Source of the DNA: an uncultured Fodinibius sp.
Lineage (GTDB): Bacteria; Bacteroidota; Rhodothermia; Balneolales; Balneolaceae
Direction of reading: 5' to 3'
Assembly: GCA_913056455.1 (NCBI GenBank)
Contig: CAJXMJ010000002.1
Location: 124,001 to 188,000 of the forward strand
DNA length: 64,000 bases
Below are positions 1-64,000 of the stretch, piece after piece. The translations under genes were made by a program, and so were the position numbers. Numbering within the stretch: the stretch's first letter is position 1; the number at the start of each line of letters is the position of its first letter. Below the pieces are notes generated by a model. That model had not been told where the DNA came from and made no database searches. It saw only the letters and a program-made list of their open reading frames with translations.

Positions 1-97
1 GATAATTCAAGAAAAATCCAAAGACACACAGCAATCCCACTGCAATAAAAATGAAGTCCCCGACTCCAAACGCCGTATTTTTATGAATAATGGACAT
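1..97 (-). CDS. N-terminus of a membrane protein, cut by the window edge
   Basis: An ATG on the minus strand at 97-95 opens a frame with no stop to the window edge, giving about 32 residues that begin MSIIHKNTAFG and then turn strongly hydrophobic (FIFIAVGLLCVFGFFL). This looks like the first transmembrane helix of an inner-membrane protein transcribed leftward. It is divergent from the NRDE gene, with about 95 bases between the two starts. Too little is visible to name a family, and a chance open frame of this length is possible. Confidence 0.4.
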   Translation of the reverse strand, partial: MSIIHKNTAFGVGDFIFIAVGLLCVFGFFLNY

Positions 98-192
98 GCA
101 GTTTTTGACTGTAAGATATTTCTTTTGTGTTCACGCACGAATATGCCAAATTGTTACGTGAATTTCTGCTTTCTACATTAGCTGATTTAAAA

Positions 193-963
193 ATGTGCCT
201 TATTGTATTCTCATATAAACAAAACGCTGATTATCCCTTAATTTTTGCTGCCAATCGTGATGAACACTATGAACGTCCTTCGCGAACAGCACAATTTTGG
301 GAGGAAAATCCGAATATCTTAGCCGGCAAGGATTTAAAAGCTGACGGAACCTGGATGGGTATCAACAAAGATGGAGAGTTTTCAGCGGTGACCAATTATC
401 GCGATCCTGATATTGAAAAAAAAGATCCACCGAGTCGCGGAAAATTAGTGCTCGATTTCCTACAAAACAATGAGAGTGCACCGGAATATCTTTCAAAATT
501 GCAGTCTCATGCTGATCAATATATGGGTTTTAACTTATTGGCGGGATCACTAAATAAACTGGGCTATTACAGCAACCAGCAAAACGATATCCTATTATTA
601 GATTCCGGATTATACGGACTCAGTAATCATCTGCTGGAGACATCATGGCCAAAAGTGCAGCGGGCAAAAAAGAACTTGAGTCATATCATTCAAGATGATT
701 CTATCGCCCCCGAACCACTCTTCGACTTATTAGCTGACGACCATGAGGCGCCCGAGGAAGAACTGCCCGACACCGGAATCCCAAAAGACATCGAAAAGAA
801 AGTTTCCCCAATCTTTATAAAGAGTGACGGATACGGCACCCGCTGCTCAACAGTTTTACTGATTGATCACAATGGGAAAGCCACCTTTGCTGAACGACGA
901 TTTAAACCAGGAACTATGGAGGTAGAAGAAGAGAACCAATACCATTTTTCTATTGAAAAATAG
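193..963 (+). CDS. NRDE (TANGO2-like) family protein
   Basis: The protein starts MCLIVFSYK, with a cysteine directly after the initiator Met, as is typical for the NRDE/TANGO2 family. The family's NRDE signature follows at about residues 21-24 (AANRDEHYERP), then GGTWMG-like and AVTNYR motifs. I chose the ATG at 193 because the open frame extends upstream to 127 but residues before MCLIV have no family match. At 256 residues it is close to the usual family length. Eukaryotic TANGO2 is linked to Golgi organisation and heme or lipid handling; the bacterial role is not established. It stands alone, convergent with the NhaC-type antiporter. Confidence 0.88.
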   Translation: MCLIVFSYKQNADYPLIFAANRDEHYERPSRTAQFWEENPNILAGKDLKADGTWMGINKDGEFSAVTNYRDPDIEKKDPPSRGKLVLDFLQNNESAPEYLSKLQSHADQYMGFNLLAGSLNKLGYYSNQQNDILLLDSGLYGLSNHLLETSWPKVQRAKKNLSHIIQDDSIAPEPLFDLLADDHEAPEEELPDTGIPKDIEKKVSPIFIKSDGYGTRCSTVLLIDHNGKATFAERRFKPGTMEVEEENQYHFSIEK

Positions 964-1060
964 CTTCTTCCAAAGCAAATCCGGCAGCACAAGAGGATCC
1001 ATCCTATTGATTTCATTGGGCATATTCCCCAAGAACATGGAAATCACCTACTTATCAAAG

Positions 1061-1084
1061 GCCTGAGGATATTCACCCTCAGGC
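1061..1084. terminator. Hairpin between convergent genes
   Basis: GCCTGAGG and CCTCAGGC form a perfect 8-bp stem around an 8-base loop, followed by TTTAG on the plus strand. It lies between the end of the NRDE gene and the end of the convergent antiporter gene, so it may serve both. The T-tract is short on both strands, so termination strength is uncertain. Confidence 0.55.
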
Positions 1085-1111
1085 TTTAGCATTAATAATC
1101 TTACACAGAGA

Positions 1112-2842
1112 TCAATCCAACGAAGTGCTGGCTGCTTCTTTGCCCTCAGGGGTATATTCTTCGGGATCGGGAATTTTGCCAAATTGGAAAATAATGGCCA
1201 CAATTATAGCTACTCCGGCCGGATAAATGATCCATGCAGGAACGCCAAGTACCATGATGGCAATTAAGCTCGCAACACTAATTACACCCACAATCATCGC
1301 ATAAGGCAACTGAGTATTGACGTGCTCAACGTGATCGCACTGGGTGGCAATAGAACTGAGAATGGTCGTATCAGAAATCGGCGAACAGTGATCTCCCCAG
1401 ACCGAACCGGCTAATACCGAGCTGACGCTGGCGTAAATTATTTCGGCCGTCATCGCATATTCTAAGCCGGTATTATTACCAATCTCCCAAGCCAACGGTA
1501 CCACAAGGGGCATTAAGATACCCATTGTTCCCCAACTTGAGCCGGTAGCAAATGCTGTTAACGCGGACAAGATAAATACAATAGCCGGCAGCCAATAAGC
1601 ATTCAGTGTTTCGCCGAATACACTCATCAGGTAATCAGCGGTACCGAGCTCAACAGTCTGAGCACTCAAAGCCCAAGCCAGCACCAATATCAACAGGCCG
1701 TCGAACATGGTATGCATCCCCTCCATCATGCCTTCGAGCATCTCCTTTGTCTCAAGCAGTTTTTTTGAAAGCGTCATTATTATCGCCACTGTAACTGAGA
1801 GCAATGATCCCCAAAGTAATGCTTTGTAGGAATCTGCTGATTCAATTATGGCCTGTACAGAACTCCCCTCTCCGGTAATAAATAAACCGGCAATTGTACC
1901 TACTACAAGGGTTACGATGGGAATTACCGCATTCGACCAATGTGACACTTTCTTCGTTTTTTCATCATCCTCAATCTTATCCTTCCACAGGTTATAGGTA
2001 TCAAGTTCAGGGTTATGCTTCGCCTTATAAAGATTGATACGTGAGGTGAGCATGGTAGCAAAATCACGGCCCGACCAGGCAATAAGAATCACAAAAAGGA
2101 TAGTAAAGAAAGCATAAAAATTATAGGGCAACGAGCTCAAAAAAACCGCGTAAGCCGACTCGTTAAAATTGGGCATTTTCTCAGATGCATCTGCAATAAA
2201 TCCCACCATCGCTCCGATCCACGTACTTACCAATGCTATGGTTGCTACCGGGGCTGCTGTAGCATCTACCAGGTAGGCCAGCTTAGCACGAGATATGCGA
2301 AGTTTATCGGTGAGCGGGCGCATGGTACTGCCTACCACCATTGTATTCGCATAGTCATCAAAAAAGACGACAAACCCCATCAGGGAAGTCATCAGTTGGC
2401 CGTGCACCTTTGTTCTTACAAACTTAGTAACGCGTTGAATTACACCCCGCGTCCCACCATTGTCGGTGATAATACCCACCATACCCCCGATGAGAATAGT
2501 AAAAATGATAATGCTCATATGACTTTCATCCGCGGTAGCGGGTACGATATAACCGTCGAGTGCCGTAAAAAAGCTGGAAAAAACGCCGCCAAAGGAAATA
2601 TCACCTGCCAAAAAAGCACCGCACCAAATCCCCAAAAACAATGCGAAAAGCACCTGGCGAAAAAGTAACGCAATGCCAATAGCTACGAGTGGTGGCAAGA
2701 TACTGAACCAGCTCCCTGCCTCAATTCCTGTTTTAGCAGTTTCTTCGGCAGCTTGTGCCGCATCCGGAGAAGCATAACCAAAATTCATCAACAGCAATAC
2801 TGAAAAAAGACCGGCTAAAACAAACAGTGCTTTCCGCTTCAT
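1112..2842 (-). CDS. Na+/H+ antiporter, NhaC family
   Basis: This 576-residue polytopic inner-membrane protein has about a dozen hydrophobic segments and a family-typical motif WGDHCSPISDT near residues 481-491. Members of the NhaC family exchange external H+ (sometimes with an organic anion such as malate or lactate) for internal Na+, supporting pH and sodium homeostasis. The first 30 residues are hydrophobic and end ASPDAAQAA, which reads like a cleavable signal or an extra N-terminal helix, longer than in classic NhaC. The substrate cannot be deduced, so I give no symbol. The gene is monocistronic, downstream of gltX but separated from it by a terminator. Confidence 0.88.
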   Translation of the reverse strand: MKRKALFVLAGLFSVLLLMNFGYASPDAAQAAEETAKTGIEAGSWFSILPPLVAIGIALLFRQVLFALFLGIWCGAFLAGDISFGGVFSSFFTALDGYIVPATADESHMSIIIFTILIGGMVGIITDNGGTRGVIQRVTKFVRTKVHGQLMTSLMGFVVFFDDYANTMVVGSTMRPLTDKLRISRAKLAYLVDATAAPVATIALVSTWIGAMVGFIADASEKMPNFNESAYAVFLSSLPYNFYAFFTILFVILIAWSGRDFATMLTSRINLYKAKHNPELDTYNLWKDKIEDDEKTKKVSHWSNAVIPIVTLVVGTIAGLFITGEGSSVQAIIESADSYKALLWGSLLSVTVAIIMTLSKKLLETKEMLEGMMEGMHTMFDGLLILVLAWALSAQTVELGTADYLMSVFGETLNAYWLPAIVFILSALTAFATGSSWGTMGILMPLVVPLAWEIGNNTGLEYAMTAEIIYASVSSVLAGSVWGDHCSPISDTTILSSIATQCDHVEHVNTQLPYAMIVGVISVASLIAIMVLGVPAWIIYPAGVAIIVAIIFQFGKIPDPEEYTPEGKEAASTSLD

Positions 2843-2967
2843 TGAATCAATATTTGATTTACTTTTTTATTAATCGGTACCAAACGTACAATTGATCAGT
2901 GAAAATACAATCTCTGTAATAATTTGCCAGATTTTTTTTGAATCCCACTATTCCCTGTGAAAAATAT

Positions 2968-3001
2968 AAAACCCTGAGAGCTTCAAAGACCCTCAGGGTT
3001 T
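2968..3001 (-). terminator. Rho-independent terminator of gltX
   Basis: AAACCCTGAG and CTCAGGGTTT make a 10-bp stem around a 14-base loop just beyond the gltX stop. On the minus strand the stem begins in an A-run and ends in a T-run, as expected for an intrinsic terminator separating gltX from the antiporter gene. Confidence 0.8.
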
Positions 3002-3027
3002 ATATCTAATGCTATTTTAGGCTTAAA

Positions 3028-4512
3028 CTATCCCAACTTTTCGATTGCTGTTTCAATTCGGCGGATAGTAGTCTCTTTGCCAAGCAGCTCGATAGTTGGT
3101 GTCAAGTCGGGGCCATAGCCCATTCCTGAAATGGCAACACGCAGAGGCATCATTACGGGACCAAAACCAACGTCGTATTCTTCTATCACTTCTTTGATCT
3201 TATCCTTCAGCGTCTTGGCCTCGAATGCACCTTCGTCGAGGTCTTCAATCTTCTCGACATAGGCTTCCAACAGCTCAGCACTATCATCATTCCATTTTTT
3301 AGCAGCCTTGTCTTCGTACTCCTCGGGATCCTCAAAAAAGAATCGCCCCATCGTTACAAAGTCCTCAACCTTACTAACACGCTCTTTCATCAATGGAATA
3401 ATCTGCTTCATATACTCCTCATCCGGATCAAGATCGTGCTCTTTAGCAATCTCTTGCACACGCGGCCAAAGCTCATCGGCCGATTTTTCGCGAAGATAGT
3501 GCTCGTTATACCAGATCAGCTTTTTATAATCAAATACCGCACCGCCTTTACTCACGCGATCCAGTGAGAACATCTCGCAGAGTTCTCCCAGCGAGTGGAT
3601 CTCTGAATCATCACCCGGGCTCCATCCCAGATAAGCCAAAAAGTTAACCAAAGCTTCCGGCTCAAACTTCTGCTCGATATAGTCTTTAGTGTTTATCGGA
3701 ATACCTTCGCTTTCGGCTTTACGTTTGGAAAGTTTACCTCCACTTGGTGACATTATCAACGGCAAGTGGGCCATCTTGGGCGGCTCCCAGCCAAAATATT
3801 CGTACATTAAAATGTGCTTGGGCGTACTGCTGAGCCACTCCTCCCCACGAATTACGTGCGAAATTTTCATTAGATGATCATCCACTACATTCGCCAAGTG
3901 ATAAGTCGGCATTCCGTCGGATTTGAGTAAAACCTGATCGTCAAGCCCCTTGCTTTCAAATGATACAAAACCGCGAACCTCATCTTCAAAACGAATGGTC
4001 TCACGACGTGGCACTTTCAGTCGAATCACATATTCTTCTCCTTCCTCCAACTTGCGCTCGACCTCCTCTTCGGGCAAGGTCAGGCTGTTCTTCATCGACA
4101 TGCGAGTAATAGCATCGTATTTAGGCGACGGATTACCTGACTTTTTCAACCGCTCTCGCATTTGATCAAGTTCCTCTGGCGTATCAAAAGCGTAGTAAGC
4201 ATTGCCCTGCTCAACAAGCTGTTCGGCGTATTGCTCATACATATCCTTACGCTCACTTTGTCGATAGGGACCCACATCACCGGGATTTTCCGGACCTTCA
4301 TCAACGTCCATACCGGCCCATTTAAGCGAACGTTGGATATCTTCCTCAGCCCCTTCTACATAGCGAGCCTGATCAGTATCTTCAATGCGGAGCACAAAGG
4401 TCCCGTCGTTGCCCTTCGCAAATAAATAATTATAGAGTGCCGTCCGAAGTCCACCAATATGCAACAATCCTGTGGGTGACGGCGCAAAACGTACACGTAC
4501 ACTACCTTCCAT
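3028..4512 (-). CDS. gltX: Glutamate--tRNA ligase
   Basis: The enzyme charges tRNA-Glu (and in many bacteria tRNA-Gln, for later amidation) with glutamate in the cytoplasm. The class I synthetase signatures are clear: RFAPSPTG followed by LHIGG at residues 17-21 (HIGH motif), RIEDTD near 43-48, and GGKLSKRK near 257-264 (KMSKS motif). The C-terminal anticodon-binding domain is complete and the total of 494 residues is normal. The start is set by VRVRFAPSPTG lying four residues in. It has its own downstream terminator, so it appears monocistronic. Confidence 0.96.
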   Translation of the reverse strand: MEGSVRVRFAPSPTGLLHIGGLRTALYNYLFAKGNDGTFVLRIEDTDQARYVEGAEEDIQRSLKWAGMDVDEGPENPGDVGPYRQSERKDMYEQYAEQLVEQGNAYYAFDTPEELDQMRERLKKSGNPSPKYDAITRMSMKNSLTLPEEEVERKLEEGEEYVIRLKVPRRETIRFEDEVRGFVSFESKGLDDQVLLKSDGMPTYHLANVVDDHLMKISHVIRGEEWLSSTPKHILMYEYFGWEPPKMAHLPLIMSPSGGKLSKRKAESEGIPINTKDYIEQKFEPEALVNFLAYLGWSPGDDSEIHSLGELCEMFSLDRVSKGGAVFDYKKLIWYNEHYLREKSADELWPRVQEIAKEHDLDPDEEYMKQIIPLMKERVSKVEDFVTMGRFFFEDPEEYEDKAAKKWNDDSAELLEAYVEKIEDLDEGAFEAKTLKDKIKEVIEEYDVGFGPVMMPLRVAISGMGYGPDLTPTIELLGKETTIRRIETAIEKLG

Positions 4513-4623
4513 AAATCTTGGTAATTGGATTAATAATAATTTCTACTCAATGCACCGGAAAATAAGGCTTATGGGGCACTTGTGCTAATATTTAACAATT
4601 GACAAGTAATGAGTGACCGTGAA

Positions 4624-4651
4624 TTTTTAATTCTTAATTTTTAATTCTTAA
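4624..4651. repeat. Two tandem copies of a 14-bp AT-rich unit
   Basis: TTTTTAATTCTTAA occurs twice in direct succession, upstream of the WbqC-like gene. It may be part of an AT-rich promoter region or a slippage product. Confidence 0.7.
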
Positions 4652-4702
4652 TTCCATCATCAATGCAACCAAATGAACTTTGTTGATAGCATCACTTCTA
4701 AT

Positions 4703-5380
4703 ATGAAACTTGCTCTTTTAACCCCCCAGTTTGCCCCCAACCTGTACGATCTGGCCGCCATGCTGCAGGCCGACCAAATTATATTGCAGGATGTGGAGCG
4801 TTGGTCACGCAAAAGCCGTATCCATCGCGCCCAAATTCGTACTCCCGAAGGTACGCAATGGATTAATATTCCCATCCGGACGGAGGACCGAAAAAAAGCT
4901 GTCAAAGATGTTTGCATGGACCATTCTGAAGATTGGGTTACCCCATTGCTTCGAACGCTGAAATACAACTATCGCAACAGCATCTACTACGACTTTTACG
5001 AGCCCGAAATTGAGGCGGACTGGCAGTCGGCTTACAACTATACCTACCTGATGGATTTTATTCTCTACATCCAAAAGCGGCTTTTTCGCTTTATGGATAT
5101 CAGTATTGATTATGTATTTGCCAGCAATCTTTCGGATTATGACTCCAACCCGGATTTGCTGGCACAGCGTTTAGGTGCCAATACGTTATTCCAAGAACAT
5201 GACAGCCGCCACTACCAGCGCCAAGCTGAACAAAATAGTGATCCTGACTTTGAACATCCCAAATACCATCAACACTTCGAGGGGTTTGAGCCTTGGTGCT
5301 GCATTTTGGATGTGCTCTTTCAATTCGGTCCGGAAAGTTTTCGGATTACCGATCAGCTTAGCAAAAAAGTTGAAGGTTGA
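4703..5380 (+). CDS. WbqC-like family protein
   Basis: The protein opens MKLALLTPQFAPNL and continues with LAAMLQADQIILQDV, RSRIHRAQIRTPEG and WINIPI, the pattern of the WbqC-like family (in other members, QPxFxPxxxY followed by a nucleotide- or sugar-linked core). WbqC proteins are encoded in O-antigen clusters and are thought to act on activated sugars, but the reaction is not settled. I prefer the Met at 4703 over the one at 4673 because homologues begin with this segment. At 226 residues it has the usual length. The next gene starts 60 bases downstream on the same strand, so they may be co-transcribed. Confidence 0.75.
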   Translation: MKLALLTPQFAPNLYDLAAMLQADQIILQDVERWSRKSRIHRAQIRTPEGTQWINIPIRTEDRKKAVKDVCMDHSEDWVTPLLRTLKYNYRNSIYYDFYEPEIEADWQSAYNYTYLMDFILYIQKRLFRFMDISIDYVFASNLSDYDSNPDLLAQRLGANTLFQEHDSRHYQRQAEQNSDPDFEHPKYHQHFEGFEPWCCILDVLFQFGPESFRITDQLSKKVEG

Positions 5381-5440
5381 ATATTAAAAGTTTACCCTTA
5401 AAAAACTTCATCATCTAACTTTATAACATTCAACCTTAAG

Positions 5441-6601
5441 ATGGACTGCCAAAAACATCTGTTTTCATTATCCGATGACCATCATTACCTCAACTGCTCT
5501 TTTCTATCACCCCTGCTACAAAGAGTAGAAGAAGCCGGAGTTCAGGGAATTAAAGGGAAAAACCGCCCTTGGGAAACGACCCCGGATCACTTTTTTGAAG
5601 ACAGCAATATCCTTCGATCACTATTTGCCAAACTCGTTAATGCTCCCAGTGCTAAGGATATAGCTGTTATGCCAGCTGTTTCATACGGACTGGCAACCGT
5701 GGCTAAAAACATTGATCCAAATAAAGGCAGTTCGATTGTTATTGCAGGAGAACAATTCCCAAGTAACGTATACGCCTGGAAACGATTTTGTAAGAACAAC
5801 TATTGCCAGTTAAAGATTGTTGATCCGCCTGAGGGGTTCGAAAATCGTGGAGAAAAGTGGAATGAACGAATATTGGATGCCATCGACTCCAATACATTGT
5901 TAGTTGCCCTCGGCAATGTGCACTGGACAGACGGCACGCTTTACGACCTCAAATCTATTGGCACTAAAACGCAGAAAAACGATGCCTACTTTGTGATTGA
6001 TGGCACACAGTCTGTTGGAGCCATGCCCATTGATGTGCAAGAAATTAAGGCCGACGCCCTAATATGTGCCGGCTATAAATGGCTGATGGGCCCCTATGCC
6101 ATAACGCTCGGCTATTTTGGGCCTAAACTACAAAACGGCATTCCTCTTGAAGAAGGATGGATCGTCCGCAAGAATAGTGAAGACTTCAGCGGCTTGGTTG
6201 ATTATGAAGATGATTACCAGCCGGGAGCTCAACGTTTTGATATGGGCGAACGCAGTAATTTCATATTGGTACCCATGATGATCGAAGCGCTCAACCAGAT
6301 TTTGGATTGGGAGCCTCAACATATACAGACTTATTGCAAACAATTAACAGCAGATCTTGAGAACGATTTACCCGAATACGGATATCAAATTGAGGACCCG
6401 GAATGGAGGGCCCGACACATGTTTGGCATAAGATTGCCTAAGTCTGTATCCCTTGAAAAACTGCAGCATAAACTGGATGAACATAACATACACGTTTCAG
6501 TGCGGGGTTCGGCAGTACGTATTTCACCCAATGTTTATAATGATGAGCAAGATATTGCTATGTTATATAATGTACTTAAGGATGTGACAAGTGATACCTA
6601 A
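5441..6601 (+). CDS. Class V aminotransferase-fold PLP enzyme
   Basis: This 386-residue protein has the fold-type I PLP architecture of the class V/NifS-like group: a GxVHWTDGTL segment, FVIDGTQSVGA (the PLP-pyridine-binding Asp), and CAGYKWLMGPYA with Lys near residue 213 as the Schiff-base lysine. The closest look-alikes are proteins annotated as isopenicillin N epimerase-like or selenocysteine lyase-like. The true substrate is unknown; a desulfurase role is less likely because no obvious active-site Cys loop is seen near the C-terminus. It follows the WbqC-like gene and precedes a symporter. Confidence 0.78.
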   Translation: MDCQKHLFSLSDDHHYLNCSFLSPLLQRVEEAGVQGIKGKNRPWETTPDHFFEDSNILRSLFAKLVNAPSAKDIAVMPAVSYGLATVAKNIDPNKGSSIVIAGEQFPSNVYAWKRFCKNNYCQLKIVDPPEGFENRGEKWNERILDAIDSNTLLVALGNVHWTDGTLYDLKSIGTKTQKNDAYFVIDGTQSVGAMPIDVQEIKADALICAGYKWLMGPYAITLGYFGPKLQNGIPLEEGWIVRKNSEDFSGLVDYEDDYQPGAQRFDMGERSNFILVPMMIEALNQILDWEPQHIQTYCKQLTADLENDLPEYGYQIEDPEWRARHMFGIRLPKSVSLEKLQHKLDEHNIHVSVRGSAVRISPNVYNDEQDIAMLYNVLKDVTSDT

Positions 6602-6629
6602 AGAATAATTTTACCAGCCGGATCAAACC

Positions 6630-6746
6630 ATGACAAAGGAAAAATCAGATAACCCAAAACAAAACTACTGGCGCGTCTTTTGGATTGGTCTTGCTTACAT
6701 TCTGCTGCTGGGCCTGTTTACATACTTTTTTAACCTCCCCATTTAA
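6630..6746 (+). CDS. 38-residue single-helix peptide preceding the symporter
   Basis: A short gene begins at ATG 6630 and ends five bases before the symporter start. Its product has a charged, Lys-rich N-terminus, then NYWRVFWIGLAYILLLG and a second hydrophobic run, i.e. one or one-and-a-half membrane helices. Its position immediately before a sodium/solute symporter recalls the small subunits (DUF4212-type) of two-component SSS transporters, but it is less than half their usual length, so the relationship is a guess. The tight spacing makes translational coupling likely. Confidence 0.55.
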   Translation: MTKEKSDNPKQNYWRVFWIGLAYILLLGLFTYFFNLPI

Positions 6747-6751
6747 CCGTT

Positions 6752-8485
6752 ATGCACTGGATTGACTGGCTTGTTCTGATTGCATTTCTGGGATATACCA
6801 TCTGGGATGGTACTCGACACGGCAAGGAGAGTGAAAATATTGAGGGCTTTTTTCTTGCCAACCGCTCGATGCCGTGGTGGGCCATGGGACTTTCTGTGAT
6901 GGCAACCCAAGCCTCAGCTATTACCTTTATCGGCACGACGGGTCAAGCGTATGTTGAGGATATGCGGTTTGTACAGATCTATCTGGCAGTACCTTTTGCC
7001 ATGATCATCCTCTGCATGACGCTGGTTCCATTCTTTAATAAGCTGCAAAACTTTAGTGCTTACGAGGTACTGGAAGAGCGGTTTGGCCTCTCTACCAGAC
7101 TTTTTACCAGTTTCCTTTTTCTGATGTCGCGCGGGCTGGGGTTAGGAATTATTATTGCGGCTCCATCTTATGTTCTTGCTATACTGCTCAACTTACCGCT
7201 TTCTACAACGATTCTGATTATTGGGATTACCGCAACACTTTATACGATGGTCGGCGGCATCAGCGGAGTCATTCGCACCGATGTAAAACAGATGGCAGTA
7301 ATGATGTTCGGCCTTGGCTTTTGCTTTTACTGGATTCACTATCAGCTGCCTCCCGGCGTTGATTTTAGTGATTCGCTCTATCTTGCCGGCACGCTCGGCA
7401 AGCTGGATGCACTTGATATCAGCTTCGACATCAGTGAGAAGTACAATATTTGGACCGGTGTTTTTGCGGCCCTCTTTTTGATGCTCTCTTACTTTGGTAC
7501 CGATCAAAGTCAGGTACAGCGTTACCTTACAGCCAAATCGCTGAACGATGCCCGAAAATCGTTGCTTCTCTCTGCCTATGCAAAAGTACCGATGCAGTTT
7601 TTCATCCTCCTGTTGGGCGTCATGCTTTATGTCTTCTATATCTTTGGATCGGCACCGATAACCTTTCACAGTACCGATCCGGTAGCCGAAACAGAACAAA
7701 CTGAACTTGCCGGCGAAATGCTTCAACAAGAGTACCAAGCTGCTCACATGCAACGAAGACAAGCTGCTTTAGATCTGCTCGATAAAAAATCACAGGCAAA
7801 TGCAGAAGCTTTCAGGCAGGCAGACCAACATCTTAACAAAGTTCGTGAATCAGAACTGGAACGTCAGGAAGAAATTACTGAATCCAGCCGAAACGACACG
7901 AATTATATTCTGCCTTATTTTATTCTCCATGAAATTCCCATTGGCATTATCGGACTTATTGTTGCCGGAATTTTTGCTGCTGCTCTTTCGAGTATCGACA
8001 GTGAACTTAACGCCCTTGCCACCATCTCTATCGTAGATTGGTATAAACGGCTTGATTCCAGGGACCGCAGTGAAACGTGGTATCTGAAGTCGTCGCGGTT
8101 TACTACAGTGCTCTGGGGATTGCTGGCAACCGGGGCCGCCCTGGCTTTGGGCGAAACACGATCTATCATTGAATTGGTTAACAAAGTCGGCAGCTATTTC
8201 TATGGATCTATTCTGGGCGTTTTTGTTCTCCTGCTATGGGTAAAACGAGCAAATGGGGTTGGGGCAATGACGGGACTCATCTCAGGAATGGTTACGGTCT
8301 TTTTCTTTGATCGTCTCTTTGAACATCCCGAAACGGGCAACTGGCAATTAATTTTTCCTTGGGAAGAAACCCCAGAAGGTTTTACTAAAGCCATTGAATA
8401 TTTATGGCTGAATCCCCTTGGAACGGTAGTCGTTGTTATTGTGGGGGTTTCCATAAGTATACTTTGGAAGAAGGTGAGCGACTAA
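6752..8485 (+). CDS. Sodium:solute symporter (SSS family)
   Basis: The 577-residue inner-membrane protein has about 13 helices, with family features such as GFFLANRSMPWW near residue 32, ATQASAITFIG near 51, and the sodium-site region GGISGVIRTDVKQ near 166-178. It uses the Na+ gradient to import a sugar, amino or organic acid; the substrate cannot be read from sequence. Residues about 305-384 form an unusual hydrophilic, Gln/Glu/Lys-rich and probably coiled-coil loop between two helices. The gene is preceded by the 38-residue membrane peptide and followed by a bidirectional terminator. Confidence 0.9.
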   Translation: MHWIDWLVLIAFLGYTIWDGTRHGKESENIEGFFLANRSMPWWAMGLSVMATQASAITFIGTTGQAYVEDMRFVQIYLAVPFAMIILCMTLVPFFNKLQNFSAYEVLEERFGLSTRLFTSFLFLMSRGLGLGIIIAAPSYVLAILLNLPLSTTILIIGITATLYTMVGGISGVIRTDVKQMAVMMFGLGFCFYWIHYQLPPGVDFSDSLYLAGTLGKLDALDISFDISEKYNIWTGVFAALFLMLSYFGTDQSQVQRYLTAKSLNDARKSLLLSAYAKVPMQFFILLLGVMLYVFYIFGSAPITFHSTDPVAETEQTELAGEMLQQEYQAAHMQRRQAALDLLDKKSQANAEAFRQADQHLNKVRESELERQEEITESSRNDTNYILPYFILHEIPIGIIGLIVAGIFAAALSSIDSELNALATISIVDWYKRLDSRDRSETWYLKSSRFTTVLWGLLATGAALALGETRSIIELVNKVGSYFYGSILGVFVLLLWVKRANGVGAMTGLISGMVTVFFFDRLFEHPETGNWQLIFPWEETPEGFTKAIEYLWLNPLGTVVVVIVGVSISILWKKVSD

Positions 8486-8528
8486 TCATTACGCTGACAG
8501 CTCAAAATTGGCATTATAATTCAATAAA

Positions 8529-8555
8529 AAAGCCCCGGCTATAAACCGAGGCTTT
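8529..8555. terminator. Bidirectional terminator
   Basis: AAAGCCCCGG and CCGAGGCTTT pair with one mismatch around a seven-base loop, with A-runs and T-runs at the flanks on both strands. It sits between the convergent symporter and metalloprotease genes and can serve both. Confidence 0.8.
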
Positions 8556-8579
8556 AAAATAAATAAGCTGTTATCGCTT

Positions 8580-11072
8580 TTAGCTTTCTGGATCAAGGAT
8601 ATTTTCAATCCGTACTTCAACATCAGCCAAGTGTGCTCCAGTAGCACGATCCCGAACACGATTTTGCGTATTCTGCACATCGTCTAACAAAATCTGCAAC
8701 TGGTTTCGTACTATTGGTCGAATGTCGGACTGACTGACATTAACATCGGTCCAGCCCAGAAATTCCTTGAACGCTGATGGAATATCCGGAAGTTCTTCGG
8801 TCATCAAGTATTCCATGCGTTCCAGGTATGCACGCTGAAGGTTACGGCGGTGCACGCCAATTGCGCTATTACTATCGAGCTCCGACCAGATGCCGTTTCT
8901 AACGTCATCCATCATTTCAAAAGCATCGTAGGTATCTTCTGACGATCGGGCATCAAACTCGATAAGCCGGGCGATGCGCTGCGGATCGGTAAGGTCGTTA
9001 AGTACCCTCACTTGAGCACTTCGCATGTTATCAACAACTGTCGATTGATTGATGCGACTCAGCACATCTTCCTCTAATAACCAGTCAGGAGTCATAAAAC
9101 CATAGTCAACCAAAAAGTCCATCGCCCGCTGTTGTGTTTCCTGGGAAACGAATGTATAGACCGGACCTTCCTGATTATAGGTTTTATGATTTTCGTACAC
9201 TCCACCTACATTTTTCGTGACGTGTCCCATGTAGCGATTCCACTGGGCAACAACATTGCTGTAAAGTTCTTCCAGTTCAGCAAAATTGGCACCGTCGCGT
9301 TCTGTCCACTCAACTAAGTTCGAGGTAATGCGCTTCAAGTTGGCAATACCGAGCTCACTGGCCTTCATGGCATCGTTACCAAGGTCTTCGTTTTGTGAGC
9401 GAGGATCGATCTTGTTACCCGTTTGACGACCGTAAAAATATACCGGGTCATCAGCACGCTCACGAGTCCATTCGTTAAGCTTTGCTACTTTTTCCTCGTC
9501 GCTCATATCTTCAGGGAACCAGGTATAGCCCCACTTAACCGCCCACTTGTCATATTCACCAACGGCCGGATGGAAATCTTCGACTCCATCACCGGGCTGT
9601 GCGATATAATTAAAGCGGGCATAGTCCATAATGGATGGTGCCGTACCGTGCTTCTCGGTAAATGTCGGTGATCGAAGCGAATCGACCGGATATGCATAGC
9701 TTGATCCATAGTTATGGGGTAATCCAATAGTGTGTCCAACCTCGTGTGCCGAAACGAATCGTATAAGTTCACCCATCACTTCATCCCTAAATTGAACAGC
9801 ACGTGCATCGGGATTTGCTGCAGCTGTTTGTACGAAGTACCAGTTGCGCAACAGGTTCATCACGTTATGATACCAACCGATATCACTCTCTAAAATTTGT
9901 CCTGTCCGTGGATCATGTACATGTGGCCCATATGCGTTCTGAATATCCGACGCAAAGTATCGGATTACCGAATAACGCACATCTTCAGGGCTCCACTCGG
10001 GATTTTCTTCTTCGGTGGGCGGATCTTTTGCAATAATCGCATTTTTAAATCCAGCCGCTTCAAAAGCTTTTTGCCAATCCTCAACGCCCTGCTTTAAATA
10101 GGGGCGCCACTCTTTAGGCGTAGCAGGATCAATATAATAGACAATGGGATTTTTGGGCTCTACGAGCTCACCATCCAGATAGGCTTCTTTATCACTGGGC
10201 ACCAGTTTATATCGCGTGATGTACTGTTGCTCATTAGCCTTGTGCCGCTCCGTCCCATAATCGGTTTGCTGTATGCTAAAATATCCTACCCGTTGATCAT
10301 AGGAACGAGTCTCCCATTTCTCTTTAGGCAACAATACCATGCTATGGTTTATCTCCAACGAAATTGTACCTGTCGAAGAATTTGACGGTGGATTTGAAGC
10401 ATCATAGGTCATCCAGTTACGCGCCTCAATATTCTCCGGATAACTGTTGATATGCTCAATAAAAGAACGGTCTGTGTCTAATCGACGTACACGATATTCT
10501 TCCCGCTCATCGCTTTGCAAGCCGAGTGCCGGAATATCGCTGGCAAACAATTTTGTTACATCAATCACTACTCCGGAAGAATCCTTACCGAGCGATTTTA
10601 CATCAAAAGAAGCGATGATAGGCTCAAAGTTTGAGTTTTGAACCGCTTCGTACACCGGCAGTGAATCACTGGCCACATTTTCGTAGGAAACGTGACGGAG
10701 CAGAATCTTATCGTCCTTTTTCTGCCATCGTACAACTTGCGTGTTTAACTTTTCGCCGCCATATCCAATTTCATCTTGCGTTTCCGCAATACGGGAAACG
10801 AGTAACATTTCGCGACTCAATAGCGAATCAGGAATTTCGTAAAAATAATCCTTGTCAATCTTATGGACATCGAATAATCCTGTATCGGTTTCAGCCTCGT
10901 CAGTGATAACTTCACTGTACGGCTTAATACCATTATCTGATTCCGAAGATGATGGCTCACCGCCTTTTGATCGGTCTTGAGCATTTTGAGTACTGGCGCA
11001 TGCCCCTAATAAACCGACACACAACACCATAATACTCAATCGCTTCAATTCCTTGAAGATAGAATAACTCAT
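8580..11072 (-). CDS. Zinc-dependent metalloprotease lipoprotein (DUF5117/DUF5118 type)
   Basis: The 830-residue protein has a lipoprotein signal ending in LLGAC (Cys near residue 25), so it should be anchored in an outer or inner membrane leaflet facing the periplasm or outside. The catalytic motif HEVGHTIGLPHN lies near residues 443-454, matching the metzincin HExxHxxGxxH zinc site, and SIMDYARFNY shortly after fits the Met-turn. Flanking regions match the DUF5117-DUF5118 architecture common in Bacteroidota and relatives, where the substrate is generally unknown. It is convergent with the symporter and ends at a shared terminator. No neighbour suggests a specific partner. Confidence 0.88.
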   Translation of the reverse strand: MSYSIFKELKRLSIMVLCVGLLGACASTQNAQDRSKGGEPSSSESDNGIKPYSEVITDEAETDTGLFDVHKIDKDYFYEIPDSLLSREMLLVSRIAETQDEIGYGGEKLNTQVVRWQKKDDKILLRHVSYENVASDSLPVYEAVQNSNFEPIIASFDVKSLGKDSSGVVIDVTKLFASDIPALGLQSDEREEYRVRRLDTDRSFIEHINSYPENIEARNWMTYDASNPPSNSSTGTISLEINHSMVLLPKEKWETRSYDQRVGYFSIQQTDYGTERHKANEQQYITRYKLVPSDKEAYLDGELVEPKNPIVYYIDPATPKEWRPYLKQGVEDWQKAFEAAGFKNAIIAKDPPTEEENPEWSPEDVRYSVIRYFASDIQNAYGPHVHDPRTGQILESDIGWYHNVMNLLRNWYFVQTAAANPDARAVQFRDEVMGELIRFVSAHEVGHTIGLPHNYGSSYAYPVDSLRSPTFTEKHGTAPSIMDYARFNYIAQPGDGVEDFHPAVGEYDKWAVKWGYTWFPEDMSDEEKVAKLNEWTRERADDPVYFYGRQTGNKIDPRSQNEDLGNDAMKASELGIANLKRITSNLVEWTERDGANFAELEELYSNVVAQWNRYMGHVTKNVGGVYENHKTYNQEGPVYTFVSQETQQRAMDFLVDYGFMTPDWLLEEDVLSRINQSTVVDNMRSAQVRVLNDLTDPQRIARLIEFDARSSEDTYDAFEMMDDVRNGIWSELDSNSAIGVHRRNLQRAYLERMEYLMTEELPDIPSAFKEFLGWTDVNVSQSDIRPIVRNQLQILLDDVQNTQNRVRDRATGAHLADVEVRIENILDPES

Positions 11073-11303
11073 AGATGGTTTTTTATTTTAATGTTAGTTT
11101 GTATTGACTGTTAAAGTGAGGGCTGTAACGAAATGAATCAACTATAAATCACTAATTAGATGTAAAAATATATTTCAACTACAACCTTGAATACTCTTCT
11201 CAACTTACAAGAACTAATGTAAAGTAATTCCATAATCCCCAATTAGTCAATTTGCTTAAGCTTTATTACCTTAAAACAGCCATCAGTAACCAAAAGAATA
11301 TCA

Positions 11304-11915
11304 TTGGAACATCTACTTTACTTTCTTAAAGACTTAAAACAGGTTGGAGCAGTAGCTCCAAGTTCTAAGTTTTTGGCCAAGGATCTTGTGACCCAACTAA
11401 AAGAGAAACTTGCTGATGCCAACTGCAAACCTTTAAACATTCTGGAAGTTGGAGCCGGTACAGGCTCGCTGACCAAACAGATAGCAAAGCTTCTTCGTCC
11501 CCAGGATTCTTTGGATATCGTTGAGATCCATAAAAAGTTTTATCAGATTATCGGTTCCAAGTATCGCCTGAATGATAATATTCGTATTCATCATGCTGAT
11601 ATTCTAAACTTTCATCCCCAGAAAAAGTACGACTTTGTATTTTCAAGTCTTCCCTATGAAAACATGCCGGAAGAGATAACCAAGCAGATCTGGGAGAAAA
11701 AGCTCAACCTCTGCTCCACAAAAGCATATATCAGCTATTTTAAGTACTTGAAATTCGGGGATTTTAAAAGCGACTTTGAGGAAAGTATTGTTAATACCTA
11801 CAAGCATAACAAAAAGATTGTCTTTCTAAATATTCCTCCCGCCAAAATCTATACCCTCGAAATTAATAAAACTGATAAAGAGCAAGGCACTATCAAAAGC
11901 TCCAACGTAGCGTAA
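11304..11915 (+). CDS. Class I SAM-dependent methyltransferase
   Basis: This 203-residue Rossmann-type methyltransferase has motif I ILEVGAGTGSL at residues 46-56, the acidic residue after strand 2 (DIVEIH) and a motif HADILNF. The N-terminus (FLKDLKQVGAVAPSSKFLA) is typical of the phospholipid N-methyltransferase/rRNA adenine dimethylase-like group, in which PmtA acts on phosphatidylethanolamine; the substrate here is inferred only. No ATG is suitably placed, so TTG at 11304 is the best start, but the frame is open further upstream. It abuts, tail to tail, the holin-like gene. Confidence 0.75.
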   Translation: MEHLLYFLKDLKQVGAVAPSSKFLAKDLVTQLKEKLADANCKPLNILEVGAGTGSLTKQIAKLLRPQDSLDIVEIHKKFYQIIGSKYRLNDNIRIHHADILNFHPQKKYDFVFSSLPYENMPEEITKQIWEKKLNLCSTKAYISYFKYLKFGDFKSDFEESIVNTYKHNKKIVFLNIPPAKIYTLEINKTDKEQGTIKSSNVA

Positions 11916-12233
11916 TCAGAAAAATCCCAAATTTAGTACGGCCAGCAATAAGCTAAATAAGAACGCCCATCCGAAGCTATCAATTTTCATCCCCTCAATA
12001 AGCTCATCCACCAGCATCAACATTAGGGCATTGATGACAAGGATAAAAAGTCCGAATGTCAGTATGGTTATGGGCAGCGTTAGAAAAACCAAGATCGGCT
12101 TCACCAAGCTATTTATAATTGCTAAAAGTATTGCCACCCCAATTGCTGTAAAGAAACTTTTAATCTGTACTCCTTTTAGAATATAGCCAATTACAAAAAT
12201 TCCGATACTGTTTACTAATAGTGACCAGATCAT
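11916..12233 (-). CDS. Phage holin family (superfamily IV, YvlD-like) membrane protein
   Basis: A 105-residue protein with four hydrophobic segments and the family signatures NSLVKPILVFLTLPITILTFG and NALMLMLVDELIEG. Such chromosomal proteins carry the phage-holin family name but are not known to act in lysis; some YvlD relatives respond to envelope stress. Its stop codon directly abuts the stop of the convergent methyltransferase gene. A 9-bp inverted repeat lies just upstream of its start. Confidence 0.85.
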   Translation of the reverse strand: MIWSLLVNSIGIFVIGYILKGVQIKSFFTAIGVAILLAIINSLVKPILVFLTLPITILTFGLFILVINALMLMLVDELIEGMKIDSFGWAFLFSLLLAVLNLGFF

Positions 12234-12237
12234 AAGA

Positions 12238-12279
12238 ATTATCCGTTTTTGGTTAGAATTTGTCTACCATACGGATAAT
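12238..12279. repeat. 9-bp inverted repeat between two genes
   Basis: ATTATCCGT at 12238-12246 and ACGGATAAT at 12271-12279 form a perfect inverted repeat with a 24-base spacer, between the holin-like gene and the Hpt gene. It could be an operator or a weak hairpin downstream of the Hpt gene; no T-run supports a terminator. Confidence 0.4.
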
Positions 12280-12299
12280 ACTCCCAAAGGTTTTAGTTG

Positions 12300-12659
12300 T
12301 TATCTTTTCAACGCTTCTATCTTATCAGATAACTCGTCGAGGGCTTGACGACATAGTGAACAAAATTCTGAGACCTTCTCTCCTAAATCATCAGAGATTT
12401 CTCCCGTATTGGCTTGGTTCTCAATATCAAGAATGAGTTCGTGGGCCCGCTCCATCCCCATATATTTTAGATTGGGCTTAATTTTATGGGCTTGCTTATA
12501 GAGCTGCTGCCATTCCTCACCCTCGTAGTGCTCCTGAATGTTTTCAATAGCTGAAGGAACATCCTCAAGAAACACTTCGGTGGTTTCTATGACAATGGAA
12601 TCATCACCCATTGCAATTTCGCGTAAATACGACAGGTCGGTTACCGGTTTATTATCCAC
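12300..12659 (-). CDS. Hpt (histidine phosphotransfer) domain protein
   Basis: The 119-residue protein is a stand-alone Hpt four-helix domain: YKQAHKIKPN at residues 54-63 holds the expected phospho-accepting His58 in the HxxK context. Hpt proteins relay phosphate between a hybrid histidine kinase and a response regulator. No kinase or regulator is adjacent, so its partners must be elsewhere. The start codon appears to be GTG (GTGGATAATAAA), and this overlaps a TTATCCACA sequence on the opposite strand. Confidence 0.85.
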   Translation of the reverse strand: MDNKPVTDLSYLREIAMGDDSIVIETTEVFLEDVPSAIENIQEHYEGEEWQQLYKQAHKIKPNLKYMGMERAHELILDIENQANTGEISDDLGEKVSEFCSLCRQALDELSDKIEALKR

Positions 12660-12909
12660 AGAAATACGCTTTTACATTATACATAATTGTATGCTGTTAC
12701 CACATACCAAATACGCATTTCTGCTATTGCATTACAAATTAAACTTTGTAAGTAAGCCGTCTTTTTATCCTGTCAACATTACGATACCTACAAGTACCAA
12801 CAATGTTATTTTCAGAATCAATGCCTTCCAATTTTTCATAATAATATGCCCAAAACTAATTTTTACACTTTATCGGAAAAGCAACTAAGTAATAATCAAT
12901 CCTTCATTT

Positions 12910-12935
12910 AATATCAAGTTATCAACATTGATATT
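12910..12935. repeat. 8-bp perfect inverted repeat in AT-rich DNA
   Basis: AATATCAA at 12910-12917 and TTGATATT at 12928-12935 flank the ten bases GTTATCAACA. The symmetry and position upstream of the Hpt gene suggest a dimeric regulator site, but no regulator is identified. Confidence 0.45.
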
Positions 12936-13032
12936 TTTAAATACAATCACCTTTTGCTATCCGATTGTGCTTTCAAGAGAAATATACAGGCATTTTGTTA
13001 CAAATTATTCGAAATAAATTAACTTCCCTAAG

Positions 13033-13053
13033 TTTTCCACATAGTTATCCACA
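13033..13053 (+). promoter_or_regulatory. Pair of DnaA-box-like sequences
   Basis: TTTTCCACA (13033-13041) and a perfect TTATCCACA (13045-13053) lie in tandem, three bases apart. Another TTATCCACA is at 12652-12660 and TGTGGAAAG lies at 13077-13085 inside the end of copA. The matches to the DnaA consensus are direct observations; binding is not shown. Confidence 0.4.
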
Positions 13054-13061
13054 GAAACGAG

Positions 13062-15320
13062 TTATTGTGTGGAAAGATTGGTTTTTTGTAGCCGTCTGGA
13101 GTTAAATACGACATTTATAGAGCTAAATGCCATGGCGGCTTCCGCCAAAACGGGATGCATCATTCCCATTACCGCCAAGGGAATCATTACCACATTATAA
13201 AAGAAAGCCCAGAAAAGGTTTTGTTTAATCTTTTTAAAAGTGGCTTCACTTAACTTGATCGCTTGCACGACCGACTGTAGTTCTCCTTTTACAAGGACAA
13301 TATCACCTGATTCTATAGCCACATCAGTTCCCGTACCGATGGCGATCCCCACATCAGCCTGTGTTAGTGCAGGTGCATCGTTAATACCATCACCTACCAT
13401 AATTACTTTGTTATCGTTTGACTGCAGGCGCCTAATCTCATTGGATTTCTGATCGGGAAGTACGCCCGCTATCACCTGTTCAATACCAACTTCCTCTGCC
13501 ACAGCACGGGCCGTTCGTTCGTTATCGCCGGTAATCATAACCGGAGTAAATCCCATCTGTTTAATAGCAGCAATCGCACTTTTACTGTCTCCCTTAATGG
13601 GATCGGCAATAGCAATCAGTCCAACCAGCTCACCATTCACACCAACCAAAACAGTTGTCTTGGCCTGATTCTCATACTGTTCAATATCGCCTTGTGCATC
13701 ACTACCAACCGATATATTCTCCTCTTCAAACAATGACGTATTACCAATAAGAACGTTTTTTCCTTCAATCTCTGCTCGTATCCCTTTTCCGGTAATAGCC
13801 TCAAATCCGGATGCATCCCACAGTTCAAGTTCTTGTTCTTTGGCATAATTAACAATGGCCTCTCCCAGAGGATGCTCGGATCCCCTTTCTGCAGCAGCTG
13901 CATATTTGAGCATTACTGCTTCCTCCCAATCTGATAATACCTTGATATCCGTAACCGACGGTTCCCCCTTGGTAATCGTTCCGGTCTTATCAAAGACTAT
14001 CGCATCCGTTTCGCGCAACAGTTCAACGGCTTTCCCCTTTCGTATTAAAATACCATTTTCGGCTCCAAGACCCGTACCAACCATTAGGGCTGTGGGCGTT
14101 GCCAATCCCAACGCACAGGGACATGCAATTACCAACACTGCAATAGCCGCATAGAATGCCAGCGCTACAGAACCCATGTTAGGATTTATCCACGGAATAA
14201 ATCCAGATGCCCAAACTGCAACCTGGCCGAAAAACTCCGGAAACAGCATCCATGCACCCCACGTAAGAACTGCTAATCCAATAATAACCGGTACAAATAC
14301 AGCAGTAATACGATCGGCAAATTCTTGTATAGGCACCTTAGAACTCTGCGCCTCCTCAACCATTCGAATAATCTGGTTTAGAAAGGTCTCACTGCCAACC
14401 TTGGCGGCTTGCACCTTGAGCGTGCCATTTTTATTTATTGTTGATCCGATCACTTCATCGCCCTTCTCCTTGCGAACAGGCATCGATTCACCTGTTGCAA
14501 GCGACTCATCTACACTACTTTCTCCGTCGATGACCTTACCATCCGTAGGTATCTTTTCACCAGGGCGGACAATCATCACATCATCAACCTCCAAATCCTT
14601 TACGGGGATAGTCATCTCTTTGCCATTACGAATGATGGTCGCCTCTTTGGCCTCCAACGTCATTAAATTCTTTATTGCTTCAGAAGCACGACCTTTCGCC
14701 TTGGTCTCCACATAGCGTCCTGTCAGATGAAAGGCCATAATCATACCCGCGATACCCGCAAAGCTGTGGAACGGTGGTGCCATACCAAACACATGCAGCA
14801 GGGCTACAAATCCTGTTCCCAATGCTGCCAACGACCCCATAGCAATAAGTACATCCATATTAGGGGACCCGTTGATCGCTGATCTCCATGCTCCTTTCAG
14901 CGTTTCCCAACCAGGATAAAAAATGACCACGAATGAAAGAACAATCATCAACAGCTGATACACCATTTCCCCGCCGAGCGCATAGCCCGCAAACATTTCG
15001 GGGATCATCAGCAAAATAATAGGGATGGTCAGTGCCCACGACCACCACATCTTGTGATAGGCTACATCAAGTTTTTTTTTACCGGTTACATCCGGATCCT
15101 CTTTTTCATCATCTTCCTCCTTAATATCGTAACCGGCATTCTGTACCGCTTGTTTTAACATTTCGCGGCTAATCTCACCGTTTTCAAACTCAACAAACGC
15201 TTTTTCTGTAGCCAGGTTAACGGAGGCCTTGCTAACTCCTTCCACTTCAGAAAGAGCCTTTTCTACGCTGTTAGCACAACCGGCACAATGCATGCCTTCG
15301 ATTTGCAAAGATTTTTTCAT
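13062..15320 (-). CDS. copA: Copper-translocating P1B-type ATPase
   Basis: The 752-residue pump exports Cu+ from the cytoplasm at the expense of ATP. It shows an N-terminal heavy-metal-associated domain with GMHCAGC (Cys12, Cys15), eight membrane helices, the TGES actuator motif, the intramembrane metal site CPC near residue 402, the phosphorylation motif DKTGT near 444, an HP motif (SEHPLGEA) and GDGINDAP. The CPC plus a single CxxC metal-binding domain is the Cu+ subclass pattern. The HMA-AraC regulator gene lies 107 bases upstream on the same strand and probably controls it. Confidence 0.95.
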
Positions 15321-15427
15321 CGCTATATGGGTTCTGTTCTAAATTACACCTGAATATAACAGCTCTGGACAGCTCATCCCTTACAATACATCAAAATAGA
15401 TGTGTAAAATTTTTGGATACTAAATAC

Positions 15428-15997
15428 TTATACCGCGTCTAACGACTGACGGCCACGCTCATCGCTGTGGCTACGAAAAGAACTGACCGTTTCTCCAGTT
15501 ATTTTTTTGAACTGGTTGGAAAGATACTGTACGCTGCTATAATTAAGTTTCCATGCAATCTCGCTCAGCGTCAACTCATCATAGGTGAGCAACTCTTTCA
15601 CGCGCTCAATTTTCAGGTTGATGATATATTTCTCAATGGTCACATCTCCGTAATCTGAAAAGTACTTGCTCAAATAACTATAGTTGTATTGCATCTTCTC
15701 TTCCAAAAAAACAGAGACATTATCAGGATCTTCGGTGTCTTCAAGATACTTGAGATAATCGATAAGCTGAACCTTTATCTGCTCGAGCAATGCCTTGTCG
15801 TTCTTTTTGAGAAGCTCGAATCCTTTATCAACCAATTCTTCGCTTATCTTTTCCATTTCATCTGAACCAACCTCGTCGGTAACAGTAACTTTACCAAGCA
15901 CAACAGATTCAACCTCGAATCCCAGATCTTCCAGCACTTGCTGTACTGTCATGATACAGCGGTCACACACCATGTTTTTGACTTGCAATGTTGTCAT
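15428..15997 (-). CDS. HMA-like domain fused to AraC-type DNA-binding domain
   Basis: The 189-residue protein begins with a ferredoxin-like heavy-metal-associated domain (residues 1-65) with NMVCDRC, i.e. Cys11 and Cys14 in the CxxC position. A linker follows, then an AraC-family double helix-turn-helix (about 95-180) ending YLSNQFKKITGETVSSFR. This architecture suggests direct sensing of Cu+ or another soft metal coupled to transcription. It lies immediately upstream of copA on the same strand, which supports a role as its activator. Metal binding is inferred from the cysteines, and loss of the usual Gly-Met-xCxxC context (here Asn-Met-Val) may tune specificity. Confidence 0.8.
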   Translation of the reverse strand: MTTLQVKNMVCDRCIMTVQQVLEDLGFEVESVVLGKVTVTDEVGSDEMEKISEELVDKGFELLKKNDKALLEQIKVQLIDYLKYLEDTEDPDNVSVFLEEKMQYNYSYLSKYFSDYGDVTIEKYIINLKIERVKELLTYDELTLSEIAWKLNYSSVQYLSNQFKKITGETVSSFRSHSDERGRQSLDAV

Positions 15998-16062
15998 AAC
16001 TCAATAAAACGCGGCAAATTGGAGAATCGTTTACACCTTGTAGATATCTCATAGAATACAAA

Positions 16063-16089
16063 AGGGCAAAGCTTTTGCAGCCTTGCCCT
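16063..16089 (-). terminator. Terminator of glmS
   Basis: AGGGCAA at 16063-16069 and TTGCCCT at 16083-16089 form the core of a stem that extends inward through AGC/GCT pairing. On the minus strand it is followed by TTTTGT, directly downstream of glmS. Confidence 0.75.
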
Positions 16090-16111
16090 CCAAAACTCTC
16101 ACAAGATAATA

Positions 16112-17956
16112 CTATTCTACCGTTACACTTTTAGCCAGATTTCGTGGCTGATCAACATTGCAGCCGCGATTCACGGCAATATAATAGGAAAGCAGCTGTA
16201 GAGGTATGGTCGTTAGCATCGGAGAAAGGCAATCTTCGGTCTCCGGAATCGGACAAGAAAACTCAGAAAGGTCAATAACCTCATCATTATCTTCACCCGT
16301 TATCGAAATAATGCGTCCCTCACGTGCTTTCACCTCTTCAATATTGCTTATCATCTTCTCATTGGTATGATCCGTAGCGGCAACAACCACCACAGGCATC
16401 ATCTCATCAATAAGTGCAATAGGCCCGTGCTTCATCTCTGCTGCGGGATATCCTTCAGCATGGATATACGAAATCTCCTTGAGCTTCAGCGCTCCCTCTA
16501 ATGCCACTGGGAAGTTGTATGTTCGCCCCAAATACAAGAAGTTCGGTGCATAACTAAACAGGCGGGCCATATCTTTAAGATCATCGCTATTATCCAAAAT
16601 CTTCTGCACCTTTCCGGGAATACGATCCAGCTCTTCAATCAGTCGCGCCGCATAATCCTCATCAAGCACACCTCGCCTTTGTCCCAGCATAATAGCCATC
16701 ATCGCCAGTACCGACACCTGCGTCGTAAATGCCTTGGTGGATGCAACCCCGATCTCCGGTCCGGCATGCGTATAAACACCCGCGTCGGTATCCCGGGCAA
16801 TGGTTGATCCCACAACATTACAAACCCCGAGCGTTAGTGCTCCGCGCTCTTTGGCCGTACGCAGGGCTGCCAACGTATCCGCCGTTTCACCGCTTTGCGA
16901 AATCACCAGCATCACGTCATCTTCATCAATAAGGGCTTCGCGGTAACGGAATTCCGAAGCGTATTCTACCTCCACAGACAGTTTGGCCAGATGCTCAAAC
17001 AGGTATTCTGCAACCAGACCGGCATGCCAGCTAGTACCGCAAGCCGCAATAATCAGTCGCTTGGCATTCACCAACTTATCCAATACATCGGCAATACCGC
17101 CCAGCTGTATAGAATGATCTTCTACGTTAAGCCGTCCGCGCAGACAATCCGAAATGGCACGCGGTTGTTCAAAAATCTCTTTGAGCATAAAATGCGGATA
17201 ACCACCTTTCTCAATCTCCTCAATACTCATCGCCAGCTCATGGACTTTCTTCGTAAGCGGCTCATCCTTGATGGTCTTCACCTCATACCCATCTTTCGTA
17301 ACAATGGCCATTTCACCATCATCCAAATAGATCACCTTTTTGGTGTGCTCAACGATGGGCGAAGCATCCGAAGCCACAAACATTTCATCATCACCAATAC
17401 CCAGCAGCAACGGCGACCCTTTTCGGGCAACGATGATGCGATTGGGCTCTTCAACATTCAAAATGGCCAATCCATACGTTCCTACAACCTGCTGCAGGGC
17501 CATCTGAACGGCTTGTTCAAAGGTAACTTCTTCACCGTCCCCATTTTCGTAAATCTCTTCAATCAACTGAGCAATAACTTCCGTATCAGTATCGGTATGG
17601 AACGTTCGTCCTTTATTCTTCAGCTCTTTCTTTAGGGTATTGTAATTCTCAATAATGCCATTATGGACAAGCGCAATTTTCCCCGATTCACTTACGTGAG
17701 GATGAGAATTTATATCATTCGGTGCTCCGTGTGTTGCCCACCGGGTATGCCCAATACCAACGAGGCCGTCACTGGGATCAGCGTTTAACTTTTTCTTGAG
17801 GTTCTGGACCTTCCCTTTTCCCTTCTTAATATCCAGCTGACCATTAAGCAAAGCGATACCGGCAGAGTCATATCCGCGATATTCAAGGCGCTCAAGCCCT
17901 TTTACAATGATATCACTTGCCTTCTTATTTCCTATATATCCTACAATTCCGCACAT
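16112..17956 (-). CDS. glmS: Glutamine--fructose-6-phosphate aminotransferase (isomerizing)
   Basis: GlmS makes glucosamine-6-phosphate from fructose-6-phosphate and glutamine, the first step to UDP-GlcNAc. The protein begins MCGIVGYIG, so the N-terminal nucleophile Cys is exposed after Met removal, followed by the glutaminase domain with HTRWATHG and NHNGIIENY-like motifs. Two SIS sugar-isomerase domains follow, with SQSGETADT and the C-terminal AEMKHGPIALI and PRNLAKSVTVE. The length of 614 residues is normal. It is divergent from a GlmU-like gene, 134 bases apart, which places two amino-sugar genes on a shared promoter region. Confidence 0.96.
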   Translation of the reverse strand: MCGIVGYIGNKKASDIIVKGLERLEYRGYDSAGIALLNGQLDIKKGKGKVQNLKKKLNADPSDGLVGIGHTRWATHGAPNDINSHPHVSESGKIALVHNGIIENYNTLKKELKNKGRTFHTDTDTEVIAQLIEEIYENGDGEEVTFEQAVQMALQQVVGTYGLAILNVEEPNRIIVARKGSPLLLGIGDDEMFVASDASPIVEHTKKVIYLDDGEMAIVTKDGYEVKTIKDEPLTKKVHELAMSIEEIEKGGYPHFMLKEIFEQPRAISDCLRGRLNVEDHSIQLGGIADVLDKLVNAKRLIIAACGTSWHAGLVAEYLFEHLAKLSVEVEYASEFRYREALIDEDDVMLVISQSGETADTLAALRTAKERGALTLGVCNVVGSTIARDTDAGVYTHAGPEIGVASTKAFTTQVSVLAMMAIMLGQRRGVLDEDYAARLIEELDRIPGKVQKILDNSDDLKDMARLFSYAPNFLYLGRTYNFPVALEGALKLKEISYIHAEGYPAAEMKHGPIALIDEMMPVVVVAATDHTNEKMISNIEEVKAREGRIISITGEDNDEVIDLSEFSCPIPETEDCLSPMLTTIPLQLLSYYIAVNRGCNVDQPRNLAKSVTVE

Positions 17957-18090
17957 AGATTTCTTGTATTATTGTATTTGTTTCCTGATTCTTATACTGT
18001 CTCTCTCAGACTGAGAATTGAACAATACTAAAGTTATCATTCTGGCAGATATTTTGAAACAATTTTAATTAATCATTTATAGGTATAACC

Positions 18091-19296
18091 ATGCAGCTGT
18101 GTTTCTTTGAAGATGAAAAGCTGACCACTTTTCATCCTCTAACCTTAACTCGTCCCACAGATAATCTTCGCATTGGTATTTTAACGCTTTCGGAAAAATG
18201 GGAGTATGCGGCACATCCCAAAAACATCAATCGAATAAGCCGTCCGGAGCTCAACGGACTGTTTGAAGGCGACGATATATCAACGGATGAGAACTGTATC
18301 TGGATCAACAGCCGGTATCTGCCCACTGAACAGCTGGTTATGCAAGTCAACAACTTAAGTGAAGGCCAATACCTGACATGTGGAGAGACGGTCATTGCCG
18401 CCAATGTTGATGGTGCAACCTCTGGGCAGTGGCTTGAAAAGGGTGAACCTGACTTCAACACCCTTTTTGTGCTCGAATCCAACGATTTTTTATCTATCAA
18501 CAACCTCTGGGATTTGTTCCAGCTAAACGGACAAGAAATTGTTCGAGATATTGATTTGCTGGAAATAGACAGCAAGGTAAATGGCAGCGTTTCTGATCAA
18601 GCCGTACTGGAAAACAGAGATCAGATTTATATTCAGGAAGGAGCCACCATTGAAGCCGGCTGTGTGCTCAATGCTACGAAGGGTCCTATTTTTATTGGTA
18701 AAAACGCCACCGTCATGTCGGGGACTCACATTCGTGGACCAGTAGCCATCTGTGAAGATGCGACTGTTAAAATGGGCGCCAAAATTTATCAGGATACCAC
18801 TATCGGACCTGTCTGCAAGGTAGGAGGCGAAGTAAACAACTCCATATTCCACTCCTATTCTAATAAAGGTCACGACGGATTTGTCGGCAATTCTATTATT
18901 GGACAATGGTGCAACTTAGGGGCCGACACAAATACCTCAAACTTAAAAAATAATTACAGTACCATACGTATTCCCGACTGGACCGACGGACAAGAGATAG
19001 AAACCAAGCAGCAGTTTTTTGGAACAATCATGGGTGACCATTCCAAAACAGCCATCAACACACAGTTGAATACCGGTACCATCTGTGGAGTCAGCTGTAA
19101 TATTTTTTCTAATGATTTTCCTCCCAAACTCATACCCTCATTCAGTTGGGTAGGCTCTAATGTCATTCAAACCTATCGACTGGATAAGGCTCTTGAGGCC
19201 ATGGAAGCCATGATGGCGCGCCGCGATGTATCACTCACCGAAGACTACAAACGGATGATGAGAGCTATTTTTGACACCAAAAATCACCCTCAATAA
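18091..19296 (+). CDS. GlmU-like putative sugar nucleotidyltransferase/acyltransferase
   Basis: This 401-residue protein matches the Bacteroidota GlmU-like family: an N-terminal segment with FEDEKLTTFHPLTLTRP typical of the NTP_transf_4 type, and a C-terminal left-handed beta-helix (about residues 190-345) built of hexapeptide repeats such as IGKNATVMSG and ICEDATVKMG. Family members are thought to make UDP-sugars, and the position opposite glmS supports a role in UDP-GlcNAc synthesis. The classic GlmU pyrophosphorylase motif (LAAGxGTRM) is absent, so activity should not be assumed. No separate canonical glmU is in the window. Confidence 0.8.
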   Translation: MQLCFFEDEKLTTFHPLTLTRPTDNLRIGILTLSEKWEYAAHPKNINRISRPELNGLFEGDDISTDENCIWINSRYLPTEQLVMQVNNLSEGQYLTCGETVIAANVDGATSGQWLEKGEPDFNTLFVLESNDFLSINNLWDLFQLNGQEIVRDIDLLEIDSKVNGSVSDQAVLENRDQIYIQEGATIEAGCVLNATKGPIFIGKNATVMSGTHIRGPVAICEDATVKMGAKIYQDTTIGPVCKVGGEVNNSIFHSYSNKGHDGFVGNSIIGQWCNLGADTNTSNLKNNYSTIRIPDWTDGQEIETKQQFFGTIMGDHSKTAINTQLNTGTICGVSCNIFSNDFPPKLIPSFSWVGSNVIQTYRLDKALEAMEAMMARRDVSLTEDYKRMMRAIFDTKNHPQ

Positions 19297-19469
19297 ATAC
19301 CGCTTGTAAAATATTTGGATAATAAATAGGTATTGTCCCTAATTAGCTCTACCTTGAAGCGTTATATTTAATTACCCACCCAGTAAGTTACTTCTTTGAA
19401 ACGACGCGTTAATTCAACTCTTTTCATCAGACAGAGCAGACAGGTGTACACAAAGACACAGTTATAGTT

Positions 19470-19685
19470 ATGAAACAAGGAAAAATAAAGTTCTTCGACA
19501 CTAAAAAAGGATTTGGATTTATTGCACCTGACGAGGGCGGCGATGATATTTTTGTCCACAGAAACAATGTCGAGAACCTCGATTACAACCAAGGACTTGA
19601 AGACGGCGAAGCCGTTGAGTTTGAGGTAGAAGAAACTCCTAAAGGCTTAAGTGCTACGAACGTAACAAGCCTGGATTACAAATAG
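19470..19685 (+). CDS. Cold-shock protein (CspA family)
   Basis: The 71-residue single OB-fold protein contains KGFGFI (RNP1) at about residues 13-18 and DIFVH (RNP2) near 29-33, which bind single-stranded RNA or DNA. Members act as RNA chaperones. The 173 bases upstream carry no gene and probably include a long 5' untranslated leader, as in many csp mRNAs, although I cannot identify a specific thermosensor fold. It has its own terminator. Confidence 0.93.
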   Translation: MKQGKIKFFDTKKGFGFIAPDEGGDDIFVHRNNVENLDYNQGLEDGEAVEFEVEETPKGLSATNVTSLDYK

Positions 19686-19711
19686 ATCCGAGATTTTATA
19701 TTGGATTTTAG

Positions 19712-19738
19712 AAGCCCGCTTTTTAGCGGGCTTTTTTT
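19712..19738 (+). terminator. Rho-independent terminator of the cold-shock gene
   Basis: AAGCCCGCT and AGCGGGCTT form a perfect 9-bp stem with a three-base loop, followed by a run of seven T, 26 bases after the csp stop. Confidence 0.92.
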
Positions 19739-19861
19739 ATGGGATATACTTTTGGCGGCAACTTGCCTTTTAAAGAAGGAACGGTAAATAAGTAGCTAAT
19801 CGTGTTTCAAATTAGTGATGAAAACTCCTATATTTGTCACGCTGAAATTCTGGCGCCATTT

Positions 19862-19946
19862 GCCCAAGTGGCGGAATTGGTAGACGCGCATGCTTCAGGA
19901 GCATGTGGGGATCTTCCCCGTGGAGGTTCGAGTCCTCTCTTGGGCA
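19862..19946 (+). tRNA. tRNA-Leu (anticodon CAG)
   Basis: An 85-base class II tRNA: acceptor arms GCCCAAG and CTTGGGC, a D-arm with GGAATTGGTAGACGCG, anticodon stem CATGC/GCATG with loop TTCAGGA (anticodon CAG), a long variable arm, T-arm GGTTCGAGTCC and discriminator A. The anticodon reads CUG Leu codons. CCA is not encoded. Its 3' end is the left attachment site of the island; the gene itself remains intact. Confidence 0.95.
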
Positions 19947-19994
19947 CTCAGATCCCTGTAAGTTATTGGCTTGCAGGGATTTACTATTTTAGGT
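19926..19994 (+). repeat. Left attachment site (attL) of the island
   Basis: The 69 bases from GTTCGAGTCCT in the tRNA-Leu T-arm through the downstream hairpin to ATTTTAGGT recur at 49585-49653 with six mismatches (63/69). The segment includes the last 21 bases of the tRNA and its terminator-like hairpin (CCCTGTAAG/CTTGCAGGG). GGTGCAA motifs follow at 20004 and 20083 and recur at 49662 beside the right end, so they are candidate integrase arm sites. Confidence 0.85.
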
Positions 19995-20149
19995 ACAAAG
20001 ATAGGTGCAAACAATATTTAGAAGAATTCTCTTCTTATTCCCTCAATTCACTATATCAAAATAGTATTATTAATTGCATTTAGGTGCAAATATGCATTAG
20101 TTCCTCTGTTTATTTTTCTACCTAAAACTATAAATAAATCAAGATTAGT

Positions 20150-20644
20150 ATGTTCAATTTCAAGAGTAAACCACTCATCTACACTTTTATCGTTCTTATC
20201 TCATCATCATTGATAGGTTGTGCAACTATTTTTAAAGGTTCCCAAGCTGATATAAATGTCAATTCAGCCCCATCTGATGCAACTGTATACATCAATGGTA
20301 TTGACAAGGGATCTACCCCTCAAACTATGTCTTTAGATAGAGACGAAGACCATATCTTAACATTCAAAAAGGATGGTTACAAAGATGTTAAGGTAGAGGT
20401 TAATAAAAAGTTTGACGGTGCTACTACTATCTTAGGAAATATAGTTTCCTGGGCATTAGTCGGTATTGTTGTAGATGTCGCAACTGGAGCAGCTTACTCA
20501 TTGAAACCTGCAGATGTACAAGCTAACCTAAATGAAATGAAGAATGCTGGCATAATTGACAAAATACCCGAACAAAAGAAAAATGGTATCACTGTCATTA
20601 TGTTAACTGAAAAACAGTGGAAGCAAGTAAATACCGCTGAATAA
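20150..20644 (+). CDS. PEGA-domain lipoprotein
   Basis: The 164-residue product has a lipoprotein signal ending LIGC (Cys24), then a PEGA-type domain at about residues 33-85 (VNSAPSDATVYING, STPQTMSL, LTFKKDGYKD). PEGA domains occur in surface-layer-associated and envelope proteins and are thought to mediate protein interaction. A hydrophobic glycine-rich stretch (SWALVGIVVDVATGAAY) follows at about 98-115, as in small proteins of unknown function often annotated as PEGA lipoproteins. It lies alone between attL and a second att-like hairpin, the only gene in that interval. Confidence 0.75.
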   Translation: MFNFKSKPLIYTFIVLISSSLIGCATIFKGSQADINVNSAPSDATVYINGIDKGSTPQTMSLDRDEDHILTFKKDGYKDVKVEVNKKFDGATTILGNIVSWALVGIVVDVATGAAYSLKPADVQANLNEMKNAGIIDKIPEQKKNGITVIMLTEKQWKQVNTAE

Positions 20645-20675
20645 GCTATCAGATTTTAAAAAAACTCTCAGGCGT

Positions 20676-20723
20676 ACTCTAAACCCTGTAAGTCATTGGC
20701 TTGCAGGGTTTTACTTTTTTAGG
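20676..20723 (+). repeat. Third copy of the att-like hairpin segment
   Basis: The 48 bases from ACTCTAAACCCTG to TTTTTTAGG match the corresponding part of the right attachment site with three mismatches, which is closer than the attL copy. It includes the hairpin CCCTGTAAG/CTTGCAGGG followed by TTTTACTTTTTT, so it can also act as the terminator of the PEGA gene. It lacks a clear tRNA-derived core, although GGC-TACTC resembles a degraded tRNA end. Confidence 0.75.
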
Positions 20724-20750
20724 GTATATCATAGATATAACAAAATGCTA

Positions 20751-21689
20751 TTATTCAGCAAATTGATATTCCAAATCAGTAGTTCTTATATCAGCATTAT
20801 TTAGATCACTTATTAGATCTAAGTCACTACCTGCATCTATACTTGTAACTATGCTTGGATTAGTCGAATGAATATCATAACCCAAGCTATCTAACTCTTC
20901 GATAACTGTTTCTGATGGATGTCCATGTTTATTTGGCCCAACAGATATAGCTAAGGGAGTTCCGGTCTCAAAATTTCTCCTTTTCCAAAACTCCTTATAA
21001 TGATTTTCAATCGAACCATGATGAGGTACTTGCCCTAAGACCATGCTTTTATCAAAGTTTTTTAACTCCTTTATCCCAATCCTTTTAAGGCACGATTTAA
21101 CAGCATCTGCGGTCAGAAGTATTTGCCATTCATTTGACTCTATTGAGGTAACTAATGAAAGGAGGTTTGGACTAGGTTGTTTTTTCAAGCTTAAATCATC
21201 CTTAAAAAAGGTCTTATAGAATTCATCCTTTTCTTCTTGTGATGGTGCAAGAATTCTTATAAAAACATTATCTGTTAGTTTTATATTGCTAGTAAGGTCA
21301 TTTATTAAACCCCGTTTATTGATTAATCCCTCTTTATCTAATTTCGCAACCTTTCTGAAAAGATTAGCAAGAATGTTTTTATCTTCATAAGGCATCAACA
21401 CAGACTCTAAGTATTTTCTATTTATATCTGTTGTATACCCAAATAGTTCTATCCCTATATTAGCCTTCTCACAATAATCCAAAATGTCGTTAAATCCAGT
21501 ATAATGATCTCTATGCGGATGTGACAATAGGAGAAATTTAATCTTTTTAATTTTCCTATCGATTATATGGTCAAGCGCAGGATTATCACCGTCTAACTTT
21601 CTGCTATCAATTATACCAATCCCCTTTTCATCCCACTCTATTATTATGCAATCTCCTTGCCCAACATACTTAAATGTAACTTTTATCAC
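20751..21689 (-). CDS. Metallo-beta-lactamase-fold hydrolase (ComEC/Rec2-like)
   Basis: The 312-residue cytoplasmic protein has the MBL metal motif SHPHRDH (His57, His59, Asp61, His62), a later LLTADAV (bridging Asp) and VPHHGS, as in the hydrolase domain of ComEC-type proteins. There are no membrane helices, so this is the detached hydrolase domain, which in relatives cuts nucleic acid or a phosphodiester. It is the last gene of a three-gene minus-strand unit with two unrecognised partners. MBL-fold effectors occur in some phage-defence systems (for example AVAST type 1), but no STAND ATPase or protease is present here. Confidence 0.8.
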   Translation of the reverse strand: MIKVTFKYVGQGDCIIIEWDEKGIGIIDSRKLDGDNPALDHIIDRKIKKIKFLLLSHPHRDHYTGFNDILDYCEKANIGIELFGYTTDINRKYLESVLMPYEDKNILANLFRKVAKLDKEGLINKRGLINDLTSNIKLTDNVFIRILAPSQEEKDEFYKTFFKDDLSLKKQPSPNLLSLVTSIESNEWQILLTADAVKSCLKRIGIKELKNFDKSMVLGQVPHHGSIENHYKEFWKRRNFETGTPLAISVGPNKHGHPSETVIEELDSLGYDIHSTNPSIVTSIDAGSDLDLISDLNNADIRTTDLEYQFAE

Positions 21690-21710
21690 TCTTGTTTACT
21701 TAAACATTTT

Positions 21711-22238
21711 TTAATCTATCGTTTTATGCTCAATATCATCTAAGTCTGAAAATTCTGGATGGTTCTCAAAGTTTCTTTTATCAACTAACTTTTCTCCATT
21801 ATTTATTGTAAAAGAAATTTTGCCTGGTTTTTTAAATACTCTAACTAGAATATACTTTCCAGCTTTTAAATCATGAATATTTGTAAATAAACTTTTATCA
21901 AACAGTCGGGTTTGGAACTTTTTATTTTCTCTATCTACAAGGCAATCTAATTTTATTGTCGATTTACGTATCTCAATAACCCTTGCATCATAATTTTTAA
22001 TTTTACTCCAATTTTCATTAACCCCGACAAGAGGTTGAGATTTACTTGAAGCATCTTTTTCAAAAAGCTCTGAATATTTAAAGTTAATATTTGATTGTAA
22101 CTCAGAATACACCCTTCCAATTAAATTTTTAGCTGTCTTAACCTCATCTTGAATATTATCTTCATCAAAATCATAAGGCTCAGAACTCATTAAATCTTCT
22201 GAAAATAATTTTCGTTGTAAATCCTTATCTGAACTCAT
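21711..22238 (-). CDS. Unrecognised protein, middle gene of the MBL operon
   Basis: I do not recognise this 175-residue protein. It is charged and soluble with no signal peptide. The first 65 residues look helical and acidic, and the second half (about 75-150) looks like a small beta-barrel (ARVIEIRKSTIKLDCLVD, KAGKYILVRVFKKPGKISF), possibly OB-like. Its start overlaps the end of the upstream gene by four bases (ATGA type) and 21 bases separate it from the MBL gene, so the three are almost certainly co-translated. Confidence 0.7.
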   Translation of the reverse strand: MSSDKDLQRKLFSEDLMSSEPYDFDEDNIQDEVKTAKNLIGRVYSELQSNINFKYSELFEKDASSKSQPLVGVNENWSKIKNYDARVIEIRKSTIKLDCLVDRENKKFQTRLFDKSLFTNIHDLKAGKYILVRVFKKPGKISFTINNGEKLVDKRNFENHPEFSDLDDIEHKTID

Positions 22239-22915
22239 GATTGGATTGATTTTATTAAATTATTTTTCCCTGACTGAATTTTCTTCATTTCCATATAATC
22301 AAACTCATTACTAAAACTTTGTAAAGTATTATTTACTAAGCAACCTTCAGTTGGAGTTTCATCATCTACAAAAGCCGAATAATTAAATAGTGATAAGTTA
22401 TGCTGTTCAATATCATCAGGATAATCAAGTGGCCCAAACGTGCAATTAAAACCTAATCCCTCTTTATCTAGTTGCCCTTCCAATACAACAGCACAATCAC
22501 TGGTAGAGTTTATATTGGGCAAATTAATAAAAAAATTCTCCTTAAAGGATTCATAATCTTTATAAATACCTGGAAGAAGATCCCACGTTCTTAATCTAGA
22601 ATATTCAAAACCTACAAAAGTATCCAACTCTTTAATATCATCTAGCAATTCATAGAAAAACCTTAGCTTATTATCATAATCATCTAGATTTGTCGTTTGT
22701 CCAATCACTATTACACCTAGGTTATTCCAGTCTGCAGTTATTATCATATCATCTTCTGGAAAATTTAAATATGCTCTTTCACTAGGTCGATTAACACTTT
22801 CAAAGCGCACATTTTCTGCAAAGGCTAAAAAGGGCGATACCAATTTCCTAACATGCTGTGAAAAATCAGTAATGGTGTTAAATTTTAATTGTAATTCAGT
22901 TTTTAATTCAACCAT
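22235..22915 (-). CDS. Unrecognised protein, first gene of the MBL operon
   Basis: I do not recognise this 226-residue protein. It is soluble and acidic with alternating beta and helical segments and no signal peptide or obvious catalytic motif. The N-terminus (LKTELQLKFNTITDFSQHVR) resembles a binding-domain rather than enzyme style. It is the promoter-proximal gene of the three-gene unit and overlaps the next gene by four bases. Base composition is more AT-rich than the chromosomal flanks, in keeping with island DNA. Confidence 0.68.
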   Translation of the reverse strand: MVELKTELQLKFNTITDFSQHVRKLVSPFLAFAENVRFESVNRPSERAYLNFPEDDMIITADWNNLGVIVIGQTTNLDDYDNKLRFFYELLDDIKELDTFVGFEYSRLRTWDLLPGIYKDYESFKENFFINLPNINSTSDCAVVLEGQLDKEGLGFNCTFGPLDYPDDIEQHNLSLFNYSAFVDDETPTEGCLVNNTLQSFSNEFDYMEMKKIQSGKNNLIKSIQS

Positions 22916-23221
22916 TTCTTTAGAGATTCTTTGCTAAATATTTTATATAGCTATATAAATAACTATTTATCCAATTAAAATCATTGTTAAACAATTAACT
23001 AATAACTTACATAATTTTGTAAAACAGTGAGTTATGGGACTATAAACAAGACCATTATTAAATAATTTAACCACGAGGAAGTCATTAAATATAAATTTCG
23101 CTTCTAAGAGCCTATCATCAGATGATTAATACCAATAACCAGGCTAATTAAATAACTGAATAATATATTTAGCGTTTATTTTATATAATGAAGTAAATAG
23201 AGATCAATCAACCCTACTGTT
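22916..23221. other. 306-base AT-rich divergent intergenic region
   Basis: No coding frame is supported. It separates the divergent MBL operon and antitoxin gene, so it should hold both promoters. I see no clear consensus promoter, operator symmetry or terminator. Confidence 0.5.
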
Positions 23222-23668
23222 ATGGAACGTCGTCTTGAATCATCCTCACTGGATGAACACCAAATGGAAGAGTTAGAAACTCTTCTAAAGAGTGAAAAGC
23301 TGCCCGCTTTAATTGATTCTTCCGGTAATCGGACAGAGCTTCCCAAACCTATATTTGAGATGCTATCCGACATTGTCCAGCATGTTAAAAAAGGGCACTC
23401 AATTTTTATGATTCCTGAGGATGAAACACTAACCACCCAAGCAGCAGCCAATTTCTTGGGGGGTTCAAGGCAACATTTGGTTGACCTTCTTGAAGAAGGA
23501 GAAGTTGATTTCCACTACGTTGGAACCCACCGAAGAGTGTATTTCCATGACCTAAAAGCGTATGCTGATAAAAGAAATAGCAAACGCAAAGAAACCTTGG
23601 ATGAGCTATTCGAAAAGATAACCGACGCCGGAAAATATGACGCAAGCTATCAGGGTGATGATAGCTGA
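23222..23668 (+). CDS. Antitoxin with excisionase-type helix-turn-helix
   Basis: The 148-residue protein carries an excisionase/MerR-like DNA-binding motif at about residues 67-120 (LTTQAAANFLGGSRQHLVDLLEEG, VGTHRRVYFHDLKAY). This is the architecture of antitoxins paired with PIN toxins of the COG1569-like group. Its last 11 bases overlap the start of the PIN reading frame, typical for toxin-antitoxin operons. The antitoxin frame looks intact while its toxin partner is broken, so it may now only act as a DNA-binding protein. Confidence 0.75.
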   Translation: MERRLESSSLDEHQMEELETLLKSEKLPALIDSSGNRTELPKPIFEMLSDIVQHVKKGHSIFMIPEDETLTTQAAANFLGGSRQHLVDLLEEGEVDFHYVGTHRRVYFHDLKAYADKRNSKRKETLDELFEKITDAGKYDASYQGDDS

Positions 23669-24009
23669 TTATAAGATTTTACTGGATGCCAATGTCTTAG
23701 CCAATTATGCTGTCTGTAACCTTTATCTAAGGCTAGCAGAAAAGCCTCGACTCTTCTTACCTAAATGGAGTCCGGATATCTTAGATGAAGTTTATAATAC
23801 TCATGTAAATAAATTAGATTGGCCTGAAAAATTGGCAAAACTCGTTTCAAGATGCTGTACGAGATGCTTTTCCCGAAGCTATGATAACAGATTACCAAGA
23901 ATTGATTCCGGTCATGACCAATGATTTGTACCCCGAAAAACCAATGTTCGTGAGGGAGAGGGATTCGAACCCTCGAGACCTGGAAGGGCCTGCCGGTTTT
24001 CTGATATAG
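23658..24009 (+). pseudogene. PIN-domain toxin, frameshifted and truncated
   Basis: From ATG 23658 the product reads MIADYKILLDANVL, with the first PIN acidic residue in LLDANVL, and continues to DWPEKLAK. Near 23835-23845 the frame shifts by one base: the continuation FQDAVRDAF, MITDYQELIPVMTND lies in the next frame. Homologous PIN toxins go on past the TND position with DRHVLAAA, but here homology ends near 23928, close to where a tRNA-Ser fragment begins. The PIN nuclease is therefore almost certainly inactive. A sequencing error could explain the shift but not the truncation. Confidence 0.75.
23950..24001 (-). repeat. 3' half of a tRNA-Ser gene (attachment-site remnant)
   Basis: Read on the minus strand, this segment runs from the anticodon loop (GAAAACCGG) through a long variable arm (GCAGGCCCTTCCAGGTC) to a T-arm GAGGGTTCGAATCCCTC and the acceptor strand TCCCTCA. 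There is no 5' half, so it is not a functional tRNA. A break at the anticodon loop is where many tyrosine integrases recombine, so this is likely an att remnant of a tRNA-Ser-targeting element. It directly follows the truncated PIN gene. Confidence 0.72.
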
Positions 24010-24417
24010 GTTGTTGGACCGCTTACTAATTGACTTTGCGACCAATACTGCGTGAATAACTTGGCTTCTATTGGTCCGCTTCTGCTTAGGATTTTTAGCC
24101 AATGCTAACTTAAAAAACCAAGGTTTTCCTATCCCCGGAAGCAAAGGTCATACATAGCTCATAAAGGGCGATTTCGGAAGTGAAGAAATTTAGGCCCCCG
24201 AGCCGGCTATCCTTAAAAAGGAGAGTACAGCGAAGTCTTTCTGCTTATAAATATGTGCTTTAAGGCGCTTAGAAGGGTTAATTTACATAATTAGCCATTA
24301 TGCGACAGGTTTTATGGCTTAAGAAGAGCTTTTGGATATTAGGAATACAGTTTCCTACTATTGTTTTAGAAATACATAAATATAGGCTAGGCCAACTACA
24401 AAAGAGCTTACTAGGAT
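24010..24417. other. 408-base non-coding stretch
   Basis: No supported gene. It contains the first copy of a 45-base direct repeat (24329-24373). It probably represents junction debris between the tRNA-Ser remnant and the following two-gene cassette. Confidence 0.55.
24329..24373 (+). repeat. Direct repeat, left copy, flanking a two-gene cassette
   Basis: The 45 bases beginning CTTTTGGATATTAGGAATAC match 25810-25853 with five substitutions and one single-base gap. The pair brackets the two genes at 24418-25784. Confidence 0.7.
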
Positions 24418-24912
24418 ATGCTATCCCCTATTTTAACACCCGCAATCGGAATTGTGACAATAATTAATTTAGCAGTTGTTTCATATGTAGCTTATCAACA
24501 ATTTCATTTAAAAAAGACAAATGTTAACTACCAAATACACCATGACCTTTATGAAAGAAGATTGAAAGTTTTCCACGAAACAATGGAACTCCTTAGAAAA
24601 ATTGTAAATGAACAAAAACCAAGCTGGAATGAATTACTCACTACACTAAGAAAAATTGAAGATGATGCGTACTTCCTTTTTGGTGATGAAATCCATGAAT
24701 ATATTAAGACCCTAATTGATAAAGGGCATGAGAAAAGAAGATTAAATCGTAAAATGGATCGGATAAATCCCACAAAAGATTCTGAATCGAGAGATAAAAT
24801 GGAAAAAGCCTTAGATACAGAGGAAGAATTAGAAAGTTGGGTATTCGATCAATTTGATATTTGTAGGGATAAATTCGGCAAGTATTTATCTTACGAAGAT
24901 TTTATAAAATAG
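24418..24912 (+). CDS. Unrecognised membrane-anchored protein
   Basis: The 164-residue protein has one N-terminal helix (about residues 5-27, PAIGIVTIINLAVVSYVAY), then a long basic and acidic helical domain facing the cytoplasm or periplasm (YERRLKVFHETMELLRKI). I do not recognise the family, although the layout (one helix plus a charged helical tail) is common among island-borne hypothetical proteins. It pairs with the next gene, 44 bases downstream, and both sit between direct repeats. Confidence 0.62.
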   Translation: MLSPILTPAIGIVTIINLAVVSYVAYQQFHLKKTNVNYQIHHDLYERRLKVFHETMELLRKIVNEQKPSWNELLTTLRKIEDDAYFLFGDEIHEYIKTLIDKGHEKRRLNRKMDRINPTKDSESRDKMEKALDTEEELESWVFDQFDICRDKFGKYLSYEDFIK

Positions 24913-24956
24913 GCAGTTGGGTTAACCCACACATTTTAGTTTTTAAGAAAATTAAT

Positions 24957-25784
24957 ATGAATTCAGCTTTTTTGATAGTAGCCATAATAGCTGCAGGTAT
25001 ATATCTTTATTTCAAACAGACAGTAGTTCAAAATCAAGAGAAATCGGAAGTAGATTTTCGAGATAGTTCTACTCAAAAGGGAGCTCCCTCACTTGACAAA
25101 ACGATTGGCGAAACAAAACCAATATGTCCCTATTGTGAAACTAAATTAGAAAAGAAACCTTCCAGAAAGAAACAATGCCCTCATTGTGAGAACTATATTT
25201 ATAAAAGAACTCGTCCATATGATGATGCCCACATTATTATTAGAGAGGATCAAATTGAAGATATGGAAGAACAATGGGCAATAGCTAATGGTCAATATGA
25301 TTTATATAAGAAAGAGCAAAAACGAAAAGAAAGGATAAAAAATAGGTTAACTGATCAAAGTGGCAACGAGCCTACTAAAGAAGATGTAGAGTTTAGAGCT
25401 TTAAATGAAAAAGCTACTGAATATGAATTTAGAGGTGACTGGGGATTTGGTAGAAATATAAGGTTAAAGATGGCACAAAATTTAGGAAAACGAGAAAGGT
25501 TTTATCTAGCTTTTCGAATGTATTGCCATGTTTGTTTTATCGATATCAATGGTCCAAATAATACGAGTGGAACTTCAAATGAATATCCTTACTTCACTCC
25601 TAAAAACGCAATTTTGGCTCCAGGTGTAATTAGTCTCATGAAAGATTTGATTGAAACTTTGAATTATGATACCGAAGAAACCAGAAAGGAATTTATTGAA
25701 GTAACGACACCAATTCATGATGGAACGCCAACACCAATTTCACCCGAAAAAGCTTGGCCCAAACTAAAAAAAGAATTGTTTTAA
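24957..25784 (+). CDS. Membrane-anchored zinc-ribbon protein of unknown function
   Basis: The 275-residue product has one N-terminal helix (residues 4-19), a linker, and a zinc ribbon CPYC...CPHC at about residues 58-79. Next comes a highly charged probably coiled segment (YKKEQKRKERIKNR), and a conserved-looking C-terminal domain with REREFYLAFRMY-like and WPKLKKELF segments. The zinc ribbon suggests nucleic-acid or protein binding. Its neighbour also has an N-terminal helix, so the two may form a membrane complex. The function is unknown. Confidence 0.62.
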   Translation: MNSAFLIVAIIAAGIYLYFKQTVVQNQEKSEVDFRDSSTQKGAPSLDKTIGETKPICPYCETKLEKKPSRKKQCPHCENYIYKRTRPYDDAHIIIREDQIEDMEEQWAIANGQYDLYKKEQKRKERIKNRLTDQSGNEPTKEDVEFRALNEKATEYEFRGDWGFGRNIRLKMAQNLGKRERFYLAFRMYCHVCFIDINGPNNTSGTSNEYPYFTPKNAILAPGVISLMKDLIETLNYDTEETRKEFIEVTTPIHDGTPTPISPEKAWPKLKKELF

Positions 25785-25809
25785 AGACATGATCCCAGTC
25801 TAAGATGGA

Positions 25810-25853
25810 CTTTTGGGTATTATGGATACAGTCTCCTGCTATTGTTTAGAAAT
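25810..25853 (+). repeat. Direct repeat, right copy, flanking a two-gene cassette
   Basis: Counterpart of 24329-24373. It overlaps the 3' end of a broken minus-strand reading frame, so part of the similarity could be a duplicated gene end. Confidence 0.7.
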
Positions 25854-26056
25854 GAAAACCACCTCACCTCTAAGGAATTATTGAACGCTTCATTTATTGA
25901 CTCGTAGATCTTCGCCAAGACTTCGGCTATCTGTTCCACGGCTACATGATCGTCTAGGTCCTAACTAATCATCACATGAAATTTTTGTTTTTCACTTCTG
26001 GAACGCGCGGTAAATTTTCCCATTTCTTTTACAGCCCGTTTGTGATCGTTAGCCAT
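25820..26056 (-). pseudogene. Broken reading frame with an in-frame TAG
   Basis: From ATG at 26056 the frame encodes MANDHKRAVKEMGKF, FHVMIS, then a TAG at 25963-25961. Translation beyond it stays protein-like (DLDDHVAVEQIAEVLAKIYE) until TAA at 25820. The composition on both sides of the stop suggests one former gene of about 78 residues. It lies downstream of a MobC-like gene, where a relaxase gene would be expected, but I cannot show that it derives from one. Confidence 0.4.
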
Positions 26057-26067
26057 TGAACTTTAAT

Positions 26068-26136
26068 ACGCAAACCAACCGGAAGGCTCCGGGTCTTTAT
26101 CAATTCCGGATCACTTTTAACTATAAGGGTTTGCGT
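26068..26136. repeat. Inverted repeat downstream of the first MobC-like gene
   Basis: ACGCAAACC at 26068-26076 and GGTTTGCGT at 26128-26136 are perfect inverted 9-mers, with smaller CCGGA/TCCGG symmetries inside. The location beside a mobC-like gene is compatible with an origin of transfer or a terminator. Confidence 0.5.
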
Positions 26137-26157
26137 GTTTTATTGGAGCGCTTACAA

Positions 26158-26574
26158 TCATCCTTCAACCTCCAAAACTATATCTGAAATTTTGTTAAAA
26201 TCCTCCTTAATGGCTTCCAGTTGTTCGACCATTTTATCATCTGCCGGTGCTCCTTTATTCAACCTTCTTGCCATCTGGTTTAAATTATTTGTTGCTCCAG
26301 GTATCTGCTCATAAAGCACATCCAAAAACTCCCCTTTTGTTATTTTCTTTGAGAGTTTTAATTCTTGCTGATTTGTAGCAAAGGGTTCCTCGGCCGGGGG
26401 CAATTCTCCGAGAGCAACCTTCCGCAAATAAGCTCCTTTTGAAACTCCCTTCCCTCTACTTTCTTCACCCTGTTTTTTTATCCAATCATGTTCTTCTTGG
26501 GTACACCAAACGCCAATCATTTTATCTCTTTTCCCTCGCTTACTATTACTCATTTTTCTCTGTTTTAGATTCAT
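26158..26574 (-). CDS. MobC-like plasmid mobilization relaxosome protein
   Basis: The 138-residue protein has a ribbon-helix-helix-like N-terminal half (KMIGVWCTQEEHDWIKKQ, YLRKVALGELPP) and the typical MobC-family ending ATNNLNQMARRLNKG. Such proteins bind the transfer origin and help a relaxase nick it. No relaxase gene follows; instead there is a broken frame, so this one is an orphan. A later start (Met8, 26553) is equally possible. It is paralogous to the next MobC-like gene. Confidence 0.75.
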   Translation of the reverse strand: MNLKQRKMSNSKRGKRDKMIGVWCTQEEHDWIKKQGEESRGKGVSKGAYLRKVALGELPPAEEPFATNQQELKLSKKITKGEFLDVLYEQIPGATNNLNQMARRLNKGAPADDKMVEQLEAIKEDFNKISDIVLEVEG

Positions 26575-26582
26575 ATTTTCAT

Positions 26583-26617
26583 CCCCGCAAAGGGAGGGAA
26601 TACCCCCCCTTGCGGGG
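26583..26617. repeat. Strong GC-rich hairpin
   Basis: CCCCGCAAAGGGAGGG and CCCCCCCTTGCGGGG pair over most of their length around AATA, in otherwise AT-rich DNA. It lies just upstream of the first MobC-like gene. It could be part of an origin of transfer or a terminator for the gene at 26847. Confidence 0.65.
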
Positions 26618-26770
26618 CCAAATTATACTTTGAGCAGTCGGCGTAGCCGAGCTGTGAATAGTCCAGCCGTGTAATGTGTCATTTGTTTGAGCGAAGCGAA
26701 TATCAAATGTTAAACATAACACACTGCTGGCTATCATAAATCAATCGTGATTTCTAATCTAAGATTGAGT

Positions 26771-26831
26771 ATAGCAAGCAGGCAAGCTGAGGTTATGTAA
26801 ACTATGTGCCACATAACCTATTGCTTGCTAT
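26771..26831. repeat. Two nested inverted repeats (cruciform-like)
   Basis: ATAGCAAGCA (26771-26780) pairs with TTGCTTGCTAT (26821-26831), and within it GGTTATGT (26791-26798) pairs with ACATAACC (26811-26818). The structure directly follows the second MobC-like gene. Nested hairpins of this kind are common in transfer origins. Confidence 0.6.
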
Positions 26832-26846
26832 CACTCTTCTGCCAGA

Positions 26847-27221
26847 TTACCGCAAAACCTGCATAATTTTAAGCGCTATTTTTTGATGACTTTCCTTCAA
26901 GTCATCCATCATTTCGAGCATTTTATCATCGACCGGTTGCCCCGAATTTAACCGCCTTGCAATCTGGTTCAGATTGTTGGTAACCTTTGGCATTTTTGAG
27001 TGGAAAATTTGCTTTAAATCCCGACGACTCATTTCGCTTCTAACGGGTACGAGTTTGTCTTCATTATAAAATGGTTCCTCTGATTGGGGCAAGACGCCAA
27101 GAACCACTTTTCGCATATAGTGGGTATAGCTAATTCCATGTTTCTCAGCTTGTTTTTTTATCCAATCTCGTTGGTCTTCTTTTAGTGAAATGGATGGGGT
27201 ATATCTTTTTTGTTCATTCAT
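26847..27221 (-). CDS. MobC-like plasmid mobilization relaxosome protein (second copy)
   Basis: This 124-residue protein shares with the first copy the DWIKKQ motif, YMRKVVLGVLP, the P(K/G)xTNNLNQxARRLNxG motif and a DDKMxE ending, so the two are diverged paralogues. It too lacks a following relaxase. Two successive mobC-like genes without relaxase suggest remains of two mobilization modules or a role as stand-alone DNA-binding proteins acting with a relaxase in trans. Confidence 0.75.
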   Translation of the reverse strand: MNEQKRYTPSISLKEDQRDWIKKQAEKHGISYTHYMRKVVLGVLPQSEEPFYNEDKLVPVRSEMSRRDLKQIFHSKMPKVTNNLNQIARRLNSGQPVDDKMLEMMDDLKESHQKIALKIMQVLR

Positions 27222-27300
27222 TAATCAAATACCTTTTTTGGTTTATCTTTTTGAGGAAACAATATTAGGCAGGTGTAGCATTTAATTTTAATGCGTCATT

Positions 27301-27357
27301 GTCGTCACTGTCGTCACGATCAAGAATATTTAGTGACGACGTGACGACAGTGACGAC
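27301..27357. repeat. 17-bp perfect inverted repeat built of GTGACGAC units
   Basis: GTCGTCACTGTCGTCAC (27301-27317) is the exact reverse complement of 27341-27357, and an additional GTGACGAC lies at 27333-27340. In all there are five 8-base units in two orientations, just past the stop of the replication-type ATPase gene. This resembles iterons or a regulator array. Confidence 0.8.
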
Positions 27358-27360
27358 GTT

Positions 27361-28770
27361 TTACATTCCATTACTTTTTATGATATGTAATCTAGCAGAA
27401 TTGGTACGCTTATATTCATACTCAATACCCACCTTTCTTAAAGCTGGTGCTAACCTTTGAAGCCTATTTTTGAGGGTCCTGTTAGTAGGTAAATATTTTT
27501 GATTTACATCTGGATACATTTTTCGGATTCTCTCTAAAAGGTCAGTAGCAGTACCCTGATATTGAGTCTCTTGTTTAACAATGTTTCTTATTGCACAAGC
27601 TGTGTAATCACTATCCAGACCAGTTTCAATTGCTTCCTTTTTATTGTTTTTATAGTCATTTAACAGGGTACCACTCTCCCAATTGAATGCAGTTTCACAT
27701 CTTGTTACCCATTCTGCAAAATCAGCCATTCTAGGTAATTCCTTTAATTTCGGCTTTACAGCTGCAAGACCAACTGAGATGGCATTATACAATGCGCCTA
27801 AGATATAGGGCTGTTTCTGCTTGAACTCATCCCATAATTTACGTTCATCTCTCCTTTCATCGCTGGGAATAGCCGGCAAATTTAGTACAATAGATCGATC
27901 CAAAAGATCCCCTCGGGTCGCTATCTCATCAATTCCGTTTAATATGATGGGCCGCTTTACTTTGTAAATCTTTTCATCATCATCAGTGTAAAGAAGCCGA
28001 GTACTAAAACCTGTACCTGAACAGATTCTACAAAGGGCATCGGAAAGCCACTTTTTAAGCCCGGACAGATTGTCTAAACAGAGTACCCGAGAGTTTTGAG
28101 CTTGAATAATCATTTCTCCCTCATCTTTTGGAGCACTTCGTATTGGCGCACCATTCGGATCAACTAATGAACGTAATATCCTTGCTGTTGTGCTCTTTGC
28201 ACTTCCCTGTTCACCTTGTAGCACTAAAATGGGGCAGGCAATCTCTGGATTATGAGCGGTCAACAACCAGGCTATCAGTAACCTAAAATCAGAATCTGAT
28301 TTTACATTGAGGAATTTACGCAAATCATGAATACTACCACCTTTAGCCGGTCTAGGCAGTGATCTCATAGCTTTAGGACGCCAAAAATTCGATATTTTGC
28401 TTGTCCCTTCCTGCCAGCCAACTCCCGTTATTTCAATCTTATTCGTGCCATACTCACTGGCTCGATCGATAATTATTGTTTCGCTTTGCTTAGACACACG
28501 AACGTTAACATTTTCAAGAACTGAATCATCATATAACGTTTTACTAACTGCTTGTTTTAATACTCTATTTATGGCATTATCAGAAGGCACTTCCTCATGA
28601 AAGTCATAATATTTCCATTGTAACCAGCTCTCAAACTGTGAAGATTGTACAGGATAGCAGTGGCCATTAACCCTTGCCCACCCCCGGTCACTTGAATCTC
28701 CAAACAAGTGCAACTCGTTAATTATTTCCATTAGCTTTTCCGACGTACTTTTCTCGTTACTTTTAGACAT
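27361..28770 (-). CDS. Phage/plasmid-type replicative P-loop ATPase
   Basis: The 469-residue protein has a Walker A-like loop LVLQGEQGSAKSTTAR (near residues 182-197, with Ala in place of the usual Gly before Lys), a Walker B-like VLCLDNL near 228-234, and an Asn-containing sensor region (RPIILNGIDEIATRGDLLDR). This is the layout of helicase or primase-helicase proteins of islands and satellite phages. The N-terminal 140 residues may hold a decayed primase-like part. It sits next to an array of GTGACGAC repeats and an excisionase-like gene, consistent with replication of the excised element. Confidence 0.72.
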   Translation of the reverse strand: MSKSNEKSTSEKLMEIINELHLFGDSSDRGWARVNGHCYPVQSSQFESWLQWKYYDFHEEVPSDNAINRVLKQAVSKTLYDDSVLENVNVRVSKQSETIIIDRASEYGTNKIEITGVGWQEGTSKISNFWRPKAMRSLPRPAKGGSIHDLRKFLNVKSDSDFRLLIAWLLTAHNPEIACPILVLQGEQGSAKSTTARILRSLVDPNGAPIRSAPKDEGEMIIQAQNSRVLCLDNLSGLKKWLSDALCRICSGTGFSTRLLYTDDDEKIYKVKRPIILNGIDEIATRGDLLDRSIVLNLPAIPSDERRDERKLWDEFKQKQPYILGALYNAISVGLAAVKPKLKELPRMADFAEWVTRCETAFNWESGTLLNDYKNNKKEAIETGLDSDYTACAIRNIVKQETQYQGTATDLLERIRKMYPDVNQKYLPTNRTLKNRLQRLAPALRKVGIEYEYKRTNSARLHIIKSNGM

Positions 28771-28872
28771 GTGGTTTTACTCTTAATTTCTTTTGTTGAT
28801 GAATTTTGAGTAAAGCCGTAAGTTGATATACGGTTTTACTCTTGGGCTTGGAGCTAGAGACTCCAGGCCTTT

Positions 28873-29199
28873 TTATTTTTGTTTAGATTGGATCTTGTGG
28901 TTATTCAAATACTCTTCGACATCATCTATATGATATCGTATAGTACGGTGACCACTTTGTGAGTAAGAGAGCTGATTAGAGTCTCTTAAATGCTGTACAT
29001 GGCGTCGCGAAACTTGAAGCAACTCCATTACATCATCGGTAGTCAGCCATTCTTTTCGGGTTGCCTTTCGGACGGCTGGGGGAACCGTTTCTTTAACATA
29101 TTGTTCTACTGTTTCCGCTATAAACTTTTTCAGATCGTCTCGAGTAGGTATATAAGCTTGCATATTGTAATTGGTTTGTGTGAAATTTTCATTTTCCAA
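28873..29199 (-). CDS. Excisionase-type helix-turn-helix protein
   Basis: The 108-residue protein ends in a MerR/excisionase-like DNA-binding domain (WLTTDDVMELLQVSRRHVQHLRD, HRTIRYHIDDVEEYL, about residues 50-100). Such proteins bend DNA for integrase-mediated excision or regulate neighbouring genes. It lies upstream of the replicative ATPase on the same strand, 102 bases away, as in many mobile islands. Confidence 0.78.
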   Translation of the reverse strand: MENENFTQTNYNMQAYIPTRDDLKKFIAETVEQYVKETVPPAVRKATRKEWLTTDDVMELLQVSRRHVQHLRDSNQLSYSQSGHRTIRYHIDDVEEYLNNHKIQSKQK

Positions 29200-29289
29200 T
29201 TACATGATATAGCGGGGGGATACTGGGAAACAATACCGGGAAATAGGTGGAAAGGCGGGAAAATCTCAAAAAACAAGAATTCTTGAGAA

Positions 29290-30225
29290 TTATATGCGTT
29301 CAATTTCTGCAAGTTTATCAAAAAACTTAATCCATCGACGCTCAGGTTTAGTAGTATCTTGATTATCTTTATCAGGTAAGGCATCCGGACAGTCAGGATC
29401 TTTCCTAATTTTTCTTACTATCTCAGCTATAACATTTTCATCACGGTAAATCATAGCATAACGCATTACAAACACATAATCGTCAAAAGAGTAAGGAGAA
29501 TGGGGGTTCTTGGAACGCTCTTGAAATTCCTGAGCGGCTATTTCTGGCATCATATCACTAATGGGTTCTTTCTCACTACTAGATAAATCATTCCATTCTG
29601 GCACTTTTTTATTGATGGAATGATTTAAGAAAATATAATTGAGTATTCTCTTTAAACCAGTTCTATGAGCATCATATAATATTATTTGATCATTGTACTT
29701 GAGAGCTTCCTTACAAGAAGACTTCATTCCCACAAAATCCCAGTCACCATCGAATATTGAATTCTGTAAATTCTCTTCCGAAAATTCATTTAAATGGTTT
29801 TTATAAATAGAATGCCATAAAAAAGAATAAGAGTTAATTCCTTTTACATTATTTCGCTTCAGTTTTAAAAGAGTCCAAGTAATATCTCGGAGTCTATCAA
29901 TTCTTTTGGCAGATAGATTATTAAATAATTCCAGTATTCTTAGATGTGTTCCATTTTCTAGAAATCTCTTTAATTTTTGGAACGTTTTATGATTTGAAAC
30001 CAAAGGCCAAAAAAATCCACGACCTATTGCATTTACTTTACTTGCTCTTAAATTTTCTTTTTTACTGATTTCTTCATCTATATAATTCTTAATAGTTATC
30101 AGGTTGTTAGTATACTCTACAGTATCATTTTTCGAATTATACTCAGTAGCATAGAGGTTAAAATAAAATTCTGCATACGCCCTGTGATAACCATATTCTT
30201 CTATCGATATACTCGGTTTCTCCAT
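29290..30225 (-). CDS. Unrecognised 311-residue protein
   Basis: I do not recognise it. The protein is soluble, rich in Asn, Lys, aromatic and acidic residues, mostly helical in look, with no signal peptide or membrane segment. Possible landmarks are RDITWTLLKLKRNN near residue 114 and RRWIKFFDKL at the C-terminus. Its strong AT-bias differs from the backbone, in line with acquired DNA. It lies 91 bases upstream of the excisionase-like gene, in a position often used by accessory or defence genes. Confidence 0.62.
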   Translation of the reverse strand: MEKPSISIEEYGYHRAYAEFYFNLYATEYNSKNDTVEYTNNLITIKNYIDEEISKKENLRASKVNAIGRGFFWPLVSNHKTFQKLKRFLENGTHLRILELFNNLSAKRIDRLRDITWTLLKLKRNNVKGINSYSFLWHSIYKNHLNEFSEENLQNSIFDGDWDFVGMKSSCKEALKYNDQIILYDAHRTGLKRILNYIFLNHSINKKVPEWNDLSSSEKEPISDMMPEIAAQEFQERSKNPHSPYSFDDYVFVMRYAMIYRDENVIAEIVRKIRKDPDCPDALPDKDNQDTTKPERRWIKFFDKLAEIERI

Positions 30226-30275
30226 ATAATTTGTACTAATGTTTGTACCTAATATTTTTAAGTAATTGTTTTTTA

Positions 30276-30751
30276 TTAATATAGATCTTCTCCTTGTGGC
30301 CTATCACCAACTCTAACAGGTAATCTAAGACCTCTGAATAAAATAAGACTATCTATTCCAATGATTCTAAATCTACCAGCCGACTTATTTTTAGTTTTGC
30401 TTCGTGGGAATTTTAAATTCCCTGCATAAATTCGTCATCCAATGGAAAATGAACATTATTACACCCCCCTAAATCTATATCCTCTGATTCAATAGAATTA
30501 GAAACACATTCTAATAAGCCCAAAGCCCTATTAATATTAATTCTTGTATTCTCCCAAGCTTTAATAGCAGTATTTATATCATCGTCAGTTAAGCTGTTCT
30601 CTTGAGCTCATTTTCTAATTCCTTTTAAAATTTCTTCATGCAAATCTATTTTTAATTTTAGATCTTTAAGCAAATTATGATTCTTTAGGGGGACATGAGG
30701 TTTAAGAGTCTGAGCAAAGTTAATTTTCTTTGTATTTTCTGAATTATTCAT
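30276..30751 (-). pseudogene. Small gene with an in-frame TGA and a frameshift
   Basis: From ATG 30751 the frame gives MNNSENTKKINFAQTLKPH and continues to IRK, a TGA (30610-30608), then AQENSLTDDDINTAIKAWE to HFPLDDEF. After about 30425 the frame shifts, and the continuation YAGNLKFPRSKTKNKSAGRF, LILFRGLRLPVRVGDRPQGE ends at TAA 30276. Coding-like composition on both sides of each lesion supports one former protein of about 157 residues. I do not recognise the family. Confidence 0.6.
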
Positions 30752-30802
30752 AGAGATCTCTTTTTAATTTTATTGCCTGTTTTATAGGCCAAATTACTAA
30801 CT

Positions 30803-30917
30803 AGTTAAAAGTTCCTTACATATCATCTAGCTTCTCTTTATCAAAACCTTCTAGATAATGTTCTGGTGATTTTTAAATAAGCATGTCTTAATACTTTGCT
30901 AATCTAATATAAATATA
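30803..30917 (-). pseudogene. Decayed 3' end of a tyrosine integrase
   Basis: This minus-strand stretch aligns with the last 38 codons of the intact integrase at 48179: ISKVLRHAYLKI against ISKALGHSNLKI, then after a frameshift PEHYLEGFDKEKLDDM against TEQYLKSFDEEKLDEDM, and GTFN-stop against GIFN-stop. It has in-frame stops and lacks everything upstream. It retains the recombinase His and Tyr positions (RHA, HYL) only as a relic. Confidence 0.75.
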
Positions 30918-30940
30918 GCCCTTTCTTACGGCCATAGTTA

Positions 30941-31195
30941 TCAGAAGGCCGTCTCCTTGATGAGAGATTCCTTTTTCTGCTTTGGGTATTGCTTTATTTC
31001 ATACTCACGCCTACATGCTTGAGAACGATCAGGATGTCCTTCAACAAACACTACGGCTTTTGGTGGATGGGCTTGAAGGTATTTAGCTCCTTTCCCTTCC
31101 TTATGTTTATACCAACGATGGATAATATTATTCGTGGAACCTGTATACAAACTACCATCTGTACAGCGTATCATATATACAAACCAACTGTTCAT
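30941..31195 (-). CDS. GIY-YIG nuclease family protein (UPF0213-like)
   Basis: An 84-residue complete single-domain protein with FVYMIRCTDGSLYTGSTNN (the GIY-YIG core, here VYM-YTG), HRWYKHKEGKGAKYL and a C-terminal EYEIKQYPKQKKESLI. Small proteins like this are widespread in bacteria; their nuclease activity is inferred from the fold and a physiological role is not known. Its ATG overlaps the stop of the preceding small reading frame (ATGA), hinting at an operon. Confidence 0.85.
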   Translation of the reverse strand: MNSWFVYMIRCTDGSLYTGSTNNIIHRWYKHKEGKGAKYLQAHPPKAVVFVEGHPDRSQACRREYEIKQYPKQKKESLIKETAF

Positions 31196-31389
31196 GAATA
31201 AGTATATTTACTTATTAGTCTATAAAATAGTGGTTCGGTTAGGTCCCATATAATCTTCCACTGATTATCTGCTTTGATTTCAACCATTGACAGTTTTCCA
31301 ATCTGGCTAAAGATTATCTCATATAGCAACTTTATCGCTTGCTTTCCTTTTACTTCTTGCCCCCCAGCCTGTAATGTGTATACCATCAT
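31192..31389 (-). CDS. Possible small protein upstream of the GIY-YIG gene
   Basis: A 65-residue frame whose stop overlaps the GIY-YIG start by the ATGA arrangement. The product is basic and has no recognisable motif. It may be real, or a remnant of a longer gene, because the flanking DNA contains several pseudogenes. Support is only the overlap and the open frame. Confidence 0.3.
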   Translation of the reverse strand: MMVYTLQAGGQEVKGKQAIKLLYEIIFSQIGKLSMVEIKADNQWKIIWDLTEPLFYRLISKYTYS

Positions 31390-31522
31390 CTGTGAATCTC
31401 AAAGCACCGACGATCTGCGTTATTATTTATATAGATTTGTTCCACCTCGGACAGAGCATCTTTGAGGTCAGATGGTATATGAATACTCTGCTGTGTAACT
31501 GATTTTAGCTTTTGTAAGCTTT

Positions 31523-31740
31523 TTATTGACCACTAAACTGCTGCATCATCCCATGCATAAATGTGAACTACCACTTTGGGCATCCGGATACGGATAGATA
31601 AGGGCATATTCTCCCGGTGTTAAAATCAACTAAAATAAGGTTTCCTCTTCCTTTATTCATATATATCAAACTGGCATTATGAGGAAAGATACCCTCATTT
31701 TTAATACGAAATGTAATTAGTTCTGCAGAAATAGTAAATC
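31523..31740 (-). pseudogene. Cupredoxin-domain fragment, frameshifted
   Basis: Read on the minus strand, FTISAELITFRIKNEGIFPH (the first copper His in FPHNAS) continues to GNLILVDF, then in a shifted frame LTPGEYALIYPYPDAQSGSS, HLCMGMMQQFSG to a TAA. This is the C-terminal part of a small cupredoxin. The usual copper Cys is replaced by Tyr in YPYPDA, so it would not bind copper even if repaired. It lies beside the multidomain cupredoxin genes. Confidence 0.6.
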
Positions 31741-31745
31741 TTAGT

Positions 31746-31782
31746 GGTCGGCAACGGGAATGTGTTTTCCCGAGTCCCGACC
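31746..31782. repeat. Long imperfect hairpin
   Basis: GGTCGG and CCGACC form the base, and CGGGAA/TTCCCG the upper part, of a GC-rich hairpin 12 bases beyond the stop of the minus-strand cupredoxin-like gene at 31795. It may terminate that gene, although the following T-content is low. Confidence 0.55.
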
Positions 31783-31794
31783 ATTTACAAGTAA

Positions 31795-32739
31795 CTACTC
31801 AACAGTAAACTCTTTTACCATTCCAGCGGGGTTCGTCAGCTCAGAAATGAGCACATAACGACCCGGGGTCAGATCAATTTCAAAATAGGCAGTAGATCCA
31901 ACGGGACCTTCATGCGTCCCTCCTAAGAAAGTTGCCGGTGCGGGATCAACCATGCCTTCCACATTTAGCCAGTCAATCCAGTGGGCTACGCTGTCAATAT
32001 CTGTCTCCGGGTCAAGTTTGGCTAGGTGTAGGTCATGACCAAATCCTACCTCAGGATGCTCTTTAAAATTCACGGCAACCATCTTCCTTCCGGTAGTAAG
32101 ATCTCCCTCTATCGCAATGTCATAATTAGTTAACGTCAAGGTGAGGTCGGCTTTTGGCGGTGTGCCCTTATTTTTACTCTGAGTGACCTTCAACTCCCGG
32201 GTCATGCCCTCCAAGGCATGGAACTCGCCTTCCGGCGTTTTCATATAGCATTCAAGTACATACGAACCGGGTTTTAGATTGACCGTATATTCAAGCACCC
32301 CTCCTGGTTGGATAATTCCTGGACCTCCCATGGGTTGTAGCGAACCATACCATTGGGGCAGAACCTCACCTAGTTTTTTTCCAGCCTGAGGCTTACTGAT
32401 TTCTCCGTCTCTCAAGGATTTCCACACCTCATCAATAGGAACGCCAATCTCATTGATATAGTCATCCATTGTTTTATGGTCGGGCAACATACTCATGAAA
32501 AGAAAATGATTATACTCGCCTTCATTATTGAAGGTGATCTTCGTCCAGCCAGCAGGAACCTCCTCCGGGGCCTGGAACGCGTAATCAATGGCTGTAACTT
32601 CGAGGCTATTCATGCTTGCTGAGGCTTCTGCCAGGTTGAAGCTTTGAAGGTGGGATGCCATCTGCTTATTTGATTGACCATAAGATACGGCCGAGATTAG
32701 AAAAGTAATTCCAAGACTAAATATTATACTTTTACTCAT
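31795..32739 (-). CDS. Secreted two-domain cupredoxin-like protein
   Basis: The 314-residue protein has a signal peptide ending VSYGQ. Domain 1 (about 45-190) shows a cupredoxin beta-sandwich pattern with candidate copper ligands His (YNHFLF), Cys (YVLECYM), His (EGEFHALEGM) and Met. Domain 2 (about 200-314) keeps GHDLHLAKL but lacks the Cys. It overlaps the laccase stop (TAATG), so the two are translated together. It is paralogous to the four plus-strand proteins across the divergent promoter and may pass electrons to or from the laccase; that role is inference. Confidence 0.78.
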   Translation of the reverse strand: MSKSIIFSLGITFLISAVSYGQSNKQMASHLQSFNLAEASASMNSLEVTAIDYAFQAPEEVPAGWTKITFNNEGEYNHFLFMSMLPDHKTMDDYINEIGVPIDEVWKSLRDGEISKPQAGKKLGEVLPQWYGSLQPMGGPGIIQPGGVLEYTVNLKPGSYVLECYMKTPEGEFHALEGMTRELKVTQSKNKGTPPKADLTLTLTNYDIAIEGDLTTGRKMVAVNFKEHPEVGFGHDLHLAKLDPETDIDSVAHWIDWLNVEGMVDPAPATFLGGTHEGPVGSTAYFEIDLTPGRYVLISELTNPAGMVKEFTVE

Positions 32740-34268
32740 TATTGCGTCTCCATTTTAGTTGATTGTTGGTTAGGTTGTAGAACTTCAAGAATGCCCATCA
32801 TCCCGTCATCCTCGTGGTCCAGAATATGGCAGTGGTACATCCATTTCCCAGGATAAGTGTCGTAGTGAACGATGAAACGAGCTTTCTCTCGCTTGGGCAG
32901 GTTTATGGTGTCTTCCCATCGCCGGAAGGTGACCGGTTGGCCATTTCGGCTTATTAGCTGAAACTGAAAACCGTGCAGGTGAAAGGGATGATCCATACCG
33001 ACCAGGTTTTCCACTTCCCATATTTCCGTGGCCCCATAAGGAACCGTCACATCCACCCGGTCCAAATCCATCTTTTTGCTGTTTATAAGTCCTTGACTCA
33101 GCAGCATCGTCTGGGTGCCGGTAGCTTCCACCGTATCGATAGGTGGCACAAATCGAAGAGTTTTGGGTATTTGAGCTAACTTCGTGGTCTTTTCTTTCGA
33201 ATAGCTGACCCTTAATACATCTTTTGTTTCCGACCAGTCTTTCGGTCTGGTATGAGGCATGTAGCGATCGTAGGGAAGAGTTTGAAACACATACTCAGCA
33301 TCCTTTTGGCCGGTACCCTGCACTAGAATCTCCGCCCTTTCTCCATTGGATAAGATGATTTCCTGTTTCTCAACAGGTTTCTCAAACAATCCCCCATCAC
33401 TGCCTATATGCCAAAACGTGTGTCCCTCCAGAGCCAGCCGGTATATTCTTGCCCCTGAGGCGTTAATAATTCGCCATCGCTGGGTTTCTCCCTTTCGAAT
33501 ATCGATGGTGGGCATAATCTGATCATTGACAAAAAGGACATCCCCTTCCCTGCCATTCATCTCATCCATGCGGGCTTGTCGGGTACCCGGATCCGGGAAG
33601 TCGAGTTCTCCTTCCTCGGTGAATCTATTGTCGGATAGCAGGATAAGCTTGCTGCTAATACTATTAGGGAGTGGATCTTCTTTGGGATGCACGATCATGG
33701 CCCCATATAATCCCATGCCCACCTGCCAGGCGGTGCGATGATGTGGGTGCGGATGATACCAATACGTGCCGGCCGATCCCGGCAAAATCGTATATTCATA
33801 TACGTACTCCTCTCCAGGGGCTACGGCATGCAGGGGACTTCCGTCGGCAGCAAAGGGCAATTTAATGCCATGCCAGTGTACGGTCGTCTCCTCCGGCAAA
33901 TTATTTTTAAATCGTATGGTTACCTTGTCTCCTTCGGTGACCTCAAGCGTTGGCCCCGGCACCATACCGTTATAGGCATATACGTCTGTCAGCTTACCTG
34001 GAAGCAAAGAAAGACGATCTGGTTCAGCAACAAGGCTGACCTCAACGGTATTAGGCTTGTCAGATACATTCTCTATTGCCGGGGGATGGCGTAATAACTC
34101 CCCTGGCTTGCTTGCTAAATTATACTTGCCAGGCATTTCCGCAGAGCTATCCTGCAAAGCAGCACCATTATTGACCTGTGAGGTGAGTTGAAGCTGAGTG
34201 GGCTGGGCCATACCGAAGATGGCACCTACCCATAGTATGAGTACAATCCCTATGAAATGTTTGCGCAT
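32739..34268 (-). CDS. Multicopper oxidase (laccase/CueO-like)
   Basis: The 509-residue secreted enzyme contains all four copper-binding clusters: HWHG near residue 132, HPHPHH near 172, HPFHLHG near 422 and HCHILDHEDDGMMG near 484-497, the last giving the T1 Cys with a Met axial ligand. Such enzymes couple four one-electron oxidations of phenols, metals or cuprous ions to reduction of O2 to water. A signal peptide (ending GMAQ) sends it to the periplasm or outside. It is divergent from the cupredoxin array and co-translated with a cupredoxin-like protein. The electron donor is unknown. Confidence 0.93.
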   Translation of the reverse strand: MRKHFIGIVLILWVGAIFGMAQPTQLQLTSQVNNGAALQDSSAEMPGKYNLASKPGELLRHPPAIENVSDKPNTVEVSLVAEPDRLSLLPGKLTDVYAYNGMVPGPTLEVTEGDKVTIRFKNNLPEETTVHWHGIKLPFAADGSPLHAVAPGEEYVYEYTILPGSAGTYWYHPHPHHRTAWQVGMGLYGAMIVHPKEDPLPNSISSKLILLSDNRFTEEGELDFPDPGTRQARMDEMNGREGDVLFVNDQIMPTIDIRKGETQRWRIINASGARIYRLALEGHTFWHIGSDGGLFEKPVEKQEIILSNGERAEILVQGTGQKDAEYVFQTLPYDRYMPHTRPKDWSETKDVLRVSYSKEKTTKLAQIPKTLRFVPPIDTVEATGTQTMLLSQGLINSKKMDLDRVDVTVPYGATEIWEVENLVGMDHPFHLHGFQFQLISRNGQPVTFRRWEDTINLPKREKARFIVHYDTYPGKWMYHCHILDHEDDGMMGILEVLQPNQQSTKMETQ

Positions 34269-34637
34269 ATATGATCCCTAAATATTTATTCCTCTCTTGA
34301 AATCCCAGCTTATATAGTATTTACATCACCTATAATAATAAGGCATAGATATAAAAGTTAATATATTTTTAATATGCAAGTAAATATATCCTATAAAATT
34401 TAGTCTGTGTGGGTAAATATCTTCGGGAAACAATCATAAAACAACTCGTAGAATTACTAATTCGTCTTATTTACTTTAACCCAATCGCACAGTAACCTGC
34501 TGTAAGGTAAAGCATTATAATTGACAATAAAGTTTTTAGTGCTATATTGATTCGTTTTAATAACAGGGATCGAGGGTAAACACTAACGGGGATACTTCAA
34601 GAGTAGGCATATCTGCGGTAGCCCAATAACATACGAT
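34269..34637. other. 369-base divergent intergenic region
   Basis: No coding frame. It separates the laccase unit from the plus-strand cupredoxin array and must hold both promoters. It is strongly AT-rich at 34300-34420. I see no confident promoter consensus or CopR- or CueR-like dyad. Confidence 0.5.
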
Positions 34638-35480
34638 TTGTTTATGATACTACGGGCTGCAACGCTATGCATCATTTTATCTGCATGTTCTCTAAAAGTT
34701 TTAGGCCAACCCGCCGCTGTAAATGTAGTGTTGGCATCAAATGAGACAAAACCCTATATCGTACAGGTAGAAATAGCCAATCACACATTTTCAGGCCCCG
34801 ATGAAATTTCCAGTGGATGGACCACCCTCTCGCTAACCAATCACAGTGATGAGCATCACCTTATGATGACTCATAAACTGCCGCAAGGAGTAAGTCTGCA
34901 GGATGCCACCGCAGCGCTCGAGAATTGGAAAAAGAATAGAGAGCCTGCGGAATGGTGGAGTGAGGAAGGTGGGCGTTATGGGGGGCAAGGGCTGCTAGCA
35001 CCGGGAAAAACCGGCCTTGTTACCATCTTTCTAGAACCGGGTATCTATTCGCTGGTCTGTGGGTTTACTTCGGAAGATGGAACTCCACATTTTGATAAGG
35101 GAGTCCCATCATATCTTAGGGTTACCAGCGAATCCAACGGAGCACCAGAACCGCCTGCCGATTATGAGATTTTCTTTGAAAACAAAGGCATCACAACAGA
35201 CAAACCTGTAGTAGCCGGTCACCATACCTTTAAAGAACTTTTTGACACCTGGCATGATGTACAGCTTGCAAGGTTGACGGAAGATGTAAATATAAAGAAC
35301 CTCAAAGACTGGCTGCCAGAGTGGAAAAGCCCCACCCCCGTACCTTTCATTGGTGGTCTTGAGCCACTGGAACCCGGACGTATCGCCTATTTTACCGTAG
35401 CTGTCACACCGGGGAGGTATGCCTGGGTCTGCAGCAAGCATCCCAAAGATCAGGTCATTCAATCTTTTACCATCAAATAA
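34638..35480 (+). CDS. Secreted two-domain cupredoxin-like protein
   Basis: The 280-residue member has an N-terminal signal (ILSACSLKVLGQ; a lipoprotein Cys at LSAC is also possible). Domain 1 has the candidate ligands His (EHHLMM), Cys (YSLVCGF) and His (GTPHFDKGV) but Val in the axial Met position. Domain 2 has WHDVQLARL and YAWVCSKHP. It is the first of four tandem paralogues on this strand, with 61 bases to the next. The loss of the Met ligand would raise the redox potential if copper is bound. Confidence 0.7.
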   Translation: MFMILRAATLCIILSACSLKVLGQPAAVNVVLASNETKPYIVQVEIANHTFSGPDEISSGWTTLSLTNHSDEHHLMMTHKLPQGVSLQDATAALENWKKNREPAEWWSEEGGRYGGQGLLAPGKTGLVTIFLEPGIYSLVCGFTSEDGTPHFDKGVPSYLRVTSESNGAPEPPADYEIFFENKGITTDKPVVAGHHTFKELFDTWHDVQLARLTEDVNIKNLKDWLPEWKSPTPVPFIGGLEPLEPGRIAYFTVAVTPGRYAWVCSKHPKDQVIQSFTIK

Positions 35481-35541
35481 AAATCCATCCAGTATTTGAA
35501 TCTATACAAGCGACCTTTGTTATAACTACAAAAAAGACACC

Positions 35542-36789
35542 ATGACGTATCTTCAAAAACTATCGCTATTTACTACCGCACTACTATTCATCAGCCTACC
35601 GCTATTGGCCCAGCCGGAACCGGAAGCCGACCCCAATATCATTGACCTTACCGCCATGGACTACGCTTTCGGCATGCCCTCGGAGATCAAGTCGGGTTGG
35701 GTGACCTTTCGCATGAAGAATATTGGCAAGGAAGAACATGTAGCCGTACTCGAGAAAGTCTCGGATACTCTTAGCATAGAGCAAGTTCAGAATATGACCA
35801 CTACATCTTTAGAGTCAGGAAATTTTGCTCCGTTATTTCAACATACACAGAATGCCTGGGGAGGGCCCGGGCTGCTTTCTGCAGGCTTAACCGGAGAGAC
35901 CACGGTTTATCTTGAACCTGGAATCTATGTTATGATTTGCGGAGTTAAAACTTCGGAGGGAAAATTTCACTACCAGGAAGGAATGATCAAGTCCTTGGTC
36001 GTTCAGGAGAGTGAAAACCAAGCATCAAAACCTAAGCAGACGGTAGATATCACTTTGTCCAACTACGCTTTTTCAGCAAAAGAACCTCTGGGTAAGGGTG
36101 ATCAAATAATCAACATAAAATCCGAGGAAAGTGGAAATCATGATCTACATATAGCGAAACTCAAGCCTGGGCAAAGTCTGGATTTATTCCGTAAATGGAT
36201 GCGAACCGTGGAAGCTCCTTCCCCCTTTGAGTTTATCGGAGGGGCGGAGCAGACAATACCCGGAAACCCATCTACTTTTAAAGTGGAGTTTACACCCGGC
36301 AGATATGCCGTGGGTTGCCACAGCCATGCGGCATGGGGTGAAACCGCTCTGCTGACTATTCCTGAAGAAGGCTCAGCAGAACTCTCCTCTTTTTCGGAAA
36401 AGATGGGAACCATTGCCATTGAAGCAACCGAAAAAAACCTAAAAGTACCTGAGGAGATAAAAGCCGGACCGTGGAATTTCGTTGTAAAGAATACCACAGA
36501 ATCTCCTCAAATGTTTTTGCTGCACAAAATGGATGAAGACAAGACGGGTGAAGATTATGTAGGTTTTATGGAGAGTATAGCCTTTAAAGGAAAATTTATT
36601 CCCGGCAAAACTATGCCTCCATACCAGATGCTCCCACTGATTGTACCACCCGTTATGCCAGGCGGGGAAAAGGAAGTATTCGTTCATATCTACGAGGGCT
36701 CTTATGTATTGTTGGGCCCGCTCACTCCCGGAGTACCCCTGCCGAAGGCCTGGAGTCCAGAGATTATTCATGAAATCACCGCCAAATAA
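35542..36789 (+). CDS. Secreted three-domain cupredoxin-like protein
   Basis: The 415-residue protein has a signal peptide ending LLAQ. Domain 1 starts IIDLTAMDYAFGMP and keeps all four type-1 copper-like ligands (EEHVAVL; YVMICGV; FHYQEGM). Domain 2 begins TVDITLSNYAFS and has YAVGCHSHA. Domain 3 (about 295-415) has lost the ligands (QMFLLHK; YVLLGPL). The N-terminal 30 codons are nearly the same as those of the next gene, 11 bases downstream, which indicates recent tandem duplication. Confidence 0.75.
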   Translation: MTYLQKLSLFTTALLFISLPLLAQPEPEADPNIIDLTAMDYAFGMPSEIKSGWVTFRMKNIGKEEHVAVLEKVSDTLSIEQVQNMTTTSLESGNFAPLFQHTQNAWGGPGLLSAGLTGETTVYLEPGIYVMICGVKTSEGKFHYQEGMIKSLVVQESENQASKPKQTVDITLSNYAFSAKEPLGKGDQIINIKSEESGNHDLHIAKLKPGQSLDLFRKWMRTVEAPSPFEFIGGAEQTIPGNPSTFKVEFTPGRYAVGCHSHAAWGETALLTIPEEGSAELSSFSEKMGTIAIEATEKNLKVPEEIKAGPWNFVVKNTTESPQMFLLHKMDEDKTGEDYVGFMESIAFKGKFIPGKTMPPYQMLPLIVPPVMPGGEKEVFVHIYEGSYVLLGPLTPGVPLPKAWSPEIIHEITAK

Positions 36790-36800
36790 TAATACATACC

Positions 36801-38024
36801 ATGACTTACTTCAAAGAACTATCCCTAATTACTACTGCATTGCTATTCATCAGCATGCTCTTATTATCCTGTGCGGAAAACGAGGCAGATATTTCTTCCT
36901 CCGAACCCTATGTTGTAGACGTTTATGCCGCAGAATATGCCTTCGGCATGCCATCAGAGATAAAGTCCGGCTGGGTGACCTTTCGGTTTGACAATAAGGG
37001 AAAAGAGACGCATGTAGCCCAGATCTATCATTTGGAAGGGGATATCAGTTTCGATGAATACCGTTCGATTCTTTCGGCGGAACCACGCCAGAGAGTACCT
37101 CATGAAAGCGTTATGGGTGGGCCGGGCCTGCATACTACCGGTGAATCAAGTGAAATAACTATTAAGCTGGAGCCCGGCAGCTATGAAATTCTTTGCGGGC
37201 TTGTTACCGAAGAAGGGGAGCCACACGCTTATCGGGGGATGAGAAAATATTTTGTGGTGACTGACGAAGTCGGTGCGGAACAGCCCCCCAAGCCGGATAT
37301 GCGTATCGCCTTGGATGAATACCACCTGACAATTGATGGTGAGCTGCAGGGCGGGTCCCAAACGGTAGAAATCGATGGCCATCATACAGACTTTGATCTG
37401 CATCTGGTTACTCTTGAGGGCGCATCTACTGTTGATGAGGCGTTTGATTACTTCTCTGATTTAAGAGATCCCACCCGGGCAAAAATATTGGGTGGCGTGG
37501 AAGAAGGCCATACCAGTTATCTGACCCTACACATTACACCGGGGGATTATATTTGGAGTTCCCAGGAGTACGGACATTTCGGAATGTATGAGAAGTTTGC
37601 CATCAGCCCGGAGGGGAAGCAGATCCTAAAGGGCGATGCGTCAGGCGATACCGAGCAAATTGACGTCCGGGTAAAAGAAAATGCTATAGAAGCACCGGGG
37701 GAACTGTTTTCGGGAAACAAGAAAGTGGCATTCCATACCGATGATTCCCAAACGCATCAGCTGCGTTTTGCCAGTTTAAAAGAGGATTTCACCCGGGAAG
37801 ATTATCTAAAAATAATGCAGGATCGGCAGGACGGGATTTCCAATAACGATGAATGGCCATTCAAGGGATACCTGATAAACGTTGATCCAATCACTGCAGA
37901 TAATTCGGAGAGTTTTACTCTAAGGTTGGAATCCGGCAACTATCTTCTCTACTGCGCAGAAGATGATCAGGAGGGTGTTCCCCACAGGTTGTCTGGAGAA
38001 ATGAAGAGTATTTCTGTGAAGTAG
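36801..38024 (+). CDS. Three-domain cupredoxin-like lipoprotein
   Basis: The 407-residue paralogue has a signal ending LLLSC, so unlike its neighbours it should be lipid-anchored. Domain 1 (VVDVYAAEYAFGMP) has His (ETHVAQI), Cys (YEILCGL), His and Met (EPHAYRGM). Domain 2 has DFDLHLVTL but a Ser in the Cys position. Domain 3 again has His (QTHQLRF), Cys (YLLYCAE) and PHRLSGEM, so two of three domains could bind copper. It is 11 bases after the previous gene. Confidence 0.75.
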   Translation: MTYFKELSLITTALLFISMLLLSCAENEADISSSEPYVVDVYAAEYAFGMPSEIKSGWVTFRFDNKGKETHVAQIYHLEGDISFDEYRSILSAEPRQRVPHESVMGGPGLHTTGESSEITIKLEPGSYEILCGLVTEEGEPHAYRGMRKYFVVTDEVGAEQPPKPDMRIALDEYHLTIDGELQGGSQTVEIDGHHTDFDLHLVTLEGASTVDEAFDYFSDLRDPTRAKILGGVEEGHTSYLTLHITPGDYIWSSQEYGHFGMYEKFAISPEGKQILKGDASGDTEQIDVRVKENAIEAPGELFSGNKKVAFHTDDSQTHQLRFASLKEDFTREDYLKIMQDRQDGISNNDEWPFKGYLINVDPITADNSESFTLRLESGNYLLYCAEDDQEGVPHRLSGEMKSISVK

Positions 38025-38073
38025 TGCGTAGATAAAACTGATCAGTCTTTTTTATAACCATCAAAAACATATT

Positions 38074-39288
38074 ATGATCTATTTAAAAAAAATATCACTG
38101 CTTGCAGTAGTGCTGCTATTCATCAGTCTGCCGTCAATGGCACAGTCACAATCGGAAACCGAACCCTATGTTGTAGACCTCATAGCTAAGGAGTTTTCTT
38201 TTGAACATCCACCTAAGATTAAATCGGGCTGGGTGACCTTTCGTTTTAAAAACCAGGGTAACCTCACCCATGTAGCCCAGATAATGAAGCTAAAGTCTAA
38301 CCTGTCGGCTGCAGAACTAGATTCCACATTTAAATCAGGAGGTTATCCCTCCACTACGAAAGTAATGGGTGGGCCGGGTTTACATTCTGGGGGCATGGCC
38401 AGTGAAGTGACAGTTTACCTTAAGCCTGGTATCTATGTTATGAGCTGCGGTACCCGCATGAAAAACGATGTTGCGCATTTTGAACTGGGCATGGTTTCCC
38501 GTCTGGAGGTGACTGAGGAAATAGGTGCTGAACATCCGCCGCAGGCAGACATGTCTCTGACCCTGGAAGACTATCAAATAAAGATGGGCGGGGACTTAAG
38601 GGCCGGTAAAAACACTCTTAAGATTGATGGCAATAACACCGACTATGATGTGCACCTGGTAGCATTGGAAGGGGAATCTACCGAGAAGGCCGCATATAAC
38701 TATTTTAGTGACCTGCAAGACCCGACTCCGGCGAAACTTCACGGTGGAGTCGAAGAGGGACATATCTCCTATTATACAGTGGATATTCAGCCCGGGAATT
38801 ATCTGCTCAGTTCACAGGAATTTGGCGTCTGGGGAATGCAGGAAAAACTGAGCATTTCTGACGGCGGTGACCTGACGATACAGGAAAAGGTGGATCCCCA
38901 AAAGCTGCAGATTACAATGGAGGGATATGATATCGCCATCCCCGAAGACATTGAGACGGGAAGATATCAGATAACCGTTAAAAATACGGGAACATCAGCA
39001 CATGAGCCGGAGATATGGAAGCTGCAGGAAGGCAAAACTGCTAAAGACTGGCTTCATTGGATGGAATCGAATAGAAAAGACCATGAAGAAGGGCATCATA
39101 ATCATACCGTTAAATTTCCGGGCGAAGGCTATGGAGGAATTAGATTTGATACTATAACGTCCACGCAGGAGCAAGTACTCACGTTTAATCTCGAGCCTGG
39201 CACCTATGTCGCTGTTTGTTATGCGGAGAATGAAGAAGGGAATTACCACATCGAAGAAGGAGAGATTGTTCAGTTTGAAGTACAGTGA
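38074..39288 (+). CDS. Secreted three-domain cupredoxin-like protein
   Basis: The 404-residue paralogue has a signal ending SMAQ. Domain 1 starts VVDLIAKEFSFEHP and has His (LTHVAQI), Cys (YVMSCGT), His and Met (AHFELGM). Domain 2 has DYDVHLVAL but lacks Cys. Domain 3 has SAHEPEIW, YVAVCYAE and YHIEEGE, with Glu replacing Met. The domain plan and linker phrases (KSGWVTFRF, GGPGLHS) match the gene before it, confirming tandem duplication. Confidence 0.75.
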   Translation: MIYLKKISLLAVVLLFISLPSMAQSQSETEPYVVDLIAKEFSFEHPPKIKSGWVTFRFKNQGNLTHVAQIMKLKSNLSAAELDSTFKSGGYPSTTKVMGGPGLHSGGMASEVTVYLKPGIYVMSCGTRMKNDVAHFELGMVSRLEVTEEIGAEHPPQADMSLTLEDYQIKMGGDLRAGKNTLKIDGNNTDYDVHLVALEGESTEKAAYNYFSDLQDPTPAKLHGGVEEGHISYYTVDIQPGNYLLSSQEFGVWGMQEKLSISDGGDLTIQEKVDPQKLQITMEGYDIAIPEDIETGRYQITVKNTGTSAHEPEIWKLQEGKTAKDWLHWMESNRKDHEEGHHNHTVKFPGEGYGGIRFDTITSTQEQVLTFNLEPGTYVAVCYAENEEGNYHIEEGEIVQFEVQ

Positions 39289-39410
39289 TCTTTGATCAAG
39301 ACGAGATACTAAAAACCATAACAACGATGCATAATACCCAAAGATTATCAATACTAACATCGCTGTTATCGATGATCCATCAGAACCTTTCATTTGACTA
39401 AAAAAATTAC

Positions 39411-40121
39411 GTGACTGCACAAAAAGTGAGAAAGTCTAAAAAGAATAATTCAACCTTTTCAATAACCTTCTTTGTAGGAATGGCGGTGTACATGACGGTT
39501 ATTGTTATCGCCGGGTTCTGGCCGACCTACTTCGGACATTATCTTCTTGGTCAGGAGCTAAAAGAAAGTGGCTTGGTTGAAGTATCGGGGAAAACCCATA
39601 TACATACCTTCGTTTTTATGTCATGGATGGTGCTTCTTTTATCACAAACGTTTTTTGCTGCTCAAAATAACATAAAAAAGCATGTTCGGATTGGCCGGTA
39701 TGGGATTGGTGTAGGGGTGCTTGTCGTGGTTTTTGGGTTGGCGATGGCTTTTTTCCGAGCTGAAGCGGTAGTGTATTTAGAAATAGCTACCTGGTCTGAG
39801 ATTTTTCCGTTTAAGTTCTTTTTAGATGATCCGTTCGTATTGATCTTTGAGTTTGCTATTCTCCTGGGCCTTGGCGTTTACTATCGGACCAAACCGGCCG
39901 CTCATAAACGATTTATGCTTTTTGCTACCATCGCGATAATGACGGCTGCCGCATCCCGGCTGCATTACATCTTCGGGCCATGGAGGTTGGAAATCGTGAT
40001 TGCTTCCGTCGTTATACCAATCTGGGTGTATGACTTGTACAAAGAAAAGAAGATTCATTCAGCTACTTTAATTGGAACAGGCATTGTAAGTATATACATC
40101 ATTAGAGCTTATCTATTATAA
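39411..40121 (+). CDS. Polytopic membrane protein of unknown function
   Basis: A 236-residue protein with six or seven helices and conserved-looking His-rich spots (HIHTFVFMSW near residue 63, NNIKKHVRIGRYG near 86, KRFMLF, RLHYIFG). This resembles a family of bacterial hypothetical membrane proteins with an H-x-H-x5-W motif, a possible heme or metal site. The start is GTG at 39411. It follows the cupredoxin array by 122 bases, so it could be a membrane electron-transfer partner; this is speculation. Confidence 0.65.
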   Translation: MTAQKVRKSKKNNSTFSITFFVGMAVYMTVIVIAGFWPTYFGHYLLGQELKESGLVEVSGKTHIHTFVFMSWMVLLLSQTFFAAQNNIKKHVRIGRYGIGVGVLVVVFGLAMAFFRAEAVVYLEIATWSEIFPFKFFLDDPFVLIFEFAILLGLGVYYRTKPAAHKRFMLFATIAIMTAAASRLHYIFGPWRLEIVIASVVIPIWVYDLYKEKKIHSATLIGTGIVSIYIIRAYLL

Positions 40122-40202
40122 ACTGCGAATATTTTGTCCCGAAGAGAAACTTGAAATCACTCAACAAATAAATATCTGTCATAACATAAACTCAACTGCA
40201 TT

Positions 40203-41984
40203 ATGAATAGTTGTAATTACAATCGAACATTAAAAAATGCTTTTGTTCACCTAGCAAAGACAATGGCAGTAATTGCCCTCCTGTTATTAACAAGTTCTCC
40301 AATGCTAGCCTTTCAGAGCGATGGGGAAATAACCGAGGCAAAAACAGCGTCACAGAAAATTGATTCTGTTTTGGCCGACTTCGATTCTCCGACTTCTCCC
40401 GGCATCATCGTCGGCGTATGGCAAGAGGGAGACTGGCTGTTTAAGAAAGCATACGGAATGGCAGACCTTTCTCAAGGGCTTGCTATTACGGAGGACACGA
40501 AATTCAACCTGGGATCTGTTAGCAAGCAGTTTTTAGGTTACGCCTTTGCTTTATTGCATCACAAAGAAGAGTTATCTCTTGATGACCCGGTATCAGACTA
40601 TGTGGACGACTGGCCGGATTTTGAGCACGAGGTAACCCTGCGACATATGCTTACGCACACCAGCGGTACTCGTACTGCTTATGATATGTTTGGAATAGAG
40701 GGACGAGAACTCAATGATGATTTTCTTCCCAAAAGAAAAGCCTACGAAGCAATCCGGCAGCAAGGAAAGCTTGACTTCGTTCCGGGCTCGAAATGGTATT
40801 ATAACAGCATGGCATTCACCATTCTCGCAGATATCCTGGAAACAGTGACAGAAACGCCGGCCGATGAGTGGATGCAAACTCATATATTCGACCCCTTGGA
40901 TATGGACGACACGGTGATCGAGACCAAAGTAAGGCAGGTATTTCCCGGTCTTGCCGAATCCTACGAGGAAGATTCGGAATTCGGATATATCGAGTCTCAG
41001 TCCAACCGGGCTATTTTCGGGGCTGCTGATGTAATTACCACTATCGATGATATGGGGAAGTGGGCCGATAATATCTTGCATGGAAAAGTTGGAGGGCCAA
41101 AGGTGGTAGACATATTTACTGAGCCTTTTATACTCAATGATGGGGAAGATCCTGAATATGCACTTGGCATTGGGGTTACTAAATGGCGAGGACTGGATAC
41201 CTATTATCACAGTGGTGGTCATGCGGGCTTTGTCAGCTTTATTCGAATATTCCCTGAATTAAATGCTGCTATAATTGAGCTGTCCAACAATAACTCCCCC
41301 AATACGGACACCATGGAGATTTCCGAATGGTATTTCGGAGAGCATCTGTCGGAAGAAGAGGCCGACCCAGAAAATGAAATTGCCAGTGATCCCGAAATCG
41401 AGATCTCAAACGATAAGCTGAAGCAGTATACCGGTCATTTTCTGGAAACCACCAATGAGGGACTGTATGCGTTAAATTTTGCGGCCACTGATAGCGGATT
41501 ATCCTATCAGATTAATTATATCTCTGAGTATTTCCCATTAAAACCTGTAGGAGAGCATCTTTTTTATAATTCAAGATTTAACAATAATGTGGAGTTTGTT
41601 GTATCTAATGACTCGATAACTGCACTTAAAGCCACATTTTCTGATCAGGTTAATGAATACAAAAGAATTAAAAAGTGGGCCCCTTCTCAGCAGGAACTCA
41701 AAAATTTTGAGGGGCAATATGTAAATCCTGAAACCCACACGATATACACCCTCGAACTGCCGGGAGAAGAACTGGTAGCAAAACACAAGTGGAATCCTGA
41801 CAGGGTATTAACCCCCTTTAAGAAAAACATCTTTTATGGATTTTATACGATCCTTCAGATCGAATTTGCGATTGATGATCAGGGCCAGCCCATAGGGTTT
41901 TATATGCACGATCCCAACTTTCAGTCCCTCTGGTTTGATCGAATAGATATAGACGAAGCGGTACCAGTATCCAGCAATGATTAA
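40203..41984 (+). CDS. Secreted serine hydrolase (class C beta-lactamase/DD-peptidase fold)
   Basis: The 593-residue protein has a signal peptide (ending MLAFQ) and the three catalytic motifs of the family: SVSK near residues 107-110 (Ser nucleophile, SxxK), YNS near 200 (YxN) and HSGG near 340 (K/HxG). The final 180 residues form an additional domain with QYTGHF and KNFEGQY, typical of C-terminal lipocalin-like extensions. Members cleave esters, D-amino-acid peptides or beta-lactams; the substrate is not known. It is on the same strand as the cupredoxin array. Confidence 0.85.
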   Translation: MNSCNYNRTLKNAFVHLAKTMAVIALLLLTSSPMLAFQSDGEITEAKTASQKIDSVLADFDSPTSPGIIVGVWQEGDWLFKKAYGMADLSQGLAITEDTKFNLGSVSKQFLGYAFALLHHKEELSLDDPVSDYVDDWPDFEHEVTLRHMLTHTSGTRTAYDMFGIEGRELNDDFLPKRKAYEAIRQQGKLDFVPGSKWYYNSMAFTILADILETVTETPADEWMQTHIFDPLDMDDTVIETKVRQVFPGLAESYEEDSEFGYIESQSNRAIFGAADVITTIDDMGKWADNILHGKVGGPKVVDIFTEPFILNDGEDPEYALGIGVTKWRGLDTYYHSGGHAGFVSFIRIFPELNAAIIELSNNNSPNTDTMEISEWYFGEHLSEEEADPENEIASDPEIEISNDKLKQYTGHFLETTNEGLYALNFAATDSGLSYQINYISEYFPLKPVGEHLFYNSRFNNNVEFVVSNDSITALKATFSDQVNEYKRIKKWAPSQQELKNFEGQYVNPETHTIYTLELPGEELVAKHKWNPDRVLTPFKKNIFYGFYTILQIEFAIDDQGQPIGFYMHDPNFQSLWFDRIDIDEAVPVSSND

Positions 41985-42333
41985 CTTGGATGATTAAAGT
42001 AAATTGGTCGTAATTGTAGCGGCAAAATATTACAGCTATCAACGCTTTGACCAACAAAAAATAAATGTGAAGGTTGAACCCAGGGGGTAGCTTTATATAG
42101 CAGGGGTATGCTTTTCTGAGAAGACAAAATTTAAAAACAACATCGCATGCGGGCCCTGGTTAATAAATCAAGGCAGGGGTATTTCTGTGAGAATCCTAAA
42201 GATCCGAGTTAACTGCCTGAGCCCCCCTCCCTCTTGATAAAAAAGCCCCAAGACGTAATGCCTCAGGGCTTTATTATGGCCAATGCCGGGAGGCTAAAAA
42301 CAAGGCACAATGAGTGCAGCCCCTTAAAAGCTG
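41985..42333. other. 349-base intergenic region with a terminator
   Basis: No gene seen. It holds the terminator at 42242-42272 and two short similar phrases beginning GCAGGGGTAT near 42100 and 42173, whose meaning is unclear. Confidence 0.5.
42242..42272. terminator. Bidirectional terminator
   Basis: AAAGCCC and GGGCTTT flank a 17-base loop, with A- and T-rich flanks on both sides, between the convergent serine hydrolase and His-rich lipoprotein genes. Confidence 0.65.
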
Positions 42334-42933
42334 CTAGTCTCCCGTTCCAACCCGGGGATTGGTATCATGAAAGACGCCTTCGGGGTTAGGGTACCAAACC
42401 CAGGCGTGAAGCCCCCATACCCCCGCATCCTCTACGTGATGCCAATGGTCATGATCGCCGGGGAAAAGGTCAGGTAGATCCTCTTCGGAAGACACTAACA
42501 CATCAGGTACAAGGTACTCTACGGCTACCAGTTTTCGGCTGTTCGGATCATTGGGATGATGGACATATACCAGTGCTTCTGGCATTGTTATATCAATGTT
42601 TAAGTCCATTAACCCACCATTTATATAATGGTATCCCATATTGGGTATAAAGGGTGTCCCCTGTCCATATCCGTCACTTTCTGCCATTGTCACATCATGA
42701 TATTTGGCCGTAGCGGCTCGGATTTGACCAAGCATATTGTGATTGATAGCATTTTCCGGACGCTGTGAGTGTGTATTGAGTTGTTCAATCTGGCCATTAG
42801 GCATTGTCCCCTGATTTGAAACCAGAGAAGAATCACACCCCACACTTACAACTAAAACGCCTGCGAGCAGAATGTAAAGGGAATTGGTTAATAGGTAAAA
42901 ATAAGCTCTACTAAGATATATTAGCTGTTTCAT
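42334..42933 (-). CDS. His-rich lipoprotein of unknown function
   Basis: The product of about 199 residues has a lipoprotein signal with VSVGC. The start is set by GGAGG five bases before ATGAAACAG at 42933, although the frame opens four codons earlier. The mature part is rich in His and aromatic residues: GYHYINGG, VYVHHPND, HDHWHHVEDAGVWGLHAW and GVFHDTNPRV, which suggests a metal site. It belongs to a hypothetical family seen in other bacteria with the HxW(V/I)W-P(N)-G-F motif, but I cannot name it. It stands near laccase and cupredoxin genes. Confidence 0.68.
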   Translation of the reverse strand: MKQLIYLSRAYFYLLTNSLYILLAGVLVVSVGCDSSLVSNQGTMPNGQIEQLNTHSQRPENAINHNMLGQIRAATAKYHDVTMAESDGYGQGTPFIPNMGYHYINGGLMDLNIDITMPEALVYVHHPNDPNSRKLVAVEYLVPDVLVSSEEDLPDLFPGDHDHWHHVEDAGVWGLHAWVWYPNPEGVFHDTNPRVGTGD

Positions 42934-42945
42934 CGGAACCTCCAT

Positions 42946-43245
42946 TTTTAAGTTACGGGGAGGCCGTCATGTAGTTTAGAAGGGCAATAGACTAATGTAA
43001 CTGTATTCTATTAATAAAGTTCCTATTATTAAACAATGAACACATATAGAAAACAATTTATATAAAACTACAATTGAAAGTGCATAAGATCATATGAACA
43101 GGTTAAATTCGAATTCAATAAACTCGTAAAAAAGGACCTTGATCAGAAAAAGGAACGAAGTATTTCTTCACTCGAAGAACTTATATGTAGGTTAGGGGTG
43201 TCTGTTTGATTTTTTAAAATGGATTGGGATAAGGCGTCCCTTTAA
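42946..43245. other. 300-base intergenic region
   Basis: No supported gene. A 40-codon plus-strand open stretch (43088-43209, with VKFEFNKLVKKDLDQKKERS) looks protein-like but begins after a stop and has no start codon, so it may be a gene remnant. Confidence 0.4.
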
Positions 43246-44022
43246 TTATTTATAATAGTTACCAAGCTTTCTTCCAACGTATTCGGCTCCTTCTTTAGTT
43301 AAATGTCCTAGGCCATCTATGTAATGTAAACAAGAACCTACCTGTGGGAAATAACCTTTTGTGGCAAATCCTTCCTTCTGATCAGTTACTACCTGCTCTA
43401 TTGCCTTTGCGATATATTTATGTTGCCAAGAAGCCCTTACTTTTTTGAATGTTTTTTTAAAGGGTGAATTTTTAAAATCACAGTTACGTGTGCATTGGCA
43501 AGTCTCCTTGTCAGGCCCACCGACAATCGGCTGTAAAATGATTTTTTCTACAGTAGGCAGTTTTTGTTGTATAGTATCTATAGCTTTTTTAATGGCACCT
43601 GACCATTCTTTTACATTTTCACCATATGCTCCACTAATTGAGAAGAGCACACGATCAGGGGCATCGGAATTATTATTGCAAGGCGATATTATACTTTGAT
43701 TCCACCCATCGTATTCCGGATTTGCCCATTGATCGACGCCGCCGCCCCCTTTCCAAAGCAGTTGCCAGCGATTATTTTCAACAATCGACTCGAAGATCCC
43801 GCCAGTAATATACCAGCCGAAACCCGGACCAGGCTGATCTTTTGACCCAGTTTGCCCCACCTGGCTAAAACCAATTACTTGGGTACATGAATAAATCAGA
43901 TGATCAGAGTCTTGGGCAAGTATTTTCGTACCATCTCTCATTAAAAAAATGAGGAGTATCAAAAAGATAATTTTGCTTACGAATGAAAAAGAAAACAAGA
44001 GGTATATAGAGTTGTAATTCAT
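43246..44022 (-). CDS. Secreted SGNH/GDSL-like protein
   Basis: A membrane-exported protein of about 258 residues whose hydrophobic leader (SFVSKIIFLILLIFL) spans residues 15-30. It has a block I-like GFSQVGQT, ISGAYGENVKEW (block III-like) and a C-terminal DGLGHLTKEGAEYVG, which places Asp and His as in the SGNH block V DxxH. The substrate is unknown; relatives include esterases and sialate O-acetylesterases. I chose Met at 44022 because it sits closer to the hydrophobic segment; the frame extends to 44058. Confidence 0.6.
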   Translation of the reverse strand: MNYNSIYLLFSFSFVSKIIFLILLIFLMRDGTKILAQDSDHLIYSCTQVIGFSQVGQTGSKDQPGPGFGWYITGGIFESIVENNRWQLLWKGGGGVDQWANPEYDGWNQSIISPCNNNSDAPDRVLFSISGAYGENVKEWSGAIKKAIDTIQQKLPTVEKIILQPIVGGPDKETCQCTRNCDFKNSPFKKTFKKVRASWQHKYIAKAIEQVVTDQKEGFATKGYFPQVGSCLHYIDGLGHLTKEGAEYVGRKLGNYYK

Positions 44023-44124
44023 ACCTAGTAATATATTAATAGATTCCACATGTAGCACCTAATGACCTTACCCATAAGGCGAGTGCAGGACAAAAGTGAA
44101 GCCCTTTTTTATGCTTTTATAATT

Positions 44125-45015
44125 TTAATCTCCCTTATAATTACCAGCCCTTTTCTTAAGATAGGAATGGATCGCTTGTATTTCTGAATCTGTCAGGTGT
44201 GAGAGATACCCTTTAGCAAGTTTCGTCATAAACCCAATTTCCCGACCTCCAAGCGCCTTTCCTTGCCGCAACAATGTTTTAAATTGATGGGTCGAGTAAC
44301 CAGCTCCGACAGCTAAATCAGCGGTTTGCCAGTAACTATCTTCCCCGGATAAATCTTCTCCATGGCAACGGGTACAGTGCGTCTGAGCTAAGTACCGGCC
44401 ATAAATTACGTCCCCATCACTGGGTCGAGCTGGCATGGGAGATGAATAGATATATTCATCAACATCCGGCTCCCAACCCAAAAATACATGTGCAAATCCT
44501 CCGCGAATCAAGTCGGTAGTACTCAATGTATGACCGTAAGTAGAAGGCAAATCTACATTACTGAGATCGGGAAGACTTCTAATGTAGGCAATGAGTGCTT
44601 TTGTGTCAGTATCATTAAGATGATAGTACGATTCACTGGAAGGCATGTCCCCTCCTATAGCTGTTCCATCTTTGTTAATTCCATAGCGTATAGCTTTAAC
44701 AAGTTCGGCGTTACTATATTGATGGCGAACTTTTGTGATATTAGGGCCCACGCGTTCTTCGGTTTCACGGCCTTGCAGCTGGTCGCCATGGCAATACGTA
44801 CAGTGTAGTGTTTGTGAAAGCCGTTTGCCCCTGGCGATAAGTGTGGAATCGAGAGGTACCGAAATTTCAATATGTGAGGGAACTCGCTTATTGACATTTT
44901 GAATTCTAGCTACATCATAATCCTTTCTTAACTGATACGCTTCCCAGTAAAAATATCCGGCAAATAGTATTATCAAGCTAACAATGATCAGGATAGCTTT
45001 TGCTGGCCATTTCAT
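44125..45015 (-). CDS. Diheme c-type cytochrome
   Basis: The 296-residue protein has an N-terminal membrane anchor (residues 7-24) and two CxxCH heme sites, CTYCH near residue 72 and CTRCH near 213, each in a cytochrome c fold of about 100 residues with a distal Met candidate (GGDMPSS; IGFMTK). It should carry electrons in the periplasm. It lies 26 bases after the pectin-acetylesterase-like gene on the same strand and on the same island as laccase and cupredoxins, so a joint extracytoplasmic redox role is plausible. Confidence 0.88.
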   Translation of the reverse strand: MKWPAKAILIIVSLIILFAGYFYWEAYQLRKDYDVARIQNVNKRVPSHIEISVPLDSTLIARGKRLSQTLHCTYCHGDQLQGRETEERVGPNITKVRHQYSNAELVKAIRYGINKDGTAIGGDMPSSESYYHLNDTDTKALIAYIRSLPDLSNVDLPSTYGHTLSTTDLIRGGFAHVFLGWEPDVDEYIYSSPMPARPSDGDVIYGRYLAQTHCTRCHGEDLSGEDSYWQTADLAVGAGYSTHQFKTLLRQGKALGGREIGFMTKLAKGYLSHLTDSEIQAIHSYLKKRAGNYKGD

Positions 45016-45041
45016 AAGCGTTACGGCATGAATTTAATAAT

Positions 45042-46520
45042 TTACTTTTTTAATTGAGTATCAACTTTACTTTCAACATGCTCTATGAGGTCTGTGATAT
45101 CCTGATATGTCCTTTCGCTATGATTGTTAAACTTCACAATAATCATATCACCAGAATTATACGCCTCGGTCCTTTCCCTGATCTCATGTAACAGCGTATA
45201 GGTCACCGGATAATCTCCCGGGGTCCCCTCTACGTCTTTTACTGCTTCTACCAAACTGCAACGCAGGCTGTAGGCCGCGCCCGAATTGGAACAGTCTCGG
45301 TTATGTTCAAAATCGTCATCGGGACTCCAGCCCTCTTCGGTGGACAGTAGTTCGCCCATCTTTTCTATAATCGCTCGGTCGGCCTTTGTATATTTAAAAT
45401 CAGGTCGCCTGCATTGTTGACACTGCATACTTTCCACCGACATACCAGCTTCAATGTCATTAACCCAGTCTCGAAATAACATGCCATCAGACCGGTAATA
45501 ATAAAACAGGGATCGATCCAAGACTGTATGTTCTCTTCCCCCAAGTGTAAATGACCGGAATTCGGGATCACTTTTTCTAATATCATCCCTGTTGTTTTGA
45601 ATCAACGCTGACACTTCAGGCTCCTCCGTTCCTGCCAGTGCAAGGAAATAATGTTGACTTTTGTCATAGGCCTGATCCACCTGATATAATTCAAGATTCG
45701 TCAGTTGTTGGCTTGCCGCTGACATATAAAGTTTTTCGATACCTATATTTTGGGCGTTGAGATTTCTAAATGCCCCATGGTTGTTATATGCTTCCTCCAT
45801 ATTCCACGAAGTTAGATCCGCTTGTTCTATTGCCGATTTCCGGTAGGCTCCTGCTGCATCACCGATACCCACTACACGAGCTTTTGGATAGTGATTAGCA
45901 ACAATATTTGCATAAAAGGGGGTCGCCAATCCTCCGGCGCTGCTTCCACTTACTACAACGGTTTTGGGATTGGGGACGTTATCATACGCCCACTTTAGTG
46001 CCGATCTGCCATTTGGGTATCCCTTATGATGGACGGTAACCCCTTTTTCAGGTCCATCTTCGGTTTGATAACGATAGGTGGCTACACTGTCACCCATCAC
46101 CACATCTCCCGTACAGGTCGGGACATATACCATCGTATAATCATTAAATGGATTATCGGGATGAGATAGGTTAAAGATTCCCTTCTTATTTCTAGGGTCA
46201 TTGTTTGCCAGGTTATATGCGTAAGGGGTGGGATCTGTTTCCGTGGCGCATTGCTTACCGGTCCAGCATGCACCACCGCCGGTAAAGTATACTAACAACT
46301 TGTTGAAATTGGCCTTGCGGGTGAAGTATTTAAATTCCGAGCCATCGGCGCAAGCGGTTTCACCACCGGGTGCATGGGCTTGCCAGTTTTCAGAAGTGGT
46401 TGTTGTGGCAGACTGGCCGTGGACAGACTCAATCCCTGTCAAGACAACAACAATAAGCAGGACAACAAACAAGACAATTAAAGAAATCCCTTGACGAAAT
46501 CTTTTCGCTGTACATATCAT
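45042..46520 (-). CDS. Pectin-acetylesterase/Notum-family hydrolase
   Basis: The 492-residue secreted protein begins with a signal anchor (LIVLFVVLLIVVVLTG) and shows the family motifs LVYFTGGGACWTGKQC (oxyanion loop), VVVSGSSAGG (Ser nucleophile) and GDAAGAYRK; the catalytic Asp and His are not certain, but HNRDC near the C-terminus may hold the His. Members deacetylate pectin or, in animals, remove palmitoleate from Wnt. It is co-oriented with the diheme cytochrome c. Cysteine pairs suggest disulfides. Confidence 0.8.
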   Translation of the reverse strand: MICTAKRFRQGISLIVLFVVLLIVVVLTGIESVHGQSATTTTSENWQAHAPGGETACADGSEFKYFTRKANFNKLLVYFTGGGACWTGKQCATETDPTPYAYNLANNDPRNKKGIFNLSHPDNPFNDYTMVYVPTCTGDVVMGDSVATYRYQTEDGPEKGVTVHHKGYPNGRSALKWAYDNVPNPKTVVVSGSSAGGLATPFYANIVANHYPKARVVGIGDAAGAYRKSAIEQADLTSWNMEEAYNNHGAFRNLNAQNIGIEKLYMSAASQQLTNLELYQVDQAYDKSQHYFLALAGTEEPEVSALIQNNRDDIRKSDPEFRSFTLGGREHTVLDRSLFYYYRSDGMLFRDWVNDIEAGMSVESMQCQQCRRPDFKYTKADRAIIEKMGELLSTEEGWSPDDDFEHNRDCSNSGAAYSLRCSLVEAVKDVEGTPGDYPVTYTLLHEIRERTEAYNSGDMIIVKFNNHSERTYQDITDLIEHVESKVDTQLKK

Positions 46521-46908
46521 AATAAGCTCCCTTTTTAATTAAATGTCAGGGGAGCCATCGTAGATGTTACAAATGGGATAGGATAGCCAGTCAACACTTA
46601 TTTAATATCCAAGTAACTTAAGATATGTAATAAAATCAAGCGTGATGGTCAAAAACGGCCCATTCCTTCATAACGTTAGAAGTGCAAGGGGCAAACAGAG
46701 AAACAATGTTTCCTTGAAATAACTTGTTAGGTTGTTAATACCAACATCCTTGTACCAGCAAAAATTAAGTTAATTCCCCTATCTCATGATAATCGGCCAT
46801 CGCTGTATCGAACTGTAACAAATTATACTTCCCTTTTAAAAAGTATTGGAACAAAGAGTTGTGAATCATATTTAACAATTACATTCACAATTATAAACAT
46901 GGGGTATT
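46521..46908. other. 388-base divergent intergenic region
   Basis: No gene found. It separates the minus-strand esterase gene from a plus-strand small lipoprotein, so it presumably holds both promoters. Confidence 0.5.
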
Positions 46909-47121
46909 ATGATCAAGATCAAATTAGGGTTTATCCTCCTATCTTTTCTTCTCATCACAGCATGTGGAAGTCCCGATCAAGAAAAGAAGACAGACAATAA
47001 CATTGAGACACAATTGGTAAAGGAATCCGACTCACTATCAAATGAACTTTCGTCCGCTAGTGACTCCGTGGAGAAAAAGGTAAATGATTTGCAGGAGACC
47101 TTAGACAATCTGAATAATTAA
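46909..47121 (+). CDS. Small coiled-coil lipoprotein
   Basis: A 70-residue product with a lipoprotein signal ending LITAC (Cys19) and an acidic, Ser-rich heptad-like tail (SLSNELSSASDSVEKKVNDL). It reminds of small outer-membrane spacers in style, but no homology is claimed. The next gene, 28 bases downstream, encodes another coiled-coil exported protein, so they may act together. Confidence 0.6.
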   Translation: MIKIKLGFILLSFLLITACGSPDQEKKTDNNIETQLVKESDSLSNELSSASDSVEKKVNDLQETLDNLNN

Positions 47122-47149
47122 TCGTAACAGGATATTACATAATTTCATT

Positions 47150-47791
47150 ATGAAACGACTATCAGAAATAACAATAGCTACAATTCTGCTGCTATTCATT
47201 GCAGCAAGTGTTAGTATAGCCCAAAACAAGAAAGGAAATAAGGGTAATAAAGGAAACAAAGAACAATCAGAGAAGGTGGAGCAAAAAGCAGAGCGTGCTG
47301 CCGACAGCCTCAAGACCCGGCAAGGCAAAGCGGATTCCTTACGCCAGAAAGCCAAGGGCCAAAAAAACAAAAAGGGCCAGGGGAATGCTTATGGTAAGAA
47401 CAAAGGTGATATTACAGGTCGTGAGTTCGGACAAGCACGAGCAGCGGCTGCAAAAAAGCTCAAAAATGATATCGAACAGTTGGATCAAAATGTAGATTCA
47501 GCGGAAGTAGCAGCTGAACAAGCTGAAGAACGAATAGAACAAGCCGAAAAAAGACTGGAAACAGAGGAGTTAACCAAAGAAGAAAAACGACAAAAAAGAC
47601 AACAGATTGAAAAAGCAAAACTACAGCTTTCTGAGCTTGAGCAAATGATTAAAAGTGAAAAGGCTAATCTGAGCAAAGCTCGTAATAAGCTTGACGAGAT
47701 AGCGACCAAAAATGCTGCAGATAATACTGTAAGCGAACGTGAGGATGATGATCAGAATACAAATGAAGATGATTCAGAAGAAGATAGCTAA
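47150..47791 (+). CDS. Secreted Lys-rich coiled-coil protein
   Basis: The 213-residue protein has a signal peptide ending VSIAQ, a basic segment of GNK repeats (GNKGNKGNK) and long Glu/Lys/Gln coiled-coil stretches (EQAEERIEQAEKRLETEELTK), ending with a very acidic tail. There is no catalytic motif. It is likely a structural periplasmic protein. It is followed by a strong terminator. Confidence 0.6.
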   Translation: MKRLSEITIATILLLFIAASVSIAQNKKGNKGNKGNKEQSEKVEQKAERAADSLKTRQGKADSLRQKAKGQKNKKGQGNAYGKNKGDITGREFGQARAAAAKKLKNDIEQLDQNVDSAEVAAEQAEERIEQAEKRLETEELTKEEKRQKRQQIEKAKLQLSELEQMIKSEKANLSKARNKLDEIATKNAADNTVSEREDDDQNTNEDDSEEDS

Positions 47792-47815
47792 AAACTATCT
47801 ATGAGTACATTACGT

Positions 47816-47845
47816 AAAGGGCCCGATTATCAAATTGGGCCCTTT
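47816..47845 (+). terminator. Rho-independent terminator
   Basis: AAAGGGCCC and GGGCCCTTT form a 9-bp stem with TTTTTATTTT after it, 24 bases past the coiled-coil gene. Confidence 0.9.
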
Positions 47846-47985
47846 TTATTTTCTCTTGAAAAATAATTTCCTCCTCTCACCTACTCGCAGTAGTACTTGA
47901 GCAATAGTTGGATTTTTATTACATAACAGATGTTGTGGTGTTTCTATTCATCTACTCAGATTGGTGCCTACCCCTACGCATATAA

Positions 47986-48178
47986 TCAAATACCAATAAA
48001 ACCGACGATCTCATTATTTTTCTTATCGTAACGAGAATAAGCCCCTACCTCACAGGTTATAACTTTCCCTGACTTGGTGATAAACGGTATTATTAACCGT
48101 TTTTGATTACTCTCGGGATCGCTCTTCTTATTTACGCACGCTAAGTATATTTGAACAGATTTCCAGCTTGGACATGAT
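47986..48178 (-). pseudogene. Fragment of a PAS-domain protein
   Basis: The translated minus strand reads LACVNKKSDPESNQKRLIIP, FITKSGKVITCEVGAYSRYD, and NNEIVGFIGI before a stop. This is the end of a PAS sensor domain, with the usual G.V..(V/C)E and (I/V)G(F/I)xGI phrases. It has no start and lies directly against the integrase stop codon. It is probably a remnant of a signalling gene. Confidence 0.5.
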
Positions 48179-49426
48179 TTAATTAAAAATTCCTTGCATA
48201 TCCTCATCAAGCTTTTCTTCATCGAAGCTTTTCAAATACTGCTCAGTAATCTTCAGATTAGAATGGCCGAGTGCTTTACTAATTGAATATAAATCAAGCT
48301 CTTTTTTTAGAGCATAATTGGCAAATGAGTGACGGGCAATGTGAAAACTCACATTTACGCTTATACCAGCCTTACTTGCCAATTTTTTAAGATTACGGTT
48401 CACAATTACATTTTTACTACTAATTTCTCGCCGTAGAGTATCACCATCCTCATATTTACGTTCTAAGAGCGGAAAAATATAATCAGAAGGGGTAGTATCG
48501 TTTGTTTTATAATGATTTAGGATTTCCAGCATCGGTTGCTGTTGCTTAATGCTCTTCAAGGAGTTGGTCTTATTCATGCGATATTTTAGACGACCATCAA
48601 TTAAATTACTCCAGGTAAGACAACATAAATCCCCAAACCGTATCCCAGCATTATAAAAAGAGTACATAAAATAGTTCCTGGTATGCCAAAGCTTAGAACC
48701 TTTCTCTAGATCAAGGGCCTTAATATCATCAATTTGTTTAGGGCTTAACTTTACCTTTTCGACCTCTTCCGGTTTTACTTTCTCAAAAAAATCAAAAGGA
48801 TCATGCTTATTTTTTTTCGATTGTTTAGCTTGATTAAACATACCTTTTATGCGTTGCAACTTTCTCCGAACGGTATTGGGACTATTACCTTCACGTGATC
48901 CATCTTTTTTCTCTGGCCCTCCCTCAGTCAACAAAAATCTTTGGAAATCGGAAAGAAAGTCCGCATCAACATCAGATAGATTAACATTTCGATCTCCTAA
49001 ATATCGCTCAAGGTTATTAATCACCACTCCCATCTTGCGATGCGACCAGTAGCGGTCGTCTTCCTTTAATTTTTTTCGATATTCCTTCGCATAGCTAATT
49101 AAATTTCCTGTTTTTTTATCTTCAAACAGTTCTAAAATACTTTCAAACGTCGGCTTTTCATCACGTTTGATTAATTCCATTCGCCTTTGCTCCACCTTGT
49201 TATATATTCTGCTCAATTGGATATTAATGGTCCTGTAATTATCACAAGTTTTCCGGACCTCTCTGTGACGTGACTTTTTAGGCTGATAGAATTGATCTGG
49301 CTTAACGTCAATACCAGTACTTTTATATCGGGATTTCCGATCTATAGTAACACGCAAATAAATTGGTATCGTCCCATCATCCTTTTTCTTTCTTTTAAGC
49401 TGCGTAAAACCGAATGTAAAACTCAT
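48179..49426 (-). CDS. Tyrosine-type site-specific integrase
   Basis: The 415-residue recombinase integrates and excises the island at tRNA-Leu. It has an N-terminal arm-binding region (MSFTFGFTQLKRKKKDDG), a SAM-like core-binding domain and the catalytic domain with Arg in NAGIRFGDL, HIARHSFANYAL (HxxR) and LGHSNLKITEQYL (His and the nucleophile Tyr). The frame extends upstream of 49426, but the sequence from the Met at 49426 matches the normal start of this Bacteroidota family. The gene's 5' end lies 159 bases from the right attachment site, the usual orientation. Confidence 0.93.
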   Translation of the reverse strand: MSFTFGFTQLKRKKKDDGTIPIYLRVTIDRKSRYKSTGIDVKPDQFYQPKKSRHREVRKTCDNYRTINIQLSRIYNKVEQRRMELIKRDEKPTFESILELFEDKKTGNLISYAKEYRKKLKEDDRYWSHRKMGVVINNLERYLGDRNVNLSDVDADFLSDFQRFLLTEGGPEKKDGSREGNSPNTVRRKLQRIKGMFNQAKQSKKNKHDPFDFFEKVKPEEVEKVKLSPKQIDDIKALDLEKGSKLWHTRNYFMYSFYNAGIRFGDLCCLTWSNLIDGRLKYRMNKTNSLKSIKQQQPMLEILNHYKTNDTTPSDYIFPLLERKYEDGDTLRREISSKNVIVNRNLKKLASKAGISVNVSFHIARHSFANYALKKELDLYSISKALGHSNLKITEQYLKSFDEEKLDEDMQGIFN

Positions 49427-49584
49427 GGAATTAATTATCTGTTTGTACTTTTCATTTGGTACATCAAAAAGTACAAACAAAATATGTAAATACCCATAAT
49501 AATGGGCTATAAATTTTACACAAAAATGCATTTTTATCTTTTAAACGTGGTTTTTGCACTTCATGTATGCAGGCGAAAGAATAT

Positions 49585-49653
49585 GTTCGAGTCCTATCTT
49601 GGGCACTCAAAACCCTGTAAGTCATTGACTTGCAGGGTTTTACTATTTTAGGT
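49585..49653 (+). repeat. Right attachment site (attR) of the island
   Basis: 69 bases matching 19926-19994 at 63 positions, including the tRNA-derived GTTCGAGTCC and TCTTGGGCA and the hairpin CCCTGTAAG/CTTGCAGGG. It is followed by GGTGCAA at 49662, as at the left end. Only the tRNA 3' end is present, not a whole tRNA. Confidence 0.85.
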
Positions 49654-49681
49654 GAAAAATGGGTGCAACCAAAAATACTTA

Positions 49682-49915
49682 TCAATCATCTTTATTTGTT
49701 TTATCCTTATCCGACTGCTTAATTCCTTCTTTAAATGACTGCTTGACCTTTTTGAGTAGCAACATCATCTGTGAACCAAGCACCTTTTCAATGTATGGAA
49801 CACAGGCCCGTCCGTCGCCATGTTCGCCGGATAGTGAGCCATGATAGCTCCGTACTAAGTCGGCAATTTCTCTATTACGAGGGTCACCCGCAATGAATAC
49901 TACTCTTTCAACCCA
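49682..49915 (-). pseudogene. C-terminal fragment of an FAD-linked oxidase (GlcD/D-lactate dehydrogenase type)
   Basis: The minus strand encodes VERVVFIAGDPRNREIADLV then GSLSGEHGDGR and KVLGSQMMLLLKKVKQSF, ending at a stop. GSLSGEHGDGR is the signature of the FAD-oxidase C-terminal domain. A TGA stands at its left (5') edge and no start or upstream part exists, so this is a truncated remnant just outside the island. Confidence 0.75.
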
Positions 49916-49937
49916 TCATACAGTTAGTTTTCCAAAC

Positions 49938-50351
49938 TTATTTGACATACTTGCCACACAAATAATCAGCTATTAAGACTAGACCTCCTAAAAACCCACC
50001 GCCCAATATCTGTACGAAAGGCAGAAGCACTATGGCCACTCCCGCCTGTGCATTTTGTGGAATATCCGGCGTAAAATAGAAGGTTTTCACATACACCATT
50101 AATGAAGTAGCTACCAAAAGAATGGCAATAATCAACACCAGCCAGGCTTTTAACCCTTTGTCATCTATCCTATAGCTTAGCAGTCCTAAAACTGCATAGG
50201 GACTTATGATCAAGCACAGCATTAAAATATCAGAGATGAAAGAACTTACTGTAAACTGATATTCTACCCAAGGGGTTGCTTCTATCAAAAAAAATATCAT
50301 CTTAGTAAGTACCCCCAAAAGCAAAATTATGCGAGATATTTTCGGAATCAT
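49938..50351 (-). CDS. Four-helix membrane protein of unknown function
   Basis: The 137-residue protein has four hydrophobic helices (about 8-24, 36-60, 68-88 and 105-130). No family motif is recognised. It has normal backbone-like codon use and its own intergenic spacing. Confidence 0.55.
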   Translation of the reverse strand: MIPKISRIILLLGVLTKMIFFLIEATPWVEYQFTVSSFISDILMLCLIISPYAVLGLLSYRIDDKGLKAWLVLIIAILLVATSLMVYVKTFYFTPDIPQNAQAGVAIVLLPFVQILGGGFLGGLVLIADYLCGKYVK

Positions 50352-50591
50352 TCTGCTGTAATTATCTGAATCCGAGCATTCATCTTATTATTTATATGTG
50401 CCATATAATGTAACCAAAGACAACTCCGATCACATCACAAAATATCTAACCGGGATTTTGAAGATACAAGCTGTAATATCTTGTTATAATCTGTTATTGC
50501 CATCCTTGTCTACCTGATCACAAAACCATTTTTATACATTTCTGAATTTATCGTACATTAAAATTCACTTTTCACAAGATATCGTTTAACT

Positions 50592-51041
50592 ATGCGTGTA
50601 ATAGGTATTATCCTAATCGCCATTACTATCATTTCTTGCGCCTCTACGCTCCCCCCCGTCGAGCCTTCATCAAGTATGATGAAAAAGGCTGATACCATTA
50701 TCCTTACATTTAACGAAGCCCCCTCCCAAGCCTATGAGAATTTTGAAACCCATTTGGGGAATCAAGGATTTACCGTAATACGGTCTAATGAACAACCGCT
50801 TACACTCGAAACGCGGCACAAAAAATTTGACCCAACCATCCTGAGACTTTTCGGAAGCTACTCAATGAAGGTAAATGCCACAATGAAAGATTCAGCTCTC
50901 CACATAACAGGTACCCTGGCCAGCGGTACCCAGGTCGAAAATGCAGGTGGAAAGAACAGTCCCGTCAAAGATGGATGGAATAAGTTGGTTAAATTGGCCA
51001 AAGAATTTCCCCACCAGCAGATATACTACAGCAGAAATTAA
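50592..51041 (+). CDS. Lipoprotein of unknown function
   Basis: The 149-residue product has a lipoprotein signal ending IISC (Cys16), then a mixed alpha/beta domain without recognised motif (ILTFNEAPSQAYENFETHLG, LETRHKKFDPT). Its stop overlaps the end of the convergent phosphotransferase-kinase gene by four bases. Confidence 0.62.
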   Translation: MRVIGIILIAITIISCASTLPPVEPSSSMMKKADTIILTFNEAPSQAYENFETHLGNQGFTVIRSNEQPLTLETRHKKFDPTILRLFGSYSMKVNATMKDSALHITGTLASGTQVENAGGKNSPVKDGWNKLVKLAKEFPHQQIYYSRN

Positions 51042-52633
51042 CGGCTACTTCCGTCAATATTCCGATCTGAGAGCTCAATATACAAGCTCCTGATCGTCTG
51101 CTCTACGGGCTGATCGGTCTGTACAGAAATAAGATTATCATCTCCAATTTCGCTTGGCGGATGGTATCGATTTTTGAGCACTTCAAAATCTTCCAAGCGG
51201 GCATCCGATACCACCTCATCGTCTTGGTCGCGCTGCTTCAAACGTGATTTTACCACCTCTTCAGGAGCATTGGCCTCCACAAAAAGATAGTCAACACCTT
51301 TCTCTCGAAATCGCTGCACCAGCTTTTCGCGGGACCTCCTGTTGCTAAAAGTTGCATCCAGAATCACACTTTGTCCCTTTTTAATACACGCTTCCATCTT
51401 CTCGGCAAGTGCCTGGTAGGTTTGCTCCGACATTGATCGGGTATATAACTGGTCCCTTTCTTTGTCCGGCGTTCGTTTCTGCAGTGGAACTCCGGCCATA
51501 GACTTTCGGATGCGATCAGATGAAAAGCGATCAATATTTAACTTCTGCTCAAAATGCTTGGCCAGCGTCGTCTTCCCTGTCCCTACGCCCCCCATAAATA
51601 ACAACACGATAGGCTTGGATCCCAGTAAAGCATATCGAAGGGACAGATCGAAATACCGGGAGGCTGTTTGGGCAGCTTTCTTACGGTCCGCCTGCGGCAC
51701 CTCCTCTTCTGTACTTTGCAGACTTTTGACTTTTCCCTTTACATAGGCGCGGTAACACTTGTAAAAGTCAATGATCTCCAACAGGTCGTGATCGTCCAGC
51801 TTTTGGGCCATTTGATCAATAAAATAGCGTTCTTCCTTCCAACAATTGTTGAAGTCCAGATCCATGGCAAAAAACGCCAAATCTACTGCTAAATCCCCAT
51901 AACGGAACCGGTCGTTAAACTCAATGCAGTCATAAATCTGTACGTTATCGGGAGTAATATGAATATGCTCCAGGTGTAGATCACCGTGACCGTCAACAAT
52001 ACGCTTTTGAGCAACTCTGCGTTCAAAAAGCTCACTGCGACGCTCAAAATATTGATTGTTGAAATACTGTATCGCCCGATACATGTTGTCATCAATCGTT
52101 TCGCCGACAAAGACTTTGGTCTGATCAAAGTTTTCATCAGTATTCACCTTAATACGCTCAATTTCCCCATACTGCAAAATCTGTTTATCCGGCTCCTGAT
52201 TATTATAGAAGTCAGCCAGCTTATCCGCTACACGGTCAAGGTGTGATTTTTTGAGTGTGCCGTTTTCCAGATAGCTGTGCAAAAAGTATTCTTCGGGCAA
52301 CTTCTTCATCTTTACCGCGTATTCTACTACGGCATCAGTGTTTAAATCTTCTGAGATTTGATACCTACCATCCTCTTCTATTACTGATACAACCCCCAGG
52401 TAAATATCATCCGTGAGTCTGCGGTTCAGTTCAACTTCGCGGTGACAGTATTTCTTTCGTTTGTCAACGGAGCTGTAATCTAAAAAGCCAAAATCTACCG
52501 ACTTCTTAAATTTGTAGACATATGGAGGTGCTAAAAATACATGCGAGATATGTGTCTGTACATGCTCAACCGTTTCCGGATGATGGGGATAAGCACTTGT
52601 CTTTTGCAAAAATGTTATTAGCCGGGAATCCAT
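51038..52633 (-). CDS. Bifunctional aminoglycoside-phosphotransferase-like and ATP-binding kinase protein
   Basis: A fusion of an APH/choline-kinase-like domain (residues about 1-330) and a P-loop kinase domain (about 340-531). The first has the catalytic loop VDGHGDLHLEHI and the DFG-like segment YDCIEFN. The second has the Walker A GGVGTGKTTLAK and QSVILDATFSNR, as in AAA_33/zeta-toxin-like kinases. Proteins with this order are widespread in bacteria and of unknown substrate. I prefer the Met at 52633 (MDSRLITFLQ), although the frame begins at 52681. Confidence 0.8.
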   Translation of the reverse strand: MDSRLITFLQKTSAYPHHPETVEHVQTHISHVFLAPPYVYKFKKSVDFGFLDYSSVDKRKKYCHREVELNRRLTDDIYLGVVSVIEEDGRYQISEDLNTDAVVEYAVKMKKLPEEYFLHSYLENGTLKKSHLDRVADKLADFYNNQEPDKQILQYGEIERIKVNTDENFDQTKVFVGETIDDNMYRAIQYFNNQYFERRSELFERRVAQKRIVDGHGDLHLEHIHITPDNVQIYDCIEFNDRFRYGDLAVDLAFFAMDLDFNNCWKEERYFIDQMAQKLDDHDLLEIIDFYKCYRAYVKGKVKSLQSTEEEVPQADRKKAAQTASRYFDLSLRYALLGSKPIVLLFMGGVGTGKTTLAKHFEQKLNIDRFSSDRIRKSMAGVPLQKRTPDKERDQLYTRSMSEQTYQALAEKMEACIKKGQSVILDATFSNRRSREKLVQRFREKGVDYLFVEANAPEEVVKSRLKQRDQDDEVVSDARLEDFEVLKNRYHPPSEIGDDNLISVQTDQPVEQTIRSLYIELSDRNIDGSSR

Positions 52634-52869
52634 TGTATTTGATCTTACTCTTTTGGATAACTTATTGCTAATCATCAACAATTAGCGACCTACATTTTAA
52701 GGTAATAAATCACCCTTCCAAAAATCAGCATTCTTACTAATTTTCTTTTTCACACTACTTTTTACGGGAACTAATTTATCACTGCTAAACTATAATTAAC
52801 GGTGTTATAATTATTTTTTTATGTAAATTAAAAATTCATCAATGAAACTATACTGAGGACAAGAGAGAC

Positions 52870-53796
52870 ATGAAATACGCCATATCAATTTTGACAGCTA
52901 TTTTTTTATCAGGCATTTTTAGTATTAATGCTGAAGCCCAACTCCTAAACCGGCTCAAGAAAAAAGCAAAACAAGCTGCCGAGCAAAAGGCCGAAGATAA
53001 ACTTACCGAAGAAGTAGAACGCGCTGCCCAACACGCTGTTGAACGCTCTTGGGATTCTATATTTGGAGATATCTCCTCTGACAGCAGCGGCAAGCGACTC
53101 CCGTTTACAATGGGCAGTAATGTCAAAACAGAGAATGCCTACCACTTTAACATCGTAACCACTATGGAAATACAATCGGTTGGGAAGAATGGAGAGGCCG
53201 AACCACCGATCATCATGGCTATGCATTTTCCCAAAGATGCGATGTATACCGGCACCCGATTCGAATCTGAAGAAATGAAAAAGGACGAAGGCGACCTTTT
53301 TATTATTTACGATTTCAAGAATGCCGCCATGCTGATGCTCATGAGCAATGAAAATGACAAGTTTTCCTTTGCTTATGACTGGCAGCAACAAATTGAATCC
53401 ACAAAGTCTGATTCGCTATATCAGAATGATATCGACTGGGAAGAAGTAGATGAATGGCAGAATTATAAAAAAATAGGGAGTAAAAATATTCTGGGATATG
53501 ACTGCGATGGTTACAGATCGGAAACCAACAATGAAATTATTGAAGTATGGGTCAGCCGTGATGCTGAATTCGGAATGAATAATATTTTTCAAGCCAATGC
53601 CAACGTTAAACAGTTGAAGGGTAAAATCCCTGAAGACTATCCCCAGGGAATGATCATGGAGATGCTTAATGAAGACCTTATAAATGGCGGTAAAACAACG
53701 GTGAAGGTCATCGACATCAATAAGAACGCCAATATCAGCTATTCCATGGCTGACTATCCGGCCATGAGCTTCGCTGCTAAGTCACCCAATAAATAA
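52870..53796 (+). CDS. Secreted DUF4412-domain protein
   Basis: The 308-residue protein has a signal peptide ending AEAQ, a helical charged linker (LNRLKKKAKQAAEQKAEDKL), then a domain with YTGTRF, NILGYDCDGYRSET and EVWVSRD, as in the DUF4412 family of periplasmic proteins. The function is unknown. It is followed 81 bases later by the DUF3127 gene, so they may share a transcript. Confidence 0.72.
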   Translation: MKYAISILTAIFLSGIFSINAEAQLLNRLKKKAKQAAEQKAEDKLTEEVERAAQHAVERSWDSIFGDISSDSSGKRLPFTMGSNVKTENAYHFNIVTTMEIQSVGKNGEAEPPIIMAMHFPKDAMYTGTRFESEEMKKDEGDLFIIYDFKNAAMLMLMSNENDKFSFAYDWQQQIESTKSDSLYQNDIDWEEVDEWQNYKKIGSKNILGYDCDGYRSETNNEIIEVWVSRDAEFGMNNIFQANANVKQLKGKIPEDYPQGMIMEMLNEDLINGGKTTVKVIDINKNANISYSMADYPAMSFAAKSPNK

Positions 53797-53877
53797 GTCA
53801 TATTAATATTGATATAATCGACAGTCATCCCTATCCTCATCTATCAAATACGAAAAATTAATGTGTGACGAGTTATC

Positions 53878-54228
53878 ATGGAAGAGCTGAAAGTAAAAGG
53901 GGAAGTAGTCGAAATTCTGGAGGAACAATCCGGACAGGGTAAAAATGGTCCGTGGAAGAAACAAGATTTTATCCTTGAGACCCCCGGCAAATATCCTAAG
54001 AAAATTTGTATCACACAGTGGGGCGACAAAATTGATCAATTTAATGTGCAAGAGGGAGAAGAAGTAACAGTATACGTTGATATCCAGAGCCGGGAATACA
54101 AAGGAAACTGGTACACCGATGTGAAGGCATGGAAAGTGGAGCGCGGCGACGAAGCCGGCTCACAAGAAAATAATCCCGATGAAAACGTCATTGATATGTC
54201 CGATATGGATCACGACGTGCCTTTTTAA
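53878..54228 (+). CDS. DUF3127-domain protein (OB-fold-like)
   Basis: A 116-residue protein whose GEVVEILEEQSGQGKNGPWK, FILETPGKYPKKICIT, VTVYVDIQSREYKGNWYTD and acidic tail ending DMDHDVPF match the DUF3127 family of Bacteroidota. The acidic C-terminal end recalls SSB proteins (DDIPF), so single-stranded-DNA or repair links have been proposed; that is inference. It lies directly after a DUF4412 gene. Confidence 0.85.
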   Translation: MEELKVKGEVVEILEEQSGQGKNGPWKKQDFILETPGKYPKKICITQWGDKIDQFNVQEGEEVTVYVDIQSREYKGNWYTDVKAWKVERGDEAGSQENNPDENVIDMSDMDHDVPF

Positions 54229-54231
54229 GGG

Positions 54232-54420
54232 TTAAATAACTTGAGCTATCATATATACCGTGCCAGCCATCATTAATAGGAGTAATATTATAACGCTATA
54301 AGCTTCAACAGCACTGCTGCCATTCTTTTTCATTGCGCCTACTGTTTTTTGAATGGGTACTTTCCATATCCATACCAAGAGAGCTAAACCTAGTACTATT
54401 GCCAGCAGAATAAATACCAT
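54232..54420 (-). CDS. Small two-helix membrane protein
   Basis: A 62-residue frame with two hydrophobic helices (about 2-19 and 41-60) separated by a basic loop (QKTVGAMKKNG). There is no family match, but the clean membrane pattern and position in an otherwise empty gap support a real small gene, convergent with DUF3127. Confidence 0.5.
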   Translation of the reverse strand: MVFILLAIVLGLALLVWIWKVPIQKTVGAMKKNGSSAVEAYSVIILLLLMMAGTVYMIAQVI

Positions 54421-54584
54421 GGGCTCATTTTGAATGATTCATTTTTTATACGGCATAAAATTACAAACCATACGCTCCGTTTGCATGCTCCTTAACTTGC
54501 ACTTTTAATCTTTTCTTACATTATTGGATAATAATTATATCGGGATACCAATAATATATAATCAAAAATAAAAGAGGAGAGCAT

Positions 54585-54980
54585 ATGAACTGGTACATCA
54601 AAGTATTGCAACAGTACACCGATTTTGAAGGGCGCGCCCGCCGCAAAGAGTACTGGATGTTTACGTTGGTCAACTTTTTAATCACGATGGCATTACAAGC
54701 CCTTACCTTTATGGTTGCAGGAATGAATCCTGAATCTACTTTAGGACTTTTCCTTTCGGGGATATTAGCCCTTTACGGTTTAGGCGTTCTTATTCCAAGT
54801 CTTGCCGTCACCGTTAGAAGATTACATGATACGAATCGGTCCGGGTGGTGGATTCTTATTAACTTTATTCCCGTAATCGGATTCATTGTAATGCTCGTCT
54901 TTTTGGTTCAAGACAGTCAACCCGGAACAAACCAGTACGGAGAAAATCCGAAGGGCAATGTTGATACAGCTGTCCTATAA
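54585..54980 (+). CDS. DUF805-family membrane protein
   Basis: The 131-residue product shows the DUF805 pattern YTDFEGRARRKEYWMF, LAVTVRRLHDTNRSGWW and a C-terminal NQYGENPKG, with three or four helices. The function is unknown; relatives are common inner-membrane proteins. A clear GGAG ribosome-binding site lies before ATG 54585. Confidence 0.9.
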   Translation: MNWYIKVLQQYTDFEGRARRKEYWMFTLVNFLITMALQALTFMVAGMNPESTLGLFLSGILALYGLGVLIPSLAVTVRRLHDTNRSGWWILINFIPVIGFIVMLVFLVQDSQPGTNQYGENPKGNVDTAVL

Positions 54981-54993
54981 TTAACTGTACGAT

Positions 54994-55581
54994 TTATAGT
55001 ACGCGTCGGGCTGCTAAAAATCGATTTCGCCAATAACTTTTACCGAGCTTACTTATCATTACGCCGTTCGAAGTGGAGGCATGTAAAAACTCACCGCTAT
55101 TAACGGCAATGCCTACATGCAGGGTTTTACGACCGGTTCTGAAAAATACCAGATCACCGGTTCGTACCGCAGCCCGGCGTATACCGTTTCCCACATTCAA
55201 CTGTTCGCGCGTATTGGTTGGCAGGTCGATACCAAAATAGTCGTCAAAAATAACATTTACCAAGCGTGAACAATCTACGCCTGCTTGTGATGCCCCTCCG
55301 AGCACATACGGTGTTCCTTTCCAATCACGGTATGCCTGCATCAATGAAGCTTTGGCCTCGTTTAATGATGATACCACCATAGTCCTGTTTGAAGCCGAGG
55401 ACTCCTGATCTGATGAAGCCGTATCATCTGCAGCAGATGACGAAGGATCCCTCTCCCCTGCTTGAGCAGGATTATTGTCTGCTACGGTACCGCCTGTCGG
55501 ATATGATGATCGCGGAACTACTCCACAACTCATGGCCAATCCGCCGATCATAACAATTATTAAAACGCTTCGAATATGCAT
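54994..55581 (-). CDS. NlpC/P60-family cell-wall peptidase lipoprotein
   Basis: The 195-residue protein has a lipoprotein signal ending AMSC, a Ser-rich linker, and an NlpC/P60 domain with DCSRLV (catalytic Cys near residue 105), LHVGIAV (His) and FLHAS (His/polar residue). Such enzymes cut peptidoglycan stem peptides, usually at D-gamma-Glu-diaminopimelate. It probably acts in the periplasm in wall remodelling. Confidence 0.88.
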   Translation of the reverse strand: MHIRSVLIIVMIGGLAMSCGVVPRSSYPTGGTVADNNPAQAGERDPSSSAADDTASSDQESSASNRTMVVSSLNEAKASLMQAYRDWKGTPYVLGGASQAGVDCSRLVNVIFDDYFGIDLPTNTREQLNVGNGIRRAAVRTGDLVFFRTGRKTLHVGIAVNSGEFLHASTSNGVMISKLGKSYWRNRFLAARRVL

Positions 55582-55676
55582 TTCCTGCCGGCTCTAAATT
55601 TTGAACTTACAATCTCCTTTAAATGATCTATATTTAAGGGTTTAAAGACAACCTTAAATTAAGTGTTTTTATTACG

Positions 55677-56402
55677 ATGCAACTTCTGGTAAATATTGAT
55701 CATGTTGCCACCCTCCGCAATGCGCGCGGGGAAGGATATCCCGATCCTGTTGAAGCAGCAAAAGTGTGCGAAGAAGCCGGAGCCTCAGGCATCGTCTTTC
55801 ATCTGCGTAAAGATCGCCGTCATATTCAGACCGAAGATGTGTATCGATTAAAAGAGACCGTCAAAGGCGACCTTGATTTTGAGATGGCCGCCACCGACGA
55901 AATGCTGAAGATCAGCAAGGATGTAAATCCGGAACTGGTGACCCTTGTTCCCGAAAGCCGTGAGGAACTTACCACTGAGGGCGGACTCGATATGGAAACG
56001 GTTTTTGATGATTTTCACAATCGGGTATTTCCAGCTTATACGGATACCGACATTGCAATCAGCCTCTTTATTGATCCCAACGAAAAAGATATTGAACTGG
56101 CTGCTGAGCTGGGCACCGATGCTATAGAGCTACATACCGGAACCTATGCAAATGCATCCAATGATGCGGACAAACAAAATGAGCTAAAACGCTTGCATGA
56201 TGGAGCGAAACTGGCTCACAAACTGGGTATGAAGGTCAACGCCGGACACGGTCTAAATCTTGACAACCTACAACCCTTGGTAGAAACAGTCCCACATTTG
56301 AATGATATCAGCATTGGGCACGCCTTAGTTTCATCTGCCTTATTTGATGGCCTTGATGAAACGGTAAAAAAATTCGTGCTCATTATGAATAATGCTAACT
56401 AA
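55677..56402 (+). CDS. pdxJ: Pyridoxine 5'-phosphate synthase
   Basis: PdxJ joins 1-deoxy-xylulose 5-phosphate with 3-amino-2-oxopropyl phosphate to make pyridoxine 5'-phosphate. The family signatures are clear: LVNIDHVATLRNARG, HLRKDRRHI, FEMAATDEM and VNAGHGLN, with the TIM barrel of 241 residues (normal length). It precedes era by 45 bases on the same strand, a plausible co-transcribed pair. Confidence 0.95.
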   Translation: MQLLVNIDHVATLRNARGEGYPDPVEAAKVCEEAGASGIVFHLRKDRRHIQTEDVYRLKETVKGDLDFEMAATDEMLKISKDVNPELVTLVPESREELTTEGGLDMETVFDDFHNRVFPAYTDTDIAISLFIDPNEKDIELAAELGTDAIELHTGTYANASNDADKQNELKRLHDGAKLAHKLGMKVNAGHGLNLDNLQPLVETVPHLNDISIGHALVSSALFDGLDETVKKFVLIMNNAN

Positions 56403-56447
56403 CTGTATTAATTTTCGGAGCTAAAACCTCCCAATACTTATTACTAT

Positions 56448-57335
56448 ATGGAAAATACTAAAGATCATCGTTCGGGATATGTTGCCATCTTAGGCAAACC
56501 CAACGCCGGCAAGTCTACCTTGATGAACCGTCTTCTGGGAAACAAAATTTCAATTACCACTCATAAACCTCAGACCACCCGTCATCAAATTATTGGGATT
56601 CACTCCGAAGAGGATATGCAAATTATCTTTCTGGATACGCCCGGGGTCATTGACCCCAAATACGAGCTTCAAAAGGCGATGATGAAAACAGTAGATCGAG
56701 CCCGGACTGATGCCGATATCCTGCTGCTTATTGTGGACGTAAAAGATCATAACATCCCGGGGCGTATTTACAAGATGTTCTCCTCCATGAAAAACAAACA
56801 GATATTCCTGATCATTAATAAGATTGATAAGGTTACTGACCAGGAGGCTGAGGGAGTCGCCCGTAAACTCCAAGATGACTTCGATTTTGACGATACATTT
56901 TTTGTCTCGGCCCTAAATGGGAAGGGGCTGCAAAACCTCATGGATAATATTAAGGACCATATTAAACCGGGACCGCCCTTTTATCCCAAAGATATGCTAA
57001 GCGAGCAGCCGGTGCGATTCTTTGTGGCCGAGATGGTTCGTGAGCAGTTGTTCTTGCTTTACCACCAGGAAATTCCGTACTCCTCCACTATTGATATCGT
57101 CCAGTATGATGAACGTGACGACCTGGACTACATTAGCGCGGACATTATCGTAAATCGCAATTCGCAAAAAGGAATATTAATCGGGAAAGGCGGTAAGGCC
57201 ATCAAAAAACTGGGAAAGAATGCCCGGGAGGTTATCGAGGATTTTGTAGGGAAAAAAGTGTACTTGGATCTTCACGTTAAGGTCCGTGAAAAATGGCGTG
57301 AAGATCCGAGTCGCGTGCGACATTACGGGTATTGA
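56448..57335 (+). CDS. era: GTPase Era
   Basis: Era helps 16S rRNA maturation and 30S assembly. The sequence shows the G1 motif GKPNAGKST, G3 DTPG, G4 NKID and a C-terminal KH RNA-binding domain ending LDLHVKVREKWREDP. The length of 295 residues is typical. It precedes the M1 peptidase gene closely. Confidence 0.95.
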   Translation: MENTKDHRSGYVAILGKPNAGKSTLMNRLLGNKISITTHKPQTTRHQIIGIHSEEDMQIIFLDTPGVIDPKYELQKAMMKTVDRARTDADILLLIVDVKDHNIPGRIYKMFSSMKNKQIFLIINKIDKVTDQEAEGVARKLQDDFDFDDTFFVSALNGKGLQNLMDNIKDHIKPGPPFYPKDMLSEQPVRFFVAEMVREQLFLLYHQEIPYSSTIDIVQYDERDDLDYISADIIVNRNSQKGILIGKGGKAIKKLGKNAREVIEDFVGKKVYLDLHVKVREKWREDPSRVRHYGY

Positions 57336-57386
57336 TCAATACCTAAAATGCCAACTCAAATAGCCGTTGATATAACATCTACTACC

Positions 57387-59063
57387 ATGGCAAACTTTTC
57401 AACAATCTTAACTCTATTTTTTACCGTCTTAACCCTATCTCTTTCTTCTCCGGCACTCGCTCAAGATTCCGGCGTTCTCGCTACCAAAAAAGATTCTCTG
57501 CGCGGCTCAATTACAGCTGAACGCGGCTGGTGGGATGTTGTTTATTACGATTTACATGTCACTATTCAGCCGCAGGATTCTTCCATTACCGGCTATAACA
57601 ATATCACCTACCGCGTTACCCAAGAGCCCACACAAATGCAGGTTGACTTACAAGACCCGCTCATCATTGATCAAATAACACAAAACGGGAAGTCCCTTGA
57701 TTATAACCGGGTTAAAAATAGTTATGCGTATATGGTGGATATGCCCGATAACCTCAAAAAAGATTCCCTTTATACCCTCTCGGTTTATTACCAAGGCATG
57801 CCTAAAGTAGCCGAAAATGCACCCTGGGACGGGGGATTTGTCTGGGCACAGGATTCACTTGGAAATCCCTGGATAGCAACAGCCAACCAGGGATTGGGTG
57901 CCAGCGTCTGGTGGCCCAACAAAGATCACCAGTCCGCAGAGCCCGACAGCATGAGCATCAATATTACGGTGCCCAACGAAATTAAGAATGTCTCAAACGG
58001 ACGTCTTCGTGACACTACCCGCCATGATAACGGCATGACCACCTGGAGCTGGTTCGTATCAAATCCCATAAACAATTATAACATAGCCGTGAATGCCGGC
58101 AACTATGTGAATTTCAAAGATACGTATAATGGCAAAGGTGGCACACTGGATCTGAGCTACTGGGTATTGGAGCACAACCTCGAAAAAGCAAAAGAACAAT
58201 TTCAGCAGGTCAAGCAGATGATGCAGTGCTTTGAAGAATGGTTTGGGCCTTATCCATTTTATGAGGACAGCTTTAAATTAGTCGAAACACCTCACTTGGG
58301 AATGGAACACCAGAGTGCCGTGGCCTATGGCAACAAGTATAAAAATGGATATAAAGGAACGGACCTTTCCGGAACCGGATGGGGACTAAAATGGGATTTC
58401 ATCATTATTCACGAAGCAGCCCACGAGTGGTGGGGCAACAATATCACCACCAATGATGTGGCCGACATGTGGATACACGAAGGCTTTACCAGCTATGCGG
58501 AGTCCATTTATACCGAATGCCGGTTTGGAAAAGAAGCAGCCGCCGAATACAGTCGGGGATTACGGGATCGTATTGAAAATAAAAATCCCATGACCGGTAA
58601 GTATGGCTTAAATAATGAAGGGTCCGGAGATATGTATTACAAGGGACACAATATGCTGCACATGATTCGTCAGATTGTAGATAATGACGCTACCTGGAAA
58701 AGCATTCTGCGCGGCATCCAAAAAGAATTTCGCCACCAAATAGTAACCGCCGGTCAGATTGAACGCTATATTATCGAACAATCCGGAAACGATCTGGACG
58801 ACGTTTTTGATCAATATGCGCATTATGCTGATATCCCAACCTTCCAATATTATATTAAAAATGATGTTTTATTTTATCGGTGGGAAGCCGATATCGATCA
58901 TTTTGATATGCCCTTGAAGGTCACTTTAACTGATGGGAGCTATGCATTTATCTATCCCTCGTCGGATAGGTGGAAGCGAAGTAATCTATCACTTTCAGAT
59001 ACTGACAGTTTTAAAATCGACAAGAATTTTTACGTAAAAACAGATTCGTTGTCATCCCGATAA
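57387..59063 (+). CDS. M1-family zinc metallopeptidase (aminopeptidase)
   Basis: The secreted protein of about 558 residues has a signal peptide (ending LAQ) that begins at Met 57387; the frame extends to 57348, 12 bases past era. It has the M1 family exopeptidase-like motif (GMEHQSAVAYG) and the zinc site HEAAHEWWGNN, with the third zinc ligand Glu in WIHEGFTSYAES. Such enzymes remove N-terminal residues from peptides in the periplasm or outside. At the C-terminus a beta domain follows rather than the long ERAP-like tail. Confidence 0.88.
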   Translation: MANFSTILTLFFTVLTLSLSSPALAQDSGVLATKKDSLRGSITAERGWWDVVYYDLHVTIQPQDSSITGYNNITYRVTQEPTQMQVDLQDPLIIDQITQNGKSLDYNRVKNSYAYMVDMPDNLKKDSLYTLSVYYQGMPKVAENAPWDGGFVWAQDSLGNPWIATANQGLGASVWWPNKDHQSAEPDSMSINITVPNEIKNVSNGRLRDTTRHDNGMTTWSWFVSNPINNYNIAVNAGNYVNFKDTYNGKGGTLDLSYWVLEHNLEKAKEQFQQVKQMMQCFEEWFGPYPFYEDSFKLVETPHLGMEHQSAVAYGNKYKNGYKGTDLSGTGWGLKWDFIIIHEAAHEWWGNNITTNDVADMWIHEGFTSYAESIYTECRFGKEAAAEYSRGLRDRIENKNPMTGKYGLNNEGSGDMYYKGHNMLHMIRQIVDNDATWKSILRGIQKEFRHQIVTAGQIERYIIEQSGNDLDDVFDQYAHYADIPTFQYYIKNDVLFYRWEADIDHFDMPLKVTLTDGSYAFIYPSSDRWKRSNLSLSDTDSFKIDKNFYVKTDSLSSR

Positions 59064-59125
59064 ATTGATACTTGTATCGTAACAGATAATCGATTATGTT
59101 TGATTTGAAATTAAGAAGCCAAGAC

Positions 59126-59203
59126 ATGAAACGAATACAAAAACATATTTTCTGCCTCTGTTGTATGTGCATGTGTATGCCGCACCTGCAACCGGAGGAC
59201 TGA
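59126..59203 (+). CDS. Cys/Met-rich leader peptide
   Basis: A 25-codon frame from ATG 59126 to TGA 59203 has a run CLCCMCMCM at codons 10-18 and a basic start MKRIQKH. It lies 28 bases before a strong terminator and upstream of the methionine operon. The sequence CCGGAGG (59192-59198) at the end of the peptide gene is complementary, with one G-U pair, to CCTTCGG (59236-59242) in the terminator's 5' arm. This is the architecture of ribosome-mediated attenuation controlled by Cys or Met supply. A start at 59096 in the same frame is also possible. Regulation is inferred, not shown. Confidence 0.62.
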   Translation: MKRIQKHIFCLCCMCMCMPHLQPED

Positions 59204-59231
59204 TTCGTTTTACCCTTGTGAAACAGATTCA

Positions 59232-59263
59232 AAGCCCTTCGGTCGATCCCGAAGGGCTTTTTT
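59232..59263 (+). terminator. Terminator/attenuator after the leader peptide
   Basis: AAGCCCTTCGG and CCGAAGGGCTT form an 11-bp stem with a six-base loop, followed by six T. It lies between the leader peptide and the SAM riboswitch. Besides the leader peptide, it could terminate the M1 peptidase transcript. Confidence 0.88.
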
Positions 59264-59301
59264 AGTTTCTATACGATTGTTCTTTTGATTTAGTGAGCAC
59301 T

Positions 59302-59415
59302 CTTATCCAGAAAAGCTGAGGGATCAGGCCCGAAGACGCTTTGGCAACCGTCCCGCACCTCACCGTGCGGGGAAAAGGTGCCACTTCCTGCTCCGGTTAT
59401 CCGGGGAAAGATGAG
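59302..59415 (+). promoter_or_regulatory. SAM-I (S-box) riboswitch
   Basis: The conserved S-box core is readable in order: CTTATCCAGAAAAGCTGAGG, GATCAGGCCCGAAGACGC, GGCAACC, a GC hairpin (CCCGCAC/GTGCGGG), AAGGTGCCACTTCC and GAAAGATGAG. S-adenosylmethionine binding to this aptamer normally favours the downstream terminator, lowering methionine-gene expression. It is placed directly before O-acetylhomoserine sulfhydrylase, the expected target. Confidence 0.93.
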
Positions 59416-59447
59416 GGAACAGGCCCATACTCATGGTGAGTATGTAC

Positions 59448-59503
59448 AAGCCTCTTCTGAGATCTTTACCCGACCGGTGCAGGATCTTGGAAGAGGCTTT
59501 TTT
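59448..59503 (+). terminator. Expression-platform terminator of the SAM riboswitch
   Basis: AAGCCTCTTC (59448-59457) pairs with GAAGAGGCTT (59490-59499), followed by T-rich sequence, 52 bases before the first methionine gene. It would form when the aptamer is SAM-bound. Confidence 0.88.
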
Positions 59504-59522
59504 GTTTGAAATAGGATGTTAA

Positions 59523-60887
<1,365 letters not shown>

Positions 60888-60895
60888 ATAATAAT

Positions 60896-60926
60896 CCATC
60901 GGATGGCACATTCAGCCATCCGATGG
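60896..60926 (+). repeat. Perfect 12-bp intercistronic hairpin between metY and metX
   Basis: CCATCGGATGGC and GCCATCCGATGG form a 12-bp stem with a seven-base loop, nine bases after the metY stop. There is no T-tract, so it is likelier an mRNA-stability or processing element than a terminator. Confidence 0.75.
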
Positions 60927-60959
60927 GTTATTAAACAATATCAGGATGACATTTTTATT

Positions 60960-62003
60960 ATGAGCAATAAACAATCACATACTTTTGAAAAACCTTTTGT
61001 TACCGAGGGAGGTGCAACAGTTCCTGACCCGACCATAGCATATCAAACGTGGGGAGAGTTAAATGCCGAACGTGACAATGTTATTCTGGTCTGCCATGCT
61101 CTTACTGGAAATACATCGGCTGACCAGTGGTTTGAAGGAATATTCGGCGCAGATAAAGCCCTTGATCCCACGGAGTATTTTATTATTTGCCCCAATGTGT
61201 TGGGCAGTTGCTACGGATCAAGTGGTCCCACGTCCGTCAATCCCAACACCGGAGAACGATACCGGGCCGACTTTCCCATAGTCACTATCCGCGATATCGT
61301 GCGTATCCAACAGCATCTTCTGGACAAGCTCAATATCAACGGAATAGAACTCGTTATCGGGGGATCAATGGGCGGAATGCAAGCACTGGAATGGTCCATC
61401 ACGGATGACCGCCCGCAATCAGCTGTTCTTTTGGGAATGGGCGAAAAGCACCGTCCTTGGGCAATTGGTATTAGTCATACCCAGCGGCAAGCTATTTATA
61501 ATGATCCCAATTGGGATGGAGGATTCTATTCCGAAAAGAATCCCCCCAAAAAGGGATTGGCACTTGCTCGTATGATCGCCATGAACAGCTATCGGCATCC
61601 CTCCGATTTTGACAAAAAGTTTGGGCGTCGATTACAGAACGGTCAATCCCAATACGAAGTGGAATCGTACCTCAATTATCAAGGCGAAAAACTTGTAGAT
61701 CGGTTCGATGCGGTCTCCTACGTACGCCTGACCCAGGCGATGGATTCCCACGATATCAGGCGAAGTCGCCCGCGAATCCAAGAAATACTTGCAGCATTAA
61801 CTATTCCGATTGTCGTTGTCGGTATCGACAGCGATATGCTTTATCCCGCAGAAGAATGCCAAGAATTGGCAAAGCTACTGCCAAACGGACGTTACGAAGA
61901 AATTTCTTCTCCACATGGGCACGACGCCTTTTTAATCGAATTCGGGCAACTTAATCCTATTGTACAATCACTACAATCAGAACTATCAGAACAAGCGGTT
62001 TAA
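60960..62003 (+). CDS. metX: Homoserine O-acetyltransferase
   Basis: MetX acetylates homoserine with acetyl-CoA, feeding MetY. The alpha/beta-hydrolase signatures are GGSMGGMQALEW (Ser nucleophile near residue 141), GIDSDMLYP (Asp) and SPHGHDAFL (His). I place the start at 60960 (MSNKQSHTF) because the longer frame from 60903 runs through the intercistronic hairpin. It is 6 bases before the next gene, so the three are an operon. Confidence 0.92.
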   Translation: MSNKQSHTFEKPFVTEGGATVPDPTIAYQTWGELNAERDNVILVCHALTGNTSADQWFEGIFGADKALDPTEYFIICPNVLGSCYGSSGPTSVNPNTGERYRADFPIVTIRDIVRIQQHLLDKLNINGIELVIGGSMGGMQALEWSITDDRPQSAVLLGMGEKHRPWAIGISHTQRQAIYNDPNWDGGFYSEKNPPKKGLALARMIAMNSYRHPSDFDKKFGRRLQNGQSQYEVESYLNYQGEKLVDRFDAVSYVRLTQAMDSHDIRRSRPRIQEILAALTIPIVVVGIDSDMLYPAEECQELAKLLPNGRYEEISSPHGHDAFLIEFGQLNPIVQSLQSELSEQAV

Positions 62004-62009
62004 ATCAAA

Positions 62010-64000
62010 ATGTCATACACAAAAACACATACCCTTAAGTTCGGCGGTTCTTCATTACAAAACTCAACACTGATCCGTCAATCAGTCAACATCGTAAAGG
62101 AGCGAATTCAGAAAGTAAAACCTGTTGTAGTCGTTTCAGCTATTGGCGGAGTTACTGACAAGCTGATTGAACTGGCCGACCGTTACCCAACAAATAACCA
62201 TGTATCTTACCGGATTCTAAATGATCTTGAGAATCAACACCGTCGTATTTTTGACGAGTTGGCCTCTCCGGGACATCCAAGGCGTGGTGACCTGCAAGAT
62301 CTATTCGGTGAGCTAAGAATGACTCTTGAGAACGAAAATTCTCGGAATAAAAATTTTAATGCATGGAAAGATCAGATTTTATCGATTGGTGAACGAGCCT
62401 CAGCACTAATTTTTGCTGCTGCTCTCTCGGAACAAAATATTGATTCGGTTTCATACGAGGCCTCCTATTTTATTAAAACTGATTCCACCTTCGGCAAAGC
62501 ACAAGTGCAACGAGATGCCACCCGCAAACTGATTCAAAAATATCTTTTCCAGTCAAAGTCGGTACCTGTAATTACCGGTTTTATCGGCTCCAACGATCAA
62601 CAGCAAGTTACAACGCTCGGGCGATCAGGCTCCGATTACTCGGCCGCACTTATTGCCGATGCGCTGGATGCAGATCACCTTGAAATTTGGACTGATGTGG
62701 ACGGTGTGCTTACGGCCGACCCGCGCTGGGTACCCGATTCAGAATCTATCGAACGGCTCAGCTTCGGTGATATCACCGAACTCTCATCACATGGTGCACG
62801 CGTTATCCATCCCAAAACAATTCAACCCATCCAAAACAAAAAAACGACCGTGTTAGTAAAAAACAGCTACAATCCCCAACATCCCGGCACACTCATTACA
62901 TCCGACTTTAACACCAACGGCTCCCTCAAAACGATCACTATCACCGGTCCGTTTGTAAGACTGCAAATTGACCAAACCTATGCTTACGATTTGTTTGTAA
63001 AGCTGCATGAATGGAGTACAAACAAACCGGATGCCAAGCCCATAGCGTTTACTCAACAATCAGAATTTGAAGCAGCTCGTTTTTTGCTCAAACAATCATT
63101 TTTTGAGGAAATCAAAGAACAGCTCTCCACATGGGCAGCTAATCAAAATACACTCTTTACCCTTGACGACAACCTCTATAAGCTTAAAAAATTTAGTAAT
63201 CGTTTTAACGAGAGTGAAACGTTGTCGGGACAGATTATTTCCCTGCTTGATAAAAATGACATCCATCCGTTAAACATCGAACGGAACAAAGATGATCGAT
63301 TTATCTCCTTTTTGCTGCCCGAAGAAGAGGCCCGTCAGGCCGGCCATTTGATCAATAATATTATTTCTAAAACAAAACCTATCGTCAACCTTTTTGTAGC
63401 GGGCACCGGGGCGGTTGGAAAAACACTCCTGGATCAACTAAAAAAACTGGAGGCCTCTGATTTTCAACTTAGATTGATCGGTATCTGCAACAGTCGAAAA
63501 ATGCTGTGGAATACAGAGGGTATTGAGCTGGATAAAGCGCTTAATTGGAACGATGCAAAACAAACGAAATGGGATACCCTGTCGGACAAACTCACAAAAG
63601 CCCACCAGCGAAATATAATTTTTGTGGACGCCACCGGCAGTGAAGAAGTGGCCCGACTATACCCAAAACTATTTGCCAATGGAATCCATATTGTTACGCC
63701 CAGCAAATTGGCCAATACCTTTGAACAATCATTTTTTGACCAGTTGGAAACCCTGACTAAAAAACACAACACCTCATTTGAATATGAAACAACGGTCGGG
63801 GCAGGATTGCCGGTTATTTCTACAATAAATAACATGCAATCCACAGGCGATCAAATCTCTGAAATTTCAGGTGTTGTTTCCGGAACCATGACCTACCTAT
63901 TCAATCAGCTTGAACAAGGGATTCCGTTCAGCAAAGCCATTATTGATGCCCGAAAAAAAGGCTATGCCGAACCCGATCCACGTGATGACCTTTCCGGAGA
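62010..64000 (+). CDS. thrA: Bifunctional aspartokinase/homoserine dehydrogenase (partial)
   Basis: The frame from ATG 62010 stays open to the window edge (about 663 codons). The N-terminal aspartokinase has KFGGSSL at residues 10-16, VVVVSAIGGVTDKL, TLGRSGSDYSA and WTDVDGVLTADPR. The C-terminal homoserine dehydrogenase begins near residue 455 with the NAD(P)-binding LFVAGTGAVGKTLL, then SGVVSGTMTYLFNQ. It makes aspartyl-phosphate and later homoserine, the substrate of MetX, so the operon covers the path from aspartate towards homocysteine, apart from the semialdehyde dehydrogenase. The middle part lacks strong ACT signatures. It could equally be called metL. Confidence 0.92.
   Translation, partial: MSYTKTHTLKFGGSSLQNSTLIRQSVNIVKERIQKVKPVVVVSAIGGVTDKLIELADRYPTNNHVSYRILNDLENQHRRIFDELASPGHPRRGDLQDLFGELRMTLENENSRNKNFNAWKDQILSIGERASALIFAAALSEQNIDSVSYEASYFIKTDSTFGKAQVQRDATRKLIQKYLFQSKSVPVITGFIGSNDQQQVTTLGRSGSDYSAALIADALDADHLEIWTDVDGVLTADPRWVPDSESIERLSFGDITELSSHGARVIHPKTIQPIQNKKTTVLVKNSYNPQHPGTLITSDFNTNGSLKTITITGPFVRLQIDQTYAYDLFVKLHEWSTNKPDAKPIAFTQQSEFEAARFLLKQSFFEEIKEQLSTWAANQNTLFTLDDNLYKLKKFSNRFNESETLSGQIISLLDKNDIHPLNIERNKDDRFISFLLPEEEARQAGHLINNIISKTKPIVNLFVAGTGAVGKTLLDQLKKLEASDFQLRLIGICNSRKMLWNTEGIELDKALNWNDAKQTKWDTLSDKLTKAHQRNIIFVDATGSEEVARLYPKLFANGIHIVTPSKLANTFEQSFFDQLETLTKKHNTSFEYETTVGAGLPVISTINNMQSTGDQISEISGVVSGTMTYLFNQLEQGIPFSKAIIDARKKGYAEPDPRDDLSG

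Follow-up and report, generated by a model that had tools for sequence, protein, structure and literature searches.

The methionine operon of this uncultured Fodinibius sp. is preceded by a leader that very probably contains a trp-type, ribosome-mediated attenuator reading Cys and Met codons, placed in series with a SAM-I riboswitch. The tandem arrangement, with a boxA-like element between its two halves, appears to be order-wide in Balneolales and would unite known parts in a new combination. In the window, by which we mean the whole 64,000-nucleotide stretch that was analysed, direct reading recovered every element of the original prediction where it had been placed: a Cys/Met frame, a terminator, a SAM-I aptamer, a second terminator and a methionine operon, in series (Table 1). 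To these we add a boxA-like element and a possible 1:2 hairpin.

From the frame, its composition, the first terminator (T1), two mutually exclusive pairings at the stop codon, the SAM-I aptamer and the second terminator (T2), all taken from sequence and comparison, we infer translation, stalling, termination, the direction of the response and the function of boxA as follows. Transcription would begin just 5′ of the leader frame. When charged Cys-tRNA or Met-tRNA is scarce, the ribosome would stall in the run and leave region 2 free to pair with the 5′ arm of T1, allowing polymerase to pass; when both charged tRNAs are plentiful, a ribosome at the stop codon would cover region 2, and T1 would form. 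Polymerase that had passed T1 would transcribe the boxA-like element and then the SAM-I switch, in which SAM would favour T2. Full expression would thus need low charging of Cys- or Met-tRNA together with low SAM.

Table 1. Features of the metY leader and operon, in window coordinates
Feature	Position	Strand	Basis
−35-like box TTGTAT	59072–59077	+	direct reading; 17-nt spacing to 59095, a spacing kept ahead of the leader ATG in other clades
−10-like box TATGTT	59095–59100	+	direct reading; predicted start ~59107
Leader ORF, 25 codons, MKRIQKHIFCLCCMCMCMPHLQPED	59126–59203	+	reading and comparison
Cys/Met control-codon run CLCCMCMCM	59153–59179	+	reading and comparison
Possible 1:2 hairpin, control codons with region 2	59155–59198	+	−18.9 kcal/mol, z −2.1
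Region 2 CCGGAGG, putative antiterminator 5′ arm	59192–59198	+	folding and comparison
Predicted antiterminator hairpin 2:3	59192–59242	+	−18.6 kcal/mol, z −3.8 for 59189–59242
CCTTCGG, T1 5′ arm	59236–59242	+	direct reading
Intrinsic terminator T1 (3:4), 12-bp stem, T tract to 59266	59231–59260	+	folding; −20.7 kcal/mol, z −4.4
boxA-like GTTCTTT	59279–59285	+	motif comparison
SAM-I aptamer RF00162	59300–59417	+	covariance model, 83.1 bits (gathering score 44.4), E 4.2e-18, full length
SAM-free alternative fold, aptamer last strand with T2 5′ arm	59404–59466	+	folding; −28.2 kcal/mol, exclusive with T2 (window only)
Riboswitch intrinsic terminator T2	59449–59504	+	folding of 59449–59506; −31.5 kcal/mol, z −6.3 (window only)
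metY, O-acetylhomoserine sulfhydrylase	59556–60887	+	TIGR01326 680.8 bits, above cut-off
metX, homoserine O-acetyltransferase	60903–62003	+	NF001209 above cut-off
Bifunctional aspartokinase/homoserine dehydrogenase, continues past window end	62010–64000	+	aspartokinase TIGR00657 above cut-off; bifunctional models under theirs

For comparison, RF00162 was searched in the family of the window's genome, where 82 of 92 genomes match and all 104 loci were used, and across the class (211 of 244 genomes). A further 105 loci lie outside that family: 30 come from the order's other four families, one per genome and covering 30 of the 32 matching genomes, and 75 belong to other orders, taken among the matches listed. 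The resulting Balneolales set holds 111 metY-linked and 23 other SAM-I loci; the last two genomes of the order (G096 and G126) were added late and are counted separately. In a phylum sample RF00162 matched 247 of 296 genomes, and 64 loci outside the class were examined, among the matches listed, with one (L268) omitted as shorter than the analysis expected.

The leader search covered frames of 8–36 codons ending 15–170 nt 5′ of the aptamer, scored by Cys and Met within nine residues and accepted at five or more. The occurrence of such frames before SAM-I is far beyond chance. In Balneolales, 93 of the 111 metY-linked loci carry one (99 at a score of at least 4), and the two late-added loci score 6 each. 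No locus reaches 4 among the 23 in Balneolales whose SAM-I aptamer lacks a downstream metY; in sister orders of the class, among the matches listed, none of 57 metY-linked and none of 18 other loci reaches 5, and one reaches 4. Pooled, these controls amount to 0/98 at score 5 (23 plus 75, the latter among the matches listed). A score of 5 is reached by 0.18% of dinucleotide-shuffled Balneolales metY leaders, and once on the reverse strand of the 111 metY-linked leaders. By family, the counts are 71/81 (f1), 5/9 (f2), 0/4 with scores of 3–4 (f3), 1/1 (f4) and 16/16 (f5); the leader is clear in four of the five Balneolales families and weak in the fifth. The full set of leader (at least 5), T1, GTTCTTT, SAM-I and metY is present at 87/111 loci, and the codon pattern TGYATGTGYATG of the window has no other occurrence in its genome. 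Conservation of the frame in relatives, which had been put forward as a check on the original prediction, is therefore borne out by a Cys/Met run kept across the order at those 93 loci.

The peptides themselves are diverse. Among 102 leaders scoring at least 3, 99 are distinct, and runs such as CLCCMCMCM, MMCCMCMCM, ICMMCMCCF, AMCCMPC and ACYCMCMCMMC are free in both order and flanks. Their content is 18.3% Cys and 13.4% Met, compared with 0.75% and 2.5% for the long frames of the window; these peptides were picked for Cys/Met richness, so that composition alone is no proof, and the 111-locus count with its controls is the test. A free residue order with a fixed composition is the pattern expected of control codons. 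In the window, a second in-frame ATG at 59096 would give 35 codons; its overlap with the probable −10 box TATGTT makes 59126 the likelier start.

Cysteine alone could be the signal, with Met codons as filler fitting the 1:2 hairpin, a reading that we consider unlikely though deserving of attention. Cys is indeed the commoner residue, and the best nine-residue stretch holds at least two Cys in 101 of 102 leaders; however, Met is ~5 times above background in these chosen peptides, and both residues occur in the best stretch of 99/102. Metabolism also lends this reading something: the window's genome may make Cys from homocysteine, the product that MetY forms from sulfide, which would explain Cys sensing by a Met operon. 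The genome has one CBS/CysK-like gene and CGL/CGS-like genes, several of them below cut-off, and its CysE-like hits are weak (best 40.8 bits); the CysE cut-off is reached in 0/89 genomes. A strict link between the route to Cys and the leader was considered and rejected, since many leader-bearing relatives have CysE-like hits of 160–182 bits.

That the frame is short and conserved, and precedes both a terminator and a Met operon, could also point to nascent-chain arrest, the peptide sensing a small molecule such as SAM or methionine in the ribosome rather than tRNA charging; plant CGS1 offers a precedent. Arrest peptides usually retain fixed residues, however, and here the order and both ends vary across the 99 distinct peptides, which have their Cys/Met composition in common; we judge this reading improbable, and return to control codons read through tRNA charging.

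Twelve of the 111 metY-linked loci score below 4, three with a weaker Cys run (L140, L166, L218) and nine with none. The leader has apparently been lost in one genus group (g19), in which all six loci found (L099, L108, L110, L112, L119, L139) are without the frame. The metY SAM-I loci of this group lie directly 3′ of era, and five of the six keep GTTCTTT; a strong T1, sought at L099, L108 and L139, was not found.

T1 folds at −5 kcal/mol or better in 97 of the 102 leader loci; it is missing in L160, L179 and L210, and L140 and L166 have only weak hairpins. These five loci were dropped from the antiterminator tests (n = 97). Pairing of the T1 5′ arm with the stop-codon region has a median of −14.6 kcal/mol, compared with −7.5 in shuffled sequence (mean z −3.4), and in 91/97 loci at most 5 of 100 shuffles are as good, in a test that covered only −24 to +16 of the stop codon, with position thus partly built in. 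A search of the whole leader, from 40 nt 5′ of its ATG to T1, shows the T1 5′ arm again pairing best around the stop codon, in 97/97 loci. In shuffled leaders the best partner lies in that 40-nt span in 521 of 1940 cases (27%), the span being 30% of the stretch.

The two arms also change in step between clades, as CCGGAGG/CCTTCGG in the window and GAGAGCC/GGCTCTC in L159. Matched arms elsewhere are CCGGGGGA/TCCCTCGG (L076), GCGGAGGG/CCCTCCGG (L071), AGGGTTCA/TGAACCCT (L149) and ACTCTGGGGACT/AGTCCTTTAGAGT (L124, with a one-base bulge); some clade pairs include G-U, and the position of region 2 relative to the stop codon shifts between clades. Formal covariation within a clade is modest. When 32 loci from a single clade are aligned by sequence alone with MAFFT, pairing along the helix is 94.4%, compared with 23–63% when slid, and column pair 10/62 reads A-U 20, G-C 6 and U-A 1. 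Seven cells are changed on both sides versus 1.9 in shuffles, with 0/500 shuffles reaching 7; these changes fall in one of eight pairs, a number that 452/500 shuffles reach, so that most support for the antiterminator comes from changes between clades. The MAFFT test is unfitted; a register fitted per locus yields 290 double-change cells that lean to structure. The pairing and co-change first proposed for CCGGAGG and CCTTCGG have thus both held up, the former at the stop codon of all 97 loci (27% in shuffles), the latter between clades and in one column pair within a clade, and the predicted antiterminator is supported.

According to modelled folds, the window would hold a complete trp-type set of hairpins (Table 1). 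A fold of the whole stretch with both arms prefers T1, and the antiterminator would therefore have to win by forming first. If the ribosome is taken to reach 12 nt past the first base of the A-site codon, and the partner is the one identified across the whole leader, then region 2 is overlapped in 97/97 loci by a ribosome positioned at the stop codon. Region 2 is clear of a ribosome at the first codon of the run in 97/97 and at the last in 75/97. Such geometry fits a system in which stalling would give readthrough, and completion termination. Support for the 1:2 hairpin is modest, with a mean z of −1.4 against codon-shuffled leaders across the 97 loci, 64 of which fall below −1.

Four loci of family f2 (L160, L179, L210, L336) depart from this layout. 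Their Cys/Met frame ends 22–23 nt 5′ of the aptamer, adjoining boxA, and no T1 with a T tract lies between frame and aptamer; these leaders must act otherwise or not at all.

Upstream of the leader ATG, 63/102 loci have TTG at −38 to −35 and 65/102 have TAnnnT at −14 to −12; both are present in 61/102, compared with 5/102 when the test is shifted 40 nt upstream. In loci with both boxes these would form a sigma-70-like promoter with a spacer of ~17 nt and a start on or beside the AUG, making the frame probably leaderless there. The boxes of the window would give a 5′ UTR of ~19 nt from a start at ~59107; a consensus promoter scan of the window did not flag them (59072–59077 and 59095–59100). 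A start downstream of 59264 had been named as contrary to the original prediction, and the conserved promoter elements lie before the frame. The 23 non-metY SAM-I loci of the order (L042, L058, L063, L070 and others) constitute a second class, mostly beginning TGCTTAT, and in 22/23 of them the 40 nt immediately 5′ of the aptamer contain a box of the type TATATT, TATCTT or TATTTT (patterns picked by eye).

Promoter-like boxes 5′ of the frame and a terminator 3′ of it would also befit a gene for a functional Cys/Met-rich small protein, binding metal or acting in redox, with T1 as its plain terminator; clusters of Cys and Met are able to bind soft metals. A stop-codon partner for the T1 5′ arm at every one of the 97 loci, changing in step between clades, is nevertheless more than a plain terminator needs, and among the order's SAM-I loci examined the frame stands only before metY, leaving this explanation very improbable. 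That the frame and T1 are merely the 3′ end of an upstream gene, with an accidental run, is scarcely credible: T1 is indeed a bidirectional palindrome between two genes, but the upstream neighbour varies (M1 peptidase-like or era), the f1 frame stays 72–157 nt before the aptamer, and the run is conserved across the order and rare in shuffles. The evidence is best accommodated by a Cys/Met attenuator ahead of the riboswitch.

Between T1 and the aptamer, and at most 40 nt 5′ of the latter, 103 of the 111 metY-linked Balneolales loci contain GTTCTTT, which we take to be boxA-like from the boxA consensus. It is found in 95/102 loci with a leader and 8/9 without, in 1/23 non-metY loci of the order, and in 6/75 loci of other orders (metY-linked, 5/57), among the matches listed; shuffled 40-mers contain it in 29 of 2220 cases. 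Elsewhere in the phylum, among the matches listed, it lies at most 40 nt 5′ of SAM-I in 37/64 loci, compared with 5/1280 shuffles, which suggests that boxA is common in the SAM-I leaders of this phylum. The loci concerned, which are not tied to a leader peptide, are L255–L267, L269–L277, L280, L281, L285–L287, L297, L300, L301, L306–L308, L312 and L316–L318. Seven of eight 16S rRNA leaders read contain GTTCTTT (one each in G009 and G125, two in G040, three in G092), G009 being of the same genus as the window's genome; the eighth, in G003, has GTTCTCTGA (GTTCTCT) instead. A 16S search in the window's genome (G000), G024 and G103 found none. In SAM-I leaders GTTCTTT may act as a boxA, a NusB/S10 site; boxA regulation outside rRNA is reported in the relevant passages of PMC5725501.

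A leader with three inputs is conceivable on this basis, joining Cys/Met stalling, loading of Nus factors by boxA and the SAM-I switch; we advance it tentatively, at somewhat less than an even chance. Nus factors loaded at boxA onto polymerases already past T1 would save the long untranslated riboswitch from Rho. If true, the leader would be an AND gate that requires low SAM as well as amino-acid starvation, with the rRNA antitermination machinery tuning it; it would rest on a leaderless frame and be conserved throughout one order.

Downstream, the aptamer appears to carry a terminator/antiterminator platform, with T2 and an exclusive alternative fold, and SAM binding is predicted (Table 1). 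In four loci (L002, L006, L007, L008) a frame of the M[KR]STFNNWYD type, presumably CoA-binding-like, lies between SAM-I and metY; it is absent in the window.

The trp and his attenuators consist of a short control-codon frame, exclusive 2:3 and 3:4 hairpins and an intrinsic terminator. The Balneolales leader has all of these in common with them, and differs in its two kinds of control codon, both for sulfur amino acids, in the riboswitch that follows, and in a frame that is probably leaderless or has a very short 5′ UTR. Attenuation at trp is summarised in the pertinent section of PMC3641672, where two tandem leaders also appear. That of mgtCBR likewise has two attenuators per leader, one reading tRNA charging (Pro), but as described there its second sensor reads ATP via another frame, the stem-loops are unlike intrinsic terminators, and there is no SAM aptamer. 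The SAM/B12 tandem of Bacillus clausii metE places two sensors and two intrinsic terminators before a Met gene, and differs in that both sensors are riboswitches, again on the description given in that section.

Other likenesses concern single parts. Mycobacterial polycysteine leaderless short ORFs (Canestrari 2020, as cited in PMC9031893) share a run of Cys codons near the stop, a leaderless frame and sulfur genes. The account of mycobacterial cys leaders in PMC1262725 gives no conserved terminator hairpin, and neither Met codons nor a riboswitch is named in the relevant parts of that paper or of PMC9031893. In Rhodobacterales, uORFC-8-2 before cysS has a Cys-codon frame (two Cys) and an intrinsic terminator; it regulates cysS, with neither a Met run nor a riboswitch named in the corresponding passages of PMC8632094. 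A Xanthomonas SAM-I element that binds uncharged initiator tRNA also combines SAM and Met-tRNA state in one leader, but in the part of PMC7270179 devoted to it the tRNA is bound by the RNA itself and its effect is on translation, and no leader frame is named. Leader peptides outside Proteobacteria and Actinobacteria are discussed in PMC2965389, with no such tandem case in the relevant section.

The open-access literature, among the papers listed, yielded no case of a SAM riboswitch combined with a Cys/Met attenuator and no paper on Balneolales with a riboswitch, in keeping with the original impression that the combination had not been described. As far as that literature shows, a leader-peptide attenuator coupled in series to a SAM riboswitch would be new, as would an attenuator reading both sulfur amino acids. 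If true, the arrangement would extend ribosome-mediated attenuation to a deep Bacteroidota lineage and constitute a natural logic gate in which the supply of amino acids is read apart from that of the cofactor.

Outside the class, among the matches listed, a leader was found in 1/64 loci. This locus (L284, in genome G412 of another Bacteroidota class) has MKIQIKNTSGKLNMAMCMCCMCNIGPR, T1, SAM-I and metY, without GTTCTTT. Its metY is 75% identical to that of the window over 196 residues; among the other five loci of its family, metY is 66–72% identical to the window's in four and 35.6% in the fifth. The cassette may reflect transfer or convergence.
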